In this document: positions 1 through 64,000 of the stretch, piece by piece
Position numbering within the stretch: the stretch's first letter is position 1
How the letters are laid out: every line of letters starts with the position of its first letter
NCBI RefSeq assembly: GCF_902497555.1
Contig: NZ_CABVGP010000001.1
Span: 1,902,501-1,966,500, forward strand
DNA length: 64,000 nt
Direction: 5' to 3'
Source: Amycolatopsis camponoti
GTDB taxonomy: Bacteria; Actinomycetota; Actinomycetes; Mycobacteriales; Pseudonocardiaceae
Notes under the pieces: generated by a model
What the model saw: the letters and a program-made list of their open reading frames with translations, nothing else
What the model was told of the DNA's origin: nothing
The model's database searches: none
Translations under genes and position numbers: made by a program

Positions 1-593
1 ACGAAACCGTTGCCTACTCACGGACGCTCTGGGCGAGCCTCGACGACCCGGCCGGCGCCGTCGACGAGGCCATCCGCACCCAGTACGCGGCGCTCTTCGC
101 GGCGATGACCGCGCCCACCTACGCCACCCCCGGCAACGTCGACACCCCGGCGCTGTGGCCCGAGTTCGCCGGCGAGGGCATCCGGGTCCTCGACGGGGAG
201 GTGGCCGAGATCGGCGGCCTGCGGTTCGGGTTCGTCGGCGGCGCGCTGCTGCCCGACGGCGTCGTGCCGCGTCCCCGCAAGGGCGCCGCCTGGCGTCCCT
301 ACCTGCGCGTTCGCGAAGACTACGACGCGAGTGTGGCCCAGCTCACCGAGGTCGACGTCCTCTGCACGCACGGCCCGCCGGCGCTGCCGGAGCTGACCTA
401 CGACGTCGTCGCGCGCCGCGCCGAGATCGGCTCGACGGCCCTGCTCGACCTCATCCACGCCCAGCGGCCGCGCTGGTCGGTGTTCGGGCACGTGCACCAG
501 CCGCTCGCCCCACGCGCCCGGGTCGGGCTGACCGAGTGCCGTAACGTCGGTCACTTCAAGGAGACCGGGCAGCCGTACGTGCTGCGCTGGTGA
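1..593 (+). CDS. Metallophosphoesterase, C-terminal part (5' end outside window)
   Basis: The reading frame is open from base 3, so the start lies upstream of the window; about 196 residues remain. The motif GNVDTP near residue 44 of the visible part matches the GN(H/D) metal-binding motif of calcineurin-like phosphoesterases. THGPP (near residue 124) and GHVHQP near the end match the later metal-binding histidine motifs. It is probably a cytosolic metal-dependent phosphohydrolase; the substrate cannot be told. It is followed after about 27 bases by the SRPBCC gene, which has its own -10 box, so the two need not be co-transcribed. The family call is firm, the substrate unknown. Confidence 0.85.
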   Translation, partial: ETVAYSRTLWASLDDPAGAVDEAIRTQYAALFAAMTAPTYATPGNVDTPALWPEFAGEGIRVLDGEVAEIGGLRFGFVGGALLPDGVVPRPRKGAAWRPYLRVREDYDASVAQLTEVDVLCTHGPPALPELTYDVVARRAEIGSTALLDLIHAQRPRWSVFGHVHQPLAPRARVGLTECRNVGHFKETGQPYVLRW

Positions 594-607
594 CCGACCG
601 CGGCGGC

Positions 608-613
608 TACGCT
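608..613 (+). promoter_or_regulatory. -10 box TACGCT for a leaderless SRPBCC mRNA
   Basis: TACGCT fits TAnnnT and ends 7 bases before the ATG at 621. There is no Shine-Dalgarno sequence, as expected for a leaderless transcript. No clear -35 box is seen. Confidence 0.55.
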
Positions 614-620
614 TCGTCCC

Positions 621-1055
621 ATGGCCGAGCAGTCCACACAGTCCATCGAGGTCGACGCCGAGCCCAGCCGGGTGATGGCCGTGATCGCCGACTTCCCCGC
701 GTACCCGGAATGGGCCAAGGCCGTCCGGCAGACCGAGGTCCTCGACACCGACGGTGACGGGCGCGCCAAGCAGGTCAAGCTCACCCTCGACGCGGGCCCG
801 ATCAAGGACGTCTACACCCTCGAGTACGACTGGGACGGTGACGGCCTCGGCGTCAGCTGGCACCTGGTCAAGGGCCAGATGCAGAAGGCGCAGAACGGCC
901 GGTACGCGCTGGAGGACCTCGGCGGCCGCACCCGCGTGACGTACACGCTGTCGGTCGAGCTGGCGCTGCCGATGATCGGCCTGCTGCGCCGCAAGGCCGA
1001 GAAGATGGTCATGGACACCGCGCTGAAGGAGCTCAAGAAGCGGGCCGAGGGGTAG
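621..1055 (+). CDS. SRPBCC family protein (polyketide cyclase/START-like)
   Basis: A 144-residue protein with the helix-grip layout of the SRPBCC/polyketide cyclase superfamily: an N-terminal strand (TQSIEVDAEPSRVMAVIADF), the WAKAVRQTEVL segment and a long C-terminal helix ending KELKKRAEG. It probably binds a hydrophobic ligand in the cytosol; the ligand is unknown. The ATG at 621 is supported by a TACGCT box 7 bases upstream. The ArsA-like ATPase starts 4 bases after its stop, so the pair is probably an operon. In Mycobacterium tuberculosis a similar protein (Rv2185c) sits beside an ArsA homologue (Rv2184c); that synteny is recalled, not searched. Confidence 0.85.
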   Translation: MAEQSTQSIEVDAEPSRVMAVIADFPAYPEWAKAVRQTEVLDTDGDGRAKQVKLTLDAGPIKDVYTLEYDWDGDGLGVSWHLVKGQMQKAQNGRYALEDLGGRTRVTYTLSVELALPMIGLLRRKAEKMVMDTALKELKKRAEG

Positions 1056-1059
1056 CCGC

Positions 1060-2187
1060 GTGCGGATCCTGCTGTTCACCGGCAAGGGGGGTGTCGGGAA
1101 GACGACGCTGGCCGCGGCCACCGGCGCCGCCCTGGCCGCTCGCGGCAGGAAGACGCTCGTCGTGTCCACCGACCCGGCACACTCGCTCGGCGACGCCTTC
1201 GGGCGCGGTCTCGGCGCCGAACCGTCCGAAGTGGACGCTCTGCTCTCCGCCGTCCAGATCGACTCGCGGACGCTGGTCGACACCACCTGGCACCGGCTGC
1301 GGGCCGAGGTGCAGTCGGTCCTGTCCGGCGCCGGCCTCGACACTTTGGACGCCGAGGAACTCACGGTGCTGCCCGGCGTCGACGAGTTGCTCGCCCTCAC
1401 CGAAGTCCGGCGGCTCGCCGAAGACGGGCCGTGGGAGACCATCGTCGTCGACTGCGGGCCGACGGCCGAGACACTGCGGCTGCTCGCCCTGCCCGAAGCC
1501 TTCTCCGGCTACCTGACCCGCGTGTTCGGCCGCCGCGTCTCGGACTCCGTGCGCCGGCTCGGCGTCCACCTGGACGCCCTGCGCGCACTGCTCACCGAGC
1601 CGTCGGTGACCACGGTCCGGCTGGTGCTGACGCCGGAGCGGGTCGTCGTCGCCGAAGCGCGGCGCACGCTCAGCTCCCTGGCCCTGCGCGGGATCGCCGT
1701 CGACGGCCTGATCGCCAACCGGCTGATGCCCGCGCCCGGGTTCTGGCGCGGCGGCGCCGGGTCCTGGCTGCGCACCCGGCGGGCGCAGCAGGACGCCGTG
1801 CTGGCCGAACTGTCCGCCGCCGGGTTCACGGCGGTGTCCCGCGTCGAGCACCGGGCCGTCGAGCCGGTCGGGCTGCCCGCGCTGCTGGAGATCGCCGCCG
1901 GGCTCTACGGCGACGGCGATCCGCTGGCCGGCGACGGCACCCCGGTCACGCCGCTGTTGCGGGTCCGCCCGGCGCCGGACGGCTACACGCTGCGCATCGC
2001 GATCCCGCTCGCGCGGGACACCGAGGTCGACCTCGCCCGCGTCGACGACGACCTGGCGATCACCGTGGACGGCTTCCGCAGGCTCATCGCCCTGCCGGAG
2101 TCGCTGCGGCCGTGCCGGATCACCGGCGCGGAATCCGACGCCGACGGCCTGGTCGTGAACCTGGCCGGGAACCGGGGACGCGGGTGA
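1060..2187 (+). CDS. ArsA/GET3-like ATPase
   Basis: A 375-residue P-loop ATPase beginning MRILLFTGKGGVGKTT, the deviant Walker A (KGGVGKTT) of the ArsA/Get3/MinD class, followed by the switch region STDPAHSLGDAFG typical of ArsA family members. The usual second half of bacterial arsenite pumps is missing, and no arsenic genes lie nearby. A general chaperone or targeting ATPase role is more likely than arsenite export. The start is GTG at 1060, four bases after the SRPBCC stop. Its TGA overlaps the GTG of the next gene (GTGA, 2184-2187), implying translational coupling. It matches Rv2184c-type genes in position. Confidence 0.85.
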   Translation: MRILLFTGKGGVGKTTLAAATGAALAARGRKTLVVSTDPAHSLGDAFGRGLGAEPSEVDALLSAVQIDSRTLVDTTWHRLRAEVQSVLSGAGLDTLDAEELTVLPGVDELLALTEVRRLAEDGPWETIVVDCGPTAETLRLLALPEAFSGYLTRVFGRRVSDSVRRLGVHLDALRALLTEPSVTTVRLVLTPERVVVAEARRTLSSLALRGIAVDGLIANRLMPAPGFWRGGAGSWLRTRRAQQDAVLAELSAAGFTAVSRVEHRAVEPVGLPALLEIAAGLYGDGDPLAGDGTPVTPLLRVRPAPDGYTLRIAIPLARDTEVDLARVDDDLAITVDGFRRLIALPESLRPCRITGAESDADGLVVNLAGNRGRG

Positions 2188-2588
2188 GCGAAGAGGACGA
2201 GGCGGCCGGGCCGCGGCTGGCCGAGGAGATCCGCCTGCTCGTCGAAATGGTCGTGGAGAAGGCGGCGCCGTGGCTCGAAGGGGTCGTCGCCGCCGGGCAC
2301 GGGGACCCTGACCAGGCGAAACCGGACGGCTCGGGGTGCGGCTGGTGCCCGCTGTGTGCGATCGTCGCGGTGGTGCGCGGTGAGCGTCCCGAGTTCGCCG
2401 CGAGGCTCCTGGAACAGCTGGCGCAGCTCGTGGCGTTGCTCCGAGCGGTGCTCGCGGACCGCTGGGAGCCGGACGAGGGCGTGCACATGCCCGGGTTCCG
2501 CCCCGCGCCGCGACCGCCGGCGGACGCTTCGGTGTCGGTGCGGGTGCAGCACATCGCCGTCCGCCGGCGCGACGAGTGGGAGAGCTGA
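2184..2588 (+). CDS. Conserved hypothetical protein with CGWCPLC motif
   Basis: A 134-residue acidic protein starting at GTG 2184 within the stop of the ArsA-like gene. The N-terminal half is helical (EEIRLLVEMVVEKAAPWLEG). A CGWCPLC motif lies near residue 52, suggesting a bound metal or redox pair. A second helix (FAARLLEQLAQLVALLRAVL) follows and the tail is basic. I recognise the type from its position in the SRPBCC-ArsA block of mycobacteria (Rv2183c-like), but no function is established. It is coupled on both sides: its TGA ends immediately before the GTG of the glucokinase gene. Confidence 0.75.
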   Translation: MSEEDEAAGPRLAEEIRLLVEMVVEKAAPWLEGVVAAGHGDPDQAKPDGSGCGWCPLCAIVAVVRGERPEFAARLLEQLAQLVALLRAVLADRWEPDEGVHMPGFRPAPRPPADASVSVRVQHIAVRRRDEWES

Positions 2589-3542
2589 GTGCGGACGATA
2601 GGGGTGGACGTCGGCGGGACGAGCGTCCGGGCCGGCGTGGTGGACGAGCGCGGCTCCCTGCTGGACACGGCACGCGTCGCGACGCCGAGCGAGGAGGGCG
2701 CCCTCGAGGACGCCATCGCCGGCGTCATCGAGGGCCTGCGCAACCGGCACGAGGTGGCCGGGGTGGGCCTGGCCGTGGCCGGGTTCGTGGCGCGCGACCG
2801 CCGGTCGGTGATGTTCGCGCCGCACCTGGCCTGGCGCGGCGCACCGGTCGCGGATCGGATCGAGAAGCGCGTCGGCCTGCCGGTGCTGCTGGAGCACGAC
2901 GTCAACGCGGCGATGGTGGGCGAGCACCGGTTCGGCGCGGCCCGCGGCGCCCACGTGGCGGCGCTGGTGGCGCTGGGCACGGGCATCGGCGCCGGGCTGC
3001 TGCTGGACGGCAAGCTGTTCCGCGGCGCGTACGGCGTGGCGCCCGAGCTGGGCCACCTGACGGTGGTCCGCGGCGGGCGGCCGTGCCCGTGCGGCAAGTA
3101 CGGCTGCTGGGAGCGCTACTGCAGCGGAACGGCCCTGGCGGCGACGGCGGTGGAGCTGCTGACGCGCCACCCGGGCCGCTCGACGGTGCTGGCCCCGCAG
3201 GTGGCGGGCGACCCGGGTTCGGTGACCGGCCGCCGGGTGGCCGGCGCGGCGCGTGATGGCGACCCGATCGCGCAGCTGGCGATGGCCGAGCTGGCCAAGT
3301 GGCTCGGCGAGGGTTTGGCGCTGGTGGCGGATGTGTTCGACCCGGAGATCATCGTGATCGGCGGGGGAGTGTCGGAGTCGGCTCCGCTGTTTCTGGACGA
3401 GGCGCGCGAGCACTACGCGGGCGCCATCACAGGGGCTCGGCACCGGCCGTTGGCTCGGATTCGGACCGCGCACCTGGGCGATGACACGGCGATCGTGGGC
3501 GCGGCGGCGCTGGCGTTGGAAGCGGCGAAGACTCCGGTCTGA
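2589..3542 (+). CDS. ROK-family glucokinase
   Basis: A 317-residue sugar kinase that phosphorylates glucose with ATP (or polyphosphate) in the cytosol. It starts MRTIGVDVGGTSVRAGVV, the phosphate-1 motif DxGGT. It then has LEHDVNAAMVGEHRFGAARG with the substrate-binding and catalytic region, the LGTGIGAGLLLDGKL adenosine-side motif, and the ROK zinc site GHLTVVRGGRPCPCGKYGCWERYCSG (CxCGxxGCxE). It follows the CxxC protein with no gap, with a GTG start at 2589. Length and motifs are normal for actinobacterial glucokinases, the main glucose kinase in organisms without a glucose PTS. Confidence 0.92.
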   Translation: MRTIGVDVGGTSVRAGVVDERGSLLDTARVATPSEEGALEDAIAGVIEGLRNRHEVAGVGLAVAGFVARDRRSVMFAPHLAWRGAPVADRIEKRVGLPVLLEHDVNAAMVGEHRFGAARGAHVAALVALGTGIGAGLLLDGKLFRGAYGVAPELGHLTVVRGGRPCPCGKYGCWERYCSGTALAATAVELLTRHPGRSTVLAPQVAGDPGSVTGRRVAGAARDGDPIAQLAMAELAKWLGEGLALVADVFDPEIIVIGGGVSESAPLFLDEAREHYAGAITGARHRPLARIRTAHLGDDTAIVGAAALALEAAKTPV

Positions 3543-3584
3543 CTCGGGCCGTAGCCGACCCCGTCGTGGGTCTTCCCCGCCACC

Positions 3585-3637
3585 CCGAAGCCCGATTGTG
3601 ACTACGGCCGGCGACGCCGGCCGTGTTCTGGCTTCGG
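3585..3637 (+). terminator. Two-tier hairpin after glucokinase
   Basis: An outer stem CCGAAGCC (3585-3592)/GGCTTCGG (3630-3637) encloses a perfect 9-bp inner stem ACGGCCGGC (3604-3612)/GCCGGCCGT (3616-3624) with loop GAC. There is no U-run, which is common for actinobacterial terminators. The rest of 3543-3787 shows no gene. Confidence 0.55.
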
Positions 3638-3787
3638 ATCGGGGTTGCGGGGGGTGTGGGCCCCGTTCGTGTTGCCGTCCGTCTGCTGCCGTGGCCTTTC
3701 CCGCGGCTCTTCGCTCGCGGGCGCCGGGGGCCAGCTTCGGCTTCCTCTGAGACGTGATCCGCGGCCGACCTGTGACAGGCTGGACCG

Positions 3788-4630
3788 GTGAGTGCCCCGT
3801 CCGCGAGCGTCTTCGTCCGGTGTTCCTGCGGGCATCTGCACTGGGGCCGGTACGGTGCGGCCGGCCTGCTGCTCGTCGATCCGGCGCGTGGCGTTCTTCT
3901 CCAGCGCCGGGCTTGGTGGGTGCACCACGGCCGGACCTGGGCACTTCCCGGCGGGGCCATCGAAGCCGGTGAGACCGCCGTGACCGCCGCTGCCCGCGAA
4001 GCGTTCGAAGAAGCCTCTGTTCCCGCCGAGGCCTTCCGCGCGGTGTCGGCGTCCGTGGTGGACCATGGGGAGTGGAGTTACACCACCGTCCTCGCCCTGG
4101 CCGATGGGGCCGAGGCGCGGGTCGCCAACACCGAAAGTGCGGAGGTGCGCTGGGTGGATCCCGACGATGTGCCCTCCTACCGGCTGCACCGCGACTTCGC
4201 CGCCGCCTGGCCGGACCTGCGCGACCGCGTCGGGCAGGAGCTGGTCCTGGTCGTCGACGGCGCCAACGTCGTCGGCTCGCGGCCGGATGGCTGGTGGCGC
4301 GATCGGCACGGTGCCGCCGAGCGCCTGCGTGACCAGCTCGCGAAACTCGTCGAAGCCGGCGTGCCGGACCCGGACGACGCCGCCGTCACCTGGTGGCCGC
4401 GGATCGTCCTGGTCGTCGAGGGCAAGGCCAAGCACGTCACCGGTGTCCCGGGCGTGGAGGTCGTCGCCGCGGACACCGATGGCGACTCGAAGATCGTCGA
4501 AGTCGTCGCCCAGGAGAAGGCCAAGGTCCTGGTGGCGACGGCCGATCGGGAGCTCAAAAGGCGCGTCGAAGCCCTCGGCGCGTCGATCCTCGGCCCCGGC
4601 ACGCTCCGCACCCGGCTCGACAAGCTCTAG
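3788..4630 (+). CDS. NUDIX hydrolase fused to a NYN/PIN-like nuclease domain
   Basis: A 280-residue two-domain protein. Residues about 22-145 form a NUDIX domain with the box GGAIEAGETAVTAAAREAFEEAS; the usual Gly of the last EExG is Ser. Residues about 150-280 open with LVLVVDGANVVGSRPDGWW, the first acidic motif of NYN (YacP-like) ribonuclease domains. They continue with ADTDGDSKIVEVV and VLVATADRELKRRVEALGA, where conserved acids and the final strand-helix of the PIN fold are expected. A nucleotide-processing role tied to RNA cleavage is inference. The start is GTG 3788, with a weak CAGGCT box 6 bases upstream. It converges on the GCS2 gene and the stops overlap by 4 bases. Confidence 0.8.
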   Translation: MSAPSASVFVRCSCGHLHWGRYGAAGLLLVDPARGVLLQRRAWWVHHGRTWALPGGAIEAGETAVTAAAREAFEEASVPAEAFRAVSASVVDHGEWSYTTVLALADGAEARVANTESAEVRWVDPDDVPSYRLHRDFAAAWPDLRDRVGQELVLVVDGANVVGSRPDGWWRDRHGAAERLRDQLAKLVEAGVPDPDDAAVTWWPRIVLVVEGKAKHVTGVPGVEVVAADTDGDSKIVEVVAQEKAKVLVATADRELKRRVEALGASILGPGTLRTRLDKL

Positions 4631-5766
4631 CCCTTCAGCGTCCCGTCGCGCATCTCGGCGACCAGCGACGCCATCACGGCCTTGAGGCTGCCCTTGTGCG
4701 CCTGCGCGACCGCGCGCTGCCGCCGGTAGCTGGGCCCGTACCGCAGGATCTTCTCGACGTCGCGCAGCTCGGCGACGCAGTCCAGGCGCCGCGCCACCGG
4801 CTCCAGCCGGTCCAGCAGGTCGGCGATGTCGTCGGTGACCAGCCGCTCGCGCCCGGCCGCGTCCAGGATGACGATCGCGTCGGTGCCGTAGCGGGCCGCG
4901 CGCCACTTGTTCTCCTGGACGTGCCACGGCGGCAGCGACGGCAGGATCTCGCCGTCGTCCAAGCGCTCGCTGAAGTCGTCGACCAGGCACTGCGTCAGCG
5001 CGGAGATCGCGCCGACCTCCTCCAGCGTCGGCAGCCCGTCGCAGACCCGCATCTCGATCGTGCCGAGGTGCGGCGCCGGCCGGATGTCCCAGCGGATCTC
5101 CGAGAACGAGTCGATCACGCCGGTGGTGAACATGTCCTCGGTGTAGCTCTCCAGCTCGGCCCACTTCCGGAACTGGAACGGCAGCCCGGCCGTCGGCAGC
5201 TGCTGGAACATCAGCGCCCGGTTCGATGCGTACCCGGTGTCCTCGGCGCCCCAGTACGGCGACGACGCCGAGAGCGCCTGCAGGTGCGGCGCGTAGTTCA
5301 GCAGCCCGTCGAGGATCGGCAGCACCTTGTCGCGGTGGTCGACCCCGACGTGGACGTGCACGCCGTAGATCAGCATCTGGCGTCCCCACCACTGGGTCCG
5401 GTCGATCAGCTTCGCGTACCGCTCCTTGTCGGTGACCTTCTGCTGGTACCAGTTCGAGAACGGGTGCGTCCCGGCCGAGAACATCTCGACGCCGAGCGGG
5501 TCGGCGACACCGTGCACGACGTCGAGCGACTCGTTCAGGTCGGCCTTGACCTCGGCGATCGTGTCGCAGACCCCGGTGATGATCTCGATGGTGTTGAGCA
5601 GCAGCTCCTGCTTGATCTTCGGGTGCTCGGCCCGCCCGTCGGGGCGGACGGCCTCGAGGATCCGCTCGGCGACCGAGGACAGCTCGCCGCTGCGCCGGTC
5701 GACCAGGCCGAGCTCCCATTCCGCGCCGACGGTCGATCGCCGCGAGGGGCTGAACTCGATGTTCAT
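4627..5766 (-). CDS. Carboxylate-amine ligase, glutamate-cysteine ligase 2 (YbdK-like)
   Basis: A 379-residue ATP-grasp-related enzyme of the GCS2 family. Typical segments are GAEWELGLVDRRSGEL near the N terminus, KIKQELLLNTIEIITG, SAGTHPFSNW, YGVHVHVGVDH, RALMFQQLPTAGLPF, EIRWDIRPAPHLGTIEMRV and the C-terminal DVEKILRYGPSYRRQR. Family members ligate glutamate to cysteine or another amine. In actinobacteria, which use mycothiol, the true substrate is often unknown. The start is ATG 5766. A ten-base gap separates it from the membrane protein at 5777, so it may belong to the same minus-strand operon as the esterase. Confidence 0.87.
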   Translation of the reverse strand: MNIEFSPSRRSTVGAEWELGLVDRRSGELSSVAERILEAVRPDGRAEHPKIKQELLLNTIEIITGVCDTIAEVKADLNESLDVVHGVADPLGVEMFSAGTHPFSNWYQQKVTDKERYAKLIDRTQWWGRQMLIYGVHVHVGVDHRDKVLPILDGLLNYAPHLQALSASSPYWGAEDTGYASNRALMFQQLPTAGLPFQFRKWAELESYTEDMFTTGVIDSFSEIRWDIRPAPHLGTIEMRVCDGLPTLEEVGAISALTQCLVDDFSERLDDGEILPSLPPWHVQENKWRAARYGTDAIVILDAAGRERLVTDDIADLLDRLEPVARRLDCVAELRDVEKILRYGPSYRRQRAVAQAHKGSLKAVMASLVAEMRDGTLKG

Positions 5767-5776
5767 CGCGCCTGTG

Positions 5777-6349
5777 TCAGACCTGGGCGCCGTTGCTGGG
5801 ATCGGCGCCGGGCGGCGGTCCCTGGCGCACGCGCAGCAGCAGCAACGCGATCGACGTCGCGAGCGCCAGGATGCCCAGCGGCGTCGCCACGGTCGGGCCC
5901 ACGCCGATCGCGCCGGGCAGGATCAGCAGGAACAGCCCGGCCAGGAACAGCAGCAGGATGAGGAACGCGCCCATCTTCGGCCGCGGCAGTGGTGGCGGTT
6001 CCGGCGGGACGTAGTGCTCGTCGTCGCCGGCCGGGTCGTCGGAGAACATCGTCGCGTCCCACGACGTGCCGCCGGACCGCCAGCCGGGCTCCGGCGGGGT
6101 GTCCACGACCGGCGGTTCGGCGGGCCGGTCCGGCTTCCGGCGCGATTCGCTCTCCACCCCGAAGCCGGGCCCCGCGGTGCCGGTCTTGTCGGCTTTGTCA
6201 GCCCTGTCGGCGCGGTCAGCCCGGTCGGCTTTGTCGGCCTTGTCCGCGGTGTCTTCTTCGGGGAGCCCGAACCCGTCGGCCCGCAGGTCGGCGACGATCT
6301 CGGCGAACGTCGCGTCGACGTCCTCCGGTCCGTCCTTCCCCCGGCTCAT
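5777..6349 (-). CDS. Membrane protein with Ala-Asp-Lys/Arg triplet repeats
   Basis: A 190-residue protein of unknown function. Residues 35-55 are seven exact Ala-Asp-(Lys/Arg) triplets, a charged low-complexity tract. A proline-rich region (EPPPLPRP) precedes two hydrophobic segments, about 130-150 (FLILLLFLAGLFLLILPGA) and 155-175 (PLGILALATSIALLLL). The cytosolic N-terminal half and a short hairpin in the membrane are inferred. The ATG overlaps the TGA of the esterase gene (ATGA at 6346-6349), so the two are translationally coupled. The triplet tract may vary in length between strains. Confidence 0.75.
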   Translation of the reverse strand: MSRGKDGPEDVDATFAEIVADLRADGFGLPEEDTADKADKADRADRADRADKADKTGTAGPGFGVESESRRKPDRPAEPPVVDTPPEPGWRSGGTSWDATMFSDDPAGDDEHYVPPEPPPLPRPKMGAFLILLLFLAGLFLLILPGAIGVGPTVATPLGILALATSIALLLLRVRQGPPPGADPSNGAQV

Positions 6350-7113
6350 GCGGTCTCCTCGGGCTGTGCGGCGTGCGTCTTCGCGAATTCGACGCTACGC
6401 GTGAAAATGAGTTCGGCGTCGTTGTCCTGCGTCGCGACGTGGTAGCTGTTCTCCAGCACGACCTCGGTGACGTCGGTGCTCGAGACGCCCGCCAGCACCA
6501 GCCGCGAGTTCTCCGGTTCGACGACGTGGTCGACCGCCGAGTGCAGCAGCAGCACCGGCTGCGTCACCTTGCCCAGGTCCGCGCGCACGAGCGCCCACAG
6601 CTTCGCCAGGCTCGCCGCGGCGCGCACCGGGGTGCGCGGGTAGGCCAGCTCCGTCTCGCCCGGCTTCTTGATGTCGTTCGCGATCGCCGGCACCGACGGC
6701 ACGATCCGGCCCAGCACCGGCAGCAGCTTCGTGTCCCACTTCAGCCGCGTCACCGACGGGTTGACCAGGACGATCCCGGCGATCCGGTCACCGAACTCCT
6801 CGGCGAGGCGCAGGGTGAGCGTGCCGCCCATCGAGAGGCCGCCGACGAACACGGTCTTGCACGTCGACAGCAGCGCGAGCAGCGCCTCGCGGACGGCGCC
6901 GTACCAGTCTTCCCACGTCGTGCGGTTGAGGTCCGGCCAGCGGGTGCCGTGCCCCGGCAGCAGCGGGCAGCGCACCGTGAACCCGGCCCCGGCCAGGTGA
7001 TCACCCCAGGCCCGCATGCTCGCGGGGGTACCGGTGAACCCGTGGCAGAGCAGGAACCCGGTCTCGGCCGAACCGGTGTGTGCGAACGGTTCCGCGCCGG
7101 CGAGCACGCCCAT
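6346..7113 (-). CDS. Alpha/beta hydrolase (carboxylesterase/monoacylglycerol lipase type)
   Basis: A 255-residue serine hydrolase. The oxyanion region FLLCHGFTGTPASMRAW is near residue 25, the nucleophile elbow GLSMGG near residue 93, the acid probably in LLLHSAVDHVV, and the catalytic His in NSYHVATQD. These fit the Est30-like carboxylesterases of lipid turnover. I chose ATG 7113 because GGAAGG sits 7 bases upstream; an earlier ATG at 7149 lacks a good ribosome-binding site, and further upstream the frame has no esterase similarity. It is coupled to the downstream membrane protein. Confidence 0.85.
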   Translation of the reverse strand: MGVLAGAEPFAHTGSAETGFLLCHGFTGTPASMRAWGDHLAGAGFTVRCPLLPGHGTRWPDLNRTTWEDWYGAVREALLALLSTCKTVFVGGLSMGGTLTLRLAEEFGDRIAGIVLVNPSVTRLKWDTKLLPVLGRIVPSVPAIANDIKKPGETELAYPRTPVRAAASLAKLWALVRADLGKVTQPVLLLHSAVDHVVEPENSRLVLAGVSSTDVTEVVLENSYHVATQDNDAELIFTRSVEFAKTHAAQPEETA

Positions 7114-7322
7114 GCGATCGCCTTCCGTGTGAGCGGTGGATTCCCCCATGCTCTCACGGCTCGCGGACCTTGTGGGGCTCCGCCCGGGCCCGGAATTCCC
7201 TGTGAGATCGATCGCGCCCGCGTGGTAACCGGGTGGTCTCCGTTGTGCGGCGGCCACCGGGGTTCGTAGGCTGTCTCGCGCGGGTTGATGGGGCTGAGCT
7301 GCGATGGAGGACTGAGGCACCG

Positions 7323-8084
7323 GTGCTGTACTGGCTCATGAAGTGGGTATTCATCGGACCGCTGCTCAAGACGCTGTGGCCGACCAAGGTCGTCGGCGCG
7401 GAGAACATCCCGGAGAGCGGTGGCGCGATCCTGGCCGGCAACCACCTGGCGGTCGCGGACTCGTTCTTCATGCCGCTGCGGGTCAAGCGCAAGGTCACCT
7501 TCCCGGCCAAGTCCGAGTACTTCACCGAGCCCGGCTTCAAGGGCCTGCTCAAGAAGTGGTTCTTCACCGGCGTCGGCCAGTTCCCGATCGACCGCTCCGG
7601 CGGCAACGCCGCCCAGGCCGCCCTCGACACCGCGACCCGCCTGGTCAAGGCCGGACACCTGCTCGGCATCTACCCCGAGGGCACCCGCTCCCCGGACGGC
7701 CGCCTGTACAAGGGCAAGACCGGGGTCGCCCGGATCGCGCTGGAGTCCGGCGGCGTCGTCGTCCCGGTGGCGATGATCGGCACGGACAAGGTCAACCCGA
7801 TCGGCTCCAAGATGTGGTGGCCGCGCCGCCTCGAGGTCCGCTTCGGCAAGCCCCTCGACTTCTCGCGGTACGAGGGTCTCGCGGGCGACCGCTTCATCGA
7901 GCGGTCGATCACCGACGAGATCATGTACGCGCTGATGGAGCTCTCCGGCCAGGAGTACGTCGACATCTACGCGGCGAAGGCCAAGGAACTGCTGGCCGCC
8001 GAGGCCGCCGGGGTCAAGCCCGAGGTGCCCGCCCAGCCGTCCGCGAAGGACGCGGCCCGGGTGCCCGAATCCAAGGTCGGCTGA
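7323..8084 (+). CDS. plsC: 1-acylglycerol-3-phosphate acyltransferase (PlsC-like)
   Basis: A 253-residue membrane-associated acyltransferase of phospholipid synthesis. The NHLAVADS motif (HX4D) near residue 41 holds the catalytic His and Asp, EGTRSPDGRLYKGKTG near residue 119 binds the phosphate, and PVAMIGTDKVNP is the fourth block. The start GTG 7323 begins VLYWLMKWVFIGPLLK, a hydrophobic anchor, and is preceded by GAGG 6 bases upstream. An earlier in-frame start at 7233 would add residues without family similarity. The C-terminal 30 residues are an Ala/Pro/Lys tail. It matches Rv2182c in position, next to exoribonuclease AS. Confidence 0.88.
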   Translation: MLYWLMKWVFIGPLLKTLWPTKVVGAENIPESGGAILAGNHLAVADSFFMPLRVKRKVTFPAKSEYFTEPGFKGLLKKWFFTGVGQFPIDRSGGNAAQAALDTATRLVKAGHLLGIYPEGTRSPDGRLYKGKTGVARIALESGGVVVPVAMIGTDKVNPIGSKMWWPRRLEVRFGKPLDFSRYEGLAGDRFIERSITDEIMYALMELSGQEYVDIYAAKAKELLAAEAAGVKPEVPAQPSAKDAARVPESKVG

Positions 8085-8089
8085 CCCAC

Positions 8090-8095
8090 TAGGGT
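8090..8095 (+). promoter_or_regulatory. -10 box TAGGGT for leaderless exoribonuclease mRNA
   Basis: TAGGGT ends 6 bases before the GTG at 8102 and no Shine-Dalgarno is present. It lies in the 17-base gap after plsC, so the nuclease can be transcribed separately. Confidence 0.5.
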
Positions 8096-8101
8096 TCACC
8101 G

Positions 8102-8590
8102 GTGCGTTTCTTCTACGACACCGAGTTCATCGAAGACGGCGTGACCATCGATCTGGTGTCCATCGGTGTCGTTGACGAACGGGGCCGCGAGTTCTACGCG
8201 GTCTCGACCGAGTTCGACCCGGCGAAGGCCGGCCAATGGGTCCGGGACAACGTCCTGAACAAGCTGCCGTCGCCGGCCGACCGCGCGTGGCGCAGCCGCG
8301 AGAAGATCCGCGCCGACCTGCTGGAGTTCTTCGGCAAGCCGCCGGGCGGGATCGAGCTGTGGGCGTGGTTCGCCGCGTACGACCACGTCGCGCTCGCCCA
8401 GCTGTGGGGCCCGATGCCGGCGCTGCCGAGGCAGCTGCCGCGCTTCACCCGCGACCTGCGCCAGCGGTGGGAGGACGCGGGCAAGCCGAAGCTGCCGTCG
8501 GCCCCCACCGACCAGCACGACGCGCTCGCGGACGCGAAGCACAACCTCGCGCGCTGGGAGATCATCGAGGAGTACTTCCGGCGCCGCTGA
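8102..8590 (+). CDS. 3'-5' exoribonuclease AS (polyadenylate-specific, RNase T/DEDD-like)
   Basis: A 162-residue DEDD-type exonuclease. It opens MRFFYDTEFIEDG, giving the first Asp-x-Glu metal ligands (DTEF). The second Asp is in WFAAYDHVALAQLWG and the last His-Asp pair in TDQHDALADAKHNL, the DEDDh pattern. Short, stand-alone proteins of this type include the Mycobacterium tuberculosis enzyme Rv2179c, described as a polyadenylate-preferring 3'-exoribonuclease. Start GTG 8102 is supported by the upstream -10 box. The gene converges on the Lrp-type regulator, with 3 bases between them. Confidence 0.88.
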   Translation: MRFFYDTEFIEDGVTIDLVSIGVVDERGREFYAVSTEFDPAKAGQWVRDNVLNKLPSPADRAWRSREKIRADLLEFFGKPPGGIELWAWFAAYDHVALAQLWGPMPALPRQLPRFTRDLRQRWEDAGKPKLPSAPTDQHDALADAKHNLARWEIIEEYFRRR

Positions 8591-8593
8591 CGG

Positions 8594-9049
8594 TCATCCG
8601 GCCGGCGTGACGACCGTGCGGCGGAAGTGGTTGAAGATCACCGACGTCCGCACGTCGACGATCTCCTTGCGCTGGGTCAGCCGGTCGAGGACGAACCCGC
8701 TCAGGTGGTCGTTGTCGGCGACCGCGATGTGCAGCAGGAAGTCGTCGCTGCCGGACATCACGAACACCGACAGCACCTCGGGCAGCCCCGCCACGAAGGC
8801 GCGGAACGACTCGATCACCGCGCGGTCGGGCGGGCGCAGCCGTACCGCCACCATCGCCTGCACGGGCCGGCCGATCTTCTTCAGGTCGACGTCGACGTGG
8901 TGCCCGCGCACGATCCCGCGCCGGGTCAGCTCCCGCACCCGTTCCAGGCACGTCGACTGCGCGATGTGCAGCTTGCGGGCCAGCTCCTTGTTGGTCTGCT
9001 TGGCGTCTTCCTGCAGCAGGGTCAGCAGCGCCGAATCCAGTTCGTCCAC
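8594..9049 (-). CDS. Lrp/AsnC family transcriptional regulator
   Basis: A 151-residue regulator with an N-terminal winged helix (DELDSALLTLLQEDAKQTNKELARKLHIAQSTCLERVRELTRRGIV) and a C-terminal RAM ligand-binding domain (VFVMSGSDDFLLHIAVADND). The GTG start at 9049 has GGAG about 10 bases upstream. It is divergent from the EamA transporter/DUF2000 pair across 110 bases, the usual layout where an Lrp protein controls an amino-acid exporter. An imperfect inverted repeat TTCGG...CCGAA (about 9083-9108) lies between them and may be part of its operator. Target and ligand are inferred from context. Confidence 0.88.
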   Translation of the reverse strand: MDELDSALLTLLQEDAKQTNKELARKLHIAQSTCLERVRELTRRGIVRGHHVDVDLKKIGRPVQAMVAVRLRPPDRAVIESFRAFVAGLPEVLSVFVMSGSDDFLLHIAVADNDHLSGFVLDRLTQRKEIVDVRTSVIFNHFRRTVVTPAG

Positions 9050-9147
9050 GGGACCGCTCCGTTCTCCCTCCGGCTCGTGAAGTTCGGTGTTTCGCCGGTG
9101 TGGCCGAAATTAGCACGGCGTTCGTCGAGGGCTTCCCGTTCGCTGCT

Positions 9148-9153
9148 TAGTCT
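9148..9153 (+). promoter_or_regulatory. -10 box TAGTCT for leaderless EamA transporter mRNA
   Basis: TAGTCT ends 6 bases before the ATG at 9160 and there is no ribosome-binding site. It lies in the divergent control region shared with the Lrp regulator. Confidence 0.5.
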
Positions 9154-9159
9154 CGCGCC

Positions 9160-10008
9160 ATGATCACAGAAACGCGCGGCCTCTCGGTGGCCGCCGTCCT
9201 GGCCGCGGCGCTGATCTGGAGCAGCTCGTTCGCGGTCACCAAGGTGGCGCTGGCGGAGGTCCCCCCGATGACGCTCGGCGCGCTGCGGTTCGTCCTCGCG
9301 GCGCTCGTCCTCGGCGTCGCGGCGCGCCGGTTTCCCCGGCCGTCCACCCGGCAGCGCTTGTCCATCGGCGGCGCCGGCCTGCTCGGGATCACAGCGTACT
9401 TCGCGCTGGAGAACGCGGGCGTCGACCTGGCGACGGCGTCCGACGCGACGCTGATCGTCGCCGCCTACCCGATTATCACGCTGGCTTTGTCCGGCCGCGC
9501 CGCGTTCTCCCCGGTCCGGTTGGTGGGCATGCTGGTGGCGCTCGCCGGGGTCTGGCTGGTGGTCCGGGAGCACTCCGGCGGCGGCCACCGCCTGTGGGGC
9601 GACGTGCTGCTGGTCGCCGGCGGCGTCGCTTGGGCGGCCTACAACCTGGTCGCGCGCCGGGAGGGCTCGGGCGCGTCGCCGATCGTGGTGACGTACTACC
9701 AGACGCTGGCGGGCGCGGGCGGGTTCGTCCTGCTGTCGCTGACGGAGACTTCCCGGTGGACCGTCCCGTCCGGCGGAACGGTGCTGCGGATCGGTTTTCT
9801 CGCGGTGGTGTGCTCGGTGGCGGCTTTCCTGCTGTACAACCACGGACTCCGCGGGCTGGAGCCGAGCGTCGCGGTCAACCTGCTCAACATCGTCCCGGTG
9901 GCCGGGCTCGGCTGGGCGGTGGTGCTGGCGGGGGAGAGCGTGACGCCGTGGCAGCTGCTGGGTGGAGCCGTGGTGCTCGCCGGAGTTTTCGTCGGGAGCC
10001 GGAAGTGA
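9160..10008 (+). CDS. EamA/DMT superfamily transporter
   Basis: A 282-residue inner-membrane protein with about ten hydrophobic segments in two EamA repeats. The first (AAVLAAALIWSSSFAVTKVAL) has the typical WSSSF start; the second begins near residue 150 (WGDVLLVAGGVAWAAYNLVAR). Family members export amino acids or other metabolites. Its neighbours, an Lrp-type regulator upstream and a DUF2000 protein whose GTG overlaps its TGA (10005-10008), favour amino-acid export, but no substrate can be assigned from sequence. Confidence 0.87.
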   Translation: MITETRGLSVAAVLAAALIWSSSFAVTKVALAEVPPMTLGALRFVLAALVLGVAARRFPRPSTRQRLSIGGAGLLGITAYFALENAGVDLATASDATLIVAAYPIITLALSGRAAFSPVRLVGMLVALAGVWLVVREHSGGGHRLWGDVLLVAGGVAWAAYNLVARREGSGASPIVVTYYQTLAGAGGFVLLSLTETSRWTVPSGGTVLRIGFLAVVCSVAAFLLYNHGLRGLEPSVAVNLLNIVPVAGLGWAVVLAGESVTPWQLLGGAVVLAGVFVGSRK

Positions 10009-10418
10009 AGGCGCAGCACAAGTGCGCCGTCGTGGTCGGCACCGAGCTGCCCGCGGGTTTGGCGGCCAACGCCGCGGGCGTCCTCTCGGTGACCCTCGGG
10101 CACCGGGTCGAGGGGCTCGTCGGAGCCGATGTCGAGGACGCCGACGGCGTCACGCACGCCGGGATCATCCACGTGCCGCTCCCGATCCTGACCGCCTCGC
10201 GTGCGGAGATCGCCGCCATCGTCCGGGCGGCCGCCGAAGACGACGAGCTGTTCTTCGTCGCCTTCAGCGCGCTCGCCCAGAGCTGCCGCACGTACGAGGA
10301 GTACACGGCCAAGATGGCGGCCACGGCCACCGCGGACCTCGCCGGTGTCGGCGTCGCGCTGCACGGCCCGCGCAAGCGCGTCGACCGGCTGGTCGGGTCG
10401 CTGCCGTTGCTGCGCTGA
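10005..10418 (+). CDS. DUF2000 domain protein
   Basis: A 137-residue cytosolic protein starting GTG (KAQHKCAVVVGTELPAGLAANAAGVL). It has the compact DUF2000 fold signature: an N-terminal KCAVVV strand, LTASRAEIAAIVRAA, and a central FVAFSALAQSCRTYEEY. Function is unknown; the family resembles peptidyl-tRNA hydrolase 2-like folds. The GTGA overlap with the transporter implies translational coupling. The Lrp/EamA/DUF2000 trio recurs in actinobacteria, so a shared role in amino-acid handling is a reasonable guess. Confidence 0.82.
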   Translation: MKAQHKCAVVVGTELPAGLAANAAGVLSVTLGHRVEGLVGADVEDADGVTHAGIIHVPLPILTASRAEIAAIVRAAAEDDELFFVAFSALAQSCRTYEEYTAKMAATATADLAGVGVALHGPRKRVDRLVGSLPLLR

Positions 10419-10433
10419 CCGCCCGAAACTGTC

Positions 10434-10469
10434 GGGGGTCCCCGGTAACGTAAGAACCGGGGGACCCCC
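10434..10469. terminator. Hairpin between convergent DUF2000 and DAHP synthase genes
   Basis: A 13-base arm (10434-10446, GGGGG...CCGGT) pairs with 10456-10469 (ACCGG...CCCCC) with one bulged G and a 9-base loop. It could stop transcription from both sides. Confidence 0.55.
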
Positions 10470-10483
10470 GGGCCGGGGACCTC

Positions 10484-11563
10484 TCAGCGGCGCGCCCGCA
10501 CCGCCGAAGCCAGCTCGTCCAGCAGCGGCGCGGTGTCGTCCCACGCCATGCACGCGTCGGTGATCGACTGGCCGTACGTCAGCTTCTCCGGGTGGCCCAG
10601 GTCGAGGTCCTGCCGCCCGCCCGCCAGGAAGCTCTCCATCATCAGCCCGGTGATGCGCTCGCCGCCGCCGATGCGGGCGGCCAGCTCGCGGACCACCGCG
10701 GCCTGGCGGACGTGGTCCTTGCCGCTGTTGCCGTGGGAAGCGTCGATGATCACGCGCTCCGGCAGACCCGCCTTCGCCAGCCGCGCCAGGGTTTCGGTGA
10801 CGGTCGCGGTGTCGTAGTTGGGGCCGCCCGCGTGGCCGCGCAGGATCACGTGGCAGTCCGGGTTGCCCGACGTCGTCAGCAGCGCCGCCAGGCCGTCGGT
10901 GTTGATGCCCGGGAACACGTGGCTCGCCGCGGCCGCGCGGGTCGCGTCGACCGCCACCTGGACGTCGCCCTCGGTCGAGTTCTTGATGCCCACCGGCATC
11001 GACAGCGCGCTGCACAGCTGGCGGTGGACCTGGCTCGCCGCGGTCCGCGCGCCGATCGAGCCCCACGTCACGATGTCGGCGATGAACTGCGGCGTGATCG
11101 GGTCGAGGAACTCGCACCCGACCGGCAGACCGAGCTCGGAGACGTCGAGCAGCAGCTTGCGCGCCATCCGCAGACCCTTGTTGACGGCGAACGTGCCGTC
11201 GAGGTCCGGGTCGTTGATCAGGCCCTTCCAGCCCAGCGTGGTGCGCGGCTTCTCGAAGTACACGCGCATCACGACGTGGATGTCTTCGCGCAGTTCCTCG
11301 GCCTTCGCGGCGAGGCGGCGGGCGTAGTCGAGGGCGGCTTCGGGGTCGTGCACCGAGCACGGGCCGACGACCACGAGCAGCCGGTCGTCCCGGCCGTCGA
11401 GGATGTCGACCGTTTCGGCGCGGCCCTGTTTCACGACCTTGGCGACGGCGGGGCCGACGGGATGGTCTTCCCGGAGCATCGCGGGCGAAATGAGCGGACT
11501 GATCGACGTGGTGCGCGCGGCGTCGAGGTCACCGATGGTGGCGGGTCCGGCGGAGAGCGTCAT
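10484..11563 (-). CDS. aroF: 3-deoxy-7-phosphoheptulonate (DAHP) synthase, class I
   Basis: A 359-residue enzyme condensing phosphoenolpyruvate and erythrose 4-phosphate, the first step of the shikimate pathway. Motifs are of the AroF/G/H class: VVVGPCSVHDPEAALDYA, MRVYFEKPRTTLGWKGLINDP, CEFLDPITPQFIAD, WGSIGARTAASQVHR, GIKNSTEGDV and VIIDASHGNSGKDH. It differs from the class II enzyme of mycobacteria. Its ATG at 11563 has an AAGGA sequence about 11 bases upstream. The 150-base leader holds an aromatic-rich leader ORF (11649-11714) and a stable hairpin (11614-11639), so control by aromatic amino-acid supply is likely. Confidence 0.93.
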   Translation of the reverse strand: MTLSAGPATIGDLDAARTTSISPLISPAMLREDHPVGPAVAKVVKQGRAETVDILDGRDDRLLVVVGPCSVHDPEAALDYARRLAAKAEELREDIHVVMRVYFEKPRTTLGWKGLINDPDLDGTFAVNKGLRMARKLLLDVSELGLPVGCEFLDPITPQFIADIVTWGSIGARTAASQVHRQLCSALSMPVGIKNSTEGDVQVAVDATRAAAASHVFPGINTDGLAALLTTSGNPDCHVILRGHAGGPNYDTATVTETLARLAKAGLPERVIIDASHGNSGKDHVRQAAVVRELAARIGGGERITGLMMESFLAGGRQDLDLGHPEKLTYGQSITDACMAWDDTAPLLDELASAVRARR

Positions 11564-11613
11564 CGCGGGGGTGTTCCTTCCTGGTGGACACCGACCCGCG
11601 CGGGGGACCCTCG

Positions 11614-11639
11614 CCGAGCCGGTTCGAAATCCGGCTCGG
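11614..11639 (-). promoter_or_regulatory. Hairpin in the 5' leader of DAHP synthase
   Basis: A perfect 9-bp inverted repeat CCGAGCCGG (11614-11622)/CCGGCTCGG (11631-11639) with an 8-base loop lies between the leader-ORF stop and the aroF start. No U-run follows, so it may act on translation or on Rho rather than as an intrinsic terminator. Confidence 0.6.
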
Positions 11640-11648
11640 GGGTGGAGG

Positions 11649-11714
11649 TCAGCGCAGGTTCACGCCGCCGTGCCCACCCGGGGCCGGCTTCGTAAACCAG
11701 TAATAGCGCTGCAC
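11649..11714 (-). CDS. Aromatic leader peptide upstream of DAHP synthase
   Basis: A 21-codon ORF: GTG at 11714, TGA at 11649-11651, reading (M)QRYYWFTKPAPGG then HGGVNLR. Codons 4-7 are TAT TAC TGG TTT: Tyr-Tyr-Trp-Phe, all three end-products of the shikimate pathway in a row, and TAT and TTT are rare in this genome. A -10 box (TAACTT) ends 6 bases before the GTG, so the peptide is probably the first thing on a leaderless transcript. A hairpin follows before aroF. The arrangement matches ribosome-mediated attenuation; a comparable leader ORF before aroF has been reported in Corynebacterium glutamicum (recalled). Confidence 0.75.
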   Translation of the reverse strand: MQRYYWFTKPAPGGHGGVNLR

Positions 11715-11720
11715 GCCGTC

Positions 11721-11726
11721 AAGTTA
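11721..11726 (-). promoter_or_regulatory. -10 box TAACTT for the leader peptide/aroF transcript
   Basis: On the minus strand TAACTT ends 6 bases before the leader-peptide GTG. No convincing -35 box is seen at 16-18 bases. Confidence 0.5.
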
Positions 11727-11849
11727 GCACACGCCGGAGCCGGACCGATTCTCCAGGTGGTACGGGCTGCACCGATCAAGACGTGAGCCGCTACTCTGGC
11801 GGACGACGAAATGTGACTGTCATCTCCAGAAAACAGACGGAGGCTTCTC

Positions 11850-12875
11850 ATGCGTGTCGGTGTGCTGACCGGCGGCGGCGACTGCCCGGGGCTCAACGCG
11901 GTCATCCGCGCGGTGGTGCGTAAGGGCATCGAGGTCCACGGCTGGGACCTCGTCGGCTTCCGCAACGGCTGGAACGGCCCGCTGACCGGGGACAGCCGGC
12001 CGCTCGGCCTCAACGACGTCGAAGACATCCTCACCCGCGGCGGCACCATCCTGCGGTCCTCGCGCACCAACCCGTACAAGGTCGAGGGTGGCGTCGAGAA
12101 GATCAAGCAGGTCCTGGCCGACCAGGGCGTCGACGCGCTGGTCGCGATCGGCGGCGAGGACACCCTCGGCGTCGCGAAGCGGCTCACCGACGACGGCGTC
12201 GGCGTCGTGGGCGTGCCCAAGACGATCGACAACGACCTGGGCGCCACCGACTACACCTTCGGCTTCGACACCGCGGTCTCCATCGCGACCGAGGCGATCG
12301 ACCGGCTGCACACCACCGCCGAGTCGCACCACCGCGCGCTGGTCGTCGAGGTCATGGGCCGCCACGCCGGCTGGATCGCGCTGCACTCCGGCCTCGCCGG
12401 CGGCGCGAGCGTGATCCTGGTGCCGGAGCGGCACTTCAACGTCGACCAGGTCGTTTCGTACGTCGAGAGCCGCTTCGAGAAGGAGTTCGCGCCGATCATC
12501 GTCGTCGCCGAGGGCGCGCTGCCCGAGGGCGGCGAGGAGCGGCTGCTCACCGGTGAGAAGGACGCCTTCGGGCACGTCCGCCTCGGCGGTATCGGCACCT
12601 GGCTGGCCGACGAGATCGCCCACCGCACCGGCAAGGAGTCCCGCGCTGTGGTCCTGGGCCACGTCCAGCGCGGCGGCACCCCGACGGCGTACGACCGCGT
12701 CCTCGCGACGCGCTTCGGCCTGCACGCGGTCGACGCCGTGGCCGACGGCGACTTCGGCGTGATGGTGGCGCTGAAGGGCACGGACATCGTCCGCGTCAAG
12801 CTGTCCGAGGCGACGGCCGAGCTGAAGACCGTCCCGGCCGAGCGCTACCAGGAAGCCGAAGTCTTCTTCGGCTGA
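11850..12875 (+). CDS. pfkA: 6-phosphofructokinase, PPi-type active-site signature
   Basis: A 341-residue glycolytic enzyme. It opens MRVGVLTGGGDCPGLNAVIRA, the nucleotide/pyrophosphate-side motif, and has PKTIDNDL with the catalytic Asp, MGRHAGWIALHSG, and LGHVQRGGTPTAYDR. Residue 104 is Asp (in GGEDT) and residue 124 is Lys (in PKTID). In ATP-dependent enzymes both are usually Gly, and Asp104/Lys124 mark PPi-dependent ones. A PPi-dependent enzyme is known from Amycolatopsis methanolica. The ATG has GGAGG 7 bases upstream. It is divergent from the aroF leader and ends at a strong hairpin. Confidence 0.92.
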   Translation: MRVGVLTGGGDCPGLNAVIRAVVRKGIEVHGWDLVGFRNGWNGPLTGDSRPLGLNDVEDILTRGGTILRSSRTNPYKVEGGVEKIKQVLADQGVDALVAIGGEDTLGVAKRLTDDGVGVVGVPKTIDNDLGATDYTFGFDTAVSIATEAIDRLHTTAESHHRALVVEVMGRHAGWIALHSGLAGGASVILVPERHFNVDQVVSYVESRFEKEFAPIIVVAEGALPEGGEERLLTGEKDAFGHVRLGGIGTWLADEIAHRTGKESRAVVLGHVQRGGTPTAYDRVLATRFGLHAVDAVADGDFGVMVALKGTDIVRVKLSEATAELKTVPAERYQEAEVFFG

Positions 12876-12882
12876 GCACTTC

Positions 12883-12922
12883 CGCCGCGGGGCCGTCCCC
12901 ACCGGGGGGCGGCCCCGCGGCG
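12883..12922. terminator. Strong hairpin between pfkA and the MIO lyase gene
   Basis: CGCCGCGGGGCC (12883-12894) pairs perfectly with GGCCCCGCGGCG (12911-12922); inner CCCC/GGGG pairs extend the stem. The flanking genes converge, so it can serve both. Confidence 0.7.
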
Positions 12923-12925
12923 CGT

Positions 12926-14362
12926 TCAGATCCGGGCGAGGGCGTCCAGGACGCCGGCCGCGGCGGCGATGTCGTCGGTGAGCGGCCGGTCGTCGACACT
13001 CGCGTCGAGGACCGCCGACGCCGCTTCGAACGCGTCCCGGACCGGGAGATCGACCAGGTCGGCGTCCCGCATCCGCAGCGCGCGGACCGCCGCGACCAGC
13101 TCGCAGCCCAGCACCTGCTGGTAGGCCGCGCACGCCGCCGTCGCCGCGCGGGCTGCCTGCGTCGAGAAGCTCGCGTGGTCCTCGAGGCCGCGGGAGACGA
13201 CCGCCGTGCCGAGCGTCGCCGGCAGGGCCGCCTGCCGCAGCTCGGTGAGCGCGTCGTGGGCGACGTACTCCAGGATCATCACGCCGGAGCTGCCCGCCGG
13301 GCCCGCCGCGAGGAACGGCCGCAGCCCGGTGAACTCCGGCTCGACCAGGTCGCCGAGCCGGGCCACCGACAGCTCCGCCACCTGGTGCACGGTCGCCCGG
13401 GCCTGGTCGAGCGCCGTCGACACGTACGCCGTGTGGAAGTGGGCGTGGTGGTAGGCGTCGCCGTGGACCGTCGAGATCATCGGGTTCTCGGTGCTGGCGT
13501 TGATCTCCACGGCGAGGACGTCGCGCAGGTAGTGGATCGCGTCGAGCGCGGGGCCCTGGACCTGCGGAAAAGCCCGCAGTCCGAAGGGATCCTGGATCCG
13601 CCGGCCCGGCTTCGGCGTCTGGTGCATGCCGAGCAGGCGCCGCATCTCCGCCGCGCACGCGACCTGCCCCGCGTGCGGCCGCGCTTCGTGCACCGGCGTC
13701 GCGTACGCCTCCGGGTTGCCGTCGAGCGCGACGTAGGTCAGCGCCGCGACGGCGTGGCTCGCCCGGGTCAGCGCGTCGAGCCGCATGGTCGCGAGGGTCG
13801 CTTCGGCGAGCGTCGCGGCGTTGCTGCTCATGAACGCCAGCGCGTCGCCGGCGTGCACCGGCACCGGCGGCACGTGCCCCTCGACCCACGCGCGTTCGCC
13901 GGTGAGCGCGAGCGCCGTCTCGGCCAGCGGCGCGAGGTCGCCGGTGCCGATCGCGCCCAGCCGGTGCACCAGCGGCAGCGCGCCGGCGCGGACCGCGTCG
14001 GCCAGCGCGCCGATCAGCTCGGGGCTGATCCCCGACCGGCCGGCCAGCAGCTGGTTGAGCCGGATCAGCATCATCGCGCGGACCTGGCCGGGCGGCATCG
14101 GGTCGCCGCTGCCGCCCGCGTGGCTGCGCAGCAGGCGGAGGCCGTGCTCCCGCGAGCTTTCGACGGTGTCGTCCTTGTTGGCCCCGACGCCGGTCGTCCG
14201 GCCGTAGACCCGCCGCCGGGTGCTGAGGTCCTCGGCGAGCTTCCACGCGTTCTCGGCGCCGCGCAGCGCGGCGATCGAGACGTCGATACCCAGCGGGCCC
14301 CCGGTGCGCGCCGCGGTCACCACGTCCGCGCACCGCAGGGTCCGGCCGTCGACCCGGATCAC
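12926..14362 (-). CDS. Aromatic amino acid lyase (HAL/PAL family) with atypical MIO triad
   Basis: A 478-residue member of the histidine/phenylalanine ammonia-lyase family. Catalytic Tyr53 lies in VYGRTTGVG; NQLLAGRSG, QDPFGLRAFPQVQG, EINASTENPMI and GLEDHASFS are recognisable family blocks. The Ala-Ser-Gly that cyclises to the MIO group is Gly139-Thr140-Gly141 (GAIGTGDLAPLA), and the usual Asn-Gly region reads FMSSNAATLAEA. Whether it forms MIO is therefore open. I start at GTG 14362 because GAAGGAGG lies 5 bases upstream; the longer form from 14389 would place that site inside the coding region. It stands alone, with no hut genes nearby. Confidence 0.85.
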   Translation of the reverse strand: MIRVDGRTLRCADVVTAARTGGPLGIDVSIAALRGAENAWKLAEDLSTRRRVYGRTTGVGANKDDTVESSREHGLRLLRSHAGGSGDPMPPGQVRAMMLIRLNQLLAGRSGISPELIGALADAVRAGALPLVHRLGAIGTGDLAPLAETALALTGERAWVEGHVPPVPVHAGDALAFMSSNAATLAEATLATMRLDALTRASHAVAALTYVALDGNPEAYATPVHEARPHAGQVACAAEMRRLLGMHQTPKPGRRIQDPFGLRAFPQVQGPALDAIHYLRDVLAVEINASTENPMISTVHGDAYHHAHFHTAYVSTALDQARATVHQVAELSVARLGDLVEPEFTGLRPFLAAGPAGSSGVMILEYVAHDALTELRQAALPATLGTAVVSRGLEDHASFSTQAARAATAACAAYQQVLGCELVAAVRALRMRDADLVDLPVRDAFEAASAVLDASVDDRPLTDDIAAAAGVLDALARI

Positions 14363-14396
14363 GGCAGCCTCCTTCCCGGCTGCCCTCACTATGCGG

Positions 14397-14879
14397 CTAG
14401 GACGCGGGTGGCTGCCAGGGCGGCATCGGCCAGTCCCAGTGCGGCACCGGTTCGTGCGGGTTCGGCTCGGCGCCGGGGGCGGAGAAGAGGACGGCCAGGC
14501 GGCTGCCCCACTCGAGGTAGCCCGCGAAGGCGGCGCGGAACTCGGGGTCGGCGGGCAGGCCGGCCTCGTCGGCGGCGTCGAGCAGCAGGTTCACCCATCG
14601 GCGGCGCTGCTCTTCGGTGATGCCACGGCCGAGGTGGCGGCCGACCATGTGGGCGTGGCCGCCGTGGTTCCCGGAGTAGGCGGCCGGGCCGCCGAAGACC
14701 TCGCCGAGCCAGACCGCGACGTGCTTCGGGTGGTCGGGGTCCATGCCGCGGAAGACGGGTTCGAGCAGCGGGTCTTCCAGGACGTGGCCGTAGAAGATCT
14801 CGAGCAGCTTCACGAGGGCTTCGTGGCCGCCGGCCCAGTCGTAGAGGGTCGGCGTCGGCGGGGTTTCTGGCACGATCAC
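14397..14879 (-). CDS. glbO: Truncated haemoglobin, group II (GlbO-like)
   Basis: A 160-residue globin. The body LLEIFYGHVLEDPLLEPVF, the proximal-His segment DPDHPKHVAVWLGEVFGGPAAYS, HMVGRHLGRGITEEQRRRWVNLL and EFRAAFAGYLEWGSRLAVLFS follow the group II pattern. Such proteins bind oxygen and nitric oxide and may detoxify reactive nitrogen or oxygen species in the cytosol. The start is uncertain: GTG 14879 or GTG 14873; longer versions would run into the divergent regulator. The C-terminal 25 residues are Pro/Trp-rich. It is divergent from an HxlR regulator with a direct repeat between them. Confidence 0.85.
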   Translation of the reverse strand: MIVPETPPTPTLYDWAGGHEALVKLLEIFYGHVLEDPLLEPVFRGMDPDHPKHVAVWLGEVFGGPAAYSGNHGGHAHMVGRHLGRGITEEQRRRWVNLLLDAADEAGLPADPEFRAAFAGYLEWGSRLAVLFSAPGAEPNPHEPVPHWDWPMPPWQPPAS

Positions 14880-14880
14880 C

Positions 14881-14919
14881 CGGTCAGGCAACCAGTGGTC
14901 GCCCCGGTCGGGCAACCAC
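14881..14919. promoter_or_regulatory. 24-bp-spaced direct repeat, candidate HxlR operator
   Basis: CGGTCAGGCAACCAG (14881-14895) and CGGTCGGGCAACCAC (14905-14919) differ at two of 15 positions and start 24 bases apart. They lie between the divergent globin and HxlR genes, where the regulator would bind. Confidence 0.55.
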
Positions 14920-14946
14920 GTACTTTCCGGTTCGTGGGGAGGGCGG

Positions 14947-15282
14947 ATGAAGCGGTACCACTGCGCGGTGGAGCTGGCGGTCGACCTGATCGGCGGCAAG
15001 TGGAAGCCGGTGATCCTCGCGCACCTGAAGGAGGGCGCGCACCGCTACGGCGAACTGCGGCGCCGGATGCCGGGGGTGAGCGAGAAGATGCTGACCCAGC
15101 AGCTGCGCGAGCTGGCGGCGGACGGGATCGTCCGCCGGGTCGAGTTCGACGGCCGGGTGCCGCACGTCGAGTACCACCTGACGGAGGTGGGGGAGGAGCT
15201 CCGCCCGGCGCTGACGGCGCTGTACGAGTGGGGTGAGCGCCGCGCGGCGGCCGCGGGCATCACGTTCGAGGCCCAGGCGTAA
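14947..15282 (+). CDS. HxlR family winged-helix regulator with N-terminal Cys
   Basis: A 111-residue DNA-binding protein: MKRYHCAVELAVDLIGGKWKPVILAHL opens the wing-helix, HRYGELRRRMPGVSEKMLTQQLREL is the recognition region, and HVEYHLTEVGEEL ends it. A single Cys at position 6 matches the redox Cys of YodB-type members, which sense quinones, diamide or reactive chlorine. It is therefore a candidate redox sensor. The divergent globin is the obvious target. The ATG at 14947 has GGGGAGGGCGG just upstream. Confidence 0.88.
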   Translation: MKRYHCAVELAVDLIGGKWKPVILAHLKEGAHRYGELRRRMPGVSEKMLTQQLRELAADGIVRRVEFDGRVPHVEYHLTEVGEELRPALTALYEWGERRAAAAGITFEAQA

Positions 15283-15312
15283 GCACCCCCAGGCCACACG
15301 GGGGCGCGCCGG

Positions 15313-15621
15313 TCAGCGCGGGTCGGTTTCGTCCAGGCGGCGTTCCAGCGCGTCCAGGCGGTCCGACCAGAACCGGCGGTACGGCGCCAGCCAGGCGTCC
15401 ACTTCGGCCAGCGGCTGCGGCCGCAGCGCGTAGCACCTTCGCTGGGCCGCCACCCGGACCGTCACGAGGCCGGCCTCCCGCAGCACCCGCAGGTGCTTGG
15501 ACACCGCGGGCTGGCTCAGCTCCAGCTCGTCGACCAGCTCGCCCACCGACCGCTCGCCGTCGCGCAGCAGGTCCAGGATCGTGCGGCGGCGGGGCTCGGC
15601 CAGCACCTCGAACGTCTGCAT
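15313..15621 (-). CDS. ArsR family winged-helix regulator
   Basis: A 102-residue regulator starting MQTFEVLAEPRRRTILDLL with the helix-turn-helix SVGELVDELELSQPAVSKHLRVLREAGLV. There is no ArsR-type Cys metal site, as in the family members that partner SRPBCC or other small proteins. Here no partner follows; the next gene downstream is the convergent HxlR. I choose ATG 15621 with AGGGGTG just upstream; a 13-residue extension to 15660 has no family match. It diverges from the chitinase, so a role in chitinase control cannot be excluded. Confidence 0.83.
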   Translation of the reverse strand: MQTFEVLAEPRRRTILDLLRDGERSVGELVDELELSQPAVSKHLRVLREAGLVTVRVAAQRRCYALRPQPLAEVDAWLAPYRRFWSDRLDALERRLDETDPR

Positions 15622-15704
15622 CACCCCTGAAATGTGCTCCGCGCGGCATATTCCTGTCAAGGCATGCGTGACCGGGCCGCTGGGCCGCTCGGCCTAGGGC
15701 TTCT

Positions 15705-15716
15705 TGGTCTGAACCA
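15705..15716 (+). promoter_or_regulatory. DasR-like dre site 1
   Basis: TGGTCTGAACCA, within TTGGTCTGAACCATT, matches the dre core TGGTCTAGACCA in 10 of 12 positions. It lies just upstream of the -35 box of the chitinase promoter. Confidence 0.65.
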
Positions 15717-15745
15717 TTGACCTAATGGTCTAGTCCACTTACGGT
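15717..15745 (+). promoter_or_regulatory. Chitinase promoter
   Basis: The -35 box TTGACC (15717-15722) and -10 box TACGGT (15740-15745) are separated by 17 bases, a good vegetative-type promoter. Dre site 1 abuts the -35 box and dre site 2 fills the spacer, so a bound repressor would block polymerase. Confidence 0.7.
15726..15737 (+). promoter_or_regulatory. DasR-like dre site 2
   Basis: TGGTCTAGTCCA matches the dre core TGGTCTAGACCA in 11 of 12 positions. Its start is 21 bases from site 1, two helical turns. Confidence 0.7.
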
Positions 15746-15804
15746 GGTGTGGTCCCCACCACTCCGGCACCGTGGCCGTGAGTAATTCTCCGGAGGGAGA
15801 AGGC

Positions 15805-17028
<1,224 letters not shown>

Positions 17029-17033
17029 GGGCT

Positions 17034-17075
17034 CCCGGTGCGACCGGCCGCGCGCGGCGTGCCGGTCGCACCGGG
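17034..17075. terminator. 14-bp perfect hairpin after chitinase
   Basis: CCCGGTGCGACCGG (17034-17047) and CCGGTCGCACCGGG (17062-17075) pair fully around a 14-base GC-rich loop; TTT follows. It sits between convergent genes. Confidence 0.8.
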
Positions 17076-17077
17076 TT

Positions 17078-17470
17078 TCACACCGCCCCGGCGGGTGGCG
17101 TCTCCGCCGCGGCCCGCAGCAGCTCCCCGAGCACGCCGATGTCCACATCGGACAGGTGCTTGAACCGGACGCAGCTCTTCCCGACCGACGCCCCGGTGAG
17201 CCGGTCGGCGAACAGCTCCGGCAGGTACCGGTCGCCGGCCAGGCACGAGACGTACAGCGAGATGTGGTTCTTGCGGCCGGCCAGCGACACGGTCGCCGCA
17301 TCGCCTTCCCGGCCCGACGCGTACCGGTAGTGGTAGCGGCCGTAGCCGGGCAGGCCGAACTCCATCGTCGGCGCCAGGTCCGGCGCCGACTCGCGAATCA
17401 ACGCGTGCAACGCCCGCAGCTCGCCCCGCCGAGGTTCGGCGAGTGCCGCGAAGTACTCCTCGTGCGTCAT
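17078..17470 (-). CDS. DUF1801 domain protein
   Basis: A 130-residue small soluble protein of the DUF1801/YdhG-like superfamily: an N-terminal helix MTHEEYFAALAEPRRGELRALHALI, a central strand segment MEFGLPGYGRYHYRY, HISLYVSCLAGDRYLP and the ending GKSCVRFKHLSDVDIGVLGELL. Members are sometimes called iron-chaperone-like, but the function is unproven. It is divergent from the DUF2461 gene across 64 bases. Confidence 0.82.
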   Translation of the reverse strand: MTHEEYFAALAEPRRGELRALHALIRESAPDLAPTMEFGLPGYGRYHYRYASGREGDAATVSLAGRKNHISLYVSCLAGDRYLPELFADRLTGASVGKSCVRFKHLSDVDIGVLGELLRAAAETPPAGAV

Positions 17471-17505
17471 GCGGCGGGACGCTACGCCGGGGGACCGACA
17501 ATTCC

Positions 17506-17527
17506 TGTCGGTGCGCGGGATTAGGGT
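17506..17527 (+). promoter_or_regulatory. PafBC/RecA-NDp-type DNA-damage promoter
   Basis: TGTCGGTG (17506-17513), exactly 8 bases, then TAGGGT (17522-17527). This matches the mycobacterial RecA-independent damage promoter TGTCRGTG-N8-TAnnnT at every specified position. The -10 box ends 7 bases before the GTG at 17535, giving a leaderless mRNA. Confidence 0.7.
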
Positions 17528-17534
17528 CCACCCC

Positions 17535-18209
17535 GTGACGTTCAGCGGATTCGGCGAGTACGCCGTCGACTTCTACGACGGCCTCGTGGAAGACAACTCG
17601 AAGCCCTACTGGGACGACCACGTCGAGACCTACAAGTCCGACGTCCGGGCCCCGATGGAGGCGCTGCTCGCGGAACTGGCGCCGGAGTTCTCCGACGGCT
17701 TCGGCGACCCCAAGGTGTTCCGCCCCTACCGCGACGTCCGGTTCGCCAAGGACAAGACGCCGTACAAGACCCACTGCGGCGGCGTGATCGAGCAGGGCCG
17801 CGGCGGCGGCGCCTACTACGTCGAGGTCGGGCCGGCCGGCCTGCGCGCCGGCGGCGGCTGCTTCTACCTGGCCTCCGACCAGATCGCCCGGTTCCGCCAG
17901 GCCGTCGACACCGAGCTGCACGGCGAAGCTCTCGGGAAGATCCTGCAGAAGCTCGAGAAGACCGGCTGGGAGATCCGCGGCGACCGGCTCAAGTCGAAGC
18001 CCCGCGGGTTCGACGCCGACCACCCGCGGCTCGACCTGCTGCGCTACCGCTCGGTGTACGCGGTCCGGGTCTGGGAGCCGGACGACGTCCTGCACGAGCG
18101 GGGTGCCCTCGAACGGGTGCGGAAGGCCTGGCGGCAGCTGCGCGAGTTCAACGAGTGGGCCCGTGACCGGGTCGGACCCAGCGAGCAGCCGCGCCGTCAG
18201 CGTTCCTGA
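17535..18209 (+). CDS. DUF2461 (TIGR02453) family protein
   Basis: A 224-residue protein beginning VTFSGFGEYAVDFYDGLVEDN and containing the family core FRPYRDVRFAKDKTPYKTH, YYVEVGPAGLRAGGGCFYL and LKSKPRGFDADHPRLDLLRY. No catalytic role is known. GTG 17535 is chosen because a perfect -10 box ends 7 bases before it and no ribosome-binding site is present; the 22-residue extension to 17469 would overlap the divergent gene's control region. The PafBC-type promoter predicts induction by DNA damage, a clue to function not visible in the protein. Confidence 0.87.
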   Translation: MTFSGFGEYAVDFYDGLVEDNSKPYWDDHVETYKSDVRAPMEALLAELAPEFSDGFGDPKVFRPYRDVRFAKDKTPYKTHCGGVIEQGRGGGAYYVEVGPAGLRAGGGCFYLASDQIARFRQAVDTELHGEALGKILQKLEKTGWEIRGDRLKSKPRGFDADHPRLDLLRYRSVYAVRVWEPDDVLHERGALERVRKAWRQLREFNEWARDRVGPSEQPRRQRS

Positions 18210-18325
18210 GACATCCGGCGGGGTCACCGCCACCCGGACCCCCGAAGAGAGTCCGAACCCGCAGGTTTCTGAACAGTTTTCTTGAACTTTTCGGGATCGG
18301 TACAGACGAACGCGGGGAGAGGGAC

Positions 18326-18331
18326 TACGCT
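18326..18331 (+). promoter_or_regulatory. -10 box TACGCT for pyruvate kinase
   Basis: TACGCT ends 8 bases before the GTG start at 18340, giving a nearly leaderless mRNA. No Shine-Dalgarno is present. Confidence 0.5.
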
Positions 18332-18339
18332 GTGCGAAC

Positions 18340-19764
18340 GTGAGCCGACGCGCGAAGATCGTTTGTACCCTGGGTCCTGCCACTGCCACGCCGGAGAAGA
18401 TGCGGGCCCTGGTGGATGCCGGCATGGACGTGGCCAGGATGAACTTCAGCCACGGCAGCCACGGCGACCACAAGGAGGTCTACGACCTCATCCGGGCCGC
18501 GGCTGCCGAGAGTGGCCGGGCGGTCGGCATCCTCGCCGACCTGCAGGGCCCGAAGATCCGCCTCGGCACGTTCGCCGGCGGCCCGGTCGAGTGGCACACC
18601 GGCGACATCGTCCGGATCACCGTCGAGGACGTCGCGGGCACCCACGACCGCGTCTCGACCACCTACAAGGGCCTGGCGAAGGACGCCAAGCCCGGTGACC
18701 GCCTGCTCGTCGACGACGGCAAGGTCGGCCTGGTGGTCAAGGAGGTCGACGGCCAGGACGTCGTGTGCGAGGTCACCGAGGGCGGCCCGGTCAGCAACAA
18801 CAAGGGCGTCTCGCTGCCCGGCATGGACGTCTCCGTGCCGGCGATGTCCGAGAAGGACATCGAGGACCTCGAGTTCGCCCTCGAGCTGGGCGTGGACTTC
18901 ATCGCCCTGTCCTTCGTCCGCTCGCCCGCCGACATCGACCTGGTCCACCAGGTGATGGACCGCGTCGGCAAGGGACGGCTCCCGGTCGTCGCCAAGATCG
19001 AGAAGCCCGAGGCCGTCTACAACCTCGAGGCCATCGTGCTGGCCTTCGACGCGGTGATGGTCGCCCGCGGCGACCTCGGCGTCGAGCTGCCGCTGGAGCA
19101 GGTCCCGCTGGTGCAGAAGCGCGCCATCCAGATCTGCCGCGAGAACGCGAAGCCGGTCATCGTCGCGACGCAGATGCTCGAGTCGATGATCAACAACTCC
19201 CGGCCGACCCGCGCCGAGGCCTCCGACGTCGCGAACGCCGTCCTCGACGGCGCCGACGCGCTGATGCTGTCCGGCGAGACCAGCGTCGGGCGGTACGCGA
19301 TCGAGGTCGTCCAGACGATGGGCCGGATCATCGAGGCGGTCGAGACCGACTCGCCGATCGTGCCGCCGCTGACGCACGTCCCGCGCACCAAGCGCGGCGT
19401 GATCTCCTACGCCGCCCGCGACATCGGCGAGCGGCTCAACGCGAAGGCGCTGGTCGCCTTCACCCAGTCCGGTGACACCGTGCGCCGCCTGGCCCGGCTG
19501 CACACGCGGCTGCCGCTGCTGGCGTTCACGCCGGAGGACTGCGTGCGCAGCCAGCTGTCGATGACCTGGGGTACCACCACCCAGATCGTGCCGCGGGTGG
19601 ACTCGACCGACCAGATGATCCAGCAGGTCGACCACGCGATGCTGGAGATGGGCAAGTACCAGAAGGGCGACCTGGTCGTCATCGTGGCCGGCTCCCCGCC
19701 GGGCACCGTCGGCTCGACGAACCTCATCCACGTGCACCGCCTCGGTGAAGACGACCACGCATAA
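18340..19764 (+). CDS. pyk: Pyruvate kinase
   Basis: A 474-residue cytosolic enzyme transferring phosphate from phosphoenolpyruvate to ADP, the last step of glycolysis. Motifs: AKIVCTLGPATATPEKMRAL at the N terminus, ARMNFSHGSHGDH, DLQGPKIRLGTF, the catalytic Lys block VVAKIEKPEAVYNLE, ARGDLGVELPLEQVP and ATQMLESMINNSRPTRAE. The C-terminal regulatory domain is complete. The acyl-CoA thioesterase starts 37 bases downstream with its own -10 box; the same order (pykA-tesB) occurs in Mycobacterium tuberculosis (Rv1617-Rv1618, recalled). Confidence 0.96.
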   Translation: MSRRAKIVCTLGPATATPEKMRALVDAGMDVARMNFSHGSHGDHKEVYDLIRAAAAESGRAVGILADLQGPKIRLGTFAGGPVEWHTGDIVRITVEDVAGTHDRVSTTYKGLAKDAKPGDRLLVDDGKVGLVVKEVDGQDVVCEVTEGGPVSNNKGVSLPGMDVSVPAMSEKDIEDLEFALELGVDFIALSFVRSPADIDLVHQVMDRVGKGRLPVVAKIEKPEAVYNLEAIVLAFDAVMVARGDLGVELPLEQVPLVQKRAIQICRENAKPVIVATQMLESMINNSRPTRAEASDVANAVLDGADALMLSGETSVGRYAIEVVQTMGRIIEAVETDSPIVPPLTHVPRTKRGVISYAARDIGERLNAKALVAFTQSGDTVRRLARLHTRLPLLAFTPEDCVRSQLSMTWGTTTQIVPRVDSTDQMIQQVDHAMLEMGKYQKGDLVVIVAGSPPGTVGSTNLIHVHRLGEDDHA

Positions 19765-19788
19765 GGGACGTCCCACCCCCGCAGCACA

Positions 19789-19794
19789 TAAGGT
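19789..19794 (+). promoter_or_regulatory. -10 box TAAGGT for leaderless tesB mRNA
   Basis: TAAGGT ends 6 bases before the ATG at 19801; no ribosome-binding site is visible. Confidence 0.5.
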
Positions 19795-19800
19795 CTGGCC

Positions 19801-20697
19801 ATGACTGAAATGGCCAGGACGGCCGCCACCGAGCTGGAGATCCCGGGTGGCGGCCAGCCGGTGCTGGACCGCCTGATCGCGCTGCTGGACCTCGAGAAGA
19901 TCGAGGAGAACATCTTCCGCGGCGTCTCGCCCGCCCACTCGCCGGTACGGGTGTTCGGCGGGCAGGTCGCCGGCCAGGCGCTGGTCGCGGCCGGGCGCAC
20001 GGTCCCCGAGGAGCGGCGGGTCCACTCGCTGCACGCGTACTTCATCCGCGGCGGCGACCCGAGCGTGCCGATCATCTACGAGGTCGACCGGATCCGGGAC
20101 GGCCGGTCGTTCACCACCCGCCGCGTCATCGCGATCCAGCACGGCAAGGCGATCTTCTCGCTCTCGGCGTCGTTCCAGAAGGACGAGCCGGGCATCGAGC
20201 ACGCGGAGGAGATGCCCGAGGGCGTCCCGGCCCCGGACACGCTGCCGACGCTGATGGAACGCGCCGAGGGCTACGCGATCGGCGCGCACAGCCGGCCGCG
20301 GCCGATCGACGTGCGGTACGTCAACGAACCGCCGTGGGTCACCCGCGAGACCGGTGAGCGGCCCGCGCGCAACCAGGTGTGGATGCGCGCCGACGGGAAG
20401 CTGCCCGACCAGCAGCTGCTGCACGTCTGCGTGCTGACCTACGCCTCGGACATGACCCTGCTGGACTCGGTGCTGGCGCGCCACGGCGTCTACTGGGACA
20501 CCGACAAGGTGCTCGGTGCGAGCCTCGACCACGCGCTCTGGTTCCACCGGCCGTTCCGTGCCGACGAGTGGTTCCTCTACGACAGCGCGTCGCCGACCGC
20601 CTCCGGTGCGCGTGGCCTCGCCACGGGACGGTTCTTCGGTGCGGACGGCACGCTCATCGCGACGGTCGTCCAAGAAGGACTCCTGCGCGTCCTCTGA
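19801..20697 (+). CDS. tesB: Acyl-CoA thioesterase II (TesB)
   Basis: A 298-residue double-hotdog thioesterase that hydrolyses acyl-CoA to free fatty acid and CoA. Blocks: ENIFRGVSPAHSPVRVFGGQVAGQALVAAGRTV in the first hotdog; HSLHAYFIRGGDPSVPIIYEVDRIRDGRSFTTRRV; LTYASDMTLLDSVLARHG, which carries the catalytic-region Asp-Met-Thr; and SLDHALWFHRPFRADEWFLY. Length is normal. It ends before a 380-base region with palindromes upstream of an XRE regulator. Confidence 0.93.
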   Translation: MTEMARTAATELEIPGGGQPVLDRLIALLDLEKIEENIFRGVSPAHSPVRVFGGQVAGQALVAAGRTVPEERRVHSLHAYFIRGGDPSVPIIYEVDRIRDGRSFTTRRVIAIQHGKAIFSLSASFQKDEPGIEHAEEMPEGVPAPDTLPTLMERAEGYAIGAHSRPRPIDVRYVNEPPWVTRETGERPARNQVWMRADGKLPDQQLLHVCVLTYASDMTLLDSVLARHGVYWDTDKVLGASLDHALWFHRPFRADEWFLYDSASPTASGARGLATGRFFGADGTLIATVVQEGLLRVL

Positions 20698-20913
20698 AAA
20701 AGTTTGCCGGAAATCACCCTTGCGGGCGACGAATGGGCGGAATAATCGTTCTGCCAATAAGGCAACGGCGTGGTGGAAGAGGGCCGGGACCGATCGGGGG
20801 ACGGTCCCGGACCTCCACTCCCGATGATCACACGGCGAGCCGCGCGGTCATCGTCTACGCTGATCACAGGCCCTGAGCAGGGCTGGGGGAGCAATCCCGC
20901 CGCGCCCTTGTCA

Positions 20914-20967
20914 CATCCTGTCTCAGTGCAGGATGCGAGCATACAGAAGCATTCTGCAAATTGCAGA
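20914..20967 (+). promoter_or_regulatory. Overlapping palindromes upstream of the XRE/DUF397 pair
   Basis: Three related inverted repeats: CATCCTG (20914-20920)/CAGGATG (20929-20935); TGCAGGATGC (20927-20936)/GCATTCTGCA (20949-20958) with one mismatch; and TCTGCAA-A-TTGCAGA (20953-20967), perfect. The surrounding gap 20698-21079 is less GC-rich than the genes and otherwise shows only a possible -10 box TACGCT near 20857. These are candidate operators. Confidence 0.5.
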
Positions 20968-21079
20968 TACGACGCGCGTCGGGGTCCGGTAATCGGTGCC
21001 GTGCGATTACCCGGCCGTTCATGTTGGATACTGGCAGCGAGCGAACGGCTACGACGCCGTCGACATCCGGAGGTGCGCG

Positions 21080-21982
21080 ATGGCAAGGGGACAGAGCCCC
21101 ACGGTTCGCCGCCGGCGGCTCGCGGGTGAGCTCCGCCGGCTGCGCGAAGCCGCGGACCTGACGATCGACGAGGTGGGCGAGAAGCTCGAGTGCTCCGCGT
21201 CGAAGGTCAGCCGCATCGAGACCGGCCACGTCGGGGTCACCCCGCGTGACGCGCGGGACATGCTGGCCCTCTACGGCATCACCGGCGACGAGCAGGAGGC
21301 GCTCGTCCAGCTGGCCAGGGAGGCCCGCAAGCGTGGCTGGTGGCACGCCTACAACGAGGTCTTCACCGGCACGTTCGTCGGGCTCGAAGCCGACGCCAGC
21401 TCGCTGCGCGCGTTCCAGGCGCTGCTGGTGCCCGGCCTGCTGCAGACCGAGAGGTACGCCCGCGCGGTGATCCGGGCGCTGCGGCCGGACGCCGAGGACG
21501 CCGAGATCCGCCGCCGCGTCGCCGCCCGGATGGCGCGCCAGGAGCTGCTGTCCGACACCCCGCCGCCGGAGTACTGGGCGGTGATGGACGAAGCCGTCCT
21601 GCGCCGCGTCGTCGACGGCCCCGAGGTGATGGCCGAACAGCTCTACCGCATGCTCGCGATCGCCGAGAAGCCGAACGTGACCATCCAGGTCGTGCCGTTC
21701 GGGGCCGGCGCGCACCCGGGCATGGAGGGTCCCTTCCTGATCATGGGCTTCCCCGAGCAGGCCGACCCGGACGTCGTCTACGTCGACGACAGCACGTCCA
21801 GCGGCCTCTACCTGGAGGAACCCACAGACGTCCGGCGCTACGGGCTGATGTTCGACCATCTGCGCGCGGCCGCACTGAAGCCGGACGACTCGGTGGAGCT
21901 GATCGCCGAGGCAGCCGGGCGGTTCGCCGAACAGGCTGCCGCACCGGCTCCGGTGCACCATCTGGAACCGAGAACACAGTAA
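21080..21982 (+). CDS. XRE family regulator with DUF5753 domain
   Basis: A 300-residue protein. Residues about 10-70 form a Cro/CI helix-turn-helix (LAGELRRLREAADLTIDEVGEKLECSASKVSRIETG); the rest is DUF5753 (FVGLEADASSLRAFQALLVPGLLQTERYARAVI and PNVTIQVVPFGAGAHPGMEGPFLIMGF). These proteins pair with small DUF397 proteins and influence development and antibiotic production in streptomycetes (BldB/WhiJ-type systems). I start at ATG 21080 with GGAGG 6 bases upstream. The DUF397 partner starts 14 bases after the stop. Confidence 0.9.
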   Translation: MARGQSPTVRRRRLAGELRRLREAADLTIDEVGEKLECSASKVSRIETGHVGVTPRDARDMLALYGITGDEQEALVQLAREARKRGWWHAYNEVFTGTFVGLEADASSLRAFQALLVPGLLQTERYARAVIRALRPDAEDAEIRRRVAARMARQELLSDTPPPEYWAVMDEAVLRRVVDGPEVMAEQLYRMLAIAEKPNVTIQVVPFGAGAHPGMEGPFLIMGFPEQADPDVVYVDDSTSSGLYLEEPTDVRRYGLMFDHLRAAALKPDDSVELIAEAAGRFAEQAAAPAPVHHLEPRTQ

Positions 21983-21996
21983 GGGAGTTGGGGACC

Positions 21997-22212
21997 ATGG
22001 AGAACGAGTTTTCGGAGGCACTGTCCGGGGTGCGGTGGCGCAAGAGCAGCCACAGCGGCGGCGGGAACGACTGCGTCGAGGTCGCGTTCGTCGCCGGCGG
22101 TGCCGCGCTGCGCGACTCGAAGGACCCCGAAGGTGGTGCTTTCCGCCTCCCCGCATCCGGTTGGCGGGGGCTGCTGGCCGCGGTGCGGCCCGGCGGCCCC
22201 GTGCAGGACTGA
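21997..22212 (+). CDS. DUF397 domain protein, XRE partner
   Basis: A 71-residue protein with the full DUF397 signature: VRWRKSSHSGGGNDCVEVAF followed by ALRDSKDPEGGAFRLPASGWRGLLAAVR. It starts ATG 21997 with GGAG about 10 bases upstream. Partners of this kind act with the neighbouring XRE protein, probably as an antagonist or co-regulator. It is the last gene of its operon; a strong terminator follows. Confidence 0.88.
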   Translation: MENEFSEALSGVRWRKSSHSGGGNDCVEVAFVAGGAALRDSKDPEGGAFRLPASGWRGLLAAVRPGGPVQD

Positions 22213-22222
22213 GGCGGCTTCG

Positions 22223-22272
22223 AAGACCCCTTACCCCCGTCGAGCTGGGCTCGGCCGGGAGTAAGGGGTCTT
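22223..22272 (+). terminator. Rho-independent terminator after XRE/DUF397
   Basis: AAGACCCCTTAC (22223-22234) pairs with GTAAGGGGTCTT (22261-22272), 12 perfect pairs, with more GC pairs inside; the T-run reaches 22274. Confidence 0.85.
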
Positions 22273-22373
22273 TTCGCGTCCAGGGCCACGTGATCACCCG
22301 ATGCCTGAGGCCGACCCTCAGGACGAACCTGAGTGCTACCAACCGGAGAACTCGGGGACAAAGGGGAAACACG

Positions 22374-22583
22374 ATGCACAGCGATCTGCTGCTCGACGCG
22401 GTCCGGGCCGAAGCGGCTTACCGGGCCGAGGAACTGCGGAAGGCCGGGCGCAGCGCCTGGGCCGTCCGCGCCCGTCGCGCCGTCCGCCACCTGCGGGCCG
22501 CGCGCACCGATGTCGACGTGCCGGCGCAGGAGCGCCGCGAAGCCGCGCGGGAGACCGCGGGCGTCGGCGAGACCGCCCGGTAG
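22374..22583 (+). CDS. Small hypothetical protein, Ala/Arg-rich helical
   Basis: A 69-residue protein (MHSDLLLDAVRAEAAYRAEE...) that looks like one or two long amphipathic helices with many Ala, Arg and Glu, no Cys and no membrane segment. ATG 22374 has AAAGGGG 8 bases upstream. Codon use is normal for the genome. No family is recognised. It lies alone between a terminator and the LuxR-type regulator; a role tied to either is unproven. Confidence 0.6.
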   Translation: MHSDLLLDAVRAEAAYRAEELRKAGRSAWAVRARRAVRHLRAARTDVDVPAQERREAARETAGVGETAR

Positions 22584-22644
22584 GGGCGGCGAGATGGTGT
22601 CGAAGGCGATAAGCGGTCGGAAACTGTCGGTGGGGTAGGCAAGA

Positions 22645-25600
22645 ATGCTGATCGTGCCCCGACTCGGCTCCGGAATCCCGCTCGTCGCCCGTACCCACGA
22701 GATGCGGCGGCTCCGCGCCGCCTTCGCCAGGGCAGAACGTGGCGAAGCCGGCGCGGTGCTGCTCTCGGGGGACGCCGGGGTCGGCAAGACCCGGCTGCTG
22801 ACCGCGCTCGGCGAGCACGTCGAGGCGAGCGGTGGGCTGGTGCTCACCGGCCGCTGCATCGACGTCCGCGAAGGCGGTCTTCCTTATCTTCCGTTCGCCG
22901 AAGCGCTCGCCCCGCTGGGCAGCTCGGCGGACCCGTCGGTGGCCGCCGCGGTGCGGCTCCGGCCCGCGCTCGGGCGGCTGCTGCCGCAGGGCCAGGGCCT
23001 GGAGGAACCGCGCCCGGCCGAACACCCGCCGATGACCTCGAACGACCGGGAGACCATGGTGCGTCCCCGGCCCGAGCAGGATCTCGGCCAGCTGCAGTTG
23101 TTCGACGCGGTACTGGGGGTGCTGACCGAGATCGCCCAGGCGCGCCCGGTGGTGATCCTGCTGGAGGATCTCCACTGGGCCGACGCCTCGACCCGCAACC
23201 TGCTGTCCTTCCTGCTCAGCAGGCTGCGGGCGCAGCGGCTGCTGGTCGTGGGCAGCTACCGCGAGGAGGACGTGCACCGGCGTCACCCGCTGCGCGGCCT
23301 GCTGTCGGAGCTGGTCCGCCTCGCCACCGTCGAGCGCGTCGACCTGCACCCCTTCGGTACCGCCGACGCCCGGAAGTTCGTCGAGGCGCTGGCCGACGAG
23401 CCGATGCCGGCCGACGTCGTGGCCGACATCGTCGCCCGGTCCGAGGGCAACCCGTTCTTCGCCGAGGAGCTGCTTGCCACCCAGACCGAGTGCAACGACC
23501 TGCCCGCCGGGCTCGCCGAAGTGCTGCTGTCCCGGCTCGAGCGCCTCTCGCCGGACACCCGCCGGGTGGCCCGCGTGATCTCGGTGGCGAACGAGCCGGT
23601 GATGCACGGCGCGCTCGCCGAGGTCTCGGGGCTGGGGGAGCTGGAGCTCGACGAGGCGCTGCGCGAAGCCGTCCAGCACCACGTCCTGGTGGTGCTGTCC
23701 GACGGCTCCTACACGTTCCGGCACGCGTTGCTGCAGGAAGCGGTCTACGGCGACCTGCTGCCGGGGGAGCGGTCGCGCACGCACGCGGCGTACGCCGCCC
23801 GGATCCGGGCGCGGCCGCAGGGCCGCGGCCACGACGCGAAGCTGGCCTACCACTCGATGCAGAGCAGCGACCTGGTCACCGCGCTGCCGGCGCTGCTGCG
23901 CGCGATGGACGAGGCCGAGAAGCTCGGCGCGCCCGGGTCGGCGCTGCAGCACGTCGAGCAGGCACTGTCCATCTGGGACGCGGTCCCGGAGGCCGAGCGG
24001 CCCGAAGGGTTCGACGAGCTGCGGCTGCTGCACGAGGCGTCCTACTTCGCGGGCACGTCCGGCGAGCCCGAGCGCGCTGTGGCCTTCGCGCGGTCGGCCA
24101 CGCAAGCCTTGAAGCCGGACACGGCGGCCGACCGCGCGGCCAAGACGTGGCGGCGGCTCGCCGAGGCCCTGCTGGCGCTGGAAGGCACCCTCGACGAAGC
24201 GACCGCGGCCATCGACCGCGCCTGGGACCTGGTGAAGGACACCGAGCCGAGCGGCACGCGCGCGTGGGTGCTGGCGGGCCGCGCCGGGTTCCTGCGGATC
24301 CTCGAACAGCCGGAGGCGGCGCTGGAGAGCGCGCGCGCCGCGGTCGCCGACGCGCAGGCGGTCGGGGCGGCGGCCGCGGAGGCCGCGGCCCTGGTCACCC
24401 TGGGCACGCTCGCCGACTCCGCGGGCGATCCCGCCGAGGCACGGGAGTGGCTGCGCAAGGCACAGCGGAAGGCACGGGACGCCGGCGCGCCGAACACCGA
24501 GATGCGCGCGACGTACTTCCTGGCACTGAGCTACGACGACCACGCCGACTTCGCCGAAGCGCTGGACCACGTCACGAGCGGCGTCGCCCGGGCGGAAGAG
24601 ACCGGGCTCAGCTGGAGCGTCTACGGGCTGGAGCTGCGCGCCCGGCAGCTGACCCTGCGCTACCTGATGGGCGACTGGCCGGACGAGAGCGCCAGCCGGG
24701 CCGGGCGTGGGGTGTCCAGCGCGGTCGCCGCGCGGATCCTGGCGATCTGGTCGCTGTTCGTCGTCGCGCGCGGCCGGTTCGACGAAGCCGCGAAGCTCGT
24801 CGCCGGGTTGCGCCGGCATTGGACGGCGGACATGCAGATCCCGCTGTCGGTCGGGGACGCGGGCATCCAGCTGGCGTACTGGCGGGGCGACCGCGCCGAG
24901 GCCGTGCGCCGCGCCGAGGACCTCATCGGCTGGCTGGAACGGATCGAACCCGGTCTGCTGGCCGGCATCCGGGTGGCCGCGGTCGGGGTGACCGCCGCGG
25001 CCGCGCACGCCGCCGACGCCCGGGTCCGCGGCGACCAGGCCACGGCCGCCGCCGCGGTGGCGGCCGGCGAGCGGATGCTGGCGCACGGCCGGATGTGCGC
25101 GGTCGTCGGGCAACCGCGGTCCGGGACGCTCGGGCCGGAGGGCCGGGCGTGGCTGGCCCGGCTGGAGGCGGCGGCGTCCTGCCTGACCGGCCGGGGCGAC
25201 GCGGAGAAGTGGGCGGCCGCGGCGGCGGCGTTCGGCTACGGCGCCGTGTACGAGCAGGCGATCTGCCACTGGCACGAGGCCGAAGCCCTGCTGGCCGCGG
25301 ACGGTGACGCGGGCGCGGCCATCGAGGCGGCCCACGCCGTGGCCGTCCGCCTCGGCGCGATCCCGCTGCGCGACGCCGTCCGCGACCTGGCGCACCGCGC
25401 CCGCGTCGAGCTGGCGGGCGTCGAGCCGGCGGCCCCGGCCCGCACGGTGGCCGACCCGCTGACCGACCGCGAGCGCGACGTCCTCGAGCGCGTGGCCCTG
25501 GGCCGCACGAACCGCCAGGTCGGCGAAGAGCTGTACATCAGCGAAAAGACGGTGAGCGTCCACCTGTCCCGCGTGATGGCGAAACTCGGCGCGAGCCGCC

Positions 25601-25668
25601 GCGCGGAAGCGGTCGCGATCGCCTACGACCGCGGCCTCCTGACGGCCCCCACCGCCGAACACGCGTGA
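22645..25668 (+). CDS. LuxR family ATPase regulator (LAL type)
   Basis: A 1007-residue regulator. An AAA ATPase domain carries Walker A SGDAGVGKTRLL (about 41-52) and Walker B VVILLEDLHWADAST (about 168-182). A long all-helical region of TPR-like repeats follows (about 350-900). The C terminus (about 935-1000) is a LuxR helix-turn-helix: DPLTDRERDVLERVALGRTNRQVGEELYISEKTVSVHLSRVM. LAL proteins often switch on secondary metabolism or maltose-like sugar genes. No target can be named here, as no biosynthetic cluster adjoins. Start ATG 22645; a GTG 9 bases on is possible. The stop codon lies inside the first unit of the mirrored repeat element. Confidence 0.92.
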   Translation: MLIVPRLGSGIPLVARTHEMRRLRAAFARAERGEAGAVLLSGDAGVGKTRLLTALGEHVEASGGLVLTGRCIDVREGGLPYLPFAEALAPLGSSADPSVAAAVRLRPALGRLLPQGQGLEEPRPAEHPPMTSNDRETMVRPRPEQDLGQLQLFDAVLGVLTEIAQARPVVILLEDLHWADASTRNLLSFLLSRLRAQRLLVVGSYREEDVHRRHPLRGLLSELVRLATVERVDLHPFGTADARKFVEALADEPMPADVVADIVARSEGNPFFAEELLATQTECNDLPAGLAEVLLSRLERLSPDTRRVARVISVANEPVMHGALAEVSGLGELELDEALREAVQHHVLVVLSDGSYTFRHALLQEAVYGDLLPGERSRTHAAYAARIRARPQGRGHDAKLAYHSMQSSDLVTALPALLRAMDEAEKLGAPGSALQHVEQALSIWDAVPEAERPEGFDELRLLHEASYFAGTSGEPERAVAFARSATQALKPDTAADRAAKTWRRLAEALLALEGTLDEATAAIDRAWDLVKDTEPSGTRAWVLAGRAGFLRILEQPEAALESARAAVADAQAVGAAAAEAAALVTLGTLADSAGDPAEAREWLRKAQRKARDAGAPNTEMRATYFLALSYDDHADFAEALDHVTSGVARAEETGLSWSVYGLELRARQLTLRYLMGDWPDESASRAGRGVSSAVAARILAIWSLFVVARGRFDEAAKLVAGLRRHWTADMQIPLSVGDAGIQLAYWRGDRAEAVRRAEDLIGWLERIEPGLLAGIRVAAVGVTAAAAHAADARVRGDQATAAAAVAAGERMLAHGRMCAVVGQPRSGTLGPEGRAWLARLEAAASCLTGRGDAEKWAAAAAAFGYGAVYEQAICHWHEAEALLAADGDAGAAIEAAHAVAVRLGAIPLRDAVRDLAHRARVELAGVEPAAPARTVADPLTDRERDVLERVALGRTNRQVGEELYISEKTVSVHLSRVMAKLGASRRAEAVAIAYDRGLLTAPTAEHA

Positions 25669-25812
25669 TCAGAGGGTCGACACGCGTGATTGCCGAGCCG
25701 ACACTCGTGATTGAAGGGTCGACACGGCTGGGCTTGCGGCCGGCGCCGTGTCGACCCTCAAATCACGAGTGATGACCCTTCGATCACGCGTACTGACCCT
25801 TCCGTCACGTCA
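25659..25812. repeat. Mirrored 21-bp repeat element, locus A
   Basis: Three left units of 21 bases start at 25659, 25680 and 25701 (form ACACGCGTGAT then TGAAGGGTCG). A perfect 14-bp central stem follows, AGGGTCGACACGGC (25715-25728)/GCCGTGTCGACCCT (25745-25758). Three inverted units start at 25752, 25773 and 25794. The whole forms one long imperfect hairpin. Stop codons of the convergent LuxR and dehydrogenase genes lie inside the outer units. A second copy with the same plan is at 32269-32443. No protein-coding sense is seen. Confidence 0.8.
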
Positions 25813-27420
25813 GCGGGGGAGGCGGCGGAGGGCCTTGAGGCCCAGGGTCATGCCGCGGGACCACAGCGAACCCGGGACCCGGCGAGGCGGGCGGAGGGCC
25901 AAGCCGCGTTGCAGCGCGATCGACTGGGACTCCGTGTACTTCAGGAGGCCCTCGGCGCCGTTGCGGCGGCCGACGCCCGAGTCCTTCATGCCGCCCATCG
26001 GGACGCCGACGCTGCCGAACGTCGCCGCGTAGCCCTCGTTGACGTTGACCGTCCCGGCCTTGAGCCGTGCCGCGACCTCCCAGCCCGCGCGGCCGTTGCG
26101 CGACCAGACGCTGGCGTTGAGCCCGAACGGCGTGTCGTTGGCCCGGTCGATGGCGTCGGTGACGTCGGTGTAGCCGTAGATCGAGACGACCGGCCCGAAC
26201 GTCTCCTCCGCGAACGGCACCATGTCCGGCGTGACCCCGGACAGCACCGTCGGCTCGTAGAACAGCGGGCCGAGGTCGGGCCGGGCCCGGCCGCCGGTGA
26301 GCACGGACGCGCCCTTCCCTCGGGCGTCCTCGACGTGCGCCGACACCGTCGCGAGCTGGTCTTCCGACGTCAGCGACCCCATCTGGGCGTGGTAGTCCAG
26401 CGCGCCGCCGAGCTTCAGCGCCGCGGTCCGGGCGACGAACGCGCGGGTGAACTCGTCGCGGATGTCTTCGTGGACGTAGATCCGCTCGACCGACACGCAC
26501 AGCTGGCCCGCCGAGGAGAAGCACGCGGTCACCGCACCCGTCGCGGCCTTCGCGATGTCGGCGTCCGGCAGCACGACCATGGGGTTCTTGCCGCCGAGCT
26601 CCAGCGAGTACGACGTCAGCCGCTTCGCCACCTGGCCGGCCAGCTCCTTGCCGGTCGGCGTGGACCCGGTGAAGCACAGGTAGTCCGACTCCTCGACCAG
26701 CGCGGTGCCGATCTTCGAGCCGCGGCCGAGCACGATCTGCCAGGTCCCGGCCGGCAGCCCGGCCTCCTCGGCGAGCTCCTGCAGCCACAGCGCCGAGAGC
26801 GCGGTCTGGTTGTCCGGCTTCTGCACCACGGCGTTGCCGGCGGCCAGCGCCGGGAGGACGTCCATCGCGGTGAGCGCGAGGGGGTAGTTCCACGGCGAGA
26901 TGACGCCGACGACGCCCTTGGGGTGCCGGATCTCGCCGGCCCGGGTCAGGCCGGGGATGACGCCGGCGACCCGGCGCGGGGCGAGCAGCTTCGCGGCGTG
27001 CTTGCCGTAGTAGGCCGCGACCAGCGCGGTCGCGCTGACCTCGTCGAACGCGTCGAGCCGCGCCTTGCCCGCCTCGACCTGGACCAGGTCGAGCACCTCG
27101 TCCTGGCGGGCGAGCACGAGGTCGTGCAGCCGGGTGAGGACGCGGGCGCGCTCGGCGGGGGAGCGCTCCGCCCAGGCCCGCTGGGCCGTCCGCGCGCCGG
27201 CGAACACCGCGCGGACGTCGGCGTCGGTGGCCTGGGGCAGCGTCGCGATCGGCTGGCCGGTGAAGGGGGCGTGCATGCGGATCGGCGCCGAGTCCGCGCC
27301 GCCGGCCACGCGGGCGACGAGCTGGGCCGCCCGTGCCGAGCCGGGAGCCCCGGCGACGCCGCCGACGGTCGGCGGCAAGGGGGTGTCTTCGACCGCGTTC
27401 GCGGGGGTCGTGCTGGTCAT
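25810..27420 (-). CDS. gabD2: Succinate-semialdehyde dehydrogenase-type aldehyde dehydrogenase
   Basis: A 536-residue NAD(P)-dependent aldehyde dehydrogenase. PWNYPLALTAMDVLPALAAGNAVVQKPDNQT binds cofactor, FTGSTPTGKELA is the Rossmann loop, LELGGKNPMVV holds the general-base Glu and SSAGQLCVSVERIYV the catalytic Cys. The best recalled match is the GabD2/SSADH group (Rv1731-like), oxidising succinic semialdehyde or a similar aldehyde. The first 40 residues are a low-complexity extension. Start ATG 27420. Palindromes at 27471-27498 suggest control by a TetR-type protein. Its stop lies in the mirrored repeat element. Confidence 0.88.
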   Translation of the reverse strand: MTSTTPANAVEDTPLPPTVGGVAGAPGSARAAQLVARVAGGADSAPIRMHAPFTGQPIATLPQATDADVRAVFAGARTAQRAWAERSPAERARVLTRLHDLVLARQDEVLDLVQVEAGKARLDAFDEVSATALVAAYYGKHAAKLLAPRRVAGVIPGLTRAGEIRHPKGVVGVISPWNYPLALTAMDVLPALAAGNAVVQKPDNQTALSALWLQELAEEAGLPAGTWQIVLGRGSKIGTALVEESDYLCFTGSTPTGKELAGQVAKRLTSYSLELGGKNPMVVLPDADIAKAATGAVTACFSSAGQLCVSVERIYVHEDIRDEFTRAFVARTAALKLGGALDYHAQMGSLTSEDQLATVSAHVEDARGKGASVLTGGRARPDLGPLFYEPTVLSGVTPDMVPFAEETFGPVVSIYGYTDVTDAIDRANDTPFGLNASVWSRNGRAGWEVAARLKAGTVNVNEGYAATFGSVGVPMGGMKDSGVGRRNGAEGLLKYTESQSIALQRGLALRPPRRVPGSLWSRGMTLGLKALRRLPR

Positions 27421-27470
27421 GACGTCTCCGTTCCGCGGCGTCCGGAGTCCACGCGGTGCCGCGCAGAGGT

Positions 27471-27498
27471 TACCGACGAGTACACCATACCGTCGGTA
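27471..27498 (-). promoter_or_regulatory. Palindromic sites upstream of the aldehyde dehydrogenase
   Basis: TACCGAC (27471-27477) and GTCGGTA (27492-27498) form an inverted repeat, and TACCG-T-CGGTA (27488-27498) is itself a perfect palindrome. This resembles TetR-family operators. On the minus strand it overlaps a possible -10 box TATGGT. Confidence 0.45.
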
Positions 27499-27529
27499 CG
27501 TCAGTTGTCCAGCCTGATGTGAATAAGTT

Positions 27530-28540
27530 TCACGTATTGGGTGGGTTCAGCGGTGGGAGCTGGTAGTTCGGCTCCGTCGGCGACGGCGGCTCCTGCCCAG
27601 GATGTGGATGGGCCTGCGTCGCGCCGCCGTAAGCGTCGTCGAGCCGCGATGACAGCCCGTCGGCCGGCGCGGGCGTCACCTCGCCGGACTGCGCCGGGAA
27701 GGGCTGCGACGGGGGTCCGCTCTGCGCCGGGAAGGGCTGCGAAACCGGTCCGCCCTGCGCGGGGAACGGCTGCGACGACGGCGCACCCGGGTACGGCTGC
27801 GGCCCGCCGGGGTACGGCGGCTGGGCACCCGGATGGGGCGGTCCGTACTGCTGCGGCGGAACCGGGTACGGCCGCGGCTGCTGCTGGTACGGCCCGCCGT
27901 ACGGCCCCGGGGAGAATCCCGCCGGCGCGGTGGCCGGCGCCCGCCGCCCGGCGAGCGTCGCGAGGATCAGCGTCACCACGCCCAGCGCGCCACCGCCGAT
28001 CAGGATCCAGAACCCGATGCCGGTCGAGTAGACGGAGCTGAGCGACTCGTCGTCGGACTCGTAGCTCAAGGTCGCCGAGACGTCCATGCCGAGCATCCAG
28101 ACCGCCGCGGCGACCCCGGCACCGCCGGCGACGAGGGCCGTCCGGGCGCCCGAGCGCACTCCGGGACCCGCCGAACGCCGCGCACCCGCGAACGCCAGGC
28201 CGGCTCCCGCCAGCAGCACCAGCGCGCCGGCCGACAGCGGGATCCCGTAGCGCGCGACGTGGGTGTTCTCGTAGAACTTCTTCGCCTCGGGGCTGGGCTC
28301 GACGTCGAACGAGCGCGTCCAGGCGCTGATCGTCTGGCTGCTCTCGGCCTTGCCGCCGACGACCTGCTCGAACTTCGTCTGCGGGAGGAACGACCCGGCC
28401 AGCACGAGCACCGCGGCCAAGGCGCCGACGATCGCGGCGATCAGCCGGAAGCGCGCGCCGGCGTCGGCGGGCGGCCGGGGCGGCGGTGGCTGCTGCACCG
28501 GGGGAGGGCCGTACGGGTTCTGGTACGGGCTGGCGGTCAT
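27530..28540 (-). CDS. Membrane protein with Pro/Gln-rich C-terminal tail
   Basis: A 336-residue protein. A short Pro/Gln-rich N terminus (QNPYGPPPVQQPPPP) is followed by four hydrophobic segments: about 34-55, 107-128, 143-163 and 190-212. An extended Pro/Gln/Tyr/Gly-rich C terminus carries repeats of SQPFPAQ(G/S)G. The extracytoplasmic loop between helices 1 and 2 is about 50 residues. No function is known; such tails are common in actinobacterial envelope proteins. I choose ATG 28540, which has GAGGGGAG 6 bases upstream, over 28573. Confidence 0.75.
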   Translation of the reverse strand: MTASPYQNPYGPPPVQQPPPPRPPADAGARFRLIAAIVGALAAVLVLAGSFLPQTKFEQVVGGKAESSQTISAWTRSFDVEPSPEAKKFYENTHVARYGIPLSAGALVLLAGAGLAFAGARRSAGPGVRSGARTALVAGGAGVAAAVWMLGMDVSATLSYESDDESLSSVYSTGIGFWILIGGGALGVVTLILATLAGRRAPATAPAGFSPGPYGGPYQQQPRPYPVPPQQYGPPHPGAQPPYPGGPQPYPGAPSSQPFPAQGGPVSQPFPAQSGPPSQPFPAQSGEVTPAPADGLSSRLDDAYGGATQAHPHPGQEPPSPTEPNYQLPPLNPPNT

Positions 28541-28624
28541 CGGAGCTCCCCTCGTCCGGGGGGATTGGACCACGAATCCGCCTGCGGGATAAGGGGTATT
28601 CCAGCCCTTGCGGGGCCCGGCTGG

Positions 28625-29242
28625 TCAGCTTGGCGCAGTGGCTGCGTCCTGGTAGAGCAGCACCGCGATCCGCTTCCACTCTTCCAGCAGCTGCCGCCGC
28701 CGGTTCGGGTCGCCGCCGAGCTCGGCGTCCAGCGCCAGCCCGCGGGTCAGGTTCACGGTGAGCCAGAACAGCATTTCCGCGCGTTCGGGCGGCAGCTCGC
28801 CGGCGACCTGGGTGACGTGCTCCAGCGTGGCGCGGCCGAGCGCGCGGTCGACCGGGCGGATGGCCGCGCGCAGCTCGGGGTCGGTGCGGGCGGCGACCCA
28901 CAGCTCGGTGACGGCGGTGGAAAGGGTGCCGGAGTAGCCGGTCCAGAGCAGGTCGATCGCCGCGGCGACGCCGGTGCCGCCGCTGGGCAGCTCGTCCAGC
29001 GACGCGGCGAGCTGGCGGCGCAGCTTCGTCGTCAGGTGTTCGACGGCGGCCGCCATCAGCTCGGCCTTCGCGGTGAAGTGGTGCTGCACCGCGCCCTTCG
29101 AGACGCCGGCGCGGGCGCAGATCTCCTGCACCGACGTGCGCGCGTACCCGACGTCCACCAGGCAGTCGATGGTGGCGTCGAGCAGCGCCGTGCGGGTCTG
29201 TTCGCGCCGCTGCGCCTGGGTCCGGTGTGCCGCCGCGGTCAC
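28625..29242 (-). CDS. TetR/AcrR family regulator
   Basis: A 205-residue repressor: residues about 12-60 hold the helix-turn-helix (TRTALLDATIDCLVDVGYARTSVQEICARAGVSKGAVQHHFTAKAELM), and the rest is a ligand-binding helical domain. It is divergent from the acyl-CoA dehydrogenase/racemase pair across 94 bases that contain TACAGGCCGGTA (29269-29280), a near-palindrome. It most likely represses that pair and responds to an acyl-CoA, by analogy with FadR-like TetR proteins. Confidence 0.87.
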   Translation of the reverse strand: MTAAAHRTQAQRREQTRTALLDATIDCLVDVGYARTSVQEICARAGVSKGAVQHHFTAKAELMAAAVEHLTTKLRRQLAASLDELPSGGTGVAAAIDLLWTGYSGTLSTAVTELWVAARTDPELRAAIRPVDRALGRATLEHVTQVAGELPPERAEMLFWLTVNLTRGLALDAELGGDPNRRRQLLEEWKRIAVLLYQDAATAPS

Positions 29243-29336
29243 TTCGGCCTCCCTGCTTTACCTACAGGCCGGTACGGATGTACATTCCGCAGAGAACTTA
29301 CATGCTGATCGTCATGTTTTCCAGCAGGAGGGTCCC

Positions 29337-30488
29337 GTGCCGCTTCAACTCCCGAAGAGCTCCTGGAGCACGACCGAGCTCGACGACCTCCGCGAGCTGT
29401 CGCGGTCGTTCCTGCAGAAGGAGGCCGTGCCGCACCAGGAACGCTGGGCGGCCGAGAAGAAGGTCGACCGCGAGCTGTGGACGAAGGCCGGCGACGTCGG
29501 CCTGCTCTGCCTCTCCATCCCCGAGGAGTACGGCGGGGGCGGCGGCACCTTCGCCCACGAGGCCGTGCTCTACGAAGAGCAGGCCCGCTCGGGCGACAGC
29601 GCGTGGGGCGTGACCGTCCACAACGGAATCGTCGCGCACTACCTCAACGCGTACGCCGCCGAAGAGAAGAAGCGCGAGTGGCTGCCGAAGATGGCCAGCG
29701 GCGAGCTGGTCGGCGCGATCGCGATGACCGAGCCCGGCACCGGCTCCGACCTGCAGGGCATCAAGACCCGCGCGGTGCGCGACGGCGACCACTACGTCAT
29801 CAACGGCGCGAAGACCTTCATCACCAACGGGTTGCACGCCGGCCTGGTGGTCGTCGCGGTCAAGACCGACCCGGACGCGGGCGCGCAGGGCGTCTCGCTG
29901 ATCGTGGTCGAGACCGACACCCCGGGCTTCCGCCGCGGCCGCGTGCTCGACAAGGTCGGCCTCAAGGGCCAGGACACCGCCGAGCTGTTCTTCGACGACG
30001 TCCGCGTGCCCGCGGCCAACCTCCTCGGCGACGCCGAGGGCCAGGGCTTCTTCCAGCTGATGCTGCAGCTGCCGCAGGAACGGCTGATCATCGCCGTCAC
30101 CGCGGTGGCCGGCCTGGAGGCGGCGGTCGACCTCACGCTGGAGTACACGAAGGAACGCACGGCGTTCGGCCGGCCCATCTTTTCCTTCCAGAACACCAAG
30201 TTCAAGCTCGCCGAGGCCGCCACCGAGGCCGCCGTCGCGCGGGCGTTCCTCGACCAGTGCATCGAACGCCACCTCAAGGGCGAGCTCGACGTCCAGGGCG
30301 CGGCGATGGCGAAGCTGTGGACCACCGAGCGCGTCAACAAGGTGATCGACGACTGCGTGCAGCTCTTCGGCGGCTACGGCTACATGTCCGAGTACCCGAT
30401 CGCGCGCGCGTGGGCCGACGTCCGGATCTCGCGGATCTTCGGTGGTACCAGCGAGATCATGAAGGAAATCATCTCCCGCTCGCTCTGA
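29337..30488 (+). CDS. Acyl-CoA dehydrogenase
   Basis: A 383-residue FAD enzyme of fatty-acid or branched-chain acyl-CoA oxidation. Blocks: AIAMTEPGTGSDLQGIKTRAV for FAD binding, GAKTFITNGLHAGLVVV, LEYTKERTAFGRPIFSFQNTKFKLAE, and LFGGYGYMSEYPIARAWADVRISRIFGGTSEIM. In the last block the catalytic Glu of short/medium-chain enzymes (YEGT) is Gly (FGGT), as in long-chain and isovaleryl types where the base lies elsewhere. Start GTG 29337 has GGAGGG 4 bases upstream. The racemase gene follows after 11 bases, so the two form an operon divergent from the TetR gene. Confidence 0.92.
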   Translation: MPLQLPKSSWSTTELDDLRELSRSFLQKEAVPHQERWAAEKKVDRELWTKAGDVGLLCLSIPEEYGGGGGTFAHEAVLYEEQARSGDSAWGVTVHNGIVAHYLNAYAAEEKKREWLPKMASGELVGAIAMTEPGTGSDLQGIKTRAVRDGDHYVINGAKTFITNGLHAGLVVVAVKTDPDAGAQGVSLIVVETDTPGFRRGRVLDKVGLKGQDTAELFFDDVRVPAANLLGDAEGQGFFQLMLQLPQERLIIAVTAVAGLEAAVDLTLEYTKERTAFGRPIFSFQNTKFKLAEAATEAAVARAFLDQCIERHLKGELDVQGAAMAKLWTTERVNKVIDDCVQLFGGYGYMSEYPIARAWADVRISRIFGGTSEIMKEIISRSL

Positions 30489-30499
30489 AAGGACCCGAC

Positions 30500-31636
30500 A
30501 TGAAAGCAGGTCCGCTCAGCGGCCTGAAGGTGGTGGAACTGGCCGGGCTCGCCCCCGGCCCGTTCGCCGCGATGATCCTTTCCGACCTCGGCGCCGACGT
30601 CGTCCGCGTCGACCGCGCGGCACCGGGGGAGGACGTGCTGGGCATCCAGACCGACCCGCTCGCCCGCGGCCGCCGCTCGGTCGGCATCAACACCAAGACG
30701 CCCGAGGGCGTCGAACTGGTGCTGAAGCTGTGCGACACCGCCGACATCCTCATCGAGCCCTTCCGCCCCGGCGTCGCCGAACGGATCGGGCTCGGCCCCG
30801 ACGTCGTCCACGCCCGCAACCCGCGGCTGGTCTACGGCCGGATGACCGGCTGGGGCCAGGACGGCCCGCTGGCCACCGCGGCCGGGCACGACATCAACTA
30901 CATCGGCATCTCCGGCGCGCTCGAGCCGATCGGGCGCGCGGGCGAGCGGCCGGTGCCGCCACTCAACCTCGTCGGCGACTTCGGCGGCGGCGGGCTGCTG
31001 CTGGCGATGGGCATCCTGGCCGCGCTGTACGAACGGAACACCTCGGGCCGCGGGCAGGTCGTCGACGCGTCGATGGTGGACGGCGCCGCGCTGCTCACCA
31101 CGAGCCTGCACGGCATGGCCGCGGCCGGGCTCTGGGGCGGCGCCCGTGGCGAGAACATGCTCGACGGCGGCGCCCCCTTCTACGACACCTACGAAACCGC
31201 GGACGGCAAGTACGTCGCCGTCGGCGCGATCGAGATGCGGTTCTGGGGCGACTTCGTGAAGGTCCTCGAGCTGGACCCGGCGGACCTGCCGCTGCACATC
31301 GACAGTTCGCAGTGGCCCCGCCTTCGCGAGATCGTGGCGGGGGCGATCGCCAAGCACACCCGCGACGACCTCGTCGCGCGCGCCGAAGGCACCGACGCCT
31401 GCCTGACGCCGGTGCTGTCGCCTTCGGAGGCTCCGCAACACCCGCACAACGCGGCGCGCGGAACGTTCGTCGAGATCGGCGGCATGGTCCAGCCCGCGCC
31501 GGCCCCGCGGTTCGGCCGCACCCCGCCCGAGACGCCGGAAGCCCCGCGCGCCAAGGGATCCGACACCGAAGCCGTGCTCGCCGAACTGGGCGTCACGGAC
31601 CTCGGCGCCCTACGTTCGGCGGGGGCGATCGCCTAG
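30500..31636 (+). CDS. Alpha-methylacyl-CoA racemase (CaiB/BaiF family)
   Basis: A 378-residue class III CoA-transferase-fold enzyme. It starts GPLSGLKVVELAGLAPGPFAAMILSDLGADVVRVDR, then ARNPRLVYGRMTGWGQDGPLA with the conserved catalytic-region residues, GHDINYIGISGAL, and NLVGDFGGGGLLLAMGILAAL. These favour alpha-methylacyl-CoA racemase over CoA-transferase. It would interconvert 2-methyl-branched acyl-CoA epimers so that the preceding dehydrogenase can oxidise them. Start ATG 30500 with AAAGGA 6 bases upstream. The convergent GNAT stop overlaps by 4 bases. Confidence 0.9.
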   Translation: MKAGPLSGLKVVELAGLAPGPFAAMILSDLGADVVRVDRAAPGEDVLGIQTDPLARGRRSVGINTKTPEGVELVLKLCDTADILIEPFRPGVAERIGLGPDVVHARNPRLVYGRMTGWGQDGPLATAAGHDINYIGISGALEPIGRAGERPVPPLNLVGDFGGGGLLLAMGILAALYERNTSGRGQVVDASMVDGAALLTTSLHGMAAAGLWGGARGENMLDGGAPFYDTYETADGKYVAVGAIEMRFWGDFVKVLELDPADLPLHIDSSQWPRLREIVAGAIAKHTRDDLVARAEGTDACLTPVLSPSEAPQHPHNAARGTFVEIGGMVQPAPAPRFGRTPPETPEAPRAKGSDTEAVLAELGVTDLGALRSAGAIA

Positions 31637-32163
31637 GTCTTGGCCAGGTCGGAGCGCACGACCGAGTAGACGACGCTGTCGCGCCACTCGCCGTCACGGA
31701 AGCCGTAGCCGCGAAGGATGCCTTCGCGCGTGAAGCCGGCTTTCTCGAGCGAGCGCTGTTCGGCGCGGTTGCCGACCTCGGTCGTCGCTTCGACCCGGTT
31801 GAGCTGGGTGTGGGCGAAGAGGTACTCGGCGAGCAGCCGCTGGGCTTCGGTGCCGTAGCCGTGGCCACGCGCTTCCGGCGCCAGCACGAGTCCGACGTTC
31901 CAGCAGTAGGACGTCGGCCCGGTGCGGCTGCGGTGCCAGGAGACGAGACCGAGGATGCGGCCGCCGAGCGTCGGCACGAGCATCCCGGTTTCGGTGGTGA
32001 GCATGCCGGTTTCCTGCCAGCGGCGGCGCAGGTAGCCGGGATCGTGCCAGCCGAACCACTGGTGCTCCCCGGCGGCGACGGGATCGTTGGTCAGCCGTTC
32101 CAGGAGGTCGAGATCGCCTTCGGCCACGGGCCGGAGCACGACTCTCGGAACATCGTCGTCCAT
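31633..32163 (-). CDS. GNAT family N-acetyltransferase (RimJ/RimL-like)
   Basis: A 176-residue acetyl-CoA-dependent acetyltransferase: VVLRPVAEGDLDLLERLTND at the N terminus, CWNVGLVLAPEARGHGYGTEAQRLLAEYLF with the pyrophosphate-binding A motif, and NRVEATTEVGNRAEQRSLEKAGFTREGILRG. The RimJ/RimL subgroup acetylates protein N termini, antibiotics or small amines; the substrate is unknown. Start ATG 32163. Upstream lies the locus-B repeat. Confidence 0.88.
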   Translation of the reverse strand: MDDDVPRVVLRPVAEGDLDLLERLTNDPVAAGEHQWFGWHDPGYLRRRWQETGMLTTETGMLVPTLGGRILGLVSWHRSRTGPTSYCWNVGLVLAPEARGHGYGTEAQRLLAEYLFAHTQLNRVEATTEVGNRAEQRSLEKAGFTREGILRGYGFRDGEWRDSVVYSVVRSDLAKT

Positions 32164-32268
32164 CGGTCGACCCTATCGGCCGCCCGACCGGAACCGCCCC
32201 GGTTCTCCGTGATCCACCCGGTCGAGCCATGGCCGGTCACCGACCGAAACCCCGTGACCAGCCAGGCA

Positions 32269-32443
32269 TCACGCGTGATCGGAGAGTCGACACGCGTGAC
32301 TGGAGGGTCGACACGGCGGGGACGATCGGCTTCGCCGTGTCGACCCCGCAGTCACGCGTGTCGACCTCCCAGTCACGCGTGTCGACTCCTCGAGCACGAG
32401 TGATGCCCCTGCAGTCACGGGTGATGCCCCTCTGATCACGTGA
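32269..32443. repeat. Mirrored 21-bp repeat element, locus B
   Basis: Two left units (32269, 32290) and five inverted right units (32341, 32362, 32383, 32404, 32425), all on a 21-base period except the last of 19. They flank a 14-bp central stem: 32305-32318 (ending GTCGACACGGCG) with 32333-32346 (starting CGCCGTGTCGAC). The stop codon of the enoyl-CoA hydratase (32436-32438) lies in the last unit. Bases 32164-32268 show no gene. The plan equals locus A at 25659-25812. Confidence 0.8.
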
Positions 32444-33209
32444 AAGTGCCGTGCCGGCCCTCGCCGCCGGCGAACCGGGCCGCGCCGTCGACCGCTTCCG
32501 CCGCCAGCACCCTCGCGCCCATCGCCGCCCGGAACTCCGTCGCGAGCGCGTCCTCTTCGGACTTCCCCCACTGCTCGAGCGCCGAGAGCCGGTCGCCCCG
32601 CAGGCACGTCTGCGGGAACGCCGCGAGCTGCCGCGCCAGCTCCTGCGCCGCGGAAACCGCTTCGCCGGCCGGCGCGAGCCGGTTCGCCAAGCCGATCTCC
32701 AGCGCTTCGGGCGCCTCGACGGCCCGTCCGGTCAGGATCAGGTCCATCGCGCGGGACTGGCCGATCAGCCGCGGCAGCCGGACCGTGCCGCCGTCGATCA
32801 GCGGCACGCCCCAGCGGCGGCAGAACACCCCGAACACCGCCGTCGCGTCCGCGACCCGCAGGTCGCACCACAGCGCCAGCTCCAGCCCGCCCGCGACGGC
32901 GTGCCCGTGCACGGCGGCGATCACCGGCTTGCCGAGGCGCATCCGGGTCGGGCCCATCGGGCCGTCCCCGTCCGGGTGAGTGCGGTTCACCCGGTCGGTG
33001 CCGATCGCCTTGAGGTCCGCTCCGGCGCAGAACGCGCCACCCGATCCGGTGAGGACCGCGACGGCGGCGCCGGGGTCCGCGTCGAACTCGCGGAACGCCT
33101 CGGCGAGCTCGGCCGCGGTCGGCCCGTCGACGGCGTTGCGGGCGGCGGGGCGGTCGATGGTGACCGTCGTCACCGCGCCGTCCCGCTCGACCAGTATGTT
33201 CCGGGTCAT
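32436..33209 (-). CDS. Enoyl-CoA hydratase/isomerase family protein
   Basis: A 257-residue crotonase-fold enzyme. VTIDRPAARNAVDGPTAAELAEAF is the first block, GSGGAFCAGADLKAIG forms the oxyanion hole, and GKPVIAAVHGHAVAGGLELALWCDLRVAD holds the first catalytic Glu. The position of the second catalytic acid reads GVPLIDGGTVRLPRLIG rather than PE, so it may be an isomerase or have another activity. I choose ATG 33209, with GAGGAG 5 bases upstream; a much longer open frame exists upstream without similarity. Its stop lies in the repeat element. Confidence 0.88.
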   Translation of the reverse strand: MTRNILVERDGAVTTVTIDRPAARNAVDGPTAAELAEAFREFDADPGAAVAVLTGSGGAFCAGADLKAIGTDRVNRTHPDGDGPMGPTRMRLGKPVIAAVHGHAVAGGLELALWCDLRVADATAVFGVFCRRWGVPLIDGGTVRLPRLIGQSRAMDLILTGRAVEAPEALEIGLANRLAPAGEAVSAAQELARQLAAFPQTCLRGDRLSALEQWGKSEEDALATEFRAAMGARVLAAEAVDGAARFAGGEGRHGTFT

Positions 33210-33333
33210 CGCCGCTCCTCGGGGCCGGTCGGGGGTGATCGGGGGTTGATCGGGGTGTCTTCGGGGCACGCCTTCCCTAGAGTATTGACGTGGCCACTCC
33301 CAGGACGGGGACGGCGAGCCGGGGAGGAAGCGC

Positions 33334-33501
33334 ATGTCGAGCGGCATGAAGAAAGTTCTCATCGTCGGTGTCGTCGCGCTCGTGCTCTTCTTCCTGATCA
33401 CCCAGCCCACCCAGTCCGCGGACTTCGTGCACCGCGTCCTCGGCTGGCTCAAGGACGGCGCCGAAGCGATCGTGACGTTCTTCCGGTCGCTCTTCTCCTG
33501 A
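33334..33501 (+). CDS. Small single-pass membrane protein (55 aa)
   Basis: A 55-residue ORF: MSSGMKKVLIVGVVALVLFF then LITQPTQSADFVHRVLGWLKDG and a C-terminal amphipathic helix AEAIVTFFRSLFS. One clear transmembrane segment spans residues 8-23. ATG 33334 has GGGGAGG 6 bases upstream, codon use is strongly GC-third, and a perfect terminator follows 17 bases after the stop, which together support a real gene. It is a recognisable type of short conserved actinobacterial membrane protein, but its function is unknown. Confidence 0.75.
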   Translation: MSSGMKKVLIVGVVALVLFFLITQPTQSADFVHRVLGWLKDGAEAIVTFFRSLFS

Positions 33502-33517
33502 CCACCGGAAACGCTCT

Positions 33518-33546
33518 GACCGGCGCCGCAAAAGGCGGCGCCGGTC
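33518..33546 (+). terminator. Perfect 12-bp hairpin after the 55-aa protein gene
   Basis: GACCGGCGCCGC (33518-33529) pairs with GCGGCGCCGGTC (33535-33546) around loop AAAAG. Confidence 0.8.
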
Positions 33547-33669
33547 GTCACCCTGTGTGTTAGCGGACGGTAAATCACTGAGTGTCACGAATCTCGGATT
33601 TCGGACCGAACGCTCGACCATCCGGGTGGATTGCGGCCGAAAACGCGCAGGTCGGCGAATTCGTGCCTG

Positions 33670-33835
33670 CCGGGGTCTGGCGAAGGAGACCACCCCGGCC
33701 CTACGGTGCTCACATTGCGTGATCGGGTGGTTCGCCATCCCCCCGGAGAACCCCGGTGCGCAGGCAGTTTCCACTCAGCAAGGTGCAGGTTGGTGCGTGC
33801 GGCACCACCGCGTGGGACAGGTGTCAGGCCTGTCC
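33670..33835 (+). other. Structured leader region before the 160-aa protein
   Basis: Within the 360-base gap 33502-33860 three hairpins line up: CCGGGGTCT with AGACC-ACCCCGG (33670-33698, two-tier), TGGTGC/GCACCA (33791-33807) and GGACAGG/CCTGTCC (33815-33835). The last ends 20 bases before the ribosome-binding site. No known riboswitch consensus is recognised. Confidence 0.35.
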
Positions 33836-33860
33836 GTCGGGGACCTACAAGGAGGCAGGG

Positions 33861-34343
33861 ATGACCGGAGATCCCGGAGTGGACGCGCTGATCCGGCAAT
33901 GGGCCGCGGAGCGCGAGCAGACCCCCGAAGAGCAGGAGGTCGACCGCATCGCGTCCGCGTGGCTGGCGGACGCGCCTGCGCAGGCTCCGGGCATCCCCGG
34001 CCAGCGTGCCCGTACGGGGCAGCAGCGGTTCGTCCCGGTCGAGGCGGCCGATCCCGGCTACCTCGACGCGATGCGGCGCCGGTTGCCGGAAGTACCCGAA
34101 GAGCTCCTCACCGCCGCCGCGGGCTGGTGGCAGATGGTCGGCGGCGTCGCCGAGGCCGAGGAGTGGTGGGACGCCGGTCTCAGCCCGCTCGACCAGCGGG
34201 CCCTCGACTACCGGGCGGCCGGGCTCGCGCCGTCCGACCTGAGCCGCCGGCTCGGGCCGATGACCGTCCTTCAGCACCTCCGCCGCGGCAGTGCCCCGGC
34301 CTGGTGCGTCGCGCGCCTCGCGCGGCAGCAGAAGTCCGCCTGA
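33861..34343 (+). CDS. Hypothetical protein (160 aa)
   Basis: A 160-residue soluble protein. The N terminus is acidic and helical (VDALIRQWAAEREQTPEEQEVDRIASAWL). The middle (PEVPEELLTAAAGWWQMVGGVAEAEEWWDAGLSPLD) is Trp-rich and resembles a small helical bundle. It ends LRRGSAPAWCVARLARQQ. ATG 33861 has GGAGGCAGGG directly upstream. No family was recognised. The gene sits 117 bases before a lytic transglycosylase and behind a structured leader. Confidence 0.65.
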   Translation: MTGDPGVDALIRQWAAEREQTPEEQEVDRIASAWLADAPAQAPGIPGQRARTGQQRFVPVEAADPGYLDAMRRRLPEVPEELLTAAAGWWQMVGGVAEAEEWWDAGLSPLDQRALDYRAAGLAPSDLSRRLGPMTVLQHLRRGSAPAWCVARLARQQKSA

Positions 34344-34460
34344 CCTTTCCACTCGGCCGGGTGAACCGGTGTGGTGAGACGATCGCGACGACCCGCGTAA
34401 CGCTAACCTGCGCGGGCTCGTTGACACTTCGTCGACACCACGCTGGAGGACCGGAGTTAC

Positions 34461-35375
34461 GTGCGCACCAGGACCGGAAAGAACGAGGACGACCCGATCG
34501 ACGCGAGCGTCGAGGAAGCCGCCCCCGCCGCACCGGCACCGGCGCCGCGCTCCGCGAGTGTCGCGGTGCTCACCCGGCTGATCGTGGTCCTCGCCGTGCT
34601 GGCCGTGGCCGGCGGCGGGATCTGGCTCGTCACCCGCGCGTCGACGCCGGAGGCGAGCCCGCTCACCACCGAAATCCCCGCCCTGCAGGTCAAGGCGGCC
34701 GACGTCCGCCCGGGGTCGGTCGCGCCGGCCGGCGGTGCGGTCGCGGGCGGGGCCGAGCAGCAGACGTCTCCCCAGCAGGCCCGCAGCACCGGCCCGGCGA
34801 CGCTGTCCCAGTGGGCGACCCAGGTCGCCGCGGCGACCGGAGTCCCGGCGCGGGCGCTGCAGGCGTACGGCAACGCCGAGCTGGCGATGCGCGCGGACCA
34901 GCCGAAGTGCAAGATCTCGTGGGCCACGCTCGCCGGCATCGGCCGGATCGAGTCGAACCACGGCCAGTACGCGGGCGCGGTCCTCGGCGCGGACGGCCGC
35001 CCGTCCAAGCCGATCATCGGCGTCCCCCTCGACGGATCGGCGGGCGTCCAGGCGATCGGCGACACGGACGGCGGCCGCTACGACGGCGACGCCGGTGTCG
35101 ACCGGGCGGTCGGCCCGATGCAGTTCATCCCGAGCACGTGGCGCAAGTGGGCATCGGACGGCAACGGCGACGGCCTCGGCGACCCCCAGCAGATCGACGA
35201 CGCGGCTTTGGGGGCGGCGCGTTATCTGTGCGCGGGCGGGCGGGACATGGCGAGCCCTTCGGGGTGGTGGGCCGGGATCCTGTCGTACAACAACTCGACG
35301 GAGTACGCGCAGAAGGTGTTCGGCCTGGCCGATGGCTATGCGAAGGGTGCCCAGTCGGTGCGCAAGCAAGGCTGA
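34461..35375 (+). CDS. Membrane-anchored lytic transglycosylase (MltB/SLT_2-like)
   Basis: A 304-residue envelope enzyme. A cytosolic N terminus of about 33 residues is followed by one transmembrane segment (VLTRLIVVLAVLAVAGGGIWLV, about 36-57), an Ala/Gln/Pro linker, and from about 115 a catalytic domain. ISWATLAGIGRIESNHGQYAG contains the catalytic Glu (RIESNHG), and VGPMQFIPSTWRKWASDGNGDG and AARYLCAGG are the substrate blocks. It cleaves peptidoglycan glycan strands with 1,6-anhydro formation. Start GTG 34461, with GGAG 4 bases before. A TAACGCTAA sequence near 34398 may be part of the promoter. Confidence 0.88.
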   Translation: MRTRTGKNEDDPIDASVEEAAPAAPAPAPRSASVAVLTRLIVVLAVLAVAGGGIWLVTRASTPEASPLTTEIPALQVKAADVRPGSVAPAGGAVAGGAEQQTSPQQARSTGPATLSQWATQVAAATGVPARALQAYGNAELAMRADQPKCKISWATLAGIGRIESNHGQYAGAVLGADGRPSKPIIGVPLDGSAGVQAIGDTDGGRYDGDAGVDRAVGPMQFIPSTWRKWASDGNGDGLGDPQQIDDAALGAARYLCAGGRDMASPSGWWAGILSYNNSTEYAQKVFGLADGYAKGAQSVRKQG

Positions 35376-35510
35376 GTTTCGGGCCCTCCCGCAAGTAAGC
35401 AGGCCCCACCCATCCCTGGGGGCTGACCCCGATCCAGTCTATCGCCGACCCCCGACGAAGAACCCGGTCGCGGCCGGGTTGTCCACAATCGCCCGGGGGT
35501 GGGGACAAGC

Positions 35511-35690
35511 GGTCAAGCACCCGGGAAGCAAAGCCGCCGGGGGCTGACCCCTGTCAGGTCAAGGGCACGGGAACCTGCACCGCCCGGGGCTGACCCATCG
35601 CGAGGTCAAAGCACCCGGCAACCCGCATCGCCTGGGCGGACCCGACCGTCAGGTCAAGCGCACGTGAACCCACACGACCTGCGCTGAGAG
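35511..35690 (+). repeat. Tandem 46-48 bp degenerate repeat
   Basis: Units beginning GGTCAAG or GGTCAAA start at 35511, 35557, 35604 and 35652 (periods 46, 47, 48); the fourth is partial. Each contains CACCCGG-like and GGGCTGACCC-like blocks, and a related GGGGGCTGACCCC lies at about 35418-35430. The region 35376-35752 has no convincing gene. Confidence 0.7.
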
Positions 35691-35740
35691 CGACGCCACC
35701 TGGCGCGCAAGTCGGCCGCCGGCCCTCAGCCGCCCAGTGC

Positions 35741-35746
35741 TAGCGT
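35741..35746 (+). promoter_or_regulatory. -10 box TAGCGT for leaderless mRNA
   Basis: TAGCGT ends 6 bases before the GTG at 35753. No Shine-Dalgarno is visible. Confidence 0.5.
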
Positions 35747-35752
35747 CGGAGC

Positions 35753-36151
35753 GTGCCAGCTTCCCCTTCGCCGGCGGCTTCCCCCTGGGGACGCCGGATC
35801 GCGATCGCCGCGACGTGCCTGGTGAGCCTGCTCGTCTGCTGCGGGCTCGCCTGGTGGCAGTGGGACCGCTTCACCTCGGCGAACGGCACCTTCCAGAACC
35901 TCGGCTACGTCCTGCAGTGGCCGCTCTTCGGCCTGTTCCCGGCCTTCATGTTCTGGCGGATCCGCAAGCTCCGCCAGAAGGCCGAGGCCGACGGCACCGC
36001 GGACGACCGCCCGAAGCCGGCCCCCGTCGCCGAGGTGCCCGCTCCCCGTCCCCGGCCCGACGTGCGGCCGACGGACGAGGACGAGGAGCTGGCCGCGTAC
36101 AACCGTTACCTGCGCGAGCTGAACGCCCGCGACCAGCAGGCCGCCGAGTGA
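35753..36151 (+). CDS. Small two-helix membrane protein
   Basis: A 132-residue protein. It has two hydrophobic segments, about 14-34 (RIAIAATCLVSLLVCCGLAWW) and 49-69 (GYVLQWPLFGLFPAFMFWRI), then a charged tail (KLRQKAEADGTADDRPKPAP...) ending EEELAAYNRYLRELN-like, which is predicted to be cytosolic. A family with this tail plus the following DUF3817 gene is common in actinobacteria; function unknown. Start GTG 35753 follows a -10 box. A possible GTG start of the next gene overlaps its stop. Confidence 0.75.
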   Translation: MPASPSPAASPWGRRIAIAATCLVSLLVCCGLAWWQWDRFTSANGTFQNLGYVLQWPLFGLFPAFMFWRIRKLRQKAEADGTADDRPKPAPVAEVPAPRPRPDVRPTDEDEELAAYNRYLRELNARDQQAAE

Positions 36152-36174
36152 GGCCGCAGAGTGAGGACGTCCCG

Positions 36175-36519
36175 ATGACCACCAGCACCGAAGGTGCCGC
36201 CCAGACCGCGGTGCCGCTCGCCGGCCCCCTCGTCCGGTTCCGCACCGCCGCCTACGTCACCGGCGTCGGGCTGCTCGGCCTCTGTTTCGTCATGGTGCTG
36301 CGCTACGGCTTCGACAACCCGACGCCGTCGGCGGTCTACTCGCCGATCCACGGCGTGCTGTACATGATCTACCTCGTGCTGACCATCGACCTGGCGATCA
36401 AGGCCCGCTGGTCGATCAAGGGCACCGTGCTCGTGCTGCTGGCCGGCTGCGTCCCGTTCGTCTCGTTCCTCGTCGAGCGCCGGGTGACGCACAAGGTCAA
36501 GGCCGGGCAGAAGCTGTAA
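36175..36519 (+). CDS. DUF3817 integral membrane protein
   Basis: A 114-residue protein with three hydrophobic segments: AAYVTGVGLLGLCFVMVLRYG, SPIHGVLYMIYLVLTIDLAIK and GTVLVLLAGCVPFVSFLVERRV. This is the DUF3817/TIGR03954 pattern, with the conserved Pro-Ile-His-Gly motif. Function unknown. ATG 36175 is preceded by GAGG 8 bases upstream; a GTG at 36148 overlapping the upstream stop is an alternative. It converges with the MFS gene and the two coding regions overlap by 23 bases. Confidence 0.82.
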   Translation: MTTSTEGAAQTAVPLAGPLVRFRTAAYVTGVGLLGLCFVMVLRYGFDNPTPSAVYSPIHGVLYMIYLVLTIDLAIKARWSIKGTVLVLLAGCVPFVSFLVERRVTHKVKAGQKL

Positions 36520-37921
36520 CCCGCCGGAACGTCAGCGCCACCAGGACCGTGCCCGCCGCGAACACCGCGGCCGTCGCGAAGGCCGACGTCATGCCGTCGA
36601 CGACGAGCTGAGCTCCCGTCGCGCCCGACGAGCGGGTCGTCGCGCCGAACACCGTGACCAGCACGGCCAGCCCCAGCGTGCTGCCGACCTGCTGCATCGT
36701 CTGCAGGACGCCGCCCGCCGCGCCCGCGTCGTCGTTCGGCACGGTGGCCATCACGATCACGTTGAGCGGCGCGAACGCCAGCCCGCCCCCGAGCCCCATC
36801 AGCACCAGCGGCCCCAGCAACGCGGGGAAGTACGCGCTGGTGGTCGTCAGCATCGCCAGCCAGCCGACGCCCGCCAGCATCAGCAGCGTGCCGGTGACGG
36901 CGAGCGGCTTCGGGCCGTAGCGCGGGAGCAGCCGCGGCACGAGCCGGCTCATCGTGAAGATCAGCGCCGCCATCGGCAGGAACGCGAAGCCGGTGGCCAG
37001 CGCGGCGAAGTGCCGGACGTCCTGCATGAACTGGGTGAGGAAGAAGAACATCGACATCATGGCCATCGGGCCGAGGAAGAAGTTGACGTAGGCCGCGCTG
37101 CGGTCGCGGTCGGCGAACAGCCGGAGCGGGACCAGCGGCATCGCGGTGCGGGCCTCGATCGCGACGAACGCCGTCAGCAGCGCCAGCCCGCCGGCGAGCG
37201 AGCCGAGCGTCACCGGGTTGCCCCAGCCGTCGGACGCCGCGTGGGTGAAGGCGAACACGAGCGAGCCGACGCCCAGGGTGCCGGTGATCGCGCCGGGCAG
37301 GTCGAGGTGCGCGGGGCGGCGGGCCGGTTCGGGGACGAACCGGGGTGCGAGCAGCACGATCGCGAGGCCGAACGGGACGTTGATGAACAGCGCCGCGCGC
37401 CACGAGATCCACTCGGTGAGCAGGCCGCCGACGATCAGGCCGATCGCGAACCCGCCACTGGACATGGCGGAGAACAGCGCGAGCGCCCGGATGCGGGCCT
37501 TGGCCTCGGTGAACGTGGTCGTGACCAGCGCCAGGGTGCTCGGACCGGCCATGGCGGCGCCGACGCCCTGCAGGACGCGGGCGGCGATGAGCAGCGTGGC
37601 CGAGCCGGCGAGGCCGCCGGCCAGCGACGCGAGGGTGAACAGGGCGGTGCCCGCGACGAACATCCGGCGTCGCCCGAACAGGTCGCCGGCGCGGCCGCCG
37701 AGCAGCAGGAGACCGCCGAAGACCAGGCTGTAGGCCGTCATCACCCAGGACAGGCCGGTGGCCGAAAACCCCAGGTCGGCCTGGATGCGTGGGAGCGCGA
37801 CATTCATGACGGTCGCGTCGAGGATGAGCATGAGCTGACAGGTGAGGATGATCGCGAGGACCAGCCCGCTGCGGCGCGCCGGGGCAGGCTCGACCGCAGG
37901 ATGGATCGTTTGCTGGGACAA
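36497..37921 (-). CDS. MFS drug exporter, DHA2/EmrB-QacA type
   Basis: A 474-residue exporter with about 14 hydrophobic segments. ILTCQLMLILDATVMNVALPRIQADLGF is the family's first helix with the Asp-Ala-Thr motif, and GGRAGDLFGRRRMFVAG is motif A. Antiport of drugs or metabolites against protons is expected. The start is unsure: a TTG at 37921 has GGGGGAG 6 bases upstream, while a TTG at 37936 is possible. It is divergent from a TetR gene with three operator copies between them, so it is very likely the TetR target. Its 3' end overlaps DUF3817 by 23 bases. Confidence 0.88.
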   Translation of the reverse strand: MSQQTIHPAVEPAPARRSGLVLAIILTCQLMLILDATVMNVALPRIQADLGFSATGLSWVMTAYSLVFGGLLLLGGRAGDLFGRRRMFVAGTALFTLASLAGGLAGSATLLIAARVLQGVGAAMAGPSTLALVTTTFTEAKARIRALALFSAMSSGGFAIGLIVGGLLTEWISWRAALFINVPFGLAIVLLAPRFVPEPARRPAHLDLPGAITGTLGVGSLVFAFTHAASDGWGNPVTLGSLAGGLALLTAFVAIEARTAMPLVPLRLFADRDRSAAYVNFFLGPMAMMSMFFFLTQFMQDVRHFAALATGFAFLPMAALIFTMSRLVPRLLPRYGPKPLAVTGTLLMLAGVGWLAMLTTTSAYFPALLGPLVLMGLGGGLAFAPLNVIVMATVPNDDAGAAGGVLQTMQQVGSTLGLAVLVTVFGATTRSSGATGAQLVVDGMTSAFATAAVFAAGTVLVALTFRRVTASARP

Positions 37922-37952
37922 GAGATACTCCCCCAAGGAGTACGGAGGTAAG

Positions 37953-38034
37953 CGGAGAGTTTCTCCGCTTGGGTGCGATCCGATAATATGGAGAGTGTCT
38001 CCGGATGCGCAAGTGAATTCGGAGAATCTCTCCG
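37953..38034. promoter_or_regulatory. Three copies of a 15-bp TetR operator
   Basis: CGGAGAGTTTCTCCG (37953-37967), TGGAGAGTGTCTCCG (37989-38003) and CGGAGAATCTCTCCG (38020-38034) share the form CGGAGA-N3-TCTCCG. A TAATAT box (37984-37989) lies beside the second copy. They lie between the divergent exporter and TetR genes. Confidence 0.8.
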
Positions 38035-38056
38035 GTTAAGTGGCGAGGAGGCCGGG

Positions 38057-38617
38057 ATGCCGGGTGCGGACTCGGAGCGTCCGATGCGGGCGGACGCGCG
38101 GCGCAACTACGAGCGCATCGTCGCGACGGCGAAGGATCTCTTCACCGCGCACGGCGCCGACGTGCCGCTGGACGACATCGCGAAGAAGGCCGGGGTGGGG
38201 GCGGGCACGCTGTACCGGCACTTCCCGACGCGCGAAAAGCTGTTCGAAGCGGTCTACCGCGACGAGATCGAGGTGCTCGCCGACCGCGCGTACGTACTGC
38301 ACGACGAGCTGGCGCCGTGGGAGGCTCTCGAGGCCTGGCTGCGGGAACAGGTCACCTGGGTCGTGGAGCGGCACAAGCTGGCGACGGTGCTCAAGGAGTC
38401 GATCGACTCGGGCTCGGAGACGTTCCAGTACTGCCAGGTGCGGCTGCGGGAAGCGGTCGGGGTGCTGGTCGACGCGGCCGCGGGGCTGATCCGGCCCGAC
38501 GTCGCGGGGCCCGACGTCCTGCGGCTGGCCCACGGGGCGGGCATGGCGGTGCGCAACTGCAGCCCCGAGGACGGGAAACGCGTGCTGACCGTGATCCTGG
38601 ACGGCCTGCGCGCGTGA
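38057..38617 (+). CDS. TetR/AcrR family regulator of the adjacent exporter
   Basis: A 186-residue repressor with helix-turn-helix region YERIVATAKDLFTAHGADVPLDDIAKKAGVGAGTLYRHFPTREKLFEAVY followed by a ligand-binding domain (HGAGMAVRNCSPEDGKRV). I choose ATG 38057, with GAGGAGG 5 bases upstream; the 28-residue extension to 37973 would be translated through the operators. It should bind the three CGGAGA-N3-TCTCCG sites and control both itself and the exporter. The end of the gene forms half of an 18-bp inverted repeat. Confidence 0.9.
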   Translation: MPGADSERPMRADARRNYERIVATAKDLFTAHGADVPLDDIAKKAGVGAGTLYRHFPTREKLFEAVYRDEIEVLADRAYVLHDELAPWEALEAWLREQVTWVVERHKLATVLKESIDSGSETFQYCQVRLREAVGVLVDAAAGLIRPDVAGPDVLRLAHGAGMAVRNCSPEDGKRVLTVILDGLRA

Positions 38618-38635
38618 CGCAGGCCGTCCAGGATC
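38593..38635. terminator. 18-bp perfect inverted repeat spanning the TetR stop
   Basis: Bases 38593-38610 (GATCCTGGACGGCCTGCG) pair fully with 38618-38635; the loop CGCGTGA contains the TGA stop. The left arm codes for the last residues of TetR. A bidirectional terminator between convergent genes is likely. Confidence 0.75.
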
Positions 38636-38645
38636 GTCAGGCAAG

Positions 38646-40238
38646 TCAGCTGCCGATCCCGGTGAGGGACCGGACCTCCATCTCGGCCTGCTTCTCCAGG
38701 TTCGCCTTCGGCTTGCCGACGAGGGTGCCGACGAACCCGCAGAGGAACGAGAACGGGATCGACACCAGGCCCGGGTTCTTGAGCGGGAACCAGGCGAAGT
38801 CGATGCCCTTGAAGATCGCGTCTGGTGCGCCCGAGACGACCGGCGAGAAGAGCACCAGGATCAGGCTCGCGGCCAGGCCGCCGTAGATGCCCCAGAGCGT
38901 GCCCGTCGTGTTGAACCGCTTCCAGAACAGCGAGTACAGCAGCGTCGAGAGGTTCGCCGACGCCGCGACCGCGAACGCCAGCGCGACCAGGAACGCGATG
39001 TTCTGGCCGTTCGCCAGCACGCCGCCGACGATGGCCAGCGCCCCGACCGCGATCGCGGTCAGCCGCGCCACCCGGACCTCGTCGGCCGGGTCCGCCTTGC
39101 CGCGCTTGAAGATGTTCGCGTAGACGTCGTGGGCGAAGGAGGCCGACGCGGTGATCGTCAGCCCGGCCACCACCGCGAGGATCGTCGCGAACGCCACCGC
39201 GGCGATGATGCCCAGCAGCAGCGTCCCGCCGACGTGCAGGGCCAGCAGCGGCGCCGCCGAGTTCTCCCCGCCGGGCGCGGCCTTGATCTCGTCCGCGCCG
39301 ACCAGCGCGGCCGCGCCGAAGCCGATGACCAGCGTGCACAGGTAGAACAGGAACATGCACGCCGTCGCCCAGACGACGCTTCGCCGCGCCTCACGGGAGT
39401 TCGGCACGGTGTAGAAGCGCATCAGCACGTGGGGCAGTGCCGCCGCGCCGAGCACCAGCGCCAAGGCCAGTGACACGAAGTCGAGCTTCGTGGTGGCGTT
39501 CTTGCCGTACGAGCCGCCCGGCTCCAGGAGCTTGTCGCCGAGCGGGCTGTTCTCCGCGGCCGACGAGAGCAGGTTCGAGAACGAGAAGCCGAACTTGCCG
39601 AACAGGAACACCGTGAGCAGCGCGCCGCACAGCAGCAGGATGGTCGCCTTGATGATCTGCACCCACGTGGTGCCCTTCATCCCGCCGACCAACACGTACA
39701 GCACCATGACCAAGCCGACGACGCCGATCACCAGCGCCTGGCCGAGCTTGGAGTGGACGTTGAGCAGCAGCGCCACCAGGCCGCCGGCGCCCGCCATCTG
39801 CGCCAGCATGTAGAAGAAGGAGATCACCAGTGTCGACGTCGCCGCCGCCGCGCGGACCGGGCGCTGCTTCATCCGGAAGCTCAGCACGTCGCCCATCGTG
39901 AAGCGGCCGGTGTTGCGCAGGAGCTCGGCGATCAGCAGCAGGTCGACCAGCCAGGCGACGAGGAAGCCGATCGAGTAGAGGAAGCCGTCGTAGCCGTGCA
40001 TCGCGATGGCGCCGGCGATGCCGAGGAACGACGCCGCCGACAGGAAGTCGCCCGACAGCGCGATGCCGTTCTGGCGGCCGGTGAACGCGCTGCCCGCGGC
40101 GTAGTAGTCGGCCGTCGAGGAGTTCCGGCTGCTGGCCCGGTAGACGACGTACAGCGTGATCGCCACGAACAGGGCGAACACGGCGGTGTTGACGAGCGGG
40201 TCGCTGGCCGGGGTGCCTTCGGCGGCGAGGGCGGTCAT
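38646..40238 (-). CDS. Sodium/solute symporter, cation-acetate type (ActP-like)
   Basis: A 530-residue membrane transporter with about 13 hydrophobic segments of the SSS family. ADYYAAGSAFTGRQNGIALSGDFLSAASFLGIAGAIA is the Na-binding first-helix region, and LALVLGAAALPHVLMRFYTVPNSREARRSV is typical of ActP. It would take up acetate or another short monocarboxylate with sodium. The preceding DUF485 gene overlaps by ATGA (40235-40238), a common pairing for this transporter. Start ATG 40238. It ends beside the convergent TetR hairpin. Confidence 0.9.
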   Translation of the reverse strand: MTALAAEGTPASDPLVNTAVFALFVAITLYVVYRASSRNSSTADYYAAGSAFTGRQNGIALSGDFLSAASFLGIAGAIAMHGYDGFLYSIGFLVAWLVDLLLIAELLRNTGRFTMGDVLSFRMKQRPVRAAAATSTLVISFFYMLAQMAGAGGLVALLLNVHSKLGQALVIGVVGLVMVLYVLVGGMKGTTWVQIIKATILLLCGALLTVFLFGKFGFSFSNLLSSAAENSPLGDKLLEPGGSYGKNATTKLDFVSLALALVLGAAALPHVLMRFYTVPNSREARRSVVWATACMFLFYLCTLVIGFGAAALVGADEIKAAPGGENSAAPLLALHVGGTLLLGIIAAVAFATILAVVAGLTITASASFAHDVYANIFKRGKADPADEVRVARLTAIAVGALAIVGGVLANGQNIAFLVALAFAVAASANLSTLLYSLFWKRFNTTGTLWGIYGGLAASLILVLFSPVVSGAPDAIFKGIDFAWFPLKNPGLVSIPFSFLCGFVGTLVGKPKANLEKQAEMEVRSLTGIGS

Positions 40239-40672
40239 CGGCGGGTCCCTTCCGTCAGGCCCGCGCGGGCCCGCAGCTCGGCCACGCGCGGGTCGAGGTG
40301 GCGGCGCGCGTAGCGCAGGTAGAGCCAGGTGACCAGCGCGGTGCTGGCGAACTGGCCGATGCCGAGCAGGATGCCGACGTTGACCTGGCCGAACACCTTG
40401 GTGCTCATGAAGTCGTGCGCGTACGCGGCGAGCAGCACGTACGTCATGTACCAGGCGAAGAAGGCCAAGCTCATCGGGAAGACGAAGGCCCGGAACCGCC
40501 GCCGCAGCGAGCCGAACTCGCGGCTGGCCTGGATCGCGGGGTAGTCGGGACCCGGGCGGGGAACGGGCCGGCGGTGCTGGGCCGCGGGTGGGCGGTCCCC
40601 GGTGAACAGGGCCGGCATCTGGCCGGTCTCCTCGAGGGGGTTGCCCGCCGCGGGGCGCGCGACGTCGTACAT
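40235..40672 (-). CDS. DUF485 membrane protein, symporter partner
   Basis: A 145-residue protein. Residues 1-60 are a Pro-rich cytosolic part. Two transmembrane segments follow, about 65-90 (FVFPMSLAFFAWYMTYVLLAAY) and 103-125 (VNVGILLGIGQFASTALVTWLYLRYA), matching DUF485, which usually precedes ActP-type symporters. Start ATG 40672 has GGAGG 8 bases upstream; the longer frame to 40768 lacks such a site. It is coupled to the symporter and probably aids its assembly or activity. Confidence 0.83.
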   Translation of the reverse strand: MYDVARPAAGNPLEETGQMPALFTGDRPPAAQHRRPVPRPGPDYPAIQASREFGSLRRRFRAFVFPMSLAFFAWYMTYVLLAAYAHDFMSTKVFGQVNVGILLGIGQFASTALVTWLYLRYARRHLDPRVAELRARAGLTEGTRR

Positions 40673-41171
40673 GTGGGTTGCCTCCGGCAGAGTGCCTCCG
40701 TGGCGGCGGGGCCCCGGCCGTCTGCGGACAGCGCGCCGGGCCGCCCTTGCGGACTGCGAGACGAACATCGTAACTAGGCCGTCCGGCGGACATCGCAGGC
40801 GGCCGGTCGGTCCAGGACGCGCGGAACGCGCGGTATTCGATTTCTCGTCGAAAGCGTCGAATGGAGTAGTGCTTCATGATCACGAGCAGATCACCCGTAA
40901 TGATGAAAAGAATTGTGACGCCACGTTGTCGCATCCGGCGGGCACTGCGGCGAACGAGCTAATCCGGTCGAGGGTCGATCCGCGTCGGACACGCAGAGTG
41001 TCCGTGAGCGCTCACGTCGTCCCGGAGAGTGTCGCCCGCCTGCGGGCGTGGCGGTGAAGATCCACTGGTCAGCGGTCAGTCTCGAAAGAAATCACCAGGT
41101 CGGGGCACGATGGGGGACAACGCCACAACATCGGGCACATCTTGAGACTTGACCCACCCGATGGGGGTACT

Positions 41172-41200
41172 GAGTGTAGATCGTCCGAGGTACTACACTC
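41172..41200 (+). promoter_or_regulatory. Inverted repeat GAGTGTAG...CTACACTC
   Basis: GAGTGTAG (41172-41179) and CTACACTC (41193-41200) form a perfect 8-bp inverted repeat with a 13-base spacer, about 150 bases before the cvn promoter. The gap 40673-41684 holds this, the promoter and no convincing gene; a 28-codon ORF at 40876-40962 was not accepted. Confidence 0.4.
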
Positions 41201-41355
41201 CTCTGCGTGGGCTAATCGGGTGACGGCCGGATGCCTGGGTGAGACGCTTCCGGTAACCGGAATTCCCTCTTCGGGGGCGGTGAGGGCGAATGTGCGGGGT
41301 GGTTCTCGGCCCGGAATCCACTTTTCGCAGGTCAGCGCCCGAGTGGAGAACAAAA

Positions 41356-41383
41356 TTGACCGTCCGGGCGCCGGGGGTACGAT
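41356..41383 (+). promoter_or_regulatory. Promoter of the conservon operon
   Basis: The -35 box TTGACC (41356-41361) and -10 box TACGAT (41378-41383) are 16 bases apart. The mRNA would have a leader of about 295 bases, containing GTGCACGTGCAC (41464-41475), a perfect palindrome. Confidence 0.55.
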
Positions 41384-41684
41384 TCTTTGGCCCAGCTGAC
41401 CGCAGCGATCGATTGGCACCGATTAAGTTGATCTCGACGACCGTGCAGACCGCAAGTTGCGCCGTGCACGTGCACAGTCCCTTGCACGGGACGGCGGGAC
41501 GGTGCCTGCACGAGTGCGCGGACGGCCGGGCGGCCGGGGACGAGCGAGGGCACCGGGGACGCGGCAGGGCGCGGGCGGCACGACCGTCCGGCGGCCCGCC
41601 ACGAGCCGGGACGCCGCGCCGTCGACGCGGATCCATGACGCCGGACAGGGAGTCACTCACGTGACCGTTGCAGGAGAAGGTCAG

Positions 41685-44600
41685 GTGCCCGTGGGGGAGC
41701 TGCTCGGCCGAGCACCCCGGCGGTCCAAGGGGAAGGACGCGTGGCGCGCCCTCGTGCGCTGGCGCGACTGGAGCCTGCCCGTCAAGCTCTCGGCCGTCAC
41801 CGTCGTCCCCATCGTGCTCGCGCTGGTCCTCGGCGTCACGACGATCGCGGGCCAGGTCGGCCGCTCGGCCGAGTACCAGCGCCTCGACCGGCTCGTCTCG
41901 CTCGGCGGCCAGACCCGCGCGCTCACCGGTGCGCTGCAGCAGGAGCGCACGGTCACCGCGGCGATGCTGACCGACGGCACCGTCGGCGGCACGCCCGCGC
42001 TGGCCGCGGCCCGCAAGGCCACCGACGCCGCGGTCGGGCCGTTCACCGCGGCGCAGGCCCGCGCGTCCGAGGTCGAGCCCGGCGTGGCCGGGGCCGCCGG
42101 CGCGGCCACCGCGCAAGTCAACAACCTCGGCTTCCTCCGCCGCCAGGTCGACGGCGGCCAGCTCGACCCGGCCCAGGCCGTCACCGCGTACTCCGGGACC
42201 ACCGGCTCGCTGATCGGCCTCGACACCGCGGCCACCGCGGGCGCCGGCGACGGCACCCTCGGCGGGACCCCCGCCGGGCTGCACGAGCTGCTCGTCGCGG
42301 GCGAGCAGGTGTCGGTCAGCCAGGCACTGGTCTCCTACGGCATCGCCCGCTCCGCGCTGTCGCCGAGCGAGCTGGCCACGCTGCGCGCCGCCGAGCTGCG
42401 GCTGGCCGACCGGCTCATCGACTTCCGCTCCGCGGCGGGTGACACGCTGCAGCGCGACTTCGCCGCGATCGCCGAAGGCGCGCAGGCCCAGAGCCGGGCC
42501 CGGATGGTCGAGTCGGTGCTGAACGCGCAGGGGAACACGGTCGACGACGCCTTCCGCGCCCTGTCCGCGGCCGACTGGACCGCCGCGTCCTCGGCGATGC
42601 GGACGCAGATCGGCCAGGTCGCCGACCGGCTCGGCGCGTCGGCGTCGGCCACCTCGGAGCAGCTCGTCGACGACGCCAGCAGCGGCGCCGGCCTGCTCGC
42701 GGTGCTGCTGTTCGCCGCGATGGTGCTCGCCGTCGCGGTCGTCTTCCTCATCACCCGGCAGCTGCTGCGCTCGCTGAAAGCACTGCGTCGCAGCGCTCTC
42801 GACGTCGCCGAAACCGCGCTGCCCGAAGCGGTCCGCAACATCCAGGAAGGCCGCGTGCAGGGCACGGCCGTCGTGCCGGTGCCGGTGCAGACCGAGGACG
42901 AGGTCGGCGAGGTGGCGCGGGCGTTCGACAAGGTCCACCACCAGGCGCTGCGGCTGGCGACCGAGCAGGCCGCGATGCGCACCGGCTTCGGCAGCGTCTT
43001 CGTCAACCTGTCGCGGCGCAGCCAGAGCCTGGTCCAGCGGCAGCTGCAGCTGATCGAGCAGCTGGAGCGGGACGAGGAGGACGCCGACCAGCTGGCGACG
43101 CTGTTCCAGCTCGACCACCTCGCCACCCGGATGCGGCGCAACAACGAGAACCTGATGGTGCTGTCGGGCGCGGAGCCCGGCCGCCGGTCCGGCAAGCCGG
43201 TCGGCACCACCGACATGCTCCGCGCCGCGGTCTCGGAGATCGAGCAGTACCAGCGGGTCCAGGTCCAGTCGCCGCCCCCGGCCCGGATCGTCGGCTACGC
43301 CGCGAGCGACCTGATGCGCCTGGTCGCCGAGCTGCTGGACAACGCGACGGCGTTCTCCGCGCCGGAGACGAGCGTGACCGTGGCGTCGCGGCTGGGCGAG
43401 GACGGCTCGCTCAACATCGACATCCTCGACAAGGGCATCGGCATGAACGAGGCCGAGGTCGCCGAGGCGAACACCCGGCTGACCGAGGCCGGGTCGGTCG
43501 ACCTGGCCACCTCGCGCCGGATGGGCCTGTTCGTCGTCGGCCGCCTGGCCAGCCGGCACCGGATCGGCGTGTCGCTGCACGGCGGCCGGGACATCGTCGG
43601 CGTCCGCGCCACGGTCGTCGTCCCGGCGGAGCTGGTGATGGCGGTGACCGACGGCCCGCGGACGGGCCAGATCAGCGCGCAGCGGCCGCCCGCGAGCCCG
43701 CCGATGGGCAACCAGCTGCCGCGGCGCCAGGTCAACGGCAACTCGCGGCCGCGCCCGTTGGTGCCGGAGCAGCCGGCGATGGGGGAGGAGCGCTGGCCGT
43801 CGGCGAGCGACCTCGCCGGGCTGACCAACGGTCACGGGCCGGCCGGGATCCGGCCGCCGTCGGACCTGGAGATCTCCGGGACGGACCTGTTCGCGCCGCT
43901 GCCCAAGGACGACCCGGCCCCGCCGCCGCGGCCGACGCTGCCGCCGGTGCCCGCGGTGCTGCCGGTGCCGGACCCGCCGCGCGCCGGTGACCTGCCCTCG
44001 GGCAAGGACCTGTTCTCCGCCAACGAAACCACGTTGACCGACTGGTGGCAGCAGGCGACCGCGGAGCCGGCCCCGGCGCCCACTCCGGCGCCGGATCGCT
44101 CGGAGACGACGCCGATCTTCGACGAGATGCTGTCGGCGTGGTTCCGCGAGGACAAGCCCGCCGAGAAGCCGGCCGCCGCCGCTTCGGAAGATTCGGAGCC
44201 GGTCGCCGAGGCCCCGGAGAAGCCCGCTGCCGAGCCGCAGGAGGCCCGCAGCTGGGATTTCGCCAGCGACGAGAACTTCCGCACGGTCCAGGCGGTCACC
44301 AAGGCGGAGCCGACGGCGTTCACCGAGGCGGGGCTGCCCCGCCGCCGCCGCGGCGAGCAGCTCATGCCGGGCAGCGCGACCCCGGCCGCGGCGATTCCGG
44401 CGGCCCCGGCCCCGGCCCGTTCCGACCTGCCGGTCCGCGACCCGGCCGACGTCCGCGGGCGGCTGAGCAGCTTCCAGCAGGGCGTCACCCGTGGCCGCCG
44501 CCAGGCGCGCCAGGCACAGGGCACGGCACCCGCCTTCCAGCCGAACGCTCCTCAGCCGGAAGCCGCCGAGCCGGACACCTCGGCGGCGGCAGACCGGCAG

Positions 44601-45794
44601 CAGTCGTTCGCGCAGAGGCTCGAGCCGGGTGCACCCGGGGCGCAGCAGGACGCGGCGTTCCAGCAGAACGGCCTGCCGCGGCGGGGACAGCCAGGTGCCG
44701 GGCAGGCGCCGCAGCCGAACGGCCGGCCGGGCCGCCCGGCCGCCCGGCCGGACATGTTCCAGCCGCACGCGCCGGCGCAGCCGGGGTCCGCTGCTCCCGG
44801 TCAGCCTGGTGGTTCAGGCCAGGTGCCGGCCGCTTTCCGCCCGTCCGGCGAACCGGATGGATCGGGGCAGGGGTCTGCTGCTCTCGGTGAGTCGGATGGG
44901 TCGGCGCAGCCGGGCCAAACGCCGGCCGCCCTCCACCAGCCTGGCGAGTCCGACGGGCTGCCGCAGTGGAGCCAGGTGCCCGCCGCTCTCCGTCGGTCCA
45001 GTGAGGCGAACAAGCCGGCGCAGTCCGGCCAGTCTCCGGCCGCGCCTGAGGCCGGCGAACCCAGACAGCCGCCGGCCAGGCGGCCGTCGCCCGCGCCGCA
45101 GCAGTCCACACCGGCGCAGCCCGGCGAGCAGCCCTCCCCGTCGGACGGTTCGCCGCTGCCGGGGCAAGCTCAGCCCGCTGCCCTCCGCCCGGGCGAGCAG
45201 TCCTCCCCGTCCGACGGATCGCCGCAGCCGGGGCAAGCTCAGCCCGCCGCCCTCCACCAGCCCGCGCAGCAGGATGGCCCGGCTCAGCCCGGCGAACCGG
45301 CCGCGCCCCAGCAGCCCGGACCGCTGCCGAGCCGGCAGCCGCGGCCGTCGCCGCGCCCGCCGGCCTTCGGTGGACCCGACCGGCCGTCCCCGGCCTTCCT
45401 CGAGGGCCCGGGCCGTCCCGCCGTCCCGCCCTCCGCGCTGCCGTCACGGCGGGGCTCCGCGGATCCGGAAACGCCGGCGCCGCGCCAGGAAGAGTCGGCC
45501 GTCGAAGCCACCGCCGAGTGGAACTTCGGCACCGATGAAGGCTGGCGGGCGGTGCAAGCGGTGTCCCAGTCGGCACCTGCCACGTTCACTTCGGCAGGAT
45601 TGCCCCGGCGCCGTCGCGGGGAGCAGCTGCTCCCGGGCAGCGCCGGACCGCCCACCGGGGCCACGGCCCCCCGACCACAACGGGACGCACACGACGTGCG
45701 CGGCCGCCTGCGAAGCTTCCAGCAGGGCATCGAGCGCGGACGCCACCGCACCGCGCGGGCCGAGACCAACCACGAGACACTGGAGGGCGAATGA
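41685..45794 (+). CDS. cvnA: CvnA: conservon sensor kinase with nitrate/nitrite-type sensor and duplicated tail
   Basis: A 1369-residue membrane sensor. The first transmembrane segment lies at about 32-54 (SAVTVVPIVLALVLGVTTIAG), then a NIT-type extracytoplasmic domain, the second segment at about 336-360 (LLAVLLFAAMVLAVAVVFLI), HAMP, a dimerisation helix with His478 (QLDHLATRM), N box ELLDNA near 553 and G1 box DKGIGM near 582. After about 660 the chain is Pro/Gln-rich. A module WDF..DE.F...AGLPRRRRGEQLMPGSA...RGRLSSFQQG occurs at about 857-938 and again at 1279-1355. Start GTG 41685 is favoured by GGAGAAGG; GTG 41661 is possible. ATGA overlap with cvnB. Confidence 0.92.
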   Translation: MPVGELLGRAPRRSKGKDAWRALVRWRDWSLPVKLSAVTVVPIVLALVLGVTTIAGQVGRSAEYQRLDRLVSLGGQTRALTGALQQERTVTAAMLTDGTVGGTPALAAARKATDAAVGPFTAAQARASEVEPGVAGAAGAATAQVNNLGFLRRQVDGGQLDPAQAVTAYSGTTGSLIGLDTAATAGAGDGTLGGTPAGLHELLVAGEQVSVSQALVSYGIARSALSPSELATLRAAELRLADRLIDFRSAAGDTLQRDFAAIAEGAQAQSRARMVESVLNAQGNTVDDAFRALSAADWTAASSAMRTQIGQVADRLGASASATSEQLVDDASSGAGLLAVLLFAAMVLAVAVVFLITRQLLRSLKALRRSALDVAETALPEAVRNIQEGRVQGTAVVPVPVQTEDEVGEVARAFDKVHHQALRLATEQAAMRTGFGSVFVNLSRRSQSLVQRQLQLIEQLERDEEDADQLATLFQLDHLATRMRRNNENLMVLSGAEPGRRSGKPVGTTDMLRAAVSEIEQYQRVQVQSPPPARIVGYAASDLMRLVAELLDNATAFSAPETSVTVASRLGEDGSLNIDILDKGIGMNEAEVAEANTRLTEAGSVDLATSRRMGLFVVGRLASRHRIGVSLHGGRDIVGVRATVVVPAELVMAVTDGPRTGQISAQRPPASPPMGNQLPRRQVNGNSRPRPLVPEQPAMGEERWPSASDLAGLTNGHGPAGIRPPSDLEISGTDLFAPLPKDDPAPPPRPTLPPVPAVLPVPDPPRAGDLPSGKDLFSANETTLTDWWQQATAEPAPAPTPAPDRSETTPIFDEMLSAWFREDKPAEKPAAAASEDSEPVAEAPEKPAAEPQEARSWDFASDENFRTVQAVTKAEPTAFTEAGLPRRRRGEQLMPGSATPAAAIPAAPAPARSDLPVRDPADVRGRLSSFQQGVTRGRRQARQAQGTAPAFQPNAPQPEAAEPDTSAAADRQQSFAQRLEPGAPGAQQDAAFQQNGLPRRGQPGAGQAPQPNGRPGRPAARPDMFQPHAPAQPGSAAPGQPGGSGQVPAAFRPSGEPDGSGQGSAALGESDGSAQPGQTPAALHQPGESDGLPQWSQVPAALRRSSEANKPAQSGQSPAAPEAGEPRQPPARRPSPAPQQSTPAQPGEQPSPSDGSPLPGQAQPAALRPGEQSSPSDGSPQPGQAQPAALHQPAQQDGPAQPGEPAAPQQPGPLPSRQPRPSPRPPAFGGPDRPSPAFLEGPGRPAVPPSALPSRRGSADPETPAPRQEESAVEATAEWNFGTDEGWRAVQAVSQSAPATFTSAGLPRRRRGEQLLPGSAGPPTGATAPRPQRDAHDVRGRLRSFQQGIERGRHRTARAETNHETLEGE

Positions 45795-46243
45795 CCTCGC
45801 CGAGTAGCGCACAGCCGCCGCAGAATCAGTTCGGCTGGCTGATCAACGACTTCGCGGAGCGGGTGCCCGGCGTGGCCCACGCCGTGGTCGTCTCGGCGGA
45901 CGGCCTGCTGCTGAGCGCGTCGAACCGGCTGCCGCTCGACCGGGCCGACCAGCTCGCCGCGGTCGCTTCGGGCCTGGTCAGCCTCACCCAGGGCGCCGCC
46001 CGGTGCTTCGAGGCGGGCGCGGTCAACGAGACCGTCGTCGAGATGGAGCTGGGGATCATGGTGCTGATGTCCATCAGCGACGGGTCCTGCCTGGCCGTGC
46101 TCGCGGCCCCGAACTGCGACATCGGGCAGGTCGCCTACGAGATGACGATGCTCGTCGACCGGGTCGGCCAGATCCTGACCCCGGAGCTGCGCGCTCAGCT
46201 TCAGGGCTCTGGTGGGTCGCTGATCGGCGAACCGGTGGGATGA
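45791..46243 (+). CDS. cvnB: CvnB: roadblock/LC7 domain protein
   Basis: A 150-residue protein of the Roadblock/LC7 (MglB-like) family: FGWLINDFAERVPGVAHAVVVSADGLLLSASNRLP, then AAVASGLVSLTQGAARCFEAGAVNETVVEMELGIMVLMSI, and CLAVLAAPNCDIGQVAYEMTMLV. Such proteins form dimers that act as platforms or GTPase-activating partners for the small GTPase CvnD. The ATG at 45791 overlaps the cvnA stop. Seven bases separate it from cvnC. Confidence 0.95.
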   Translation: MTSPSSAQPPQNQFGWLINDFAERVPGVAHAVVVSADGLLLSASNRLPLDRADQLAAVASGLVSLTQGAARCFEAGAVNETVVEMELGIMVLMSISDGSCLAVLAAPNCDIGQVAYEMTMLVDRVGQILTPELRAQLQGSGGSLIGEPVG

Positions 46244-46250
46244 TGGCGCG

Positions 46251-46967
46251 ATGAGCACAGGGTCCGGATTCGGCGGTGAACCACCCGAGGGGCAGCGGCC
46301 CCCCGGGCGAGAGGACGACGGCACCTTCGCCGACGTCCTCAACGGGTTCACCCTGGATTCCGGCCGTGCCCGCCGGAAGCGCAAGAAGAGCAAGGAGTCC
46401 CCGCCACCCCCGGCCGCCGGTGCGCACGCGGCCGCGGAACCGCCGGCGCCCGCGCCGTCGGCCGACCAAGGAGATCGAGTGACCTCTTTAGTCTCTCCAC
46501 CCGGCAGTACCGACGGAGACGCCCCCAGACCAGGGGGGCTGTTCGACCCCGGACCGCCCAGCGGCGAGTTCATCATGCCCGCGGTGTTCGAACAGCCGCT
46601 CGCGCCCGAGGACCAGACGGCGATCGTCCGGCCGTACGCTTTGACCGGTGGCCGCACCCGGGCGAACTACGCCCTGGAGCTGGAGACACTGATCTCCGCG
46701 AAGGACTACGCTGCCACCGGTGGCTTCCCCGAAGTGGCCGCGGAGCAGATCGAGTGCATCTCGATCATGGAAGAGTGCCGGACCCCCCGTTCGGTCGCCG
46801 AGCTGGTGTCGGCCTTGCGGGTGCCTTTGGGCGTGGCCCGGGTGCTGATCAGCGACGCGGCGGACGCAGGGCTGGTCACGGTGCACAAGACGATAACGGG
46901 CAATGACGGCGCCGAGGCACATCTGGTGTTGATGGAAAGGGTTTTGAGTGGACTCCGTCGGCTTTAA
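46251..46967 (+). CDS. cvnC: CvnC: DUF742 protein
   Basis: A 238-residue protein. Residues 1-110 are a low-complexity Pro/Lys/Glu region (RARRKRKKSKESPPPP). From about 120 comes the DUF742 winged-helix-like domain: IVRPYALTGGRTRANYALELETLISAK, EQIECISIMEECRTPRSVAELVSALRVPLGVARVLISDAADAGLVTVH. The N-terminal extension is longer than usual for this family. DUF742 proteins are the third conserved conservon member. Start ATG 46251. The CvnD start lies inside its 3' end (20-base overlap). Confidence 0.93.
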   Translation: MSTGSGFGGEPPEGQRPPGREDDGTFADVLNGFTLDSGRARRKRKKSKESPPPPAAGAHAAAEPPAPAPSADQGDRVTSLVSPPGSTDGDAPRPGGLFDPGPPSGEFIMPAVFEQPLAPEDQTAIVRPYALTGGRTRANYALELETLISAKDYAATGGFPEVAAEQIECISIMEECRTPRSVAELVSALRVPLGVARVLISDAADAGLVTVHKTITGNDGAEAHLVLMERVLSGLRRL

Positions 46968-47559
46968 GGCACCGCGGGACACCGCGCCCCCGACCATGAC
47001 ATCCGCCAAGATCGTGGTGGCGGGCGGCTTCGGCGCGGGCAAGACGACCTTCGTCGGGTCGGTGTCGGAAATCGTGCCGCTCACCACCGAGGCGATGATG
47101 ACCGACGCGAGCGTCGGCGTCGACAACCTCGACCACACGCCGGGCAAGTCGACGACGACGGTGGCGATGGACTTCGGCCGGGTGTCGCTGGACGCGGACC
47201 TGATCCTGTACCTGTTCGGCACGCCCGGGCAGCAGCGGTTCTGGTTCATGTGGGACGACCTGGTCCGCGGCGCGATCGGCGCGGTCGTGCTGGCGGACAC
47301 CCGCCGGCTGGCCGACTCGTTCGCCCCGATCGACTTCTTCGAAGATCGCGGCCTGCCGTACATCGTCGGCGTCAACACGTTCGACGGCGTGCTGGAGCAC
47401 GACATCAACGACGTGCGCGAGGCCCTGTCGATCGACCCGAACATCCCGATCGTCCGCTGCGACGCCCGGGACCGCGAGTCGACGAAGCAGACGCTGATCA
47501 CGCTGGTCGAGTACGCGATGCGCCAGTGGATCGCGCTGCGGGCGGCCAAGAGCCGCTGA
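46948..47559 (+). CDS. cvnD: CvnD: Ras-like small GTPase
   Basis: A 203-residue nucleotide-binding protein. Walker A is GGFGAGKTTFVGSVSE; the switch-II region is LFGTPGQQRFWFMWDD, equivalent to DxxGQ. The G4 motif is VNTFDG rather than NKxD, common in this bacterial GTPase family, and CDARDRES holds G5. It cycles between GTP and GDP under the influence of CvnB and the CvnA sensor. Start GTG 46948 within cvnC. It ends the conservon operon; no hairpin is obvious after it. Confidence 0.95.
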   Translation: MDSVGFKAPRDTAPPTMTSAKIVVAGGFGAGKTTFVGSVSEIVPLTTEAMMTDASVGVDNLDHTPGKSTTTVAMDFGRVSLDADLILYLFGTPGQQRFWFMWDDLVRGAIGAVVLADTRRLADSFAPIDFFEDRGLPYIVGVNTFDGVLEHDINDVREALSIDPNIPIVRCDARDRESTKQTLITLVEYAMRQWIALRAAKSR

Positions 47560-47662
47560 CGCCGGGGGAGCGGACGGTGCCGAGGAGGCACCAGCCGCTT
47601 CCGGGCGTGAGCACCACGCCGGTCGATCGCGCGCGGGGAAGCGCGGGATCGCCGGCGCCGTT

Positions 47663-48223
47663 TCACGCGCGCCGCAGGCGCAGCAGCACTACCCGTCCGT
47701 CGAACGTGCGCGACTCGGCCAGCTCGAGCCCGAGCCGTGCCGTGCCCTCGGCGAACGGGCGCTTGGTGCCGCCCAGGATCACCGGGTGGACGAACACCTG
47801 GTACTCGTCGATCAGCCCGTGGGCGGTCAGCTCGGCGGCCAGCTCCGCGCCGCCCATCAGCAGCACGTCCTTGCCCGGCTCGGCCTTCAGCGACGTGACC
47901 ACCTCGGGCAGCGCGCCCCCGACCACCCGCGTGTTCCAGTCCGCCTTCTCCAGCGTCCGCGAGAACACGATCTTCGGGGTGGACCGCCACACCGGCGCGA
48001 AGGCGATGTCGTGCGGGTGGTCGGAGGTCGTCTCGGCGGTCGGCCAGAACGCGGACATCATGTCCCAGACCTTCCGCCCGTAGGCGAACTCGCCGTAGCG
48101 CCCGGCCAGCTCCTGCGAGTAGCCGGACAGCTCCGGTCCCATGACCGGCCAGTCGAACTCGCCGGCCGGGCCCTCGACGCAGCCGTCGAGCGAGGTGTGG
48201 ACCATGTGGACGATCTCGCGCAT
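47663..48223 (-). CDS. Dihydrofolate reductase family protein (RibD C-terminal-like)
   Basis: A 186-residue reductase fold: MREIVHMVHTSLDGCVEGPAGEFDW, FAYGRKVWDMMSAFWP, PKIVFSRTLEKADWNTRVV, GKDVLLMGGAELAAELTAHGLIDEYQVFVHPVILGGTKRPF. Such proteins use NADPH on small substrates and are often of unknown role. ATG 48223 has AAGGAG 6 bases upstream; 78 bases separate it from the DUF899 stop, and it may be the last gene of the ArsR operon. Confidence 0.87.
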   Translation of the reverse strand: MREIVHMVHTSLDGCVEGPAGEFDWPVMGPELSGYSQELAGRYGEFAYGRKVWDMMSAFWPTAETTSDHPHDIAFAPVWRSTPKIVFSRTLEKADWNTRVVGGALPEVVTSLKAEPGKDVLLMGGAELAAELTAHGLIDEYQVFVHPVILGGTKRPFAEGTARLGLELAESRTFDGRVVLLRLRRA

Positions 48224-48301
48224 TTCCGTCTCCTTCTGAAGTGCTTTCACCGGGAGGTCGGAGCCGCGCGGGCAGACCGGACACGGCCGCCCGGGGAACT
48301 T

Positions 48302-48952
48302 TCAGTATTCGTCGTGACGGCGCCACCACGAGCTCGGCGCGTCGTCGCCGTGGCTGTCCTCTTCCCACGCCTCCTGGCGCCCCAGCGGCGTGACGTCGAG
48401 GTAGCGGTGGGAGGCCAGGAACATCTCGCCGCCCCGGCCGGAGGTGAAGTACGTGCGGTACACGTCGTCGCCGTCGCGCAGGAACACGCTCACGCCGAAC
48501 CCCATCCCGACGCCGCAGTCCTCGGTGAACCCGGTGCCGTGCGCGGACACCCACGGCACGTCCCAGCCCATCCGCGCCCGGTACCGCTCGATCTCCAGCA
48601 GGGTCGCCGGCGCGACGACCTTGAGCGTGACGTCGCGGGCGTGCAGGTGCGCCAGGTGCGGCATGTTGTCGACGAGCAGGGAGCAGCCGGGGCAGCCCGC
48701 CTCGTCGCCGGGGTGCAGCATGAAGTGGTACACGATCAGCTGACGGCGGCCCTCGAACAGGTCGAGCAGCGTGACCGGCCCGTCGGCGCTCTCGAACGGG
48801 TACTTCGCGTCGAAGCGGACCATCGGCAGCCGCCGGCGCTCGGCGGCGAGGCGGTCGGCCGCCTTCATGTGCTCCTTCTCCTTGACCAGCAGCGCGTCGC
48901 GCGCGGCCTGCCATTCCTCCGGCGTGACGATCTGGGGCTGGGTGGCGGTCAT
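48302..48952 (-). CDS. DUF899 (thioredoxin-like) protein
   Basis: A 216-residue protein of the DUF899 family. PEEWQAARDALLVKEKEHMKAADRLAAERRRLPMV starts it. YHFMLHPGDEAGCPGCSLLVDNMPHLAHL contains the CPGC pair of the thioredoxin-like fold, then GWDVPWVSAHGTGF and DVYRTYFTSGRGGE follow. The redox role is not proven. ATG 48952 overlaps the TGA of the AHSA1 gene (48949-48952), so translation is coupled. Confidence 0.9.
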   Translation of the reverse strand: MTATQPQIVTPEEWQAARDALLVKEKEHMKAADRLAAERRRLPMVRFDAKYPFESADGPVTLLDLFEGRRQLIVYHFMLHPGDEAGCPGCSLLVDNMPHLAHLHARDVTLKVVAPATLLEIERYRARMGWDVPWVSAHGTGFTEDCGVGMGFGVSVFLRDGDDVYRTYFTSGRGGEMFLASHRYLDVTPLGRQEAWEEDSHGDDAPSSWWRRHDEY

Positions 48953-49380
48953 CGGGCGTCCTTTCCTCGGATGAAGCCGGTCAGGTCCTCGAAGCTGGAG
49001 TTCCAGCCTTCCTCGTGGCCGTCGCGTTCGGCGGCGGTCGGGAAGCCGGTCTGGGTGAACGTCATCTCGGTCTTGCCCCCGAGGTCGGCGAAGCCGATCG
49101 TCACGAGCGTCTCCTGCCCCTGGGCTTCCCAGGCGAAGGTGAACGCGAGCCGTTCCGGGGCGTCGACCTCGCGGTAGACGCCGTGCATCCAGTGGTCCTC
49201 GCCTTCGGGGGAGTGGATGCAGGCCCGCCAGCGGCCGCCGGGGCGCGGGTCGGCAGTCACGGCGGAGCAGGTGAAGCCCTGCGGACCGAACCAGCTCGCC
49301 AGGTGGTCCGGTTCGGTCCAGGCGGTGTAGACGAGTTCGCGCGGGGCGTCGAAGACGCGGGTGATGGTGAGGTCAGGCAT
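48949..49380 (-). CDS. SRPBCC/AHSA1 family protein
   Basis: A 143-residue Aha1-type hydrophobic-ligand protein: ITRVFDAPRELVYTAWTEPDHLASWFGPQGFTC, GGRWRACIHSPEGEDHWMHGVYREVDAPERLAFTFAW and LVTIGFADLGGKTEMTFTQTGFPTAAERDGHEEGWNSSF. It overlaps the ArsR gene by 8 bases. ArsR-AHSA1-DUF899 operons of this kind recur in actinobacteria, but the ligand is unknown. Confidence 0.92.
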   Translation of the reverse strand: MPDLTITRVFDAPRELVYTAWTEPDHLASWFGPQGFTCSAVTADPRPGGRWRACIHSPEGEDHWMHGVYREVDAPERLAFTFAWEAQGQETLVTIGFADLGGKTEMTFTQTGFPTAAERDGHEEGWNSSFEDLTGFIRGKDAR

Positions 49381-49702
49381 CGCCGGTCAGGCTCCTCAGG
49401 TGCTCCTCGAGGCGGTCGAACCCACCGTCCCAGAACCGGCGGTAGGTCGCGACCCAGTCGGCGACGTCTTCCAGGGGTTTCGCCTCCAGCCGGCAGGGCC
49501 GCCACTGGCGGGTGCGGCCGCGAGTGATCAGCCCGGCCTGTTCCAGCACCTTCAGGTGCCGGGAGACGGCGGGCAGGCTCATCGTGAACGGCTCGGCGAG
49601 CTCGTTCACGGTCGCTTCGCCCGCCGACAGCCGGGCGAGAATGGCACGCCGGGTCGGGTCGGCGAGCGCCGAGAACGTCCGGCTCAACTGGTCAGTGGTC
49701 AT
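49373..49702 (-). CDS. ArsR family regulator of the AHSA1/DUF899 operon
   Basis: A 109-residue winged-helix regulator: DQLSRTFSALADPTRRAILARLSAGEATVNELAEPFTMSLPAVSRHLKVLEQAGLITRGRTRQWRPC, ending DWVATYRRFWDGGFDRLEEHL. No metal-binding Cys pair is present, typical of the SRPBCC-linked ArsR group. A perfect palindrome TTAACGGACTCGTTAA lies 17 bases upstream of the start and is the likely autoregulatory operator. Start ATG 49702. Confidence 0.9.
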   Translation of the reverse strand: MTTDQLSRTFSALADPTRRAILARLSAGEATVNELAEPFTMSLPAVSRHLKVLEQAGLITRGRTRQWRPCRLEAKPLEDVADWVATYRRFWDGGFDRLEEHLRSLTGDA

Positions 49703-49718
49703 TTCAGCACCTTGTTAA

Positions 49719-49734
49719 TTAACGGACTCGTTAA
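49719..49734 (-). promoter_or_regulatory. ArsR operator candidate
   Basis: TTAACG-GACT-CGTTAA is a perfect 6-bp inverted repeat, and overlaps GTTAATTAAC (49714-49723), also a palindrome. This AT-rich block is unlike its surroundings and lies directly before the ArsR start. Confidence 0.6.
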
Positions 49735-49840
49735 ACATAGCGCCGAGCTGGCCGATGTCAAGTTCTCCTGGAGAGCTCGTGAGAGCCGTGTCACGGGTCC
49801 TCGGGTTCCCGATAGTAGGAAGTCAAAGTATTCTCAGGGG

Positions 49841-52800
49841 ATGAGCAGTGAGCTGTACCGCCCCGCGCACCCCGTCCGGTTCGTCACGGCGTCGAGTCTC
49901 TTCGACGGTCACGACGCGTCGATCAACATCATGCGGCGGATCCTGCAGTCGCAGGGCGCGGAGGTCGTGCACCTCGGCCACAACCGGTCGGTCGACGAGG
50001 TGGCCACCGCGGCCATCGCCGAAGACGTCCAGGGTGTCGCCATCTCGGCTTACCAGGGCGGGCACGTCGAGTACTTCTCCTACCTGGTCGAGCTGCTGCG
50101 CGAGCGCGGCGCCGGCCACATCAAGGTCTTCGGCGGCGGGGGCGGGGTGATCGTGCGCGAGGAGATCGACCTGCTGCACTCGCGCGGCGTCGCCCGCATC
50201 TTCTCGCCCGAGGACGGCTACGAGATGGGCCTGCCGGGCATGATCAACCTGATGATCAAGGCCTGCGACGTCGACCTCGCGGCCGAGGCCCCGGCGCTGG
50301 ACAAGGTGCTCTCCGGCGACGTCGCCGCCCTCTCGCGCGTCATCACGCAGCTGCAGGCGGAGCGGCTGCCCGGCGACCTGCTCGGTGGTATCGCCGAGGC
50401 CGCGGGCAAGCGGGAGGTGCCGGTTCTGGGCATCACCGGCACCGGCGGCTCGGGCAAGTCGTCGCTCACCGACGAGCTGATCCGCCGCTTCCGCCTCGAC
50501 CAGGAGGACAAGCTGCGGATCGCGGTGCTCGCCGTCGACCCGTCGCGGCGCAAGGGCGGCGGCGCGCTGCTCGGCGACCGCATCCGGATGAACTGCCTCG
50601 ACGGCTCCCCGGTGTACTTCCGCTCCCTGGCGACGCGCACGACGTCCGGCGAGATCCCGGCCGGGCTGAGCGAGGCGATCCAGGCGTGCAAGGCCGCCGG
50701 GTTCGACCTGGTGATCGTCGAGACGCCGGGCATCGGCCAGGGCGACGCCGGCATCGTCGACTTCGTGGACGAGTCGCTGTACGTGATGACGCCGGAGTTC
50801 GGCGCCGCGTCGCAGCTGGAGAAGATCGACATGCTCGACTTCGCCGACGTCGTCGCGATCAACAAGTTCGAGCGCCGCGGCGCCGAGGACGCCCGCCGCG
50901 ACGTCGCGCGTCAGCTGGTGCGCAACCGCGAGGCCTTCTCCCAGGGCCCGGAAGACATGCCGGTGTACGGCACGAGCGCGGCGAAGTTCAACGACGACGG
51001 CGTCACCGCGCTGTACCAGCACCTGCGCGGCCTGCTCGCCGAGCGCGGGCTGACCGTCTCGGCCGGCACGCTGCCGAAGGTCGAAGGCAAGGTGTCGACC
51101 GACGCTTCGACGGTCATCCCGGGCAACCGGGCCCGCTACCTGGCCGAGATCTCCGAGACCGTGCGCGGGTACCACGCGAAGACCGAGGCGCAGGTCGCCG
51201 CGATCCGCAAGCGCGAAGCGCTGGCGCTGGCGCGCACCGAACTGTCCAAGGTGGATGCCTCGACCGACGCGCTCGACGGGCTGCTCGCCGCGGCCGAGTC
51301 CGATGTGGACGGCGAGTCGACAAAGCTCCTCTCGCGGTTCCGTGAGCTGGCCGAGGAGTACCGCCAGGACGAGCTGGTCGTCAAGATCCGCGACAAGGAG
51401 CTGCGCACGCAGCTGTGGCGCGACACGCTGTCCGGCAACCGGATCCCGCGCGTCGCCCTGCCGCGCTACGCCGAGTCCGGCGAGCTGCTGTCGTTCCTGC
51501 GCCGCGAGAACCTGCCGGGCTACTTCCCTTACACCGCTGGTGTCTTCCCGTTCAAGCGCGAGGGGGAGGACCCGGCGCGGATGTTCGCCGGTGAGGGAGA
51601 CGCGTTCCGCACCAACCGCCGGTTCAAGATGCTGTCGGCCGACTCCGAGGCCAAGCGCCTCTCGACAGCGTTCGACTCGGTGACGCTGTACGGCCACGAC
51701 CCGCACACGCGCCCGGACATCTACGGCAAGGTCGGCACGTCGGGCGTGTCCATCGCCTCGCTGGAGGACATGAAGGTCCTCTACGACGGCTTCGACCTGA
51801 CCGCGCCGAACACCTCGGTGTCGATGACGATCAACGGCCCGGCGCCGACGATCCTGGCCTTCTTCCTCAACACCGCGATCGACCAGAAGGTCGAGGAGTT
51901 CAAGGCCGAGCACGGCCGGAACCCGTCCGACGAGGAAGCCGCCGAGCTGCGCGAGTGGGCGTTGCGCAACGTCCGGGGGACGGTCCAGGCCGACATCCTC
52001 AAGGAGGACCAGGGCCAGAACACCTGCATCTTCTCCACCGAGTTCAGCCTCCGGATGATGGCCGACATCCAGGAGTGGTTCATCGAGCACGGCGTCCGCA
52101 ACTTCTACTCGGTGTCCATCTCCGGCTACCACATCGCGGAGGCCGGGGCGAACCCCATCTCGCAGCTGGCCTTCACGCTGTCGAACGGCTTCACCTACGT
52201 CGAGTCGTACCTCGCGCGCGGCATGGACATCGACGACTTCGCGCCGAACCTGTCGTTCTTCTTCTCCAACGGCATGGACGCGGAGTACACCGTGCTCGGC
52301 CGGGTGGCGCGGCGGATCTGGGCCGTGGCCATGAAGGAGCGCTACGGCGCCAACGAGCGGTCGCAGAAGCTGAAGTACCACGTGCAGACGTCGGGGCGCT
52401 CACTGCACGCGCAGGAGATGAGCTTCAACGACATCCGCACGACGCTGCAGGCGCTCTGCGCGCTCTACGACAACGCGAACTCCTTGCACACCAACGCGTT
52501 CGACGAGGCGATCACGACGCCGTCGGAGTCTTCGGTGCGCCGGGCGATGGCCATCCAGATGATCATCAACAAGGAGTGGGGCCTGTCGAAGAACGAGAAC
52601 CCGCTGCAGGGTTCGTTCGTCGTCGACGAGCTGACCGACCTGGTCGAAGAGGCCGTGCTGCTGGAGTTCGACCGGATCTCCGAGCGCGGCGGCGTGCTCG
52701 GCGCGATGGAGACCGGTTACCAGCGCGGCAAGATCCAGGACGAGTCGATCCTGTACGAGCGCAAGAAGCACGACGGCTCGCTGCCGATCGTCGGCGTCAA

Positions 52801-53074
52801 CACGTTCCGCAACCCGCGTGCGGGCGAGGACGACGTCGAGGTCGAGCTGGCGCGCGCGACGGAGGACGAGAAGAAGTCCCAGCTGGACCGCCTGGCGGAC
52901 TTCCAGCACCGCCACCACGAGGAGGCCCAGCAGGCGCTGAAGACGCTGCGCGAGGCGGCCACCCGCGGCGGCAACCTGTTCGGGGTGCTGATGGATGCCG
53001 CGCGGGTGTGCTCGCTGGGTCAGATCACGGAGGCGTTCTTCGAGGTCGGCGGGCAGTACCGCCGCAACGTCTAG
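49841..53074 (+). CDS. icmF: Fused isobutyryl-CoA mutase IcmF
   Basis: A 1077-residue adenosylcobalamin enzyme interconverting isobutyryl-CoA and n-butyryl-CoA. Residues about 10-145 bind B12 (FDGHDASINIMRRIL with the axial His). Residues about 180-420 form the G-protein chaperone domain (GITGTGGSGKSSLTDELI; NKFERRG). A linker follows, then the mutase substrate domain (RFKMLSADSEAKRLSTAFDSVTLYG, IYGKVGTSGVSIASLEDM, SVSISGYHIAEAGANPISQLAF). The length and domain order are those of IcmF. ATG 49841 has AGGGG upstream and TATTCT 6 bases before, so either mode is possible. No separate MeaB or mutase subunit is nearby. Confidence 0.95.
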   Translation: MSSELYRPAHPVRFVTASSLFDGHDASINIMRRILQSQGAEVVHLGHNRSVDEVATAAIAEDVQGVAISAYQGGHVEYFSYLVELLRERGAGHIKVFGGGGGVIVREEIDLLHSRGVARIFSPEDGYEMGLPGMINLMIKACDVDLAAEAPALDKVLSGDVAALSRVITQLQAERLPGDLLGGIAEAAGKREVPVLGITGTGGSGKSSLTDELIRRFRLDQEDKLRIAVLAVDPSRRKGGGALLGDRIRMNCLDGSPVYFRSLATRTTSGEIPAGLSEAIQACKAAGFDLVIVETPGIGQGDAGIVDFVDESLYVMTPEFGAASQLEKIDMLDFADVVAINKFERRGAEDARRDVARQLVRNREAFSQGPEDMPVYGTSAAKFNDDGVTALYQHLRGLLAERGLTVSAGTLPKVEGKVSTDASTVIPGNRARYLAEISETVRGYHAKTEAQVAAIRKREALALARTELSKVDASTDALDGLLAAAESDVDGESTKLLSRFRELAEEYRQDELVVKIRDKELRTQLWRDTLSGNRIPRVALPRYAESGELLSFLRRENLPGYFPYTAGVFPFKREGEDPARMFAGEGDAFRTNRRFKMLSADSEAKRLSTAFDSVTLYGHDPHTRPDIYGKVGTSGVSIASLEDMKVLYDGFDLTAPNTSVSMTINGPAPTILAFFLNTAIDQKVEEFKAEHGRNPSDEEAAELREWALRNVRGTVQADILKEDQGQNTCIFSTEFSLRMMADIQEWFIEHGVRNFYSVSISGYHIAEAGANPISQLAFTLSNGFTYVESYLARGMDIDDFAPNLSFFFSNGMDAEYTVLGRVARRIWAVAMKERYGANERSQKLKYHVQTSGRSLHAQEMSFNDIRTTLQALCALYDNANSLHTNAFDEAITTPSESSVRRAMAIQMIINKEWGLSKNENPLQGSFVVDELTDLVEEAVLLEFDRISERGGVLGAMETGYQRGKIQDESILYERKKHDGSLPIVGVNTFRNPRAGEDDVEVELARATEDEKKSQLDRLADFQHRHHEEAQQALKTLREAATRGGNLFGVLMDAARVCSLGQITEAFFEVGGQYRRNV

Positions 53075-53754
53075 CGGCGGACCGCCGTCAGCTGCCAGAC
53101 CGGGACGAGCACCCGGCCGTCGTCGTCGGTGTCCAGCCGGTCCAGGCCGGCCGGGTCCGCGTCCAGGATCGTGCGGATGCTCTGCTTCAGCTCCTCCGCG
53201 GTCATCGACGTCGTGTAGACGGTCGGCTCGAGCTTCTCGATCGTCCAGTCCTTGCCGACCGTCTCGCGCAGGTTGGCCTCGCTGATCAGGTACGGCGCCG
53301 GGAACGCGTCCGGCACCTCGGGGGAGAAGGCGAACAGGTGCAGCCGCGCGCCCGGCCGGGTCGCACGGGTCAGGGCGGCGAGGTACCGGTGCCGCTCGTC
53401 CTCGCCCAGGCAGTGGTAGAGCGCGCTGTCCAGGACCGTGTCGAAGCGTCCTTCGTAACCTTCGAGCTTCGTCGCGTCGGCCACCGCGAAGGTGACGTCT
53501 TCCGTGCGGGTGCGGGCCTGCTCGATCGCCGAGGGCGCGCCGTCCAGCCCGGTCACGTGCAGGCCGCGGGAGGCGAGGAACGCCGAGTTGTCGCCGAGGC
53601 CGCAGCCGATGTCGAGCACCTCGCCGGTGAACTCGCCGGCGTCGGCCAGCGCGACCACCGCGGGTTGCGGCGCGCCGATGTCCCACGGCATCTTCCGGCC
53701 CATCGGCGTGGTGCCCCGGTAAAGCTCTTCGAAGTCGATGTCCTGCACGTCCAT
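53071..53754 (-). CDS. Class I SAM-dependent methyltransferase
   Basis: A 227-residue methyltransferase: VLDIGCGLGDNSAFLASRGLHVTGLDGAPSAIEQA carries motif I and the acidic residue after strand 2, and FDTVLDSALYHCLG and LHLFAFSPEVPDAF are motifs II and III. The substrate is unknown; a small molecule is likely. I choose ATG 53754 with GGGGTGG 5 bases upstream; the frame extends 6 residues to 53772. Its stop overlaps that of icmF by 4 bases. It is divergent from the F420-type oxidoreductase across a palindromic site. Confidence 0.87.
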   Translation of the reverse strand: MDVQDIDFEELYRGTTPMGRKMPWDIGAPQPAVVALADAGEFTGEVLDIGCGLGDNSAFLASRGLHVTGLDGAPSAIEQARTRTEDVTFAVADATKLEGYEGRFDTVLDSALYHCLGEDERHRYLAALTRATRPGARLHLFAFSPEVPDAFPAPYLISEANLRETVGKDWTIEKLEPTVYTTSMTAEELKQSIRTILDADPAGLDRLDTDDDGRVLVPVWQLTAVRR

Positions 53755-53775
53755 GACCACCCCATTATTCAACGT

Positions 53776-53796
53776 ATGATGAGATCACTTCATCAT
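53776..53796. promoter_or_regulatory. Palindrome between divergent genes
   Basis: ATGATGA (53776-53782) and TCATCAT (53790-53796) form a perfect 7-bp inverted repeat with a 7-base spacer, AT-rich within a GC-rich region. It is a candidate operator; no adjacent regulator is seen. Confidence 0.45.
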
Positions 53797-53830
53797 GCAC
53801 CCACCGCCGACCTGGTGGTAGTGGTTGGGT

Positions 53831-54661
53831 ATGAAATTCGGGATCTCGACGTTCGTGACCGACGAGGGCATCCGGCCGGACGTGCTGGGTGCGGCGCTGG
53901 AGGAACGCGGCTTCGATTCGCTGTTCCTGGCCGAGCACTCGCACATCCCCGTCAGCCGGGAAAGCCCGTACCCGGGCGGAGGCGACCTGCCGGAGAAGTA
54001 CAAGCGCACGCTCGACCCGTTCGTGGCGCTCACCGCCGCGGCCACCGCGACGTCCGAGCTGCTGCTGGGCACCGGCATCGCGCTGCTGATCCAGCGCGAC
54101 CTGATCCACACCGCCAAGGAGGTCGCGTCGCTCGACCTGATCTCCGACGGGCGCGCGCTGTTCGGCGTCGGCGTCGGCTGGAACCGCGAGGAGATGCGCA
54201 ACCACGGCACCGACCCCAAGACCCGCGGCGCGCTGATCGACGAGCAGCTGGCCGCGCTCAAGGAGATCTGGACCAAGGACGAGGCCGAGTTCCACGGCGA
54301 GCACGTCGACTTCGACCCGATCTACGCCTGGCCGAAGCCGGTGCGCAAGCCGCACCCGCCGATCTACATCGGCGGGGAGAGCGAAGCGGCGCTGAACCGC
54401 CTGGTCCGCTACGGCGACGGCTGGCTGCTGCGCGGTCACACGCACTTCGACGAGGCGAAGCGCGTCCGCGGCTGGCTCGCCGACCAGGGACGTCCGGACA
54501 TCGAGTTCGCCGTCTTCGGCGGTGACACGAAGGCCAAGGTGATCGACGGCTTCCGCGAGGCGGGCGTCGAGCGCTACACGTTCCTGCTGGAGACGCTGCC
54601 GGAGGCCGAGACGCTCAAGGCGCTCGACGAGCTGGCCGAGGTGGTCGCCGCGCACCGCTGA
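53831..54661 (+). CDS. LLM-class F420-dependent oxidoreductase
   Basis: A 276-residue TIM-barrel enzyme of the luciferase-like class: MKFGISTFVTDEGIRPDVLGAALEERGFDSLFLAEHSHIP, LLGTGIALLIQRDLIHTAKEVASLDLISDGRALFGVGVGWNREEM and GRPPIYIGGES-like blocks. This group uses F420 or FMN and in actinobacteria is mostly F420-linked. Substrate unknown. ATG 53831 lies after GTTGGGT; an upstream TTG adds two residues. The C terminus overlaps the convergent isomerase-like gene by 47 bases. Confidence 0.88.
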   Translation: MKFGISTFVTDEGIRPDVLGAALEERGFDSLFLAEHSHIPVSRESPYPGGGDLPEKYKRTLDPFVALTAAATATSELLLGTGIALLIQRDLIHTAKEVASLDLISDGRALFGVGVGWNREEMRNHGTDPKTRGALIDEQLAALKEIWTKDEAEFHGEHVDFDPIYAWPKPVRKPHPPIYIGGESEAALNRLVRYGDGWLLRGHTHFDEAKRVRGWLADQGRPDIEFAVFGGDTKAKVIDGFREAGVERYTFLLETLPEAETLKALDELAEVVAAHR

Positions 54662-55307
54662 CGGGCCACGGTCCCAGGTCCGGGAGGTCGCCGGCCAGGC
54701 CGGTGCCGGCGGCCCGCCCGGACAGCCATGCGGCGAGGTCGCGCACGGACCCGGTGACTTCGGTGTCGCCGGCGCCCCAGCGGTGGTCGCCGGCGCGGAC
54801 CGCCACGCCGTCCGGCAGCCGGCCCTGGAGGAAGTCCACGGCGTGGCCGCAGAAGTCGTCGGGCCAGTCGGCGAAGCCGATGCCGACGTCGAGGTCGACG
54901 GCGTGGATCCAGACCTCGCGCCAGCGGGCGAAGACCGTGCTGGACAGCTTGCCGTCGCGGTAGTCGACGTGCTGCTCCCAGTCCCTGACGCGAGCCCACG
55001 CGTCTTCGAGCCGGACGGAGTGCCGCAGCAGGTCCCGCCGGTGCTCCTCGGCGCTGCGGCCCGCGGTCGCCTCGATGATGCCGTCCCGGTCGTGCGTTTT
55101 CGGGTCGTAGAGCGGGACGAGCACGCCGAGCAGTGCGTTCTCGACCAGGTCGGCGAGCGCGCGCCCGGCGTCGGTGACGTGGGAGAGGACGTGCCCGCGA
55201 GTCCAGCCGGGCAGCGGCGACGGCTCGCGCACCTGCTCGTCGGTCAGCGGTTCGAGGGCGCGGTGCAGCCTGCTGTGCGCCTCGGCGACCGCGGCCGCCG
55301 GGATCAC
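54615..55307 (-). CDS. Maleylpyruvate isomerase family mycothiol-dependent enzyme
   Basis: A 230-residue protein of the MDMPI/DinB-like superfamily: VREPSPLPGWTRGHVLSHVTDAGRALADLVENAL with the conserved Trp-His metal region, LRHSVRLEDAWARVRDWEQHVDYRDG, and FARWREVWIHAVDLDVGIGFADWPDDF with the second His. Such enzymes use mycothiol in thiol transfers or isomerisation; the substrate is unknown. GTG 55307 overlaps the kstR stop (GTGA), so it is coupled to the regulator. The 3' end overlaps the convergent oxidoreductase gene by 47 bases. Confidence 0.87.
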   Translation of the reverse strand: MIPAAAVAEAHSRLHRALEPLTDEQVREPSPLPGWTRGHVLSHVTDAGRALADLVENALLGVLVPLYDPKTHDRDGIIEATAGRSAEEHRRDLLRHSVRLEDAWARVRDWEQHVDYRDGKLSSTVFARWREVWIHAVDLDVGIGFADWPDDFCGHAVDFLQGRLPDGVAVRAGDHRWGAGDTEVTGSVRDLAAWLSGRAAGTGLAGDLPDLGPWPVSGARRPPRPARRAP

Positions 55308-55942
55308 TTGTCGAGCAGCAGGTGCACCGACAGTTCGAGGCGGTTCGCGACGTCGGCGGCGGACGCGCGGCGGGTCACCCACGCCACCAGGTTCGCCATC
55401 CAGACGTCCGCGACGACGTGGAAGATGTCGCGGTCGGCCTCGGTCGGCTCGGTGATGCCCATCGCCTGGGCGAACATGTTCTCCATCAGGCGCCCGACCT
55501 GCTCGACCTCGGCCGCGGCGGAGGTGTCGGCGAACATGAACGCCCGGACCATCGCCTCGGTCAGGTGCGGGTCGCGCTGCATCAGGCGGGTGTTGCGGCC
55601 GAGCACGAACATCAGCCGCTCGGCGGGGGTGTCGCCGGGGATGGCCTGGCGTTCCAGCTTCTCCTGCGCGCGCTCGAATTCGCGCGCGAGACCGGAGACC
55701 AGCAGGTGGATCTTGGACGGGAAGTACCGGTACAGCGTGCCGAGCGCGACGTCGGCCTTCTCGGCGACGGCGCGCATCTGCACGGCGTCGTAGCCGCCTT
55801 TCGAGGCCAGTGCGAGGGTGGCGTCGATGATCCGGCGACGGCGGTCGCGCTGGGCGGCCGAGCCGAGTTCGTCGGCGCCGATCGCGCTCAGGCCGTTCCC
55901 GCGTGCCTTCGCCGGCGCTTTGGCTTTGCCGGGCATCGGCAT
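55304..55942 (-). CDS. kstR: KstR: TetR-family repressor of steroid catabolism
   Basis: A 212-residue TetR regulator. ADELGSAAQRDRRRRIIDATLALASKGGYDAVQMRAVAEKADVALGTLYRYFPSKIHLLVSGLAREFERA is very close to mycobacterial KstR, and VVADVWMANLVAWVTRRASAADVANRLELSV is the matching C terminus. KstR represses cholesterol-side-chain and ring genes and is released by a steroid-CoA. The ATG at 55942 lies 12 bases downstream of a KstR-type box. It is divergent from fadE34, as in Mycobacterium tuberculosis, where Rv3574 (kstR) and Rv3573c (fadE34) are adjacent. Confidence 0.93.
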   Translation of the reverse strand: MPMPGKAKAPAKARGNGLSAIGADELGSAAQRDRRRRIIDATLALASKGGYDAVQMRAVAEKADVALGTLYRYFPSKIHLLVSGLAREFERAQEKLERQAIPGDTPAERLMFVLGRNTRLMQRDPHLTEAMVRAFMFADTSAAAEVEQVGRLMENMFAQAMGITEPTEADRDIFHVVADVWMANLVAWVTRRASAADVANRLELSVHLLLDK

Positions 55943-55954
55943 TCCCCCGTCCTT

Positions 55955-55968
55955 CGGAACTTGTTCCA
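55955..55968. promoter_or_regulatory. KstR box 1 (near kstR)
   Basis: CGGAACTTGTTCCA matches TnnAACnnGTTnnA except for C in place of the first T. It lies 12 bases upstream of the kstR start, fitting autorepression. Confidence 0.6.
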
Positions 55969-56031
55969 GTTCACGACGTAGAGTACCTGTCCTGGCGAAA
56001 CGTTCAACAATTGACCCACTGGCCGAAAAAC

Positions 56032-56045
56032 TGTAACACGTTCTA
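56032..56045. promoter_or_regulatory. KstR box 2 (near fadE34)
   Basis: TGTAACACGTTCTA fits TnnAACnnGTTnnA completely. It lies 37 bases before the fadE34 start, 17 bases after the TTGACC at 56011-56016, so it would cover the -10 region. Confidence 0.75.
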
Positions 56046-56082
56046 CACTCGCGAGTAGTGTCCCATGTCGCGAGGAGGGCCC

Positions 56083-58134
56083 ATGCCGGTCGCGCTCACC
56101 GAGGAACAGGCCGCGCTGGCCGAGGCCATCCACGCCTGGTCCGCCGCGCACCACCCGCGAGAAGCGGTGCGAGCGGCGGAAACCGGCTCGGGCGCCGGGG
56201 TCCCGGCGAGCTTCGCGGGGCTCGGCCTGTTCGGCGTCGCCCTGCCCGCCGCGGCCGGCGGTGCGGACGGCACCCTCGCCGACCTGGCCGCCGGGCTGGC
56301 CGCGGCGGCCGAAGAACTCGTTCCCGGTCCGGTACTGAGCACCACGCTCGGCGGGCTGCTCCTGGCGGAGGTGCCGGAGGCGAAAGAGCTGCTCCAGGCC
56401 GTTGCCGAGGGGGAAGCCACGGTCGCGGTCCTGCTGGACGAGCTGGTCGACGGCGTCTCCGGGCCGGTGCCCGGTGTGGACTCCGGGACCTGGCTGGTGG
56501 TGCCGGTCGAGGGTGGTCACGTGCTGCTCGCGCCGGGGACGCCCGGGCTGAGCGTGGAGCCGCTGACGCCGTTCGACTTCTCGCGCCCGCTGGCACGCGT
56601 CCGGTTCTCCGGGAGTGCCGACGTCCTGACGCTGCCACCGATCGCCCCGCTGGCGGCGACCCTGGCTTCGGCCGAGGCGGCGGGGGTCGCGCGTCGCTGC
56701 CTGACCATCGCGGTCGAGTACGCCAAGGTCCGCGAGCAGTTCGGCAAGCCCATCGGCGGGTTCCAGGCGATCAAGCACCTGTGCGCCGAGATGCTGTGCC
56801 GCGCCGAAGCGGCCGAAGCGCTGGCCTGGGACGCGGCGTCCGGGCAGCACCCGCTTTCGGTGGCGAGCGCGGCCGTCGTCGCTCTCGACGCCGCCGTCGC
56901 CAACGCGAAGGACTGCGTCCAGGTGCTCGGCGGGATCGGGTTCACCTGGGAGCACGACGCGCACCTCTACCTGCGGCGGGCCGTGGCGTTGCGGCAGTGG
57001 CTCGGCGGATCGGGGCCGTGGCGGCGTGAAGCGGCTTCGCTGGCTCTAGCCGGGACCGAGCGGACGCTGGGCGTCGACGTCGGGGACGATCCCGCCCTGC
57101 GTGAGGAGGTGACGCGGATCGCCGCGTTGCCCGCGTCTTCGCAGCGTGTCGCCTTGGCCGACGCCGGATTGCTGACCCCGCACTGGCCTGAGCCCCACGG
57201 GCGCGGTGCCGACGCGGCGGAGCAGCTGCGGATCGACGGCGCGCTGGCGGCCGCCGGCGTCCGCCGTCCGGACCTGGTGATCGGCGCGTGGGCGGTCCCG
57301 ACGATCCTCGAACACGGCAGCGACGAACAGCGCTCCCGGTTCGCGCGGCCGACGTTGCGCGGCGAAATCACGTGGTGCCAGCTGTTCAGCGAGCCGGGCG
57401 CGGGGTCCGATCTGGCGTCGCTGCGGACGGCCGCGCGGCGCGTCGACGGTGGCTGGCGGCTGACCGGGCAGAAGGTGTGGACGTCTTTGGCGCGCGAAGC
57501 CGACTGGGGGATCTGCCTGGCGCGCACCGACCCGGACGCGCCCAAGCACAGGGGGATCACCTACTTCCTGGTGGACATGCGCGCCGAGGGCATCACGACG
57601 CGGCCGCTGCGGGAGATCACCGGCGAGGCCGTGTTCAACGAGGTGTTCCTCGACGACGTGTTCGTGCCGGACGCCGACGTCGTCGGCACGCCGGGCGGCG
57701 GCTGGCGGCTGGCGCGCACGACCCTGGCCAACGAACGGGTGGCCCTCGGGAGCGGGTCCGCGGTGGGGGAGAGCGTGCAGTCGCTGGTGTCCACAGTGGA
57801 CGTCTCGGCGCTGGACGACGTCGCCTTGGACCGGCTCGGCTCGCTGGTGGCCTTCGGGGTGGCGGGTTCGGTGCTGGACCTGCGGGCCGCCCTGCGCCGG
57901 CTGGAGGGGCAGGACCCGGGCGCGGAGTCGAGCGTGCGGAAGCTGCTCGGGGTGGCGCACCGGCAGGACGTCGCGGAGTTCGCCCTGGAGCTGGCGGGCG
58001 CGGGTGCGCTGGTCGCGGGCGATCCGGCCCAGCACGAGTTCCTGCTGACGCGGTGCTTGTCCATCGCGGGCGGCACCACGCAGGTCCTGCGGTCCCTGAC
58101 CGCGGAACGCCTCCTGGGCCTCCCGCGTGGCTAG
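56083..58134 (+). CDS. fadE34: FadE34-type fused acyl-CoA dehydrogenase (steroid side chain)
   Basis: A 683-residue protein with two acyl-CoA dehydrogenase domains in one chain. Residues about 1-320 contain ARRCLTIAVEYAKVREQFGKPIGGFQAIKHLCAE and LGGIGFTWEHDAHLY. Residues about 340-683 contain WCQLFSEPGAGSDLASLRTAARRVDGGWRLTGQKVWTS and FLLTRCLSIAGGTTQVLRSL. This fused form is FadE34/ChsE3, which dehydrogenates the C-24 steroid side-chain CoA in cholesterol catabolism. ATG 56083 has GAGGAGG 4 bases upstream. A KstR box lies in the promoter and kstR is adjacent. No other sterol genes lie in the window. Confidence 0.92.
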   Translation: MPVALTEEQAALAEAIHAWSAAHHPREAVRAAETGSGAGVPASFAGLGLFGVALPAAAGGADGTLADLAAGLAAAAEELVPGPVLSTTLGGLLLAEVPEAKELLQAVAEGEATVAVLLDELVDGVSGPVPGVDSGTWLVVPVEGGHVLLAPGTPGLSVEPLTPFDFSRPLARVRFSGSADVLTLPPIAPLAATLASAEAAGVARRCLTIAVEYAKVREQFGKPIGGFQAIKHLCAEMLCRAEAAEALAWDAASGQHPLSVASAAVVALDAAVANAKDCVQVLGGIGFTWEHDAHLYLRRAVALRQWLGGSGPWRREAASLALAGTERTLGVDVGDDPALREEVTRIAALPASSQRVALADAGLLTPHWPEPHGRGADAAEQLRIDGALAAAGVRRPDLVIGAWAVPTILEHGSDEQRSRFARPTLRGEITWCQLFSEPGAGSDLASLRTAARRVDGGWRLTGQKVWTSLAREADWGICLARTDPDAPKHRGITYFLVDMRAEGITTRPLREITGEAVFNEVFLDDVFVPDADVVGTPGGGWRLARTTLANERVALGSGSAVGESVQSLVSTVDVSALDDVALDRLGSLVAFGVAGSVLDLRAALRRLEGQDPGAESSVRKLLGVAHRQDVAEFALELAGAGALVAGDPAQHEFLLTRCLSIAGGTTQVLRSLTAERLLGLPRG

Positions 58135-58198
58135 CTTCCCGGCTGGGTTGCCCGACGAGACGGTGCGAAAGGACCGTTCGCGCCGCCGGGGCCGAAAC

Positions 58199-58220
58199 TG
58201 TCGGGGTCGTGTTCTAGCGT
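58199..58220 (+). promoter_or_regulatory. PafBC/RecA-NDp-like promoter of the helicase operon
   Basis: TGTCGGGG (58199-58206), 8 bases, then TAGCGT (58215-58220), fits TGTCRGTG-N8-TAnnnT with one change (T to G). The -10 box ends 7 bases before the GTG at 58228, giving a leaderless mRNA. Confidence 0.55.
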
Positions 58221-58227
58221 TGCCGTC

Positions 58228-61119
58228 GTGGAGTTCAGCACAGACACTCAAGCCACGTACCTTCCCGCGGATCCCCCGCGGGACGGCGTGCTGGCCTTGT
58301 GGGGCGACGACGTGGCCGGCGGGACCATGATCGAGCTCGTGCTGCCCCGGGGCGCGAAGTTCGCGCGCACGAAGGTCGACGCGGAGCTCGTCCCGCTGGA
58401 ACGCGCGCTGCCTCGCCTGCTCGCGGTGGGGGAGGAGGCCAGCCCGGCCGTCGCGGCGTGGTCGGCGGCCGTCAACGCCGGGGTGAACCTCGTCGCGCGG
58501 GGGCGGCTGCGGCCCGCCGTCTCGCCGGCCGGGGCGGCGGCCTGGCGGATCGGGCCATTGGACGCGGCCGACGAAGAGCTGCTGCGCGGCCTGGCCGGCG
58601 CCCTGCCACCGGAGGCGTACGCCCTGCCGCTGACCGGGCTGAAACGCATCCGCCTGCACTCGCCGGACTCCCTGGTCCGCGCGCTCTGGGACGCGACCGC
58701 CGACCTGCTGGCGCGCAGCCCGGCGGCGCCGGTCGGGGCCGGCGACCCGGCGTTCGCGGCGCGCGAACCGGCGCTGCTCGGCCCGGACGGCGCGGCCTGG
58801 CTGGCCGAACTGGATGCCCGCGAACCCCGCGGCGTCCAGGTGCTGCTGCGGGTCGAGGGCCGGGACGACGACACGTTCGCCGGCGTGCTGGCGGTGCGCA
58901 GCATGGCGGAGGCGAGCCTGGTGGTGGAGGCGTCGACGCTGTGGGACGCGCCGGACGCGGTGCTGAACCGGCTCGGCGACCAGGTCGAGACGCAGCTGCT
59001 GCTCGGCCTGCGCCGTGGCGCGCGGGCGTGGGCTCCGCTGGAACGGGTGCTGGCCCAACCGGCCCCGGCGGAGCTGCCGTTGACGGACGACGACGTCGTC
59101 GACCTGCTGACCGACGGCAGCCGCGACCTCGGCGGCGCCGGCATCGAGGTGCTCTGGTCGAAGGGGTTGTTCGCCGGCGAGGTGAAGGCGAAGGCGAGCG
59201 CGACCCAGGCGCCGGCGAGCGTCACGGAGGCGGAGTTCGCGCTGAAGAGCCTCCTGGAGTTCCGCTGGCAGCTCAGCCTGGGCGGCGAGCAGCTGACCGA
59301 GGCGGAGGTCACGGCCCTCGCGGAGGCGAAGCGCCCGCTGGTCCGGCTGCGCGGGCAATGGGTACGGGTCGATCCGCAGCTGCTCGCGCGCGTCCGGGGC
59401 CGCACCCGCAAGCTCGACGCGGGCGAGGCCCTCGCGGCGGCCCTGACGGGCGAGCTGGAACTGGACGGCGAACGCGTCGAGTTCGCGGCACCCCCGGTGC
59501 TGGGCGATCTGGCTTCGCGAATCCGCGACCGGGAGGGCGCTTCGGTACTCCCGCCACCCGGGTTGCACGCGACGCTGCGGCCGTACCAGCAGGCGGGACT
59601 GGCTTGGCTGGCGACGATGACGGGGCTCGGGCTGGGCGCGTGCCTGGCCGACGACATGGGGCTGGGCAAGACGATCCAGTTGATCGCCCTGCACCTGCAC
59701 CGCCGAGCACTGGCCTCCGCGCACCGGTCCGGGAGTGAGCCGATCACGGATCGGGGTGCCGTGCTCGCGGCGGGAACGGCACCTGCCGAGCCCGAGGCCC
59801 ACAGCCATCCGCACCCGGTCGATGCCGCCGCGGAGCCGGAACCCGCCACCGTCCTCGATCCTTCTACCGCCGGCCCGACCCTGGTCCTCTGCCCGACCTC
59901 CCTCCTCGGCAACTGGGAACGCGAGTTCGCCCGCTTCGCCCCGGACATCCCGGTCCGCCGGTTCCACGGCGGCCGCCGGCACCTCGACGACCTCGCCCCC
60001 GACGAGGTCGTGCTCGCCACCTACGGCGTCCTCCGCCGCGACCGCGAGACCCTGTCCGAAGTGGACTGGGGCCTGATCGCCGCGGACGAGGCGCAGCACG
60101 TCAAGAACCCGCTGTCCGCCACGGCCAAGGAGCTCCGCAAGATCCCCGCCCGGGCGAAGGTCGCCCTCACCGGCACCCCGGTCGAAAACCGGCTGACCGA
60201 ACTCTGGTCCATTGTGGACTGGACGACGCCCGGGCTGCTCGGTCCGCTCGACCGGTTCCGCCGTACCGTGGCGCGCCCGATCGAGCGCGACCGCGACAAG
60301 GCCGTCACCGAGCGGCTGGCCGCGACCGTCCGGCCGTTCCTGCTGCGGCGGCGCAAGTCCGACCCGGACATCGCCCCGGAACTGCCGCCCAAGACCGAGA
60401 CCGACCGGTTCGTCCCGCTCACCGCAGAGCAGACCACGCTCTACGAAGCCGTCGTGCGCGAGAACCTCGCCGAGATCCGCGAGAAGCAGGGCGTCGAACG
60501 GCGTGGGCAGGTCCTGCGGCTGCTCACCGAGCTCAAGCAGATCTGCAACCACCCGGCCCAGTTCCTCAAAGAACCCCACAGCGCGCTCACCGGCCGGTCC
60601 GGCAAGCTCGCGGCGTTCGAAGAGCTGGTGGACGTCATCCTCGACGAGGGCGAGAGCGTCCTCGTCTTCAGCCAGTACGTCCAGCTCTGCCGGCTACTCG
60701 AGCGCCGTCTCAAGGACCGCGGCCTGCCCACCGAACTGCTCTCCGGGGAAAGCTCGCCCGCGAAACGCCAGGACATGGTCGACCGGTTCCAGGCCGGCGA
60801 GATCCCCGTGTTCCTGCTGTCGCTCAAGGCGGGCGGCGTCGGGCTCAACCTGACCCGGGCCACCCACGTCATCCACTACGACCGCTGGTGGAACCCGGCG
60901 GTCGAGGACCAGGCCACCGACCGCGCGTACCGCATCGGCCAGGACCGGCCGGTCCAGGTCCACCGGCTGATCGCCGAGGGCACCCTGGAGGAGCGGATCG
61001 CGCAGGTCCTGGAGAAGAAGCGCGGGCTGGCCGAGTCGATCGTCGGCGCGGGGGAGGACTGGATCACCGAGCTGTCCGACGACGAGCTCGCCGACCTGGT
61101 CCGGCTCGGGAGCGGGTGA
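58228..61119 (+). CDS. SNF2-type helicase (DEAD/DEAH-box, SWI2/SNF2)
   Basis: A 963-residue ATP-driven DNA translocase. Residues about 1-430 are the SNF2-associated N-terminal region. The ATPase core begins near 450 with LRPYQQAGLAWLATMTGLGLGACLADDMGLGKTIQLI (Walker A DMGLGKT). Then follow LVLCPTSLLGNWEREFARF, ADEAQHVKNPLSATAKELR (DEAQ, motif II), ALTGTPVENRLTELWSIVDWT, and the helicase C domain VFSQYVQLCRLLERRL, SLKAGGVGLNLTRATHVIHYDRWWNPAVEDQATDRAYRIGQ. GTG 58228 follows a damage-type promoter. The SWIM protein starts inside its stop, so the two are one operon; a DNA-repair or remodelling role is inferred. Confidence 0.93.
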   Translation: MEFSTDTQATYLPADPPRDGVLALWGDDVAGGTMIELVLPRGAKFARTKVDAELVPLERALPRLLAVGEEASPAVAAWSAAVNAGVNLVARGRLRPAVSPAGAAAWRIGPLDAADEELLRGLAGALPPEAYALPLTGLKRIRLHSPDSLVRALWDATADLLARSPAAPVGAGDPAFAAREPALLGPDGAAWLAELDAREPRGVQVLLRVEGRDDDTFAGVLAVRSMAEASLVVEASTLWDAPDAVLNRLGDQVETQLLLGLRRGARAWAPLERVLAQPAPAELPLTDDDVVDLLTDGSRDLGGAGIEVLWSKGLFAGEVKAKASATQAPASVTEAEFALKSLLEFRWQLSLGGEQLTEAEVTALAEAKRPLVRLRGQWVRVDPQLLARVRGRTRKLDAGEALAAALTGELELDGERVEFAAPPVLGDLASRIRDREGASVLPPPGLHATLRPYQQAGLAWLATMTGLGLGACLADDMGLGKTIQLIALHLHRRALASAHRSGSEPITDRGAVLAAGTAPAEPEAHSHPHPVDAAAEPEPATVLDPSTAGPTLVLCPTSLLGNWEREFARFAPDIPVRRFHGGRRHLDDLAPDEVVLATYGVLRRDRETLSEVDWGLIAADEAQHVKNPLSATAKELRKIPARAKVALTGTPVENRLTELWSIVDWTTPGLLGPLDRFRRTVARPIERDRDKAVTERLAATVRPFLLRRRKSDPDIAPELPPKTETDRFVPLTAEQTTLYEAVVRENLAEIREKQGVERRGQVLRLLTELKQICNHPAQFLKEPHSALTGRSGKLAAFEELVDVILDEGESVLVFSQYVQLCRLLERRLKDRGLPTELLSGESSPAKRQDMVDRFQAGEIPVFLLSLKAGGVGLNLTRATHVIHYDRWWNPAVEDQATDRAYRIGQDRPVQVHRLIAEGTLEERIAQVLEKKRGLAESIVGAGEDWITELSDDELADLVRLGSG

Positions 61120-62279
61120 TGCCCCCGAGGCGGAACTTCGGCCGGACGTGGTGGGGTCGCGCCTGGGTCGACGCGCTGGAGCAGCGGGCGAAGCTCGACC
61201 CGAACCGGCTGCCCCGCGGGCGGACGTACGCGCGCAAGGGCACGGTCAGCGAGCTGCACTTCGGCGCCGGGGAGATGACGGCGCGGGTGCTCGGCAGCCG
61301 GCCGCAGCCGTACAAGGTGACCATCACGATGCGCACCTTCACCGAGGGCGAGTGGGACACGCTGCTCGGCGTGGTCGGCACGCAGCTCGGGCACGCGGCC
61401 GCGCTCCTCGACGGCGAGCTGCCGGCCGCGCTCACCGAGCAGGCCCGCGAGGCGGGCGCCGACCTGCTGCCCGGGCCGGGCGACCTGCGGCCGCGGTGCT
61501 CGTGCCCGGACTCGGCGAACCCGTGCAAGCACGTCGCCGCGGTGTACTACTTGGTCGCCGACGAGGTCGACCGCGACCCGTTCATGCTGTTCCTGCTGCG
61601 CGGACGCCCCCGCGCGGACGTCCTGGCCGAGCTGCGCTCCCGCCGCGCCCCGGCGCGCGGCGAGCGGCCCAAGCTGCCGAAGCGCGTGGACGAGGGACTG
61701 ACCCCGCGCGCGGCCTACGCCCGCCGGCCGGGGGCGATCCCGGCCCTCCCACCGCCACCGCGGGTGGCCGGACCACCGGCGATCCTGGACCTGGACCCGC
61801 CGCCGAGCACAGGCTGGACGGCGGAGATGCTCTCCAGCCTGGCGGCGGACGCGGCCTCGCTGGCCCGCGACCTGCTGACAGGCGGTGCGAAGGCGGCAGA
61901 GCTGACGTTCGAAGAGGACTTGGCCCGCCGAGCGGCGGCCCGAACCGGCTCGGACTTCACCGCGCTGGCCACGGCGGCCGAGGTACCCGCGCGAGACTTG
62001 GTCCTCTGGGCGGAGGCGTGGCGCGAAGCGGGCCGCGCCGGCGTGGCGGTGGTGCGCGAGACGTGGCAGCCGGGCCCGGGCCCACTGGCGGAGGCTCAGG
62101 CAGTGCTGGCCGAGGCCGGGCTCCCGGGAACGCCGAAGGTCTGGCGCAACCGCTTGACGCAGGGAGAGCTGCAACTGCGCTACGGCCAGGACGCCCGCTG
62201 GTACCGCTTCATCCGAGTAGGCACGGAGTGGCGCCTGGACGGCCCACCTTCGGCAAGCCCGGTGGACCTGGCGTACTGA
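61119..62279 (+). CDS. SWIM zinc-finger protein, partner of SNF2 helicase
   Basis: A 386-residue protein. NFGRTWWGRAWVDALEQRAKLDPNRLPRGRTYARKG opens it, and the SWIM finger RCSCPDSANPCKHVAAVYYLVADEV (CxC...CxH) lies at about 126-150. The C-terminal half has helices with Ala-rich blocks and ends LDGPPSASPVDLAY. SWIM fingers bind DNA or proteins, and SWIM-SNF2 pairs are common in actinobacteria. ATG 61119 overlaps the helicase stop (a GTG at 61116 is an alternative), so translation is coupled. Confidence 0.88.
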   Translation: MPPRRNFGRTWWGRAWVDALEQRAKLDPNRLPRGRTYARKGTVSELHFGAGEMTARVLGSRPQPYKVTITMRTFTEGEWDTLLGVVGTQLGHAAALLDGELPAALTEQAREAGADLLPGPGDLRPRCSCPDSANPCKHVAAVYYLVADEVDRDPFMLFLLRGRPRADVLAELRSRRAPARGERPKLPKRVDEGLTPRAAYARRPGAIPALPPPPRVAGPPAILDLDPPPSTGWTAEMLSSLAADAASLARDLLTGGAKAAELTFEEDLARRAAARTGSDFTALATAAEVPARDLVLWAEAWREAGRAGVAVVRETWQPGPGPLAEAQAVLAEAGLPGTPKVWRNRLTQGELQLRYGQDARWYRFIRVGTEWRLDGPPSASPVDLAY

Positions 62280-62566
62280 CCACGGCTGCGACCAGCCGCC
62301 AGCCGCCAGCCGCCAGCCGCCCGCCGGATGGCGCGGGCCTGGGTGCCTCACGGTCCCGGTGCCCATGAGACCGACTGCAGGCGCGCACCGCCCGGAGCCC
62401 GTGCCGCCGCCCGCAGGATGGCGTGGGCCCGAGCGCACCGAAGGCCGCCTTGGGCTCGCGACCGCCGCCCGCGTACACCCGCCCGGCCGTTGCGCATCGA
62501 AGGGCGCCTTGGGCTCGCGACCGTCGACCGGCGGGCACCACCCGGCCGTGGACCTCAGCGCCGCAG
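62280..62566. repeat. Intergenic region with short tandem and direct repeats
   Basis: CCAGCCG occurs four times in tandem (62292-62319). GCCCGC-GGATGGCG-type segments start at 62319 and 62409. CGAAGG(C/G)CGCC plus TTGGGCTCGCGACCG occurs at 62439-62464 and 62498-62523 (period 59). No gene was found in this 287-base gap between convergent genes. Confidence 0.6.
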
Positions 62567-63805
62567 CTACCGGTTCTCGGCCTTCCAGGCGTTGTACGTG
62601 AAGTCCAAGAACCGCGCCACACCCCGCACCACATGCGCACTCCGCACGGAAGTGAACACATCGAACGCGTGCTGCGCCCCCGCCAGCTCCGCATACGCCA
62701 CCGGCTGACGGGACTTCTCCCGCAACCGCCGCACGAACTCGCGCGCCTCGCGCACCGGCACCAGCGAATCATCCCGTCCGTGGATCACGAAAAACGGCGG
62801 CGCCTCCGAAGAAATCCGGTCCAGCGGGGACGCCGCCACATAGTCGTCGAGGTGCCGGACCGGGTCCCGATCCGCCGCGAACACCCGCCGCGCGATCAAG
62901 CTCTCCAACCGGTACTGACTCGCCCGGGAACCCGAAGTCGCCGCGAAGTCGTACACCCCGTAGTGCGGCACGCACGCCTGCACGCTCGTGTCGACGTCCT
63001 CGAACTCCGGCTGCAGCGCCGGGTCGTTCTGCGACAACGCCAGCAGGGCCGACAGGTGACCACCCGCCGAACCGCCCGTCACCGCGACGAACCGCGGGTC
63101 GCCGCCGTACGAAGCTATCGAAGAGCGGATCCACGCCAGCGCCTGCTTCGCCGCCACGATGTGCGCCGGCCAGCGGTGCGTCGGCGACAGCGGATAGTTG
63201 ATCGCGACGCACACCCAGCCGCGGCGGGCCAGGTAGCGCATCAGCGGACGGCCCTGCTCCTCCTTGTTGCCGATCACCCACGCGCCGCCGTGGACCTGCA
63301 GCAGCACCGGTGCGCCGGTCACCGGGGACGACGGGCGGTACACGTCCAGCAGGAACCGCTTGCCGCCCGGGGCGTACGCGATGTTGCGGTCGACCCGCAC
63401 GTCCGGCGCGCCCATCCGGAACGGCAGCGCCAGCTCGCCCCACGGCAGGCCCAGGTCCGAACGCCCCAGTTCGGACGCGTAGTCCTCGCCCAGCGCGGAC
63501 TCCAGCGCCTTCTCGATCTCCTCCCGCGCGCCGTGACCCGTCCGGATCAGCGCCGCGAGCCCGGCGGCGGACGCGGCGGCCATCGCCAGCCCCGCCTGCG
63601 TCGAGCGGTCGCGGACGCCGTGGCGGGCCACGTGCACAGCGGCGTCCGCCGCCGTCAAGGCCAGGAACTGGGGCGCGAGCTCCCCGGTCAGCCAGCCCGC
63701 GAAGAACGCCGGGATGGTCGTGGACCGGGCTCGCAACGGGCGGAGCGCGTTCGCGGTGAGGCCGAGCTGGACCGCGCGACGGATCAGGAAATTCGGCTGC
63801 ACCAC
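62567..63805 (-). CDS. HSL-type alpha/beta hydrolase (LipC-like esterase)
   Basis: A 412-residue esterase. The N-terminal 135 residues are helical (LRPLRARSTTIPAFFAGWLTGEL) and may associate with membrane. From about 140 the alpha/beta fold carries the oxyanion motif LLQVHGGAWVIGN, the nucleophile elbow VAVTGGSAGGHLSALLAL (GGSAGG), the acid in HGRDDSLVPV and the His in GAQHAFDVF. This is the hormone-sensitive-lipase class. It is divergent from a wax ester synthase gene, the arrangement of lipC with Rv0221 in mycobacteria (recalled). Start ATG 63805. Confidence 0.87.
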   Translation of the reverse strand: MVQPNFLIRRAVQLGLTANALRPLRARSTTIPAFFAGWLTGELAPQFLALTAADAAVHVARHGVRDRSTQAGLAMAAASAAGLAALIRTGHGAREEIEKALESALGEDYASELGRSDLGLPWGELALPFRMGAPDVRVDRNIAYAPGGKRFLLDVYRPSSPVTGAPVLLQVHGGAWVIGNKEEQGRPLMRYLARRGWVCVAINYPLSPTHRWPAHIVAAKQALAWIRSSIASYGGDPRFVAVTGGSAGGHLSALLALSQNDPALQPEFEDVDTSVQACVPHYGVYDFAATSGSRASQYRLESLIARRVFAADRDPVRHLDDYVAASPLDRISSEAPPFFVIHGRDDSLVPVREAREFVRRLREKSRQPVAYAELAGAQHAFDVFTSVRSAHVVRGVARFLDFTYNAWKAENR

Positions 63806-63854
63806 TGCGATGATACCGGCGAGTAGTGTAGCGCGCCGCTCACGGGAAGTGGCT

Positions 63855-63860
63855 TACGCT
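63855..63860 (+). promoter_or_regulatory. -10 box TACGCT for leaderless wax ester synthase mRNA
   Basis: TACGCT ends 7 bases before the ATG at 63868; no ribosome-binding site is present. Confidence 0.5.
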
Positions 63861-63867
63861 GATCGGC

Positions 63868-64000
63868 ATGCAGAGACTGAGCGGCCTCGACGCGAGCTTC
63901 CTCTACCTCGAGACGCCGTCCCAGGTCCTGCACGTCTGCGGCCTGCTCGTCCTCGACGGCTCGACCGTCCCCGGCGGCTACACCTTCGCGAAGCTCGCGG
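63868..64000 (+). CDS. Wax ester synthase/diacylglycerol acyltransferase, N-terminal part
   Basis: The first 44 residues only: MQRLSGLDASFLYLETPSQ then VLHVCGLLVLDGSTVPGGYTF; the gene runs off the window. The opening motif LSxLDAxFLxxE is diagnostic for bacterial WS/DGAT enzymes, which esterify acyl-CoA to fatty alcohols or diacylglycerol for storage lipid. The catalytic HHxxxDG motif lies beyond the window. Start ATG 63868, with a -10 box 7 bases upstream. It is divergent from the LipC-like esterase. Confidence 0.88.
   Translation, partial: MQRLSGLDASFLYLETPSQVLHVCGLLVLDGSTVPGGYTFAKLA

Follow-up and report, generated by a model that had tools for sequence, protein, structure and literature searches.

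A putative leaderless attenuator with an aromatic leader peptide upstream of the type-I DAHP synthase gene in Amycolatopsis camponoti and other Actinobacteria

We examined a 64,000-nucleotide stretch of the Amycolatopsis camponoti genome (contig NZ_CABVGP010000001.1, positions 1,902,501 to 1,966,500; hereafter the window). It contains a type-I DAHP synthase gene (aroF) on the minus strand, which is divergent from an adjoining phosphofructokinase gene (11850-12875, plus strand). An earlier note, made from the letters of this DNA, had described a 21-codon ORF with Tyr-Tyr-Trp-Phe at codons 4-7 in the intervening region (11714-11649, minus strand) and a TAACTT box 6 nt before its GTG; the former is exact to the base and the latter was confirmed. 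The parts of this region, all on the minus strand, are as follows.

11721..11726, minus strand: -10 element TAACTT of a presumed leaderless promoter, ending 6 nt before the GTG (from the sequence)
11649..11714, minus strand: leader ORF VQRYYWFTKPAPGGHGGVNLR, 21 codons, stop included (from the sequence and same-genus conservation)
11694..11705, minus strand: control codons TAT TAC TGG TTT (Tyr Tyr Trp Phe), codons 4-7 of the leader (from the sequence)
11673..11687, minus strand: segment A, codons 10-14, CCGGCCCCGGGTGGG, possibly pairing with B (from codon invariance)
11631..11645, minus strand: segment B, CCACCC followed by CCGAGCCGG, 5' arm of the 9-bp hairpin (from the sequence)
11639-11614, minus strand: hairpin B:C, CCGAGCCGG-ATTTCGAA-CCGGCTCGG, perfect 9-bp stem (from the sequence)
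11614..11622, minus strand: segment C, CCGGCTCGG, 3' arm of the 9-bp hairpin, with D as alternative partner (from the sequence)
11588..11597, minus strand: segment D, GGGTCGGTGT, pairing with C or with E
11575..11582, minus strand: Shine-Dalgarno sequence of aroF, AGGAAGGA (from the sequence; motif assigned by eye)
11564..11574, minus strand: segment E, ACACC and CCCGCG, immediately 5' of the aroF ATG; D:E encloses the Shine-Dalgarno sequence
10484..11563, minus strand: aroF, type-I DAHP synthase, 359 aa (TIGR00034, E 9.9e-144)

The leader ORF reads GTG CAG CGC TAT TAC TGG TTT ACG AAG CCG GCC CCG GGT GGG CAC GGC GGC GTG AAC CTG CGC TGA (11714-11649, minus strand), and no ribosome-binding site was seen for it. 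The perfect 9-bp hairpin between this ORF and aroF was likewise confirmed. The window has no U-run after this hairpin or after C:D, and a consensus scan of 11400-11900 found no terminator-like or sigma-70-like site. The hairpin claim can be extended: other helices are possible besides it, since the 3' arm could instead pair with a segment further downstream, and the Shine-Dalgarno sequence of aroF lies within yet another potential helix. Searched against Rfam 15, the whole window gave no match at the gathering score, and the region 11520-11760 gave one match only, at chance level (E 9.8).

The leader is present in the window and in all 30 same-genus loci (L081-L110), which were obtained from 30 of 36 same-genus genomes. 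It has exactly 21 codons in the window, L001, and 28 of L081-L110; among these 30 sequences, the codons at positions 10, 11, 13, and 14 never vary (CCG, GCC, GGT, and GGG). When 200 genomes of the order were searched with a profile built from 18 leader peptides, 34 matches reached E ≤ 0.001; 32 of these have a type-I DAHP synthase gene directly downstream, as do all of the 30 best matches, which were fetched with their flanks. The two remaining matches lie at a contig end (G214, L177) and at a place without a DAHP synthase gene nearby (G154, L181); the latter is taken as a chance match. The recurrence of the peptide, its promoter spacing, and its position in relatives indicates that the leader is more than a chance ORF.

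Among these 200 genomes, 93 have a type-I DAHP synthase match at E ≤ 1e-40, namely, 65 with a close enzyme (best E ≤ 1.5e-108) and 28 with divergent enzymes only (best E ≥ 1.3e-102). All 65 upstream regions of the close enzymes were read and the leader was found in 64, of which 62 were positive by a mechanical scan for the promoter box and a short aromatic ORF and two (L131 and L136) by eye; the sole region without a leader was that of G142 (L202). The leader was absent from all 17 upstream regions read for the 28 divergent copies, and also from nine of nine same-genus paralogue copies (L215, L217-L220, L238, and L240-L242). At the family level, a leader match at E ≤ 0.001 occurs in 56 of 160 genomes of the window's family. 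In a second family, the enzyme was found in 101 of 121 genomes and the leader in 20/20 upstream regions fetched, from 15 genera. The DAHP synthase matches of G070, G370, G374, G426, G435, and G464 each contain one in-frame stop (TGA; TAG in G464).

Hosts named in the first scan include Amycolatopsis, Rhodococcus, Nocardia, Pseudonocardia, Mycobacterium, and Streptomyces, as well as Micromonospora, Dietzia, Gordonia, Kribbella, and Isoptericola. The leader-finding rule required three aromatics in four codons, and six actinobacterial loci of that scan were negative by it (L012, L015, L025, L028, L032, and L056), although L025 and L015 have WYQRF and WYWRF frames 3' of the promoter box. The rule also missed L121, L131, and L136, which were recovered by the profile and by eye. 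Type-I DAHP synthase genes of Proteobacteria (L040, L057-L062, L065, and L076) have aromatic leaders, e.g., FYFWYYGFP and KFYFYFF, followed by a strong terminator. These look like classical attenuators; their hosts include Xanthomonas, Dyella, Cupriavidus, and, by eye, Leisingera.

In total, 120 distinct leaders were collected, including two spurious ones (L228 and L234) that have no promoter box, stand before divergent enzyme copies, and were left out of later leader counts. In 100 of the 120, a TAnnnT box precedes the chosen start codon by 6-7 nt, and in 102 by 5-9 nt, compared with a background of 1.9% for gaps of 5-9 nt. For 15 more leaders, the box is 12-19 nt from the chosen start, and each of the 15 has an earlier in-frame start 5-9 nt after the box. 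With these included, 117/120 leaders have the box 5-9 nt upstream of a usable start, and the other three have no box. The transcript in the window presumably begins at or next to the GTG, and leaderless placement seems to be a trait of the whole leader family, which is new here. Transcripts that begin with RTG and small upstream ORFs are described as common in mycobacteria (PMC4633059).

Conservation of the aromatic run had been named beforehand as a test. Tyr, Trp, and Phe occur together within seven codons in 116 of 118 leaders, and the run is kept in 30/30 same-genus loci. The leaders of L131 and L136 have no Trp; leaders with fewer aromatics are under-counted because the finding rule requires three aromatics in four codons. 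The earlier proposal that all three amino acids are sensed at once therefore holds for the sequence (116/118). As a statement on function it finds no such backing, as the C. glutamicum aroR leader is reported to be insensitive to Tyr limitation (PMC11802643, as far as consulted).

The choice of codons within the run is equally regular. Across the family, TAT encodes the first Tyr in 105/114 leaders and TTT the Phe that follows Trp in 111/117, whereas intermediate aromatic codons are TTC or TAC in 47/52. In all 30 of the 21-codon leaders, codon 4 is TAT and codon 7 is TTT, and in same-genus leaders the middle codon alternates between Phe and Tyr with a third base that is always C. The reference for codon usage consisted of the aroF genes of the loci and six genes of the window. 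Counted over the initial 300 codons of an alignment of 92 aroF genes, the ratio of TAT to TAC is 2:331 and that of TTT to TTC is 1:483; the corresponding ratios in the six window genes are 0:27 and 3:48. By this measure, the sensor retains rare wobble codons at defined positions. What is selected in TAT and TTT may be the speed of decoding or the nucleotides themselves, and the data are compatible with both. The profile also shows conservation of non-aromatic leader residues, with a peptide tail that differs between clades (SRPARGGSVGETVR vs. RQPARTPVTSP).

For comparison of RNA structures, the window's class was defined by the hairpin GAGCCGG..CCGGCTC or one pair shorter, which gave 90 distinct sequences from 99 loci. 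By a simple perfect-stem test, no terminator-like site was found in 97 of these 99 loci, and the same test found a terminator in 34 of the 79 leader-bearing loci of the other class, proteobacterial ones included. The two pairings downstream of the leader were compared in 77 of 81 sequences, after removal of L101 (incomplete sequence) and of L103, L139, and L151 (no D pattern). In the window, C:D forms 8/8 pairs (ACCGGCTC/GGGTCGGT), using the A at 11623. Across the class, segment C with its preceding loop bases forms a mean of 8.92 of 10 pairs with D, with the compensatory types AAG/CTT, AAA/TTT, AGA/TCT, and GGG/TCC. Tested against shuffles of the downstream sequence, C:D has a value of ≤ 0.05 in 57 of 81 cases, among them the window (0.045).

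The potential Shine-Dalgarno helix D:E, with which the covarying C:D helix would compete, has 11 bp in the window, where its D side uses CGCGGG (11600-11595) and GGTGT (11592-11588). It reaches at least 7 bp in 55 of the 77 sequences (71%), compared with 24% after shuffling. Its inner changes include GGTGT/ACACC, GGCTT/AAGCC, GGTTT/AAACC, and GGTCC/GGACC, and its outer arms CGGGA/TCCCG, CGGGG/CCCCG, CGTGGGT/ACCCACG, and CGCGGGTC/GACCCGCG. The other 22 sequences have less than 7 bp, and six of them only 0-3 bp (L141, L149, L163, L165, L178, and L182). As a further control we exchanged segments between sequences, which preserves composition but not relatedness: the three variable C:D pairs that lie outside the hairpin are formed 2.31 of 3 times as observed and 1.81 of 3 times after the exchange of C and D (sd 0.06, maximum 1.99 in 500), and D:E of at least 7 bp falls to 40% with D and E swapped. 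Taken sequence by sequence against shuffles, only 15 of 81 D:E helices reach 0.05, and the window's own value is 0.245. The minimum free energy fold of the window contains B:C and D:E together (z -3.1; 2/200 shuffles fold as well). The 9-bp hairpin is thus probably one part of a switch, contributing the arms B and C, of which C:D and D:E would be the other parts.

Pairing of the leader with segment B differs between the classes. In the other, mostly terminator-bearing class, A:B extends up to 15 bp, its mean score is reached by 1.1% of shuffles, and the non-aromatic leader residues vary in concert with segment B. In the window's class, A:B was rejected as a single uninterrupted helix, as it is not above shuffles (29% reach the observed value). 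U-runs are found soon after hairpin B:C in L253 (U7) and L249 (U4), which fits B:C as the OFF form.

Among mycobacterial-type leaders (L020, L026, L034, L042, L128, L140, and similar ones), a pair such as GGGCACC/GGTGCCC lies downstream of the leader, and GGTGCC could alternatively pair with GGCACC at the Shine-Dalgarno sequence, over 8-9 bp in L128 and L140. In 16 such leaders, shuffles reach the observed means of this relay to the Shine-Dalgarno sequence in 21-40%, so that a second, translational stage is suggestive only. In L003 and L007 (Rhodococcus and Nocardia), a copy of segment D occurs within the leader itself, in codons with GGGTCGGTC, which would allow a further helix of 11-12 bp with C.

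We consider it probable that the window carries a leaderless ribosome-mediated attenuator of the kind of C. glutamicum aroR, acting on translation initiation. Transcription would start at or next to the GTG, and a ribosome would load on the 5' end and read TAT-TAC-TGG-TTT. When Tyr-, Trp-, or Phe-tRNA is short, it would pause at codons 4-7 and leave segment A free; A would then hold B, C would pair with D, and the Shine-Dalgarno sequence would be open (ON). With all three aromatics plentiful, the ribosome would reach the stop codon and cover the first part of B, so that B:C forms and D is free to close with E over the Shine-Dalgarno sequence and the start codon (OFF). In this scheme, we infer the start site, the pausing, the existence of A:B in the window's clade, the succession of helices, and the direction of switching. 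The framework into which these steps are fitted comes from comparison, which supports the leader, its position, its promoter spacing, its codon choice, B:C, compensation in C:D, and D:E in 55/77. As sequence facts, the sensor, its conservation, and its leaderless placement are secure. The earlier note had left the output between translation and Rho, and it is the translational part that gains some comparative support from C:D and D:E.

The edge of a ribosome lies about 12 nt beyond the start of the A-site codon. With this edge, most of A stays accessible during a pause at codons 4-7, and a ribosome that has arrived at the stop codon masks CCACCC while GAGCCGG remains exposed. Equilibrium folding with the ribosome masked was carried out for 76 sequences (the 77 minus L130). 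Mean formation of B:C was 0.99 at the stop and 0.80 paused (lower when paused in 43/76), that of A:B 0 and 0.37, that of C:D 0 and 0.07 (higher when paused in 14), and that of D:E 0.56 and 0.46 (lower when paused in 34, higher in 8). Access to the Shine-Dalgarno sequence was unchanged under this folding (0.49 paused vs. 0.48 at the stop), being higher when paused in 14/76 and lower in 9/76. In the window, B:C stays at about 1.0 for three of the four pause sites and yields only for codon 4. The modeled helix shifts on pausing thus have the expected direction but are small, and these small shifts, together with the unchanged Shine-Dalgarno access, mean that the model would need co-transcriptional folding.

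The strongest competitor to translational control keeps the same sensor and follows classical trp logic, with C:D as a terminator or Rho-linked stop and B:C as the antiterminator: a paused ribosome would mask A, B:C would form, C:D would be blocked, and transcription would continue. The stricter conservation of C:D (8.92 of 10 pairs in 77 sequences) relative to D:E agrees with this arrangement, as do the U-run terminators in 34/79 other-class loci with related leaders, proteobacterial ones included, and the transcriptional attenuation reported for aroR (PMC11802643, as far as consulted). However, no U-run follows C:D in the window and 97/99 loci of its class have no terminator-like site by the perfect-stem test. 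Moreover, with a footprint of about 12 nt a pause at codons 4-7 leaves GGGTGGG free, and the U-run of L253 follows B:C, which is the opposite assignment. We regard this arrangement as unlikely.

Much less probable is a sensor based on the nascent peptide, in which a leader peptide with PAPGG would arrest the ribosome or act in trans and codon charging would be minor. Conservation does extend to non-aromatic residues; but it includes synonymous sites (codons 10, 11, 13, and 14, 30/30 in the genus), the residues concerned covary with segment B in the other class, and the tail diverges between clades (SRPARGGSVGETVR and RQPARTPVTSP). We give slightly less credit still to a leader that is translated merely to set basal ribosome delivery to aroF by reinitiation or standby, with no amino-acid response. 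Leaderless mRNAs and small upstream ORFs are indeed frequent in mycobacteria (PMC4633059, as far as consulted), yet an aromatic run with rare wobble codons that is kept across genera, and is absent from the paralogue copies examined, argues against it. As for a chance ORF in a GC-rich intergenic region, only the shortness of the leader speaks for it and the conservation refutes it, so that its probability is negligible.

Several known systems share parts of the translational attenuator proposed for the window. Classical trp and phe attenuators have control codons of the end product, alternative helices, and a terminator; the first two features are shared, but the window has no terminator and no leader ribosome-binding site, and combines three amino acids in one run. 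Translational attenuators of the erm type sense a drug and produce their output by hiding the main gene's Shine-Dalgarno sequence. Translational T-boxes are described as having the same output (PMC1262725). In both cases the input differs, as they sense tRNA or a drug and the window would be read through aromatic codons in a leader. Leaderless polycysteine uORF attenuators in mycobacteria were reportedly described by Canestrari et al. in 2020, and the leader peptide of ilvBNC in C. glutamicum is said to have no ribosome-binding site. The leaderless start is therefore less distinctive than had been suggested. The mycobacterial uORFs resemble the window in being leaderless with a run of the sensed residue, but concern another amino acid and other genes. 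For the mycobacterial cys leaders, the consulted part of the 2005 survey places the control codons near the stop codon, another difference from the window, and reports that no conserved terminator was seen (PMC1262725).

The closest likeness is to C. glutamicum aroR/aroF, where a short aromatic leader also lies directly before the DAHP synthase gene; that such a leader ORF is known there, as the earlier note had said, agrees with both sources available in part. Small-RNA work describes a leader with Phe-Tyr-Phe before aroF (PMC4046766). For aroR, transcription of the aroF operon is said to rise on Phe limitation through ribosome stalling, with Tyr having no effect (PMC11802643, on Neshat et al., 2014). 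The window differs in its Tyr-Tyr-Trp-Phe run, in the lack of a U-run terminator, and in a helix that would cover the Shine-Dalgarno sequence, and the aroR attenuator is described as transcriptional (PMC11802643), whereas our reading of the window is translational. Two relatives (L243, MRMWRFYFSKAPEAETS, and L244, MRNWRFYFEWGSGR; genomes of 2.4 and 2.7 Mb) carry WRFYF leaders, which share Phe-Tyr-Phe and seem to join the leader series. Through these two leaders, and with aroR known to us by description, the window's leader and the C. glutamicum aroR attenuator very probably belong to one family. The uORFC-13-1 motif before aroF in Acholeplasma is described as a uORF with a Phe codon, a ribosome-binding site, and an apparent terminator (PMC8632094). 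A Phe-containing uORF before DAHP synthase is the common feature; its own ribosome-binding site and apparent terminator set it apart, and it comes from another phylum with no sequence relation shown.

For Actinobacteria, Seliverstov et al. (2005) described RNA elements for Trp, Cys, and branched-chain genes and, in the part consulted, no conserved RNA structure before Phe or Tyr operons (PMC1262725). An aromatic leader is now seen to be widespread in the same phylum. In the literature as far as consulted, with Neshat et al. (2014) represented by a review, we found no account of this leader outside Corynebacterium. The aroF leader of C. glutamicum and leaderless attenuator uORFs were already known; new here are the breadth of the leader family, the leaderless start as its trait, the codon rule, and a clade without an intrinsic terminator.

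A wider proposal is more tentative, and we would not yet rely on it: the actinobacterial family may sense three amino acids from a leaderless start on behalf of the entire aromatic pathway, with the wobble-read codons TAT and TTT as setters of sensitivity at the first Tyr and last Phe, and its Pseudonocardiaceae/Rhodococcus/Nocardia branch may have swapped the intrinsic terminator for a relay of mutually exclusive helices (A:B, B:C, C:D, and D:E) that spans about 100 nt to the Shine-Dalgarno sequence. A likely change from terminator to Shine-Dalgarno control within one family, with the sensor kept, would provide natural variants for comparing the output stage. Tyr and Phe have single isoacceptors, so that one tRNA reads both codons of each. 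Position-fixed TAT and TTT would thus allow a direct test of whether codon choice sets attenuator sensitivity when one tRNA reads both. Such a single-tRNA case would not be explained by selective charging among isoacceptors, as that effect is described (PMC1183508, as far as consulted).

Entry of carbon into the synthesis of all aromatic amino acids, and of the aromatic antibiotics of actinomycetes, is set by DAHP synthase. An aromatic amino acid lyase gene (PF00221, E 2.3e-112; 12926-14389, minus strand) lies one gene from aroF, separated from it by the divergent phosphofructokinase gene, and a link between aromatic breakdown and synthesis is possible. The gene of an Lrp/AsnC-type regulator (8594-9049, minus strand) adjoins a divergent EamA-type transporter gene (9160-10008, plus strand), both assigned by Pfam. 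Finally, the ORF at 14397-14999 (minus strand, 200 aa) encodes a bacterial-globin-like protein, with Bac_globin over residues 51-150.
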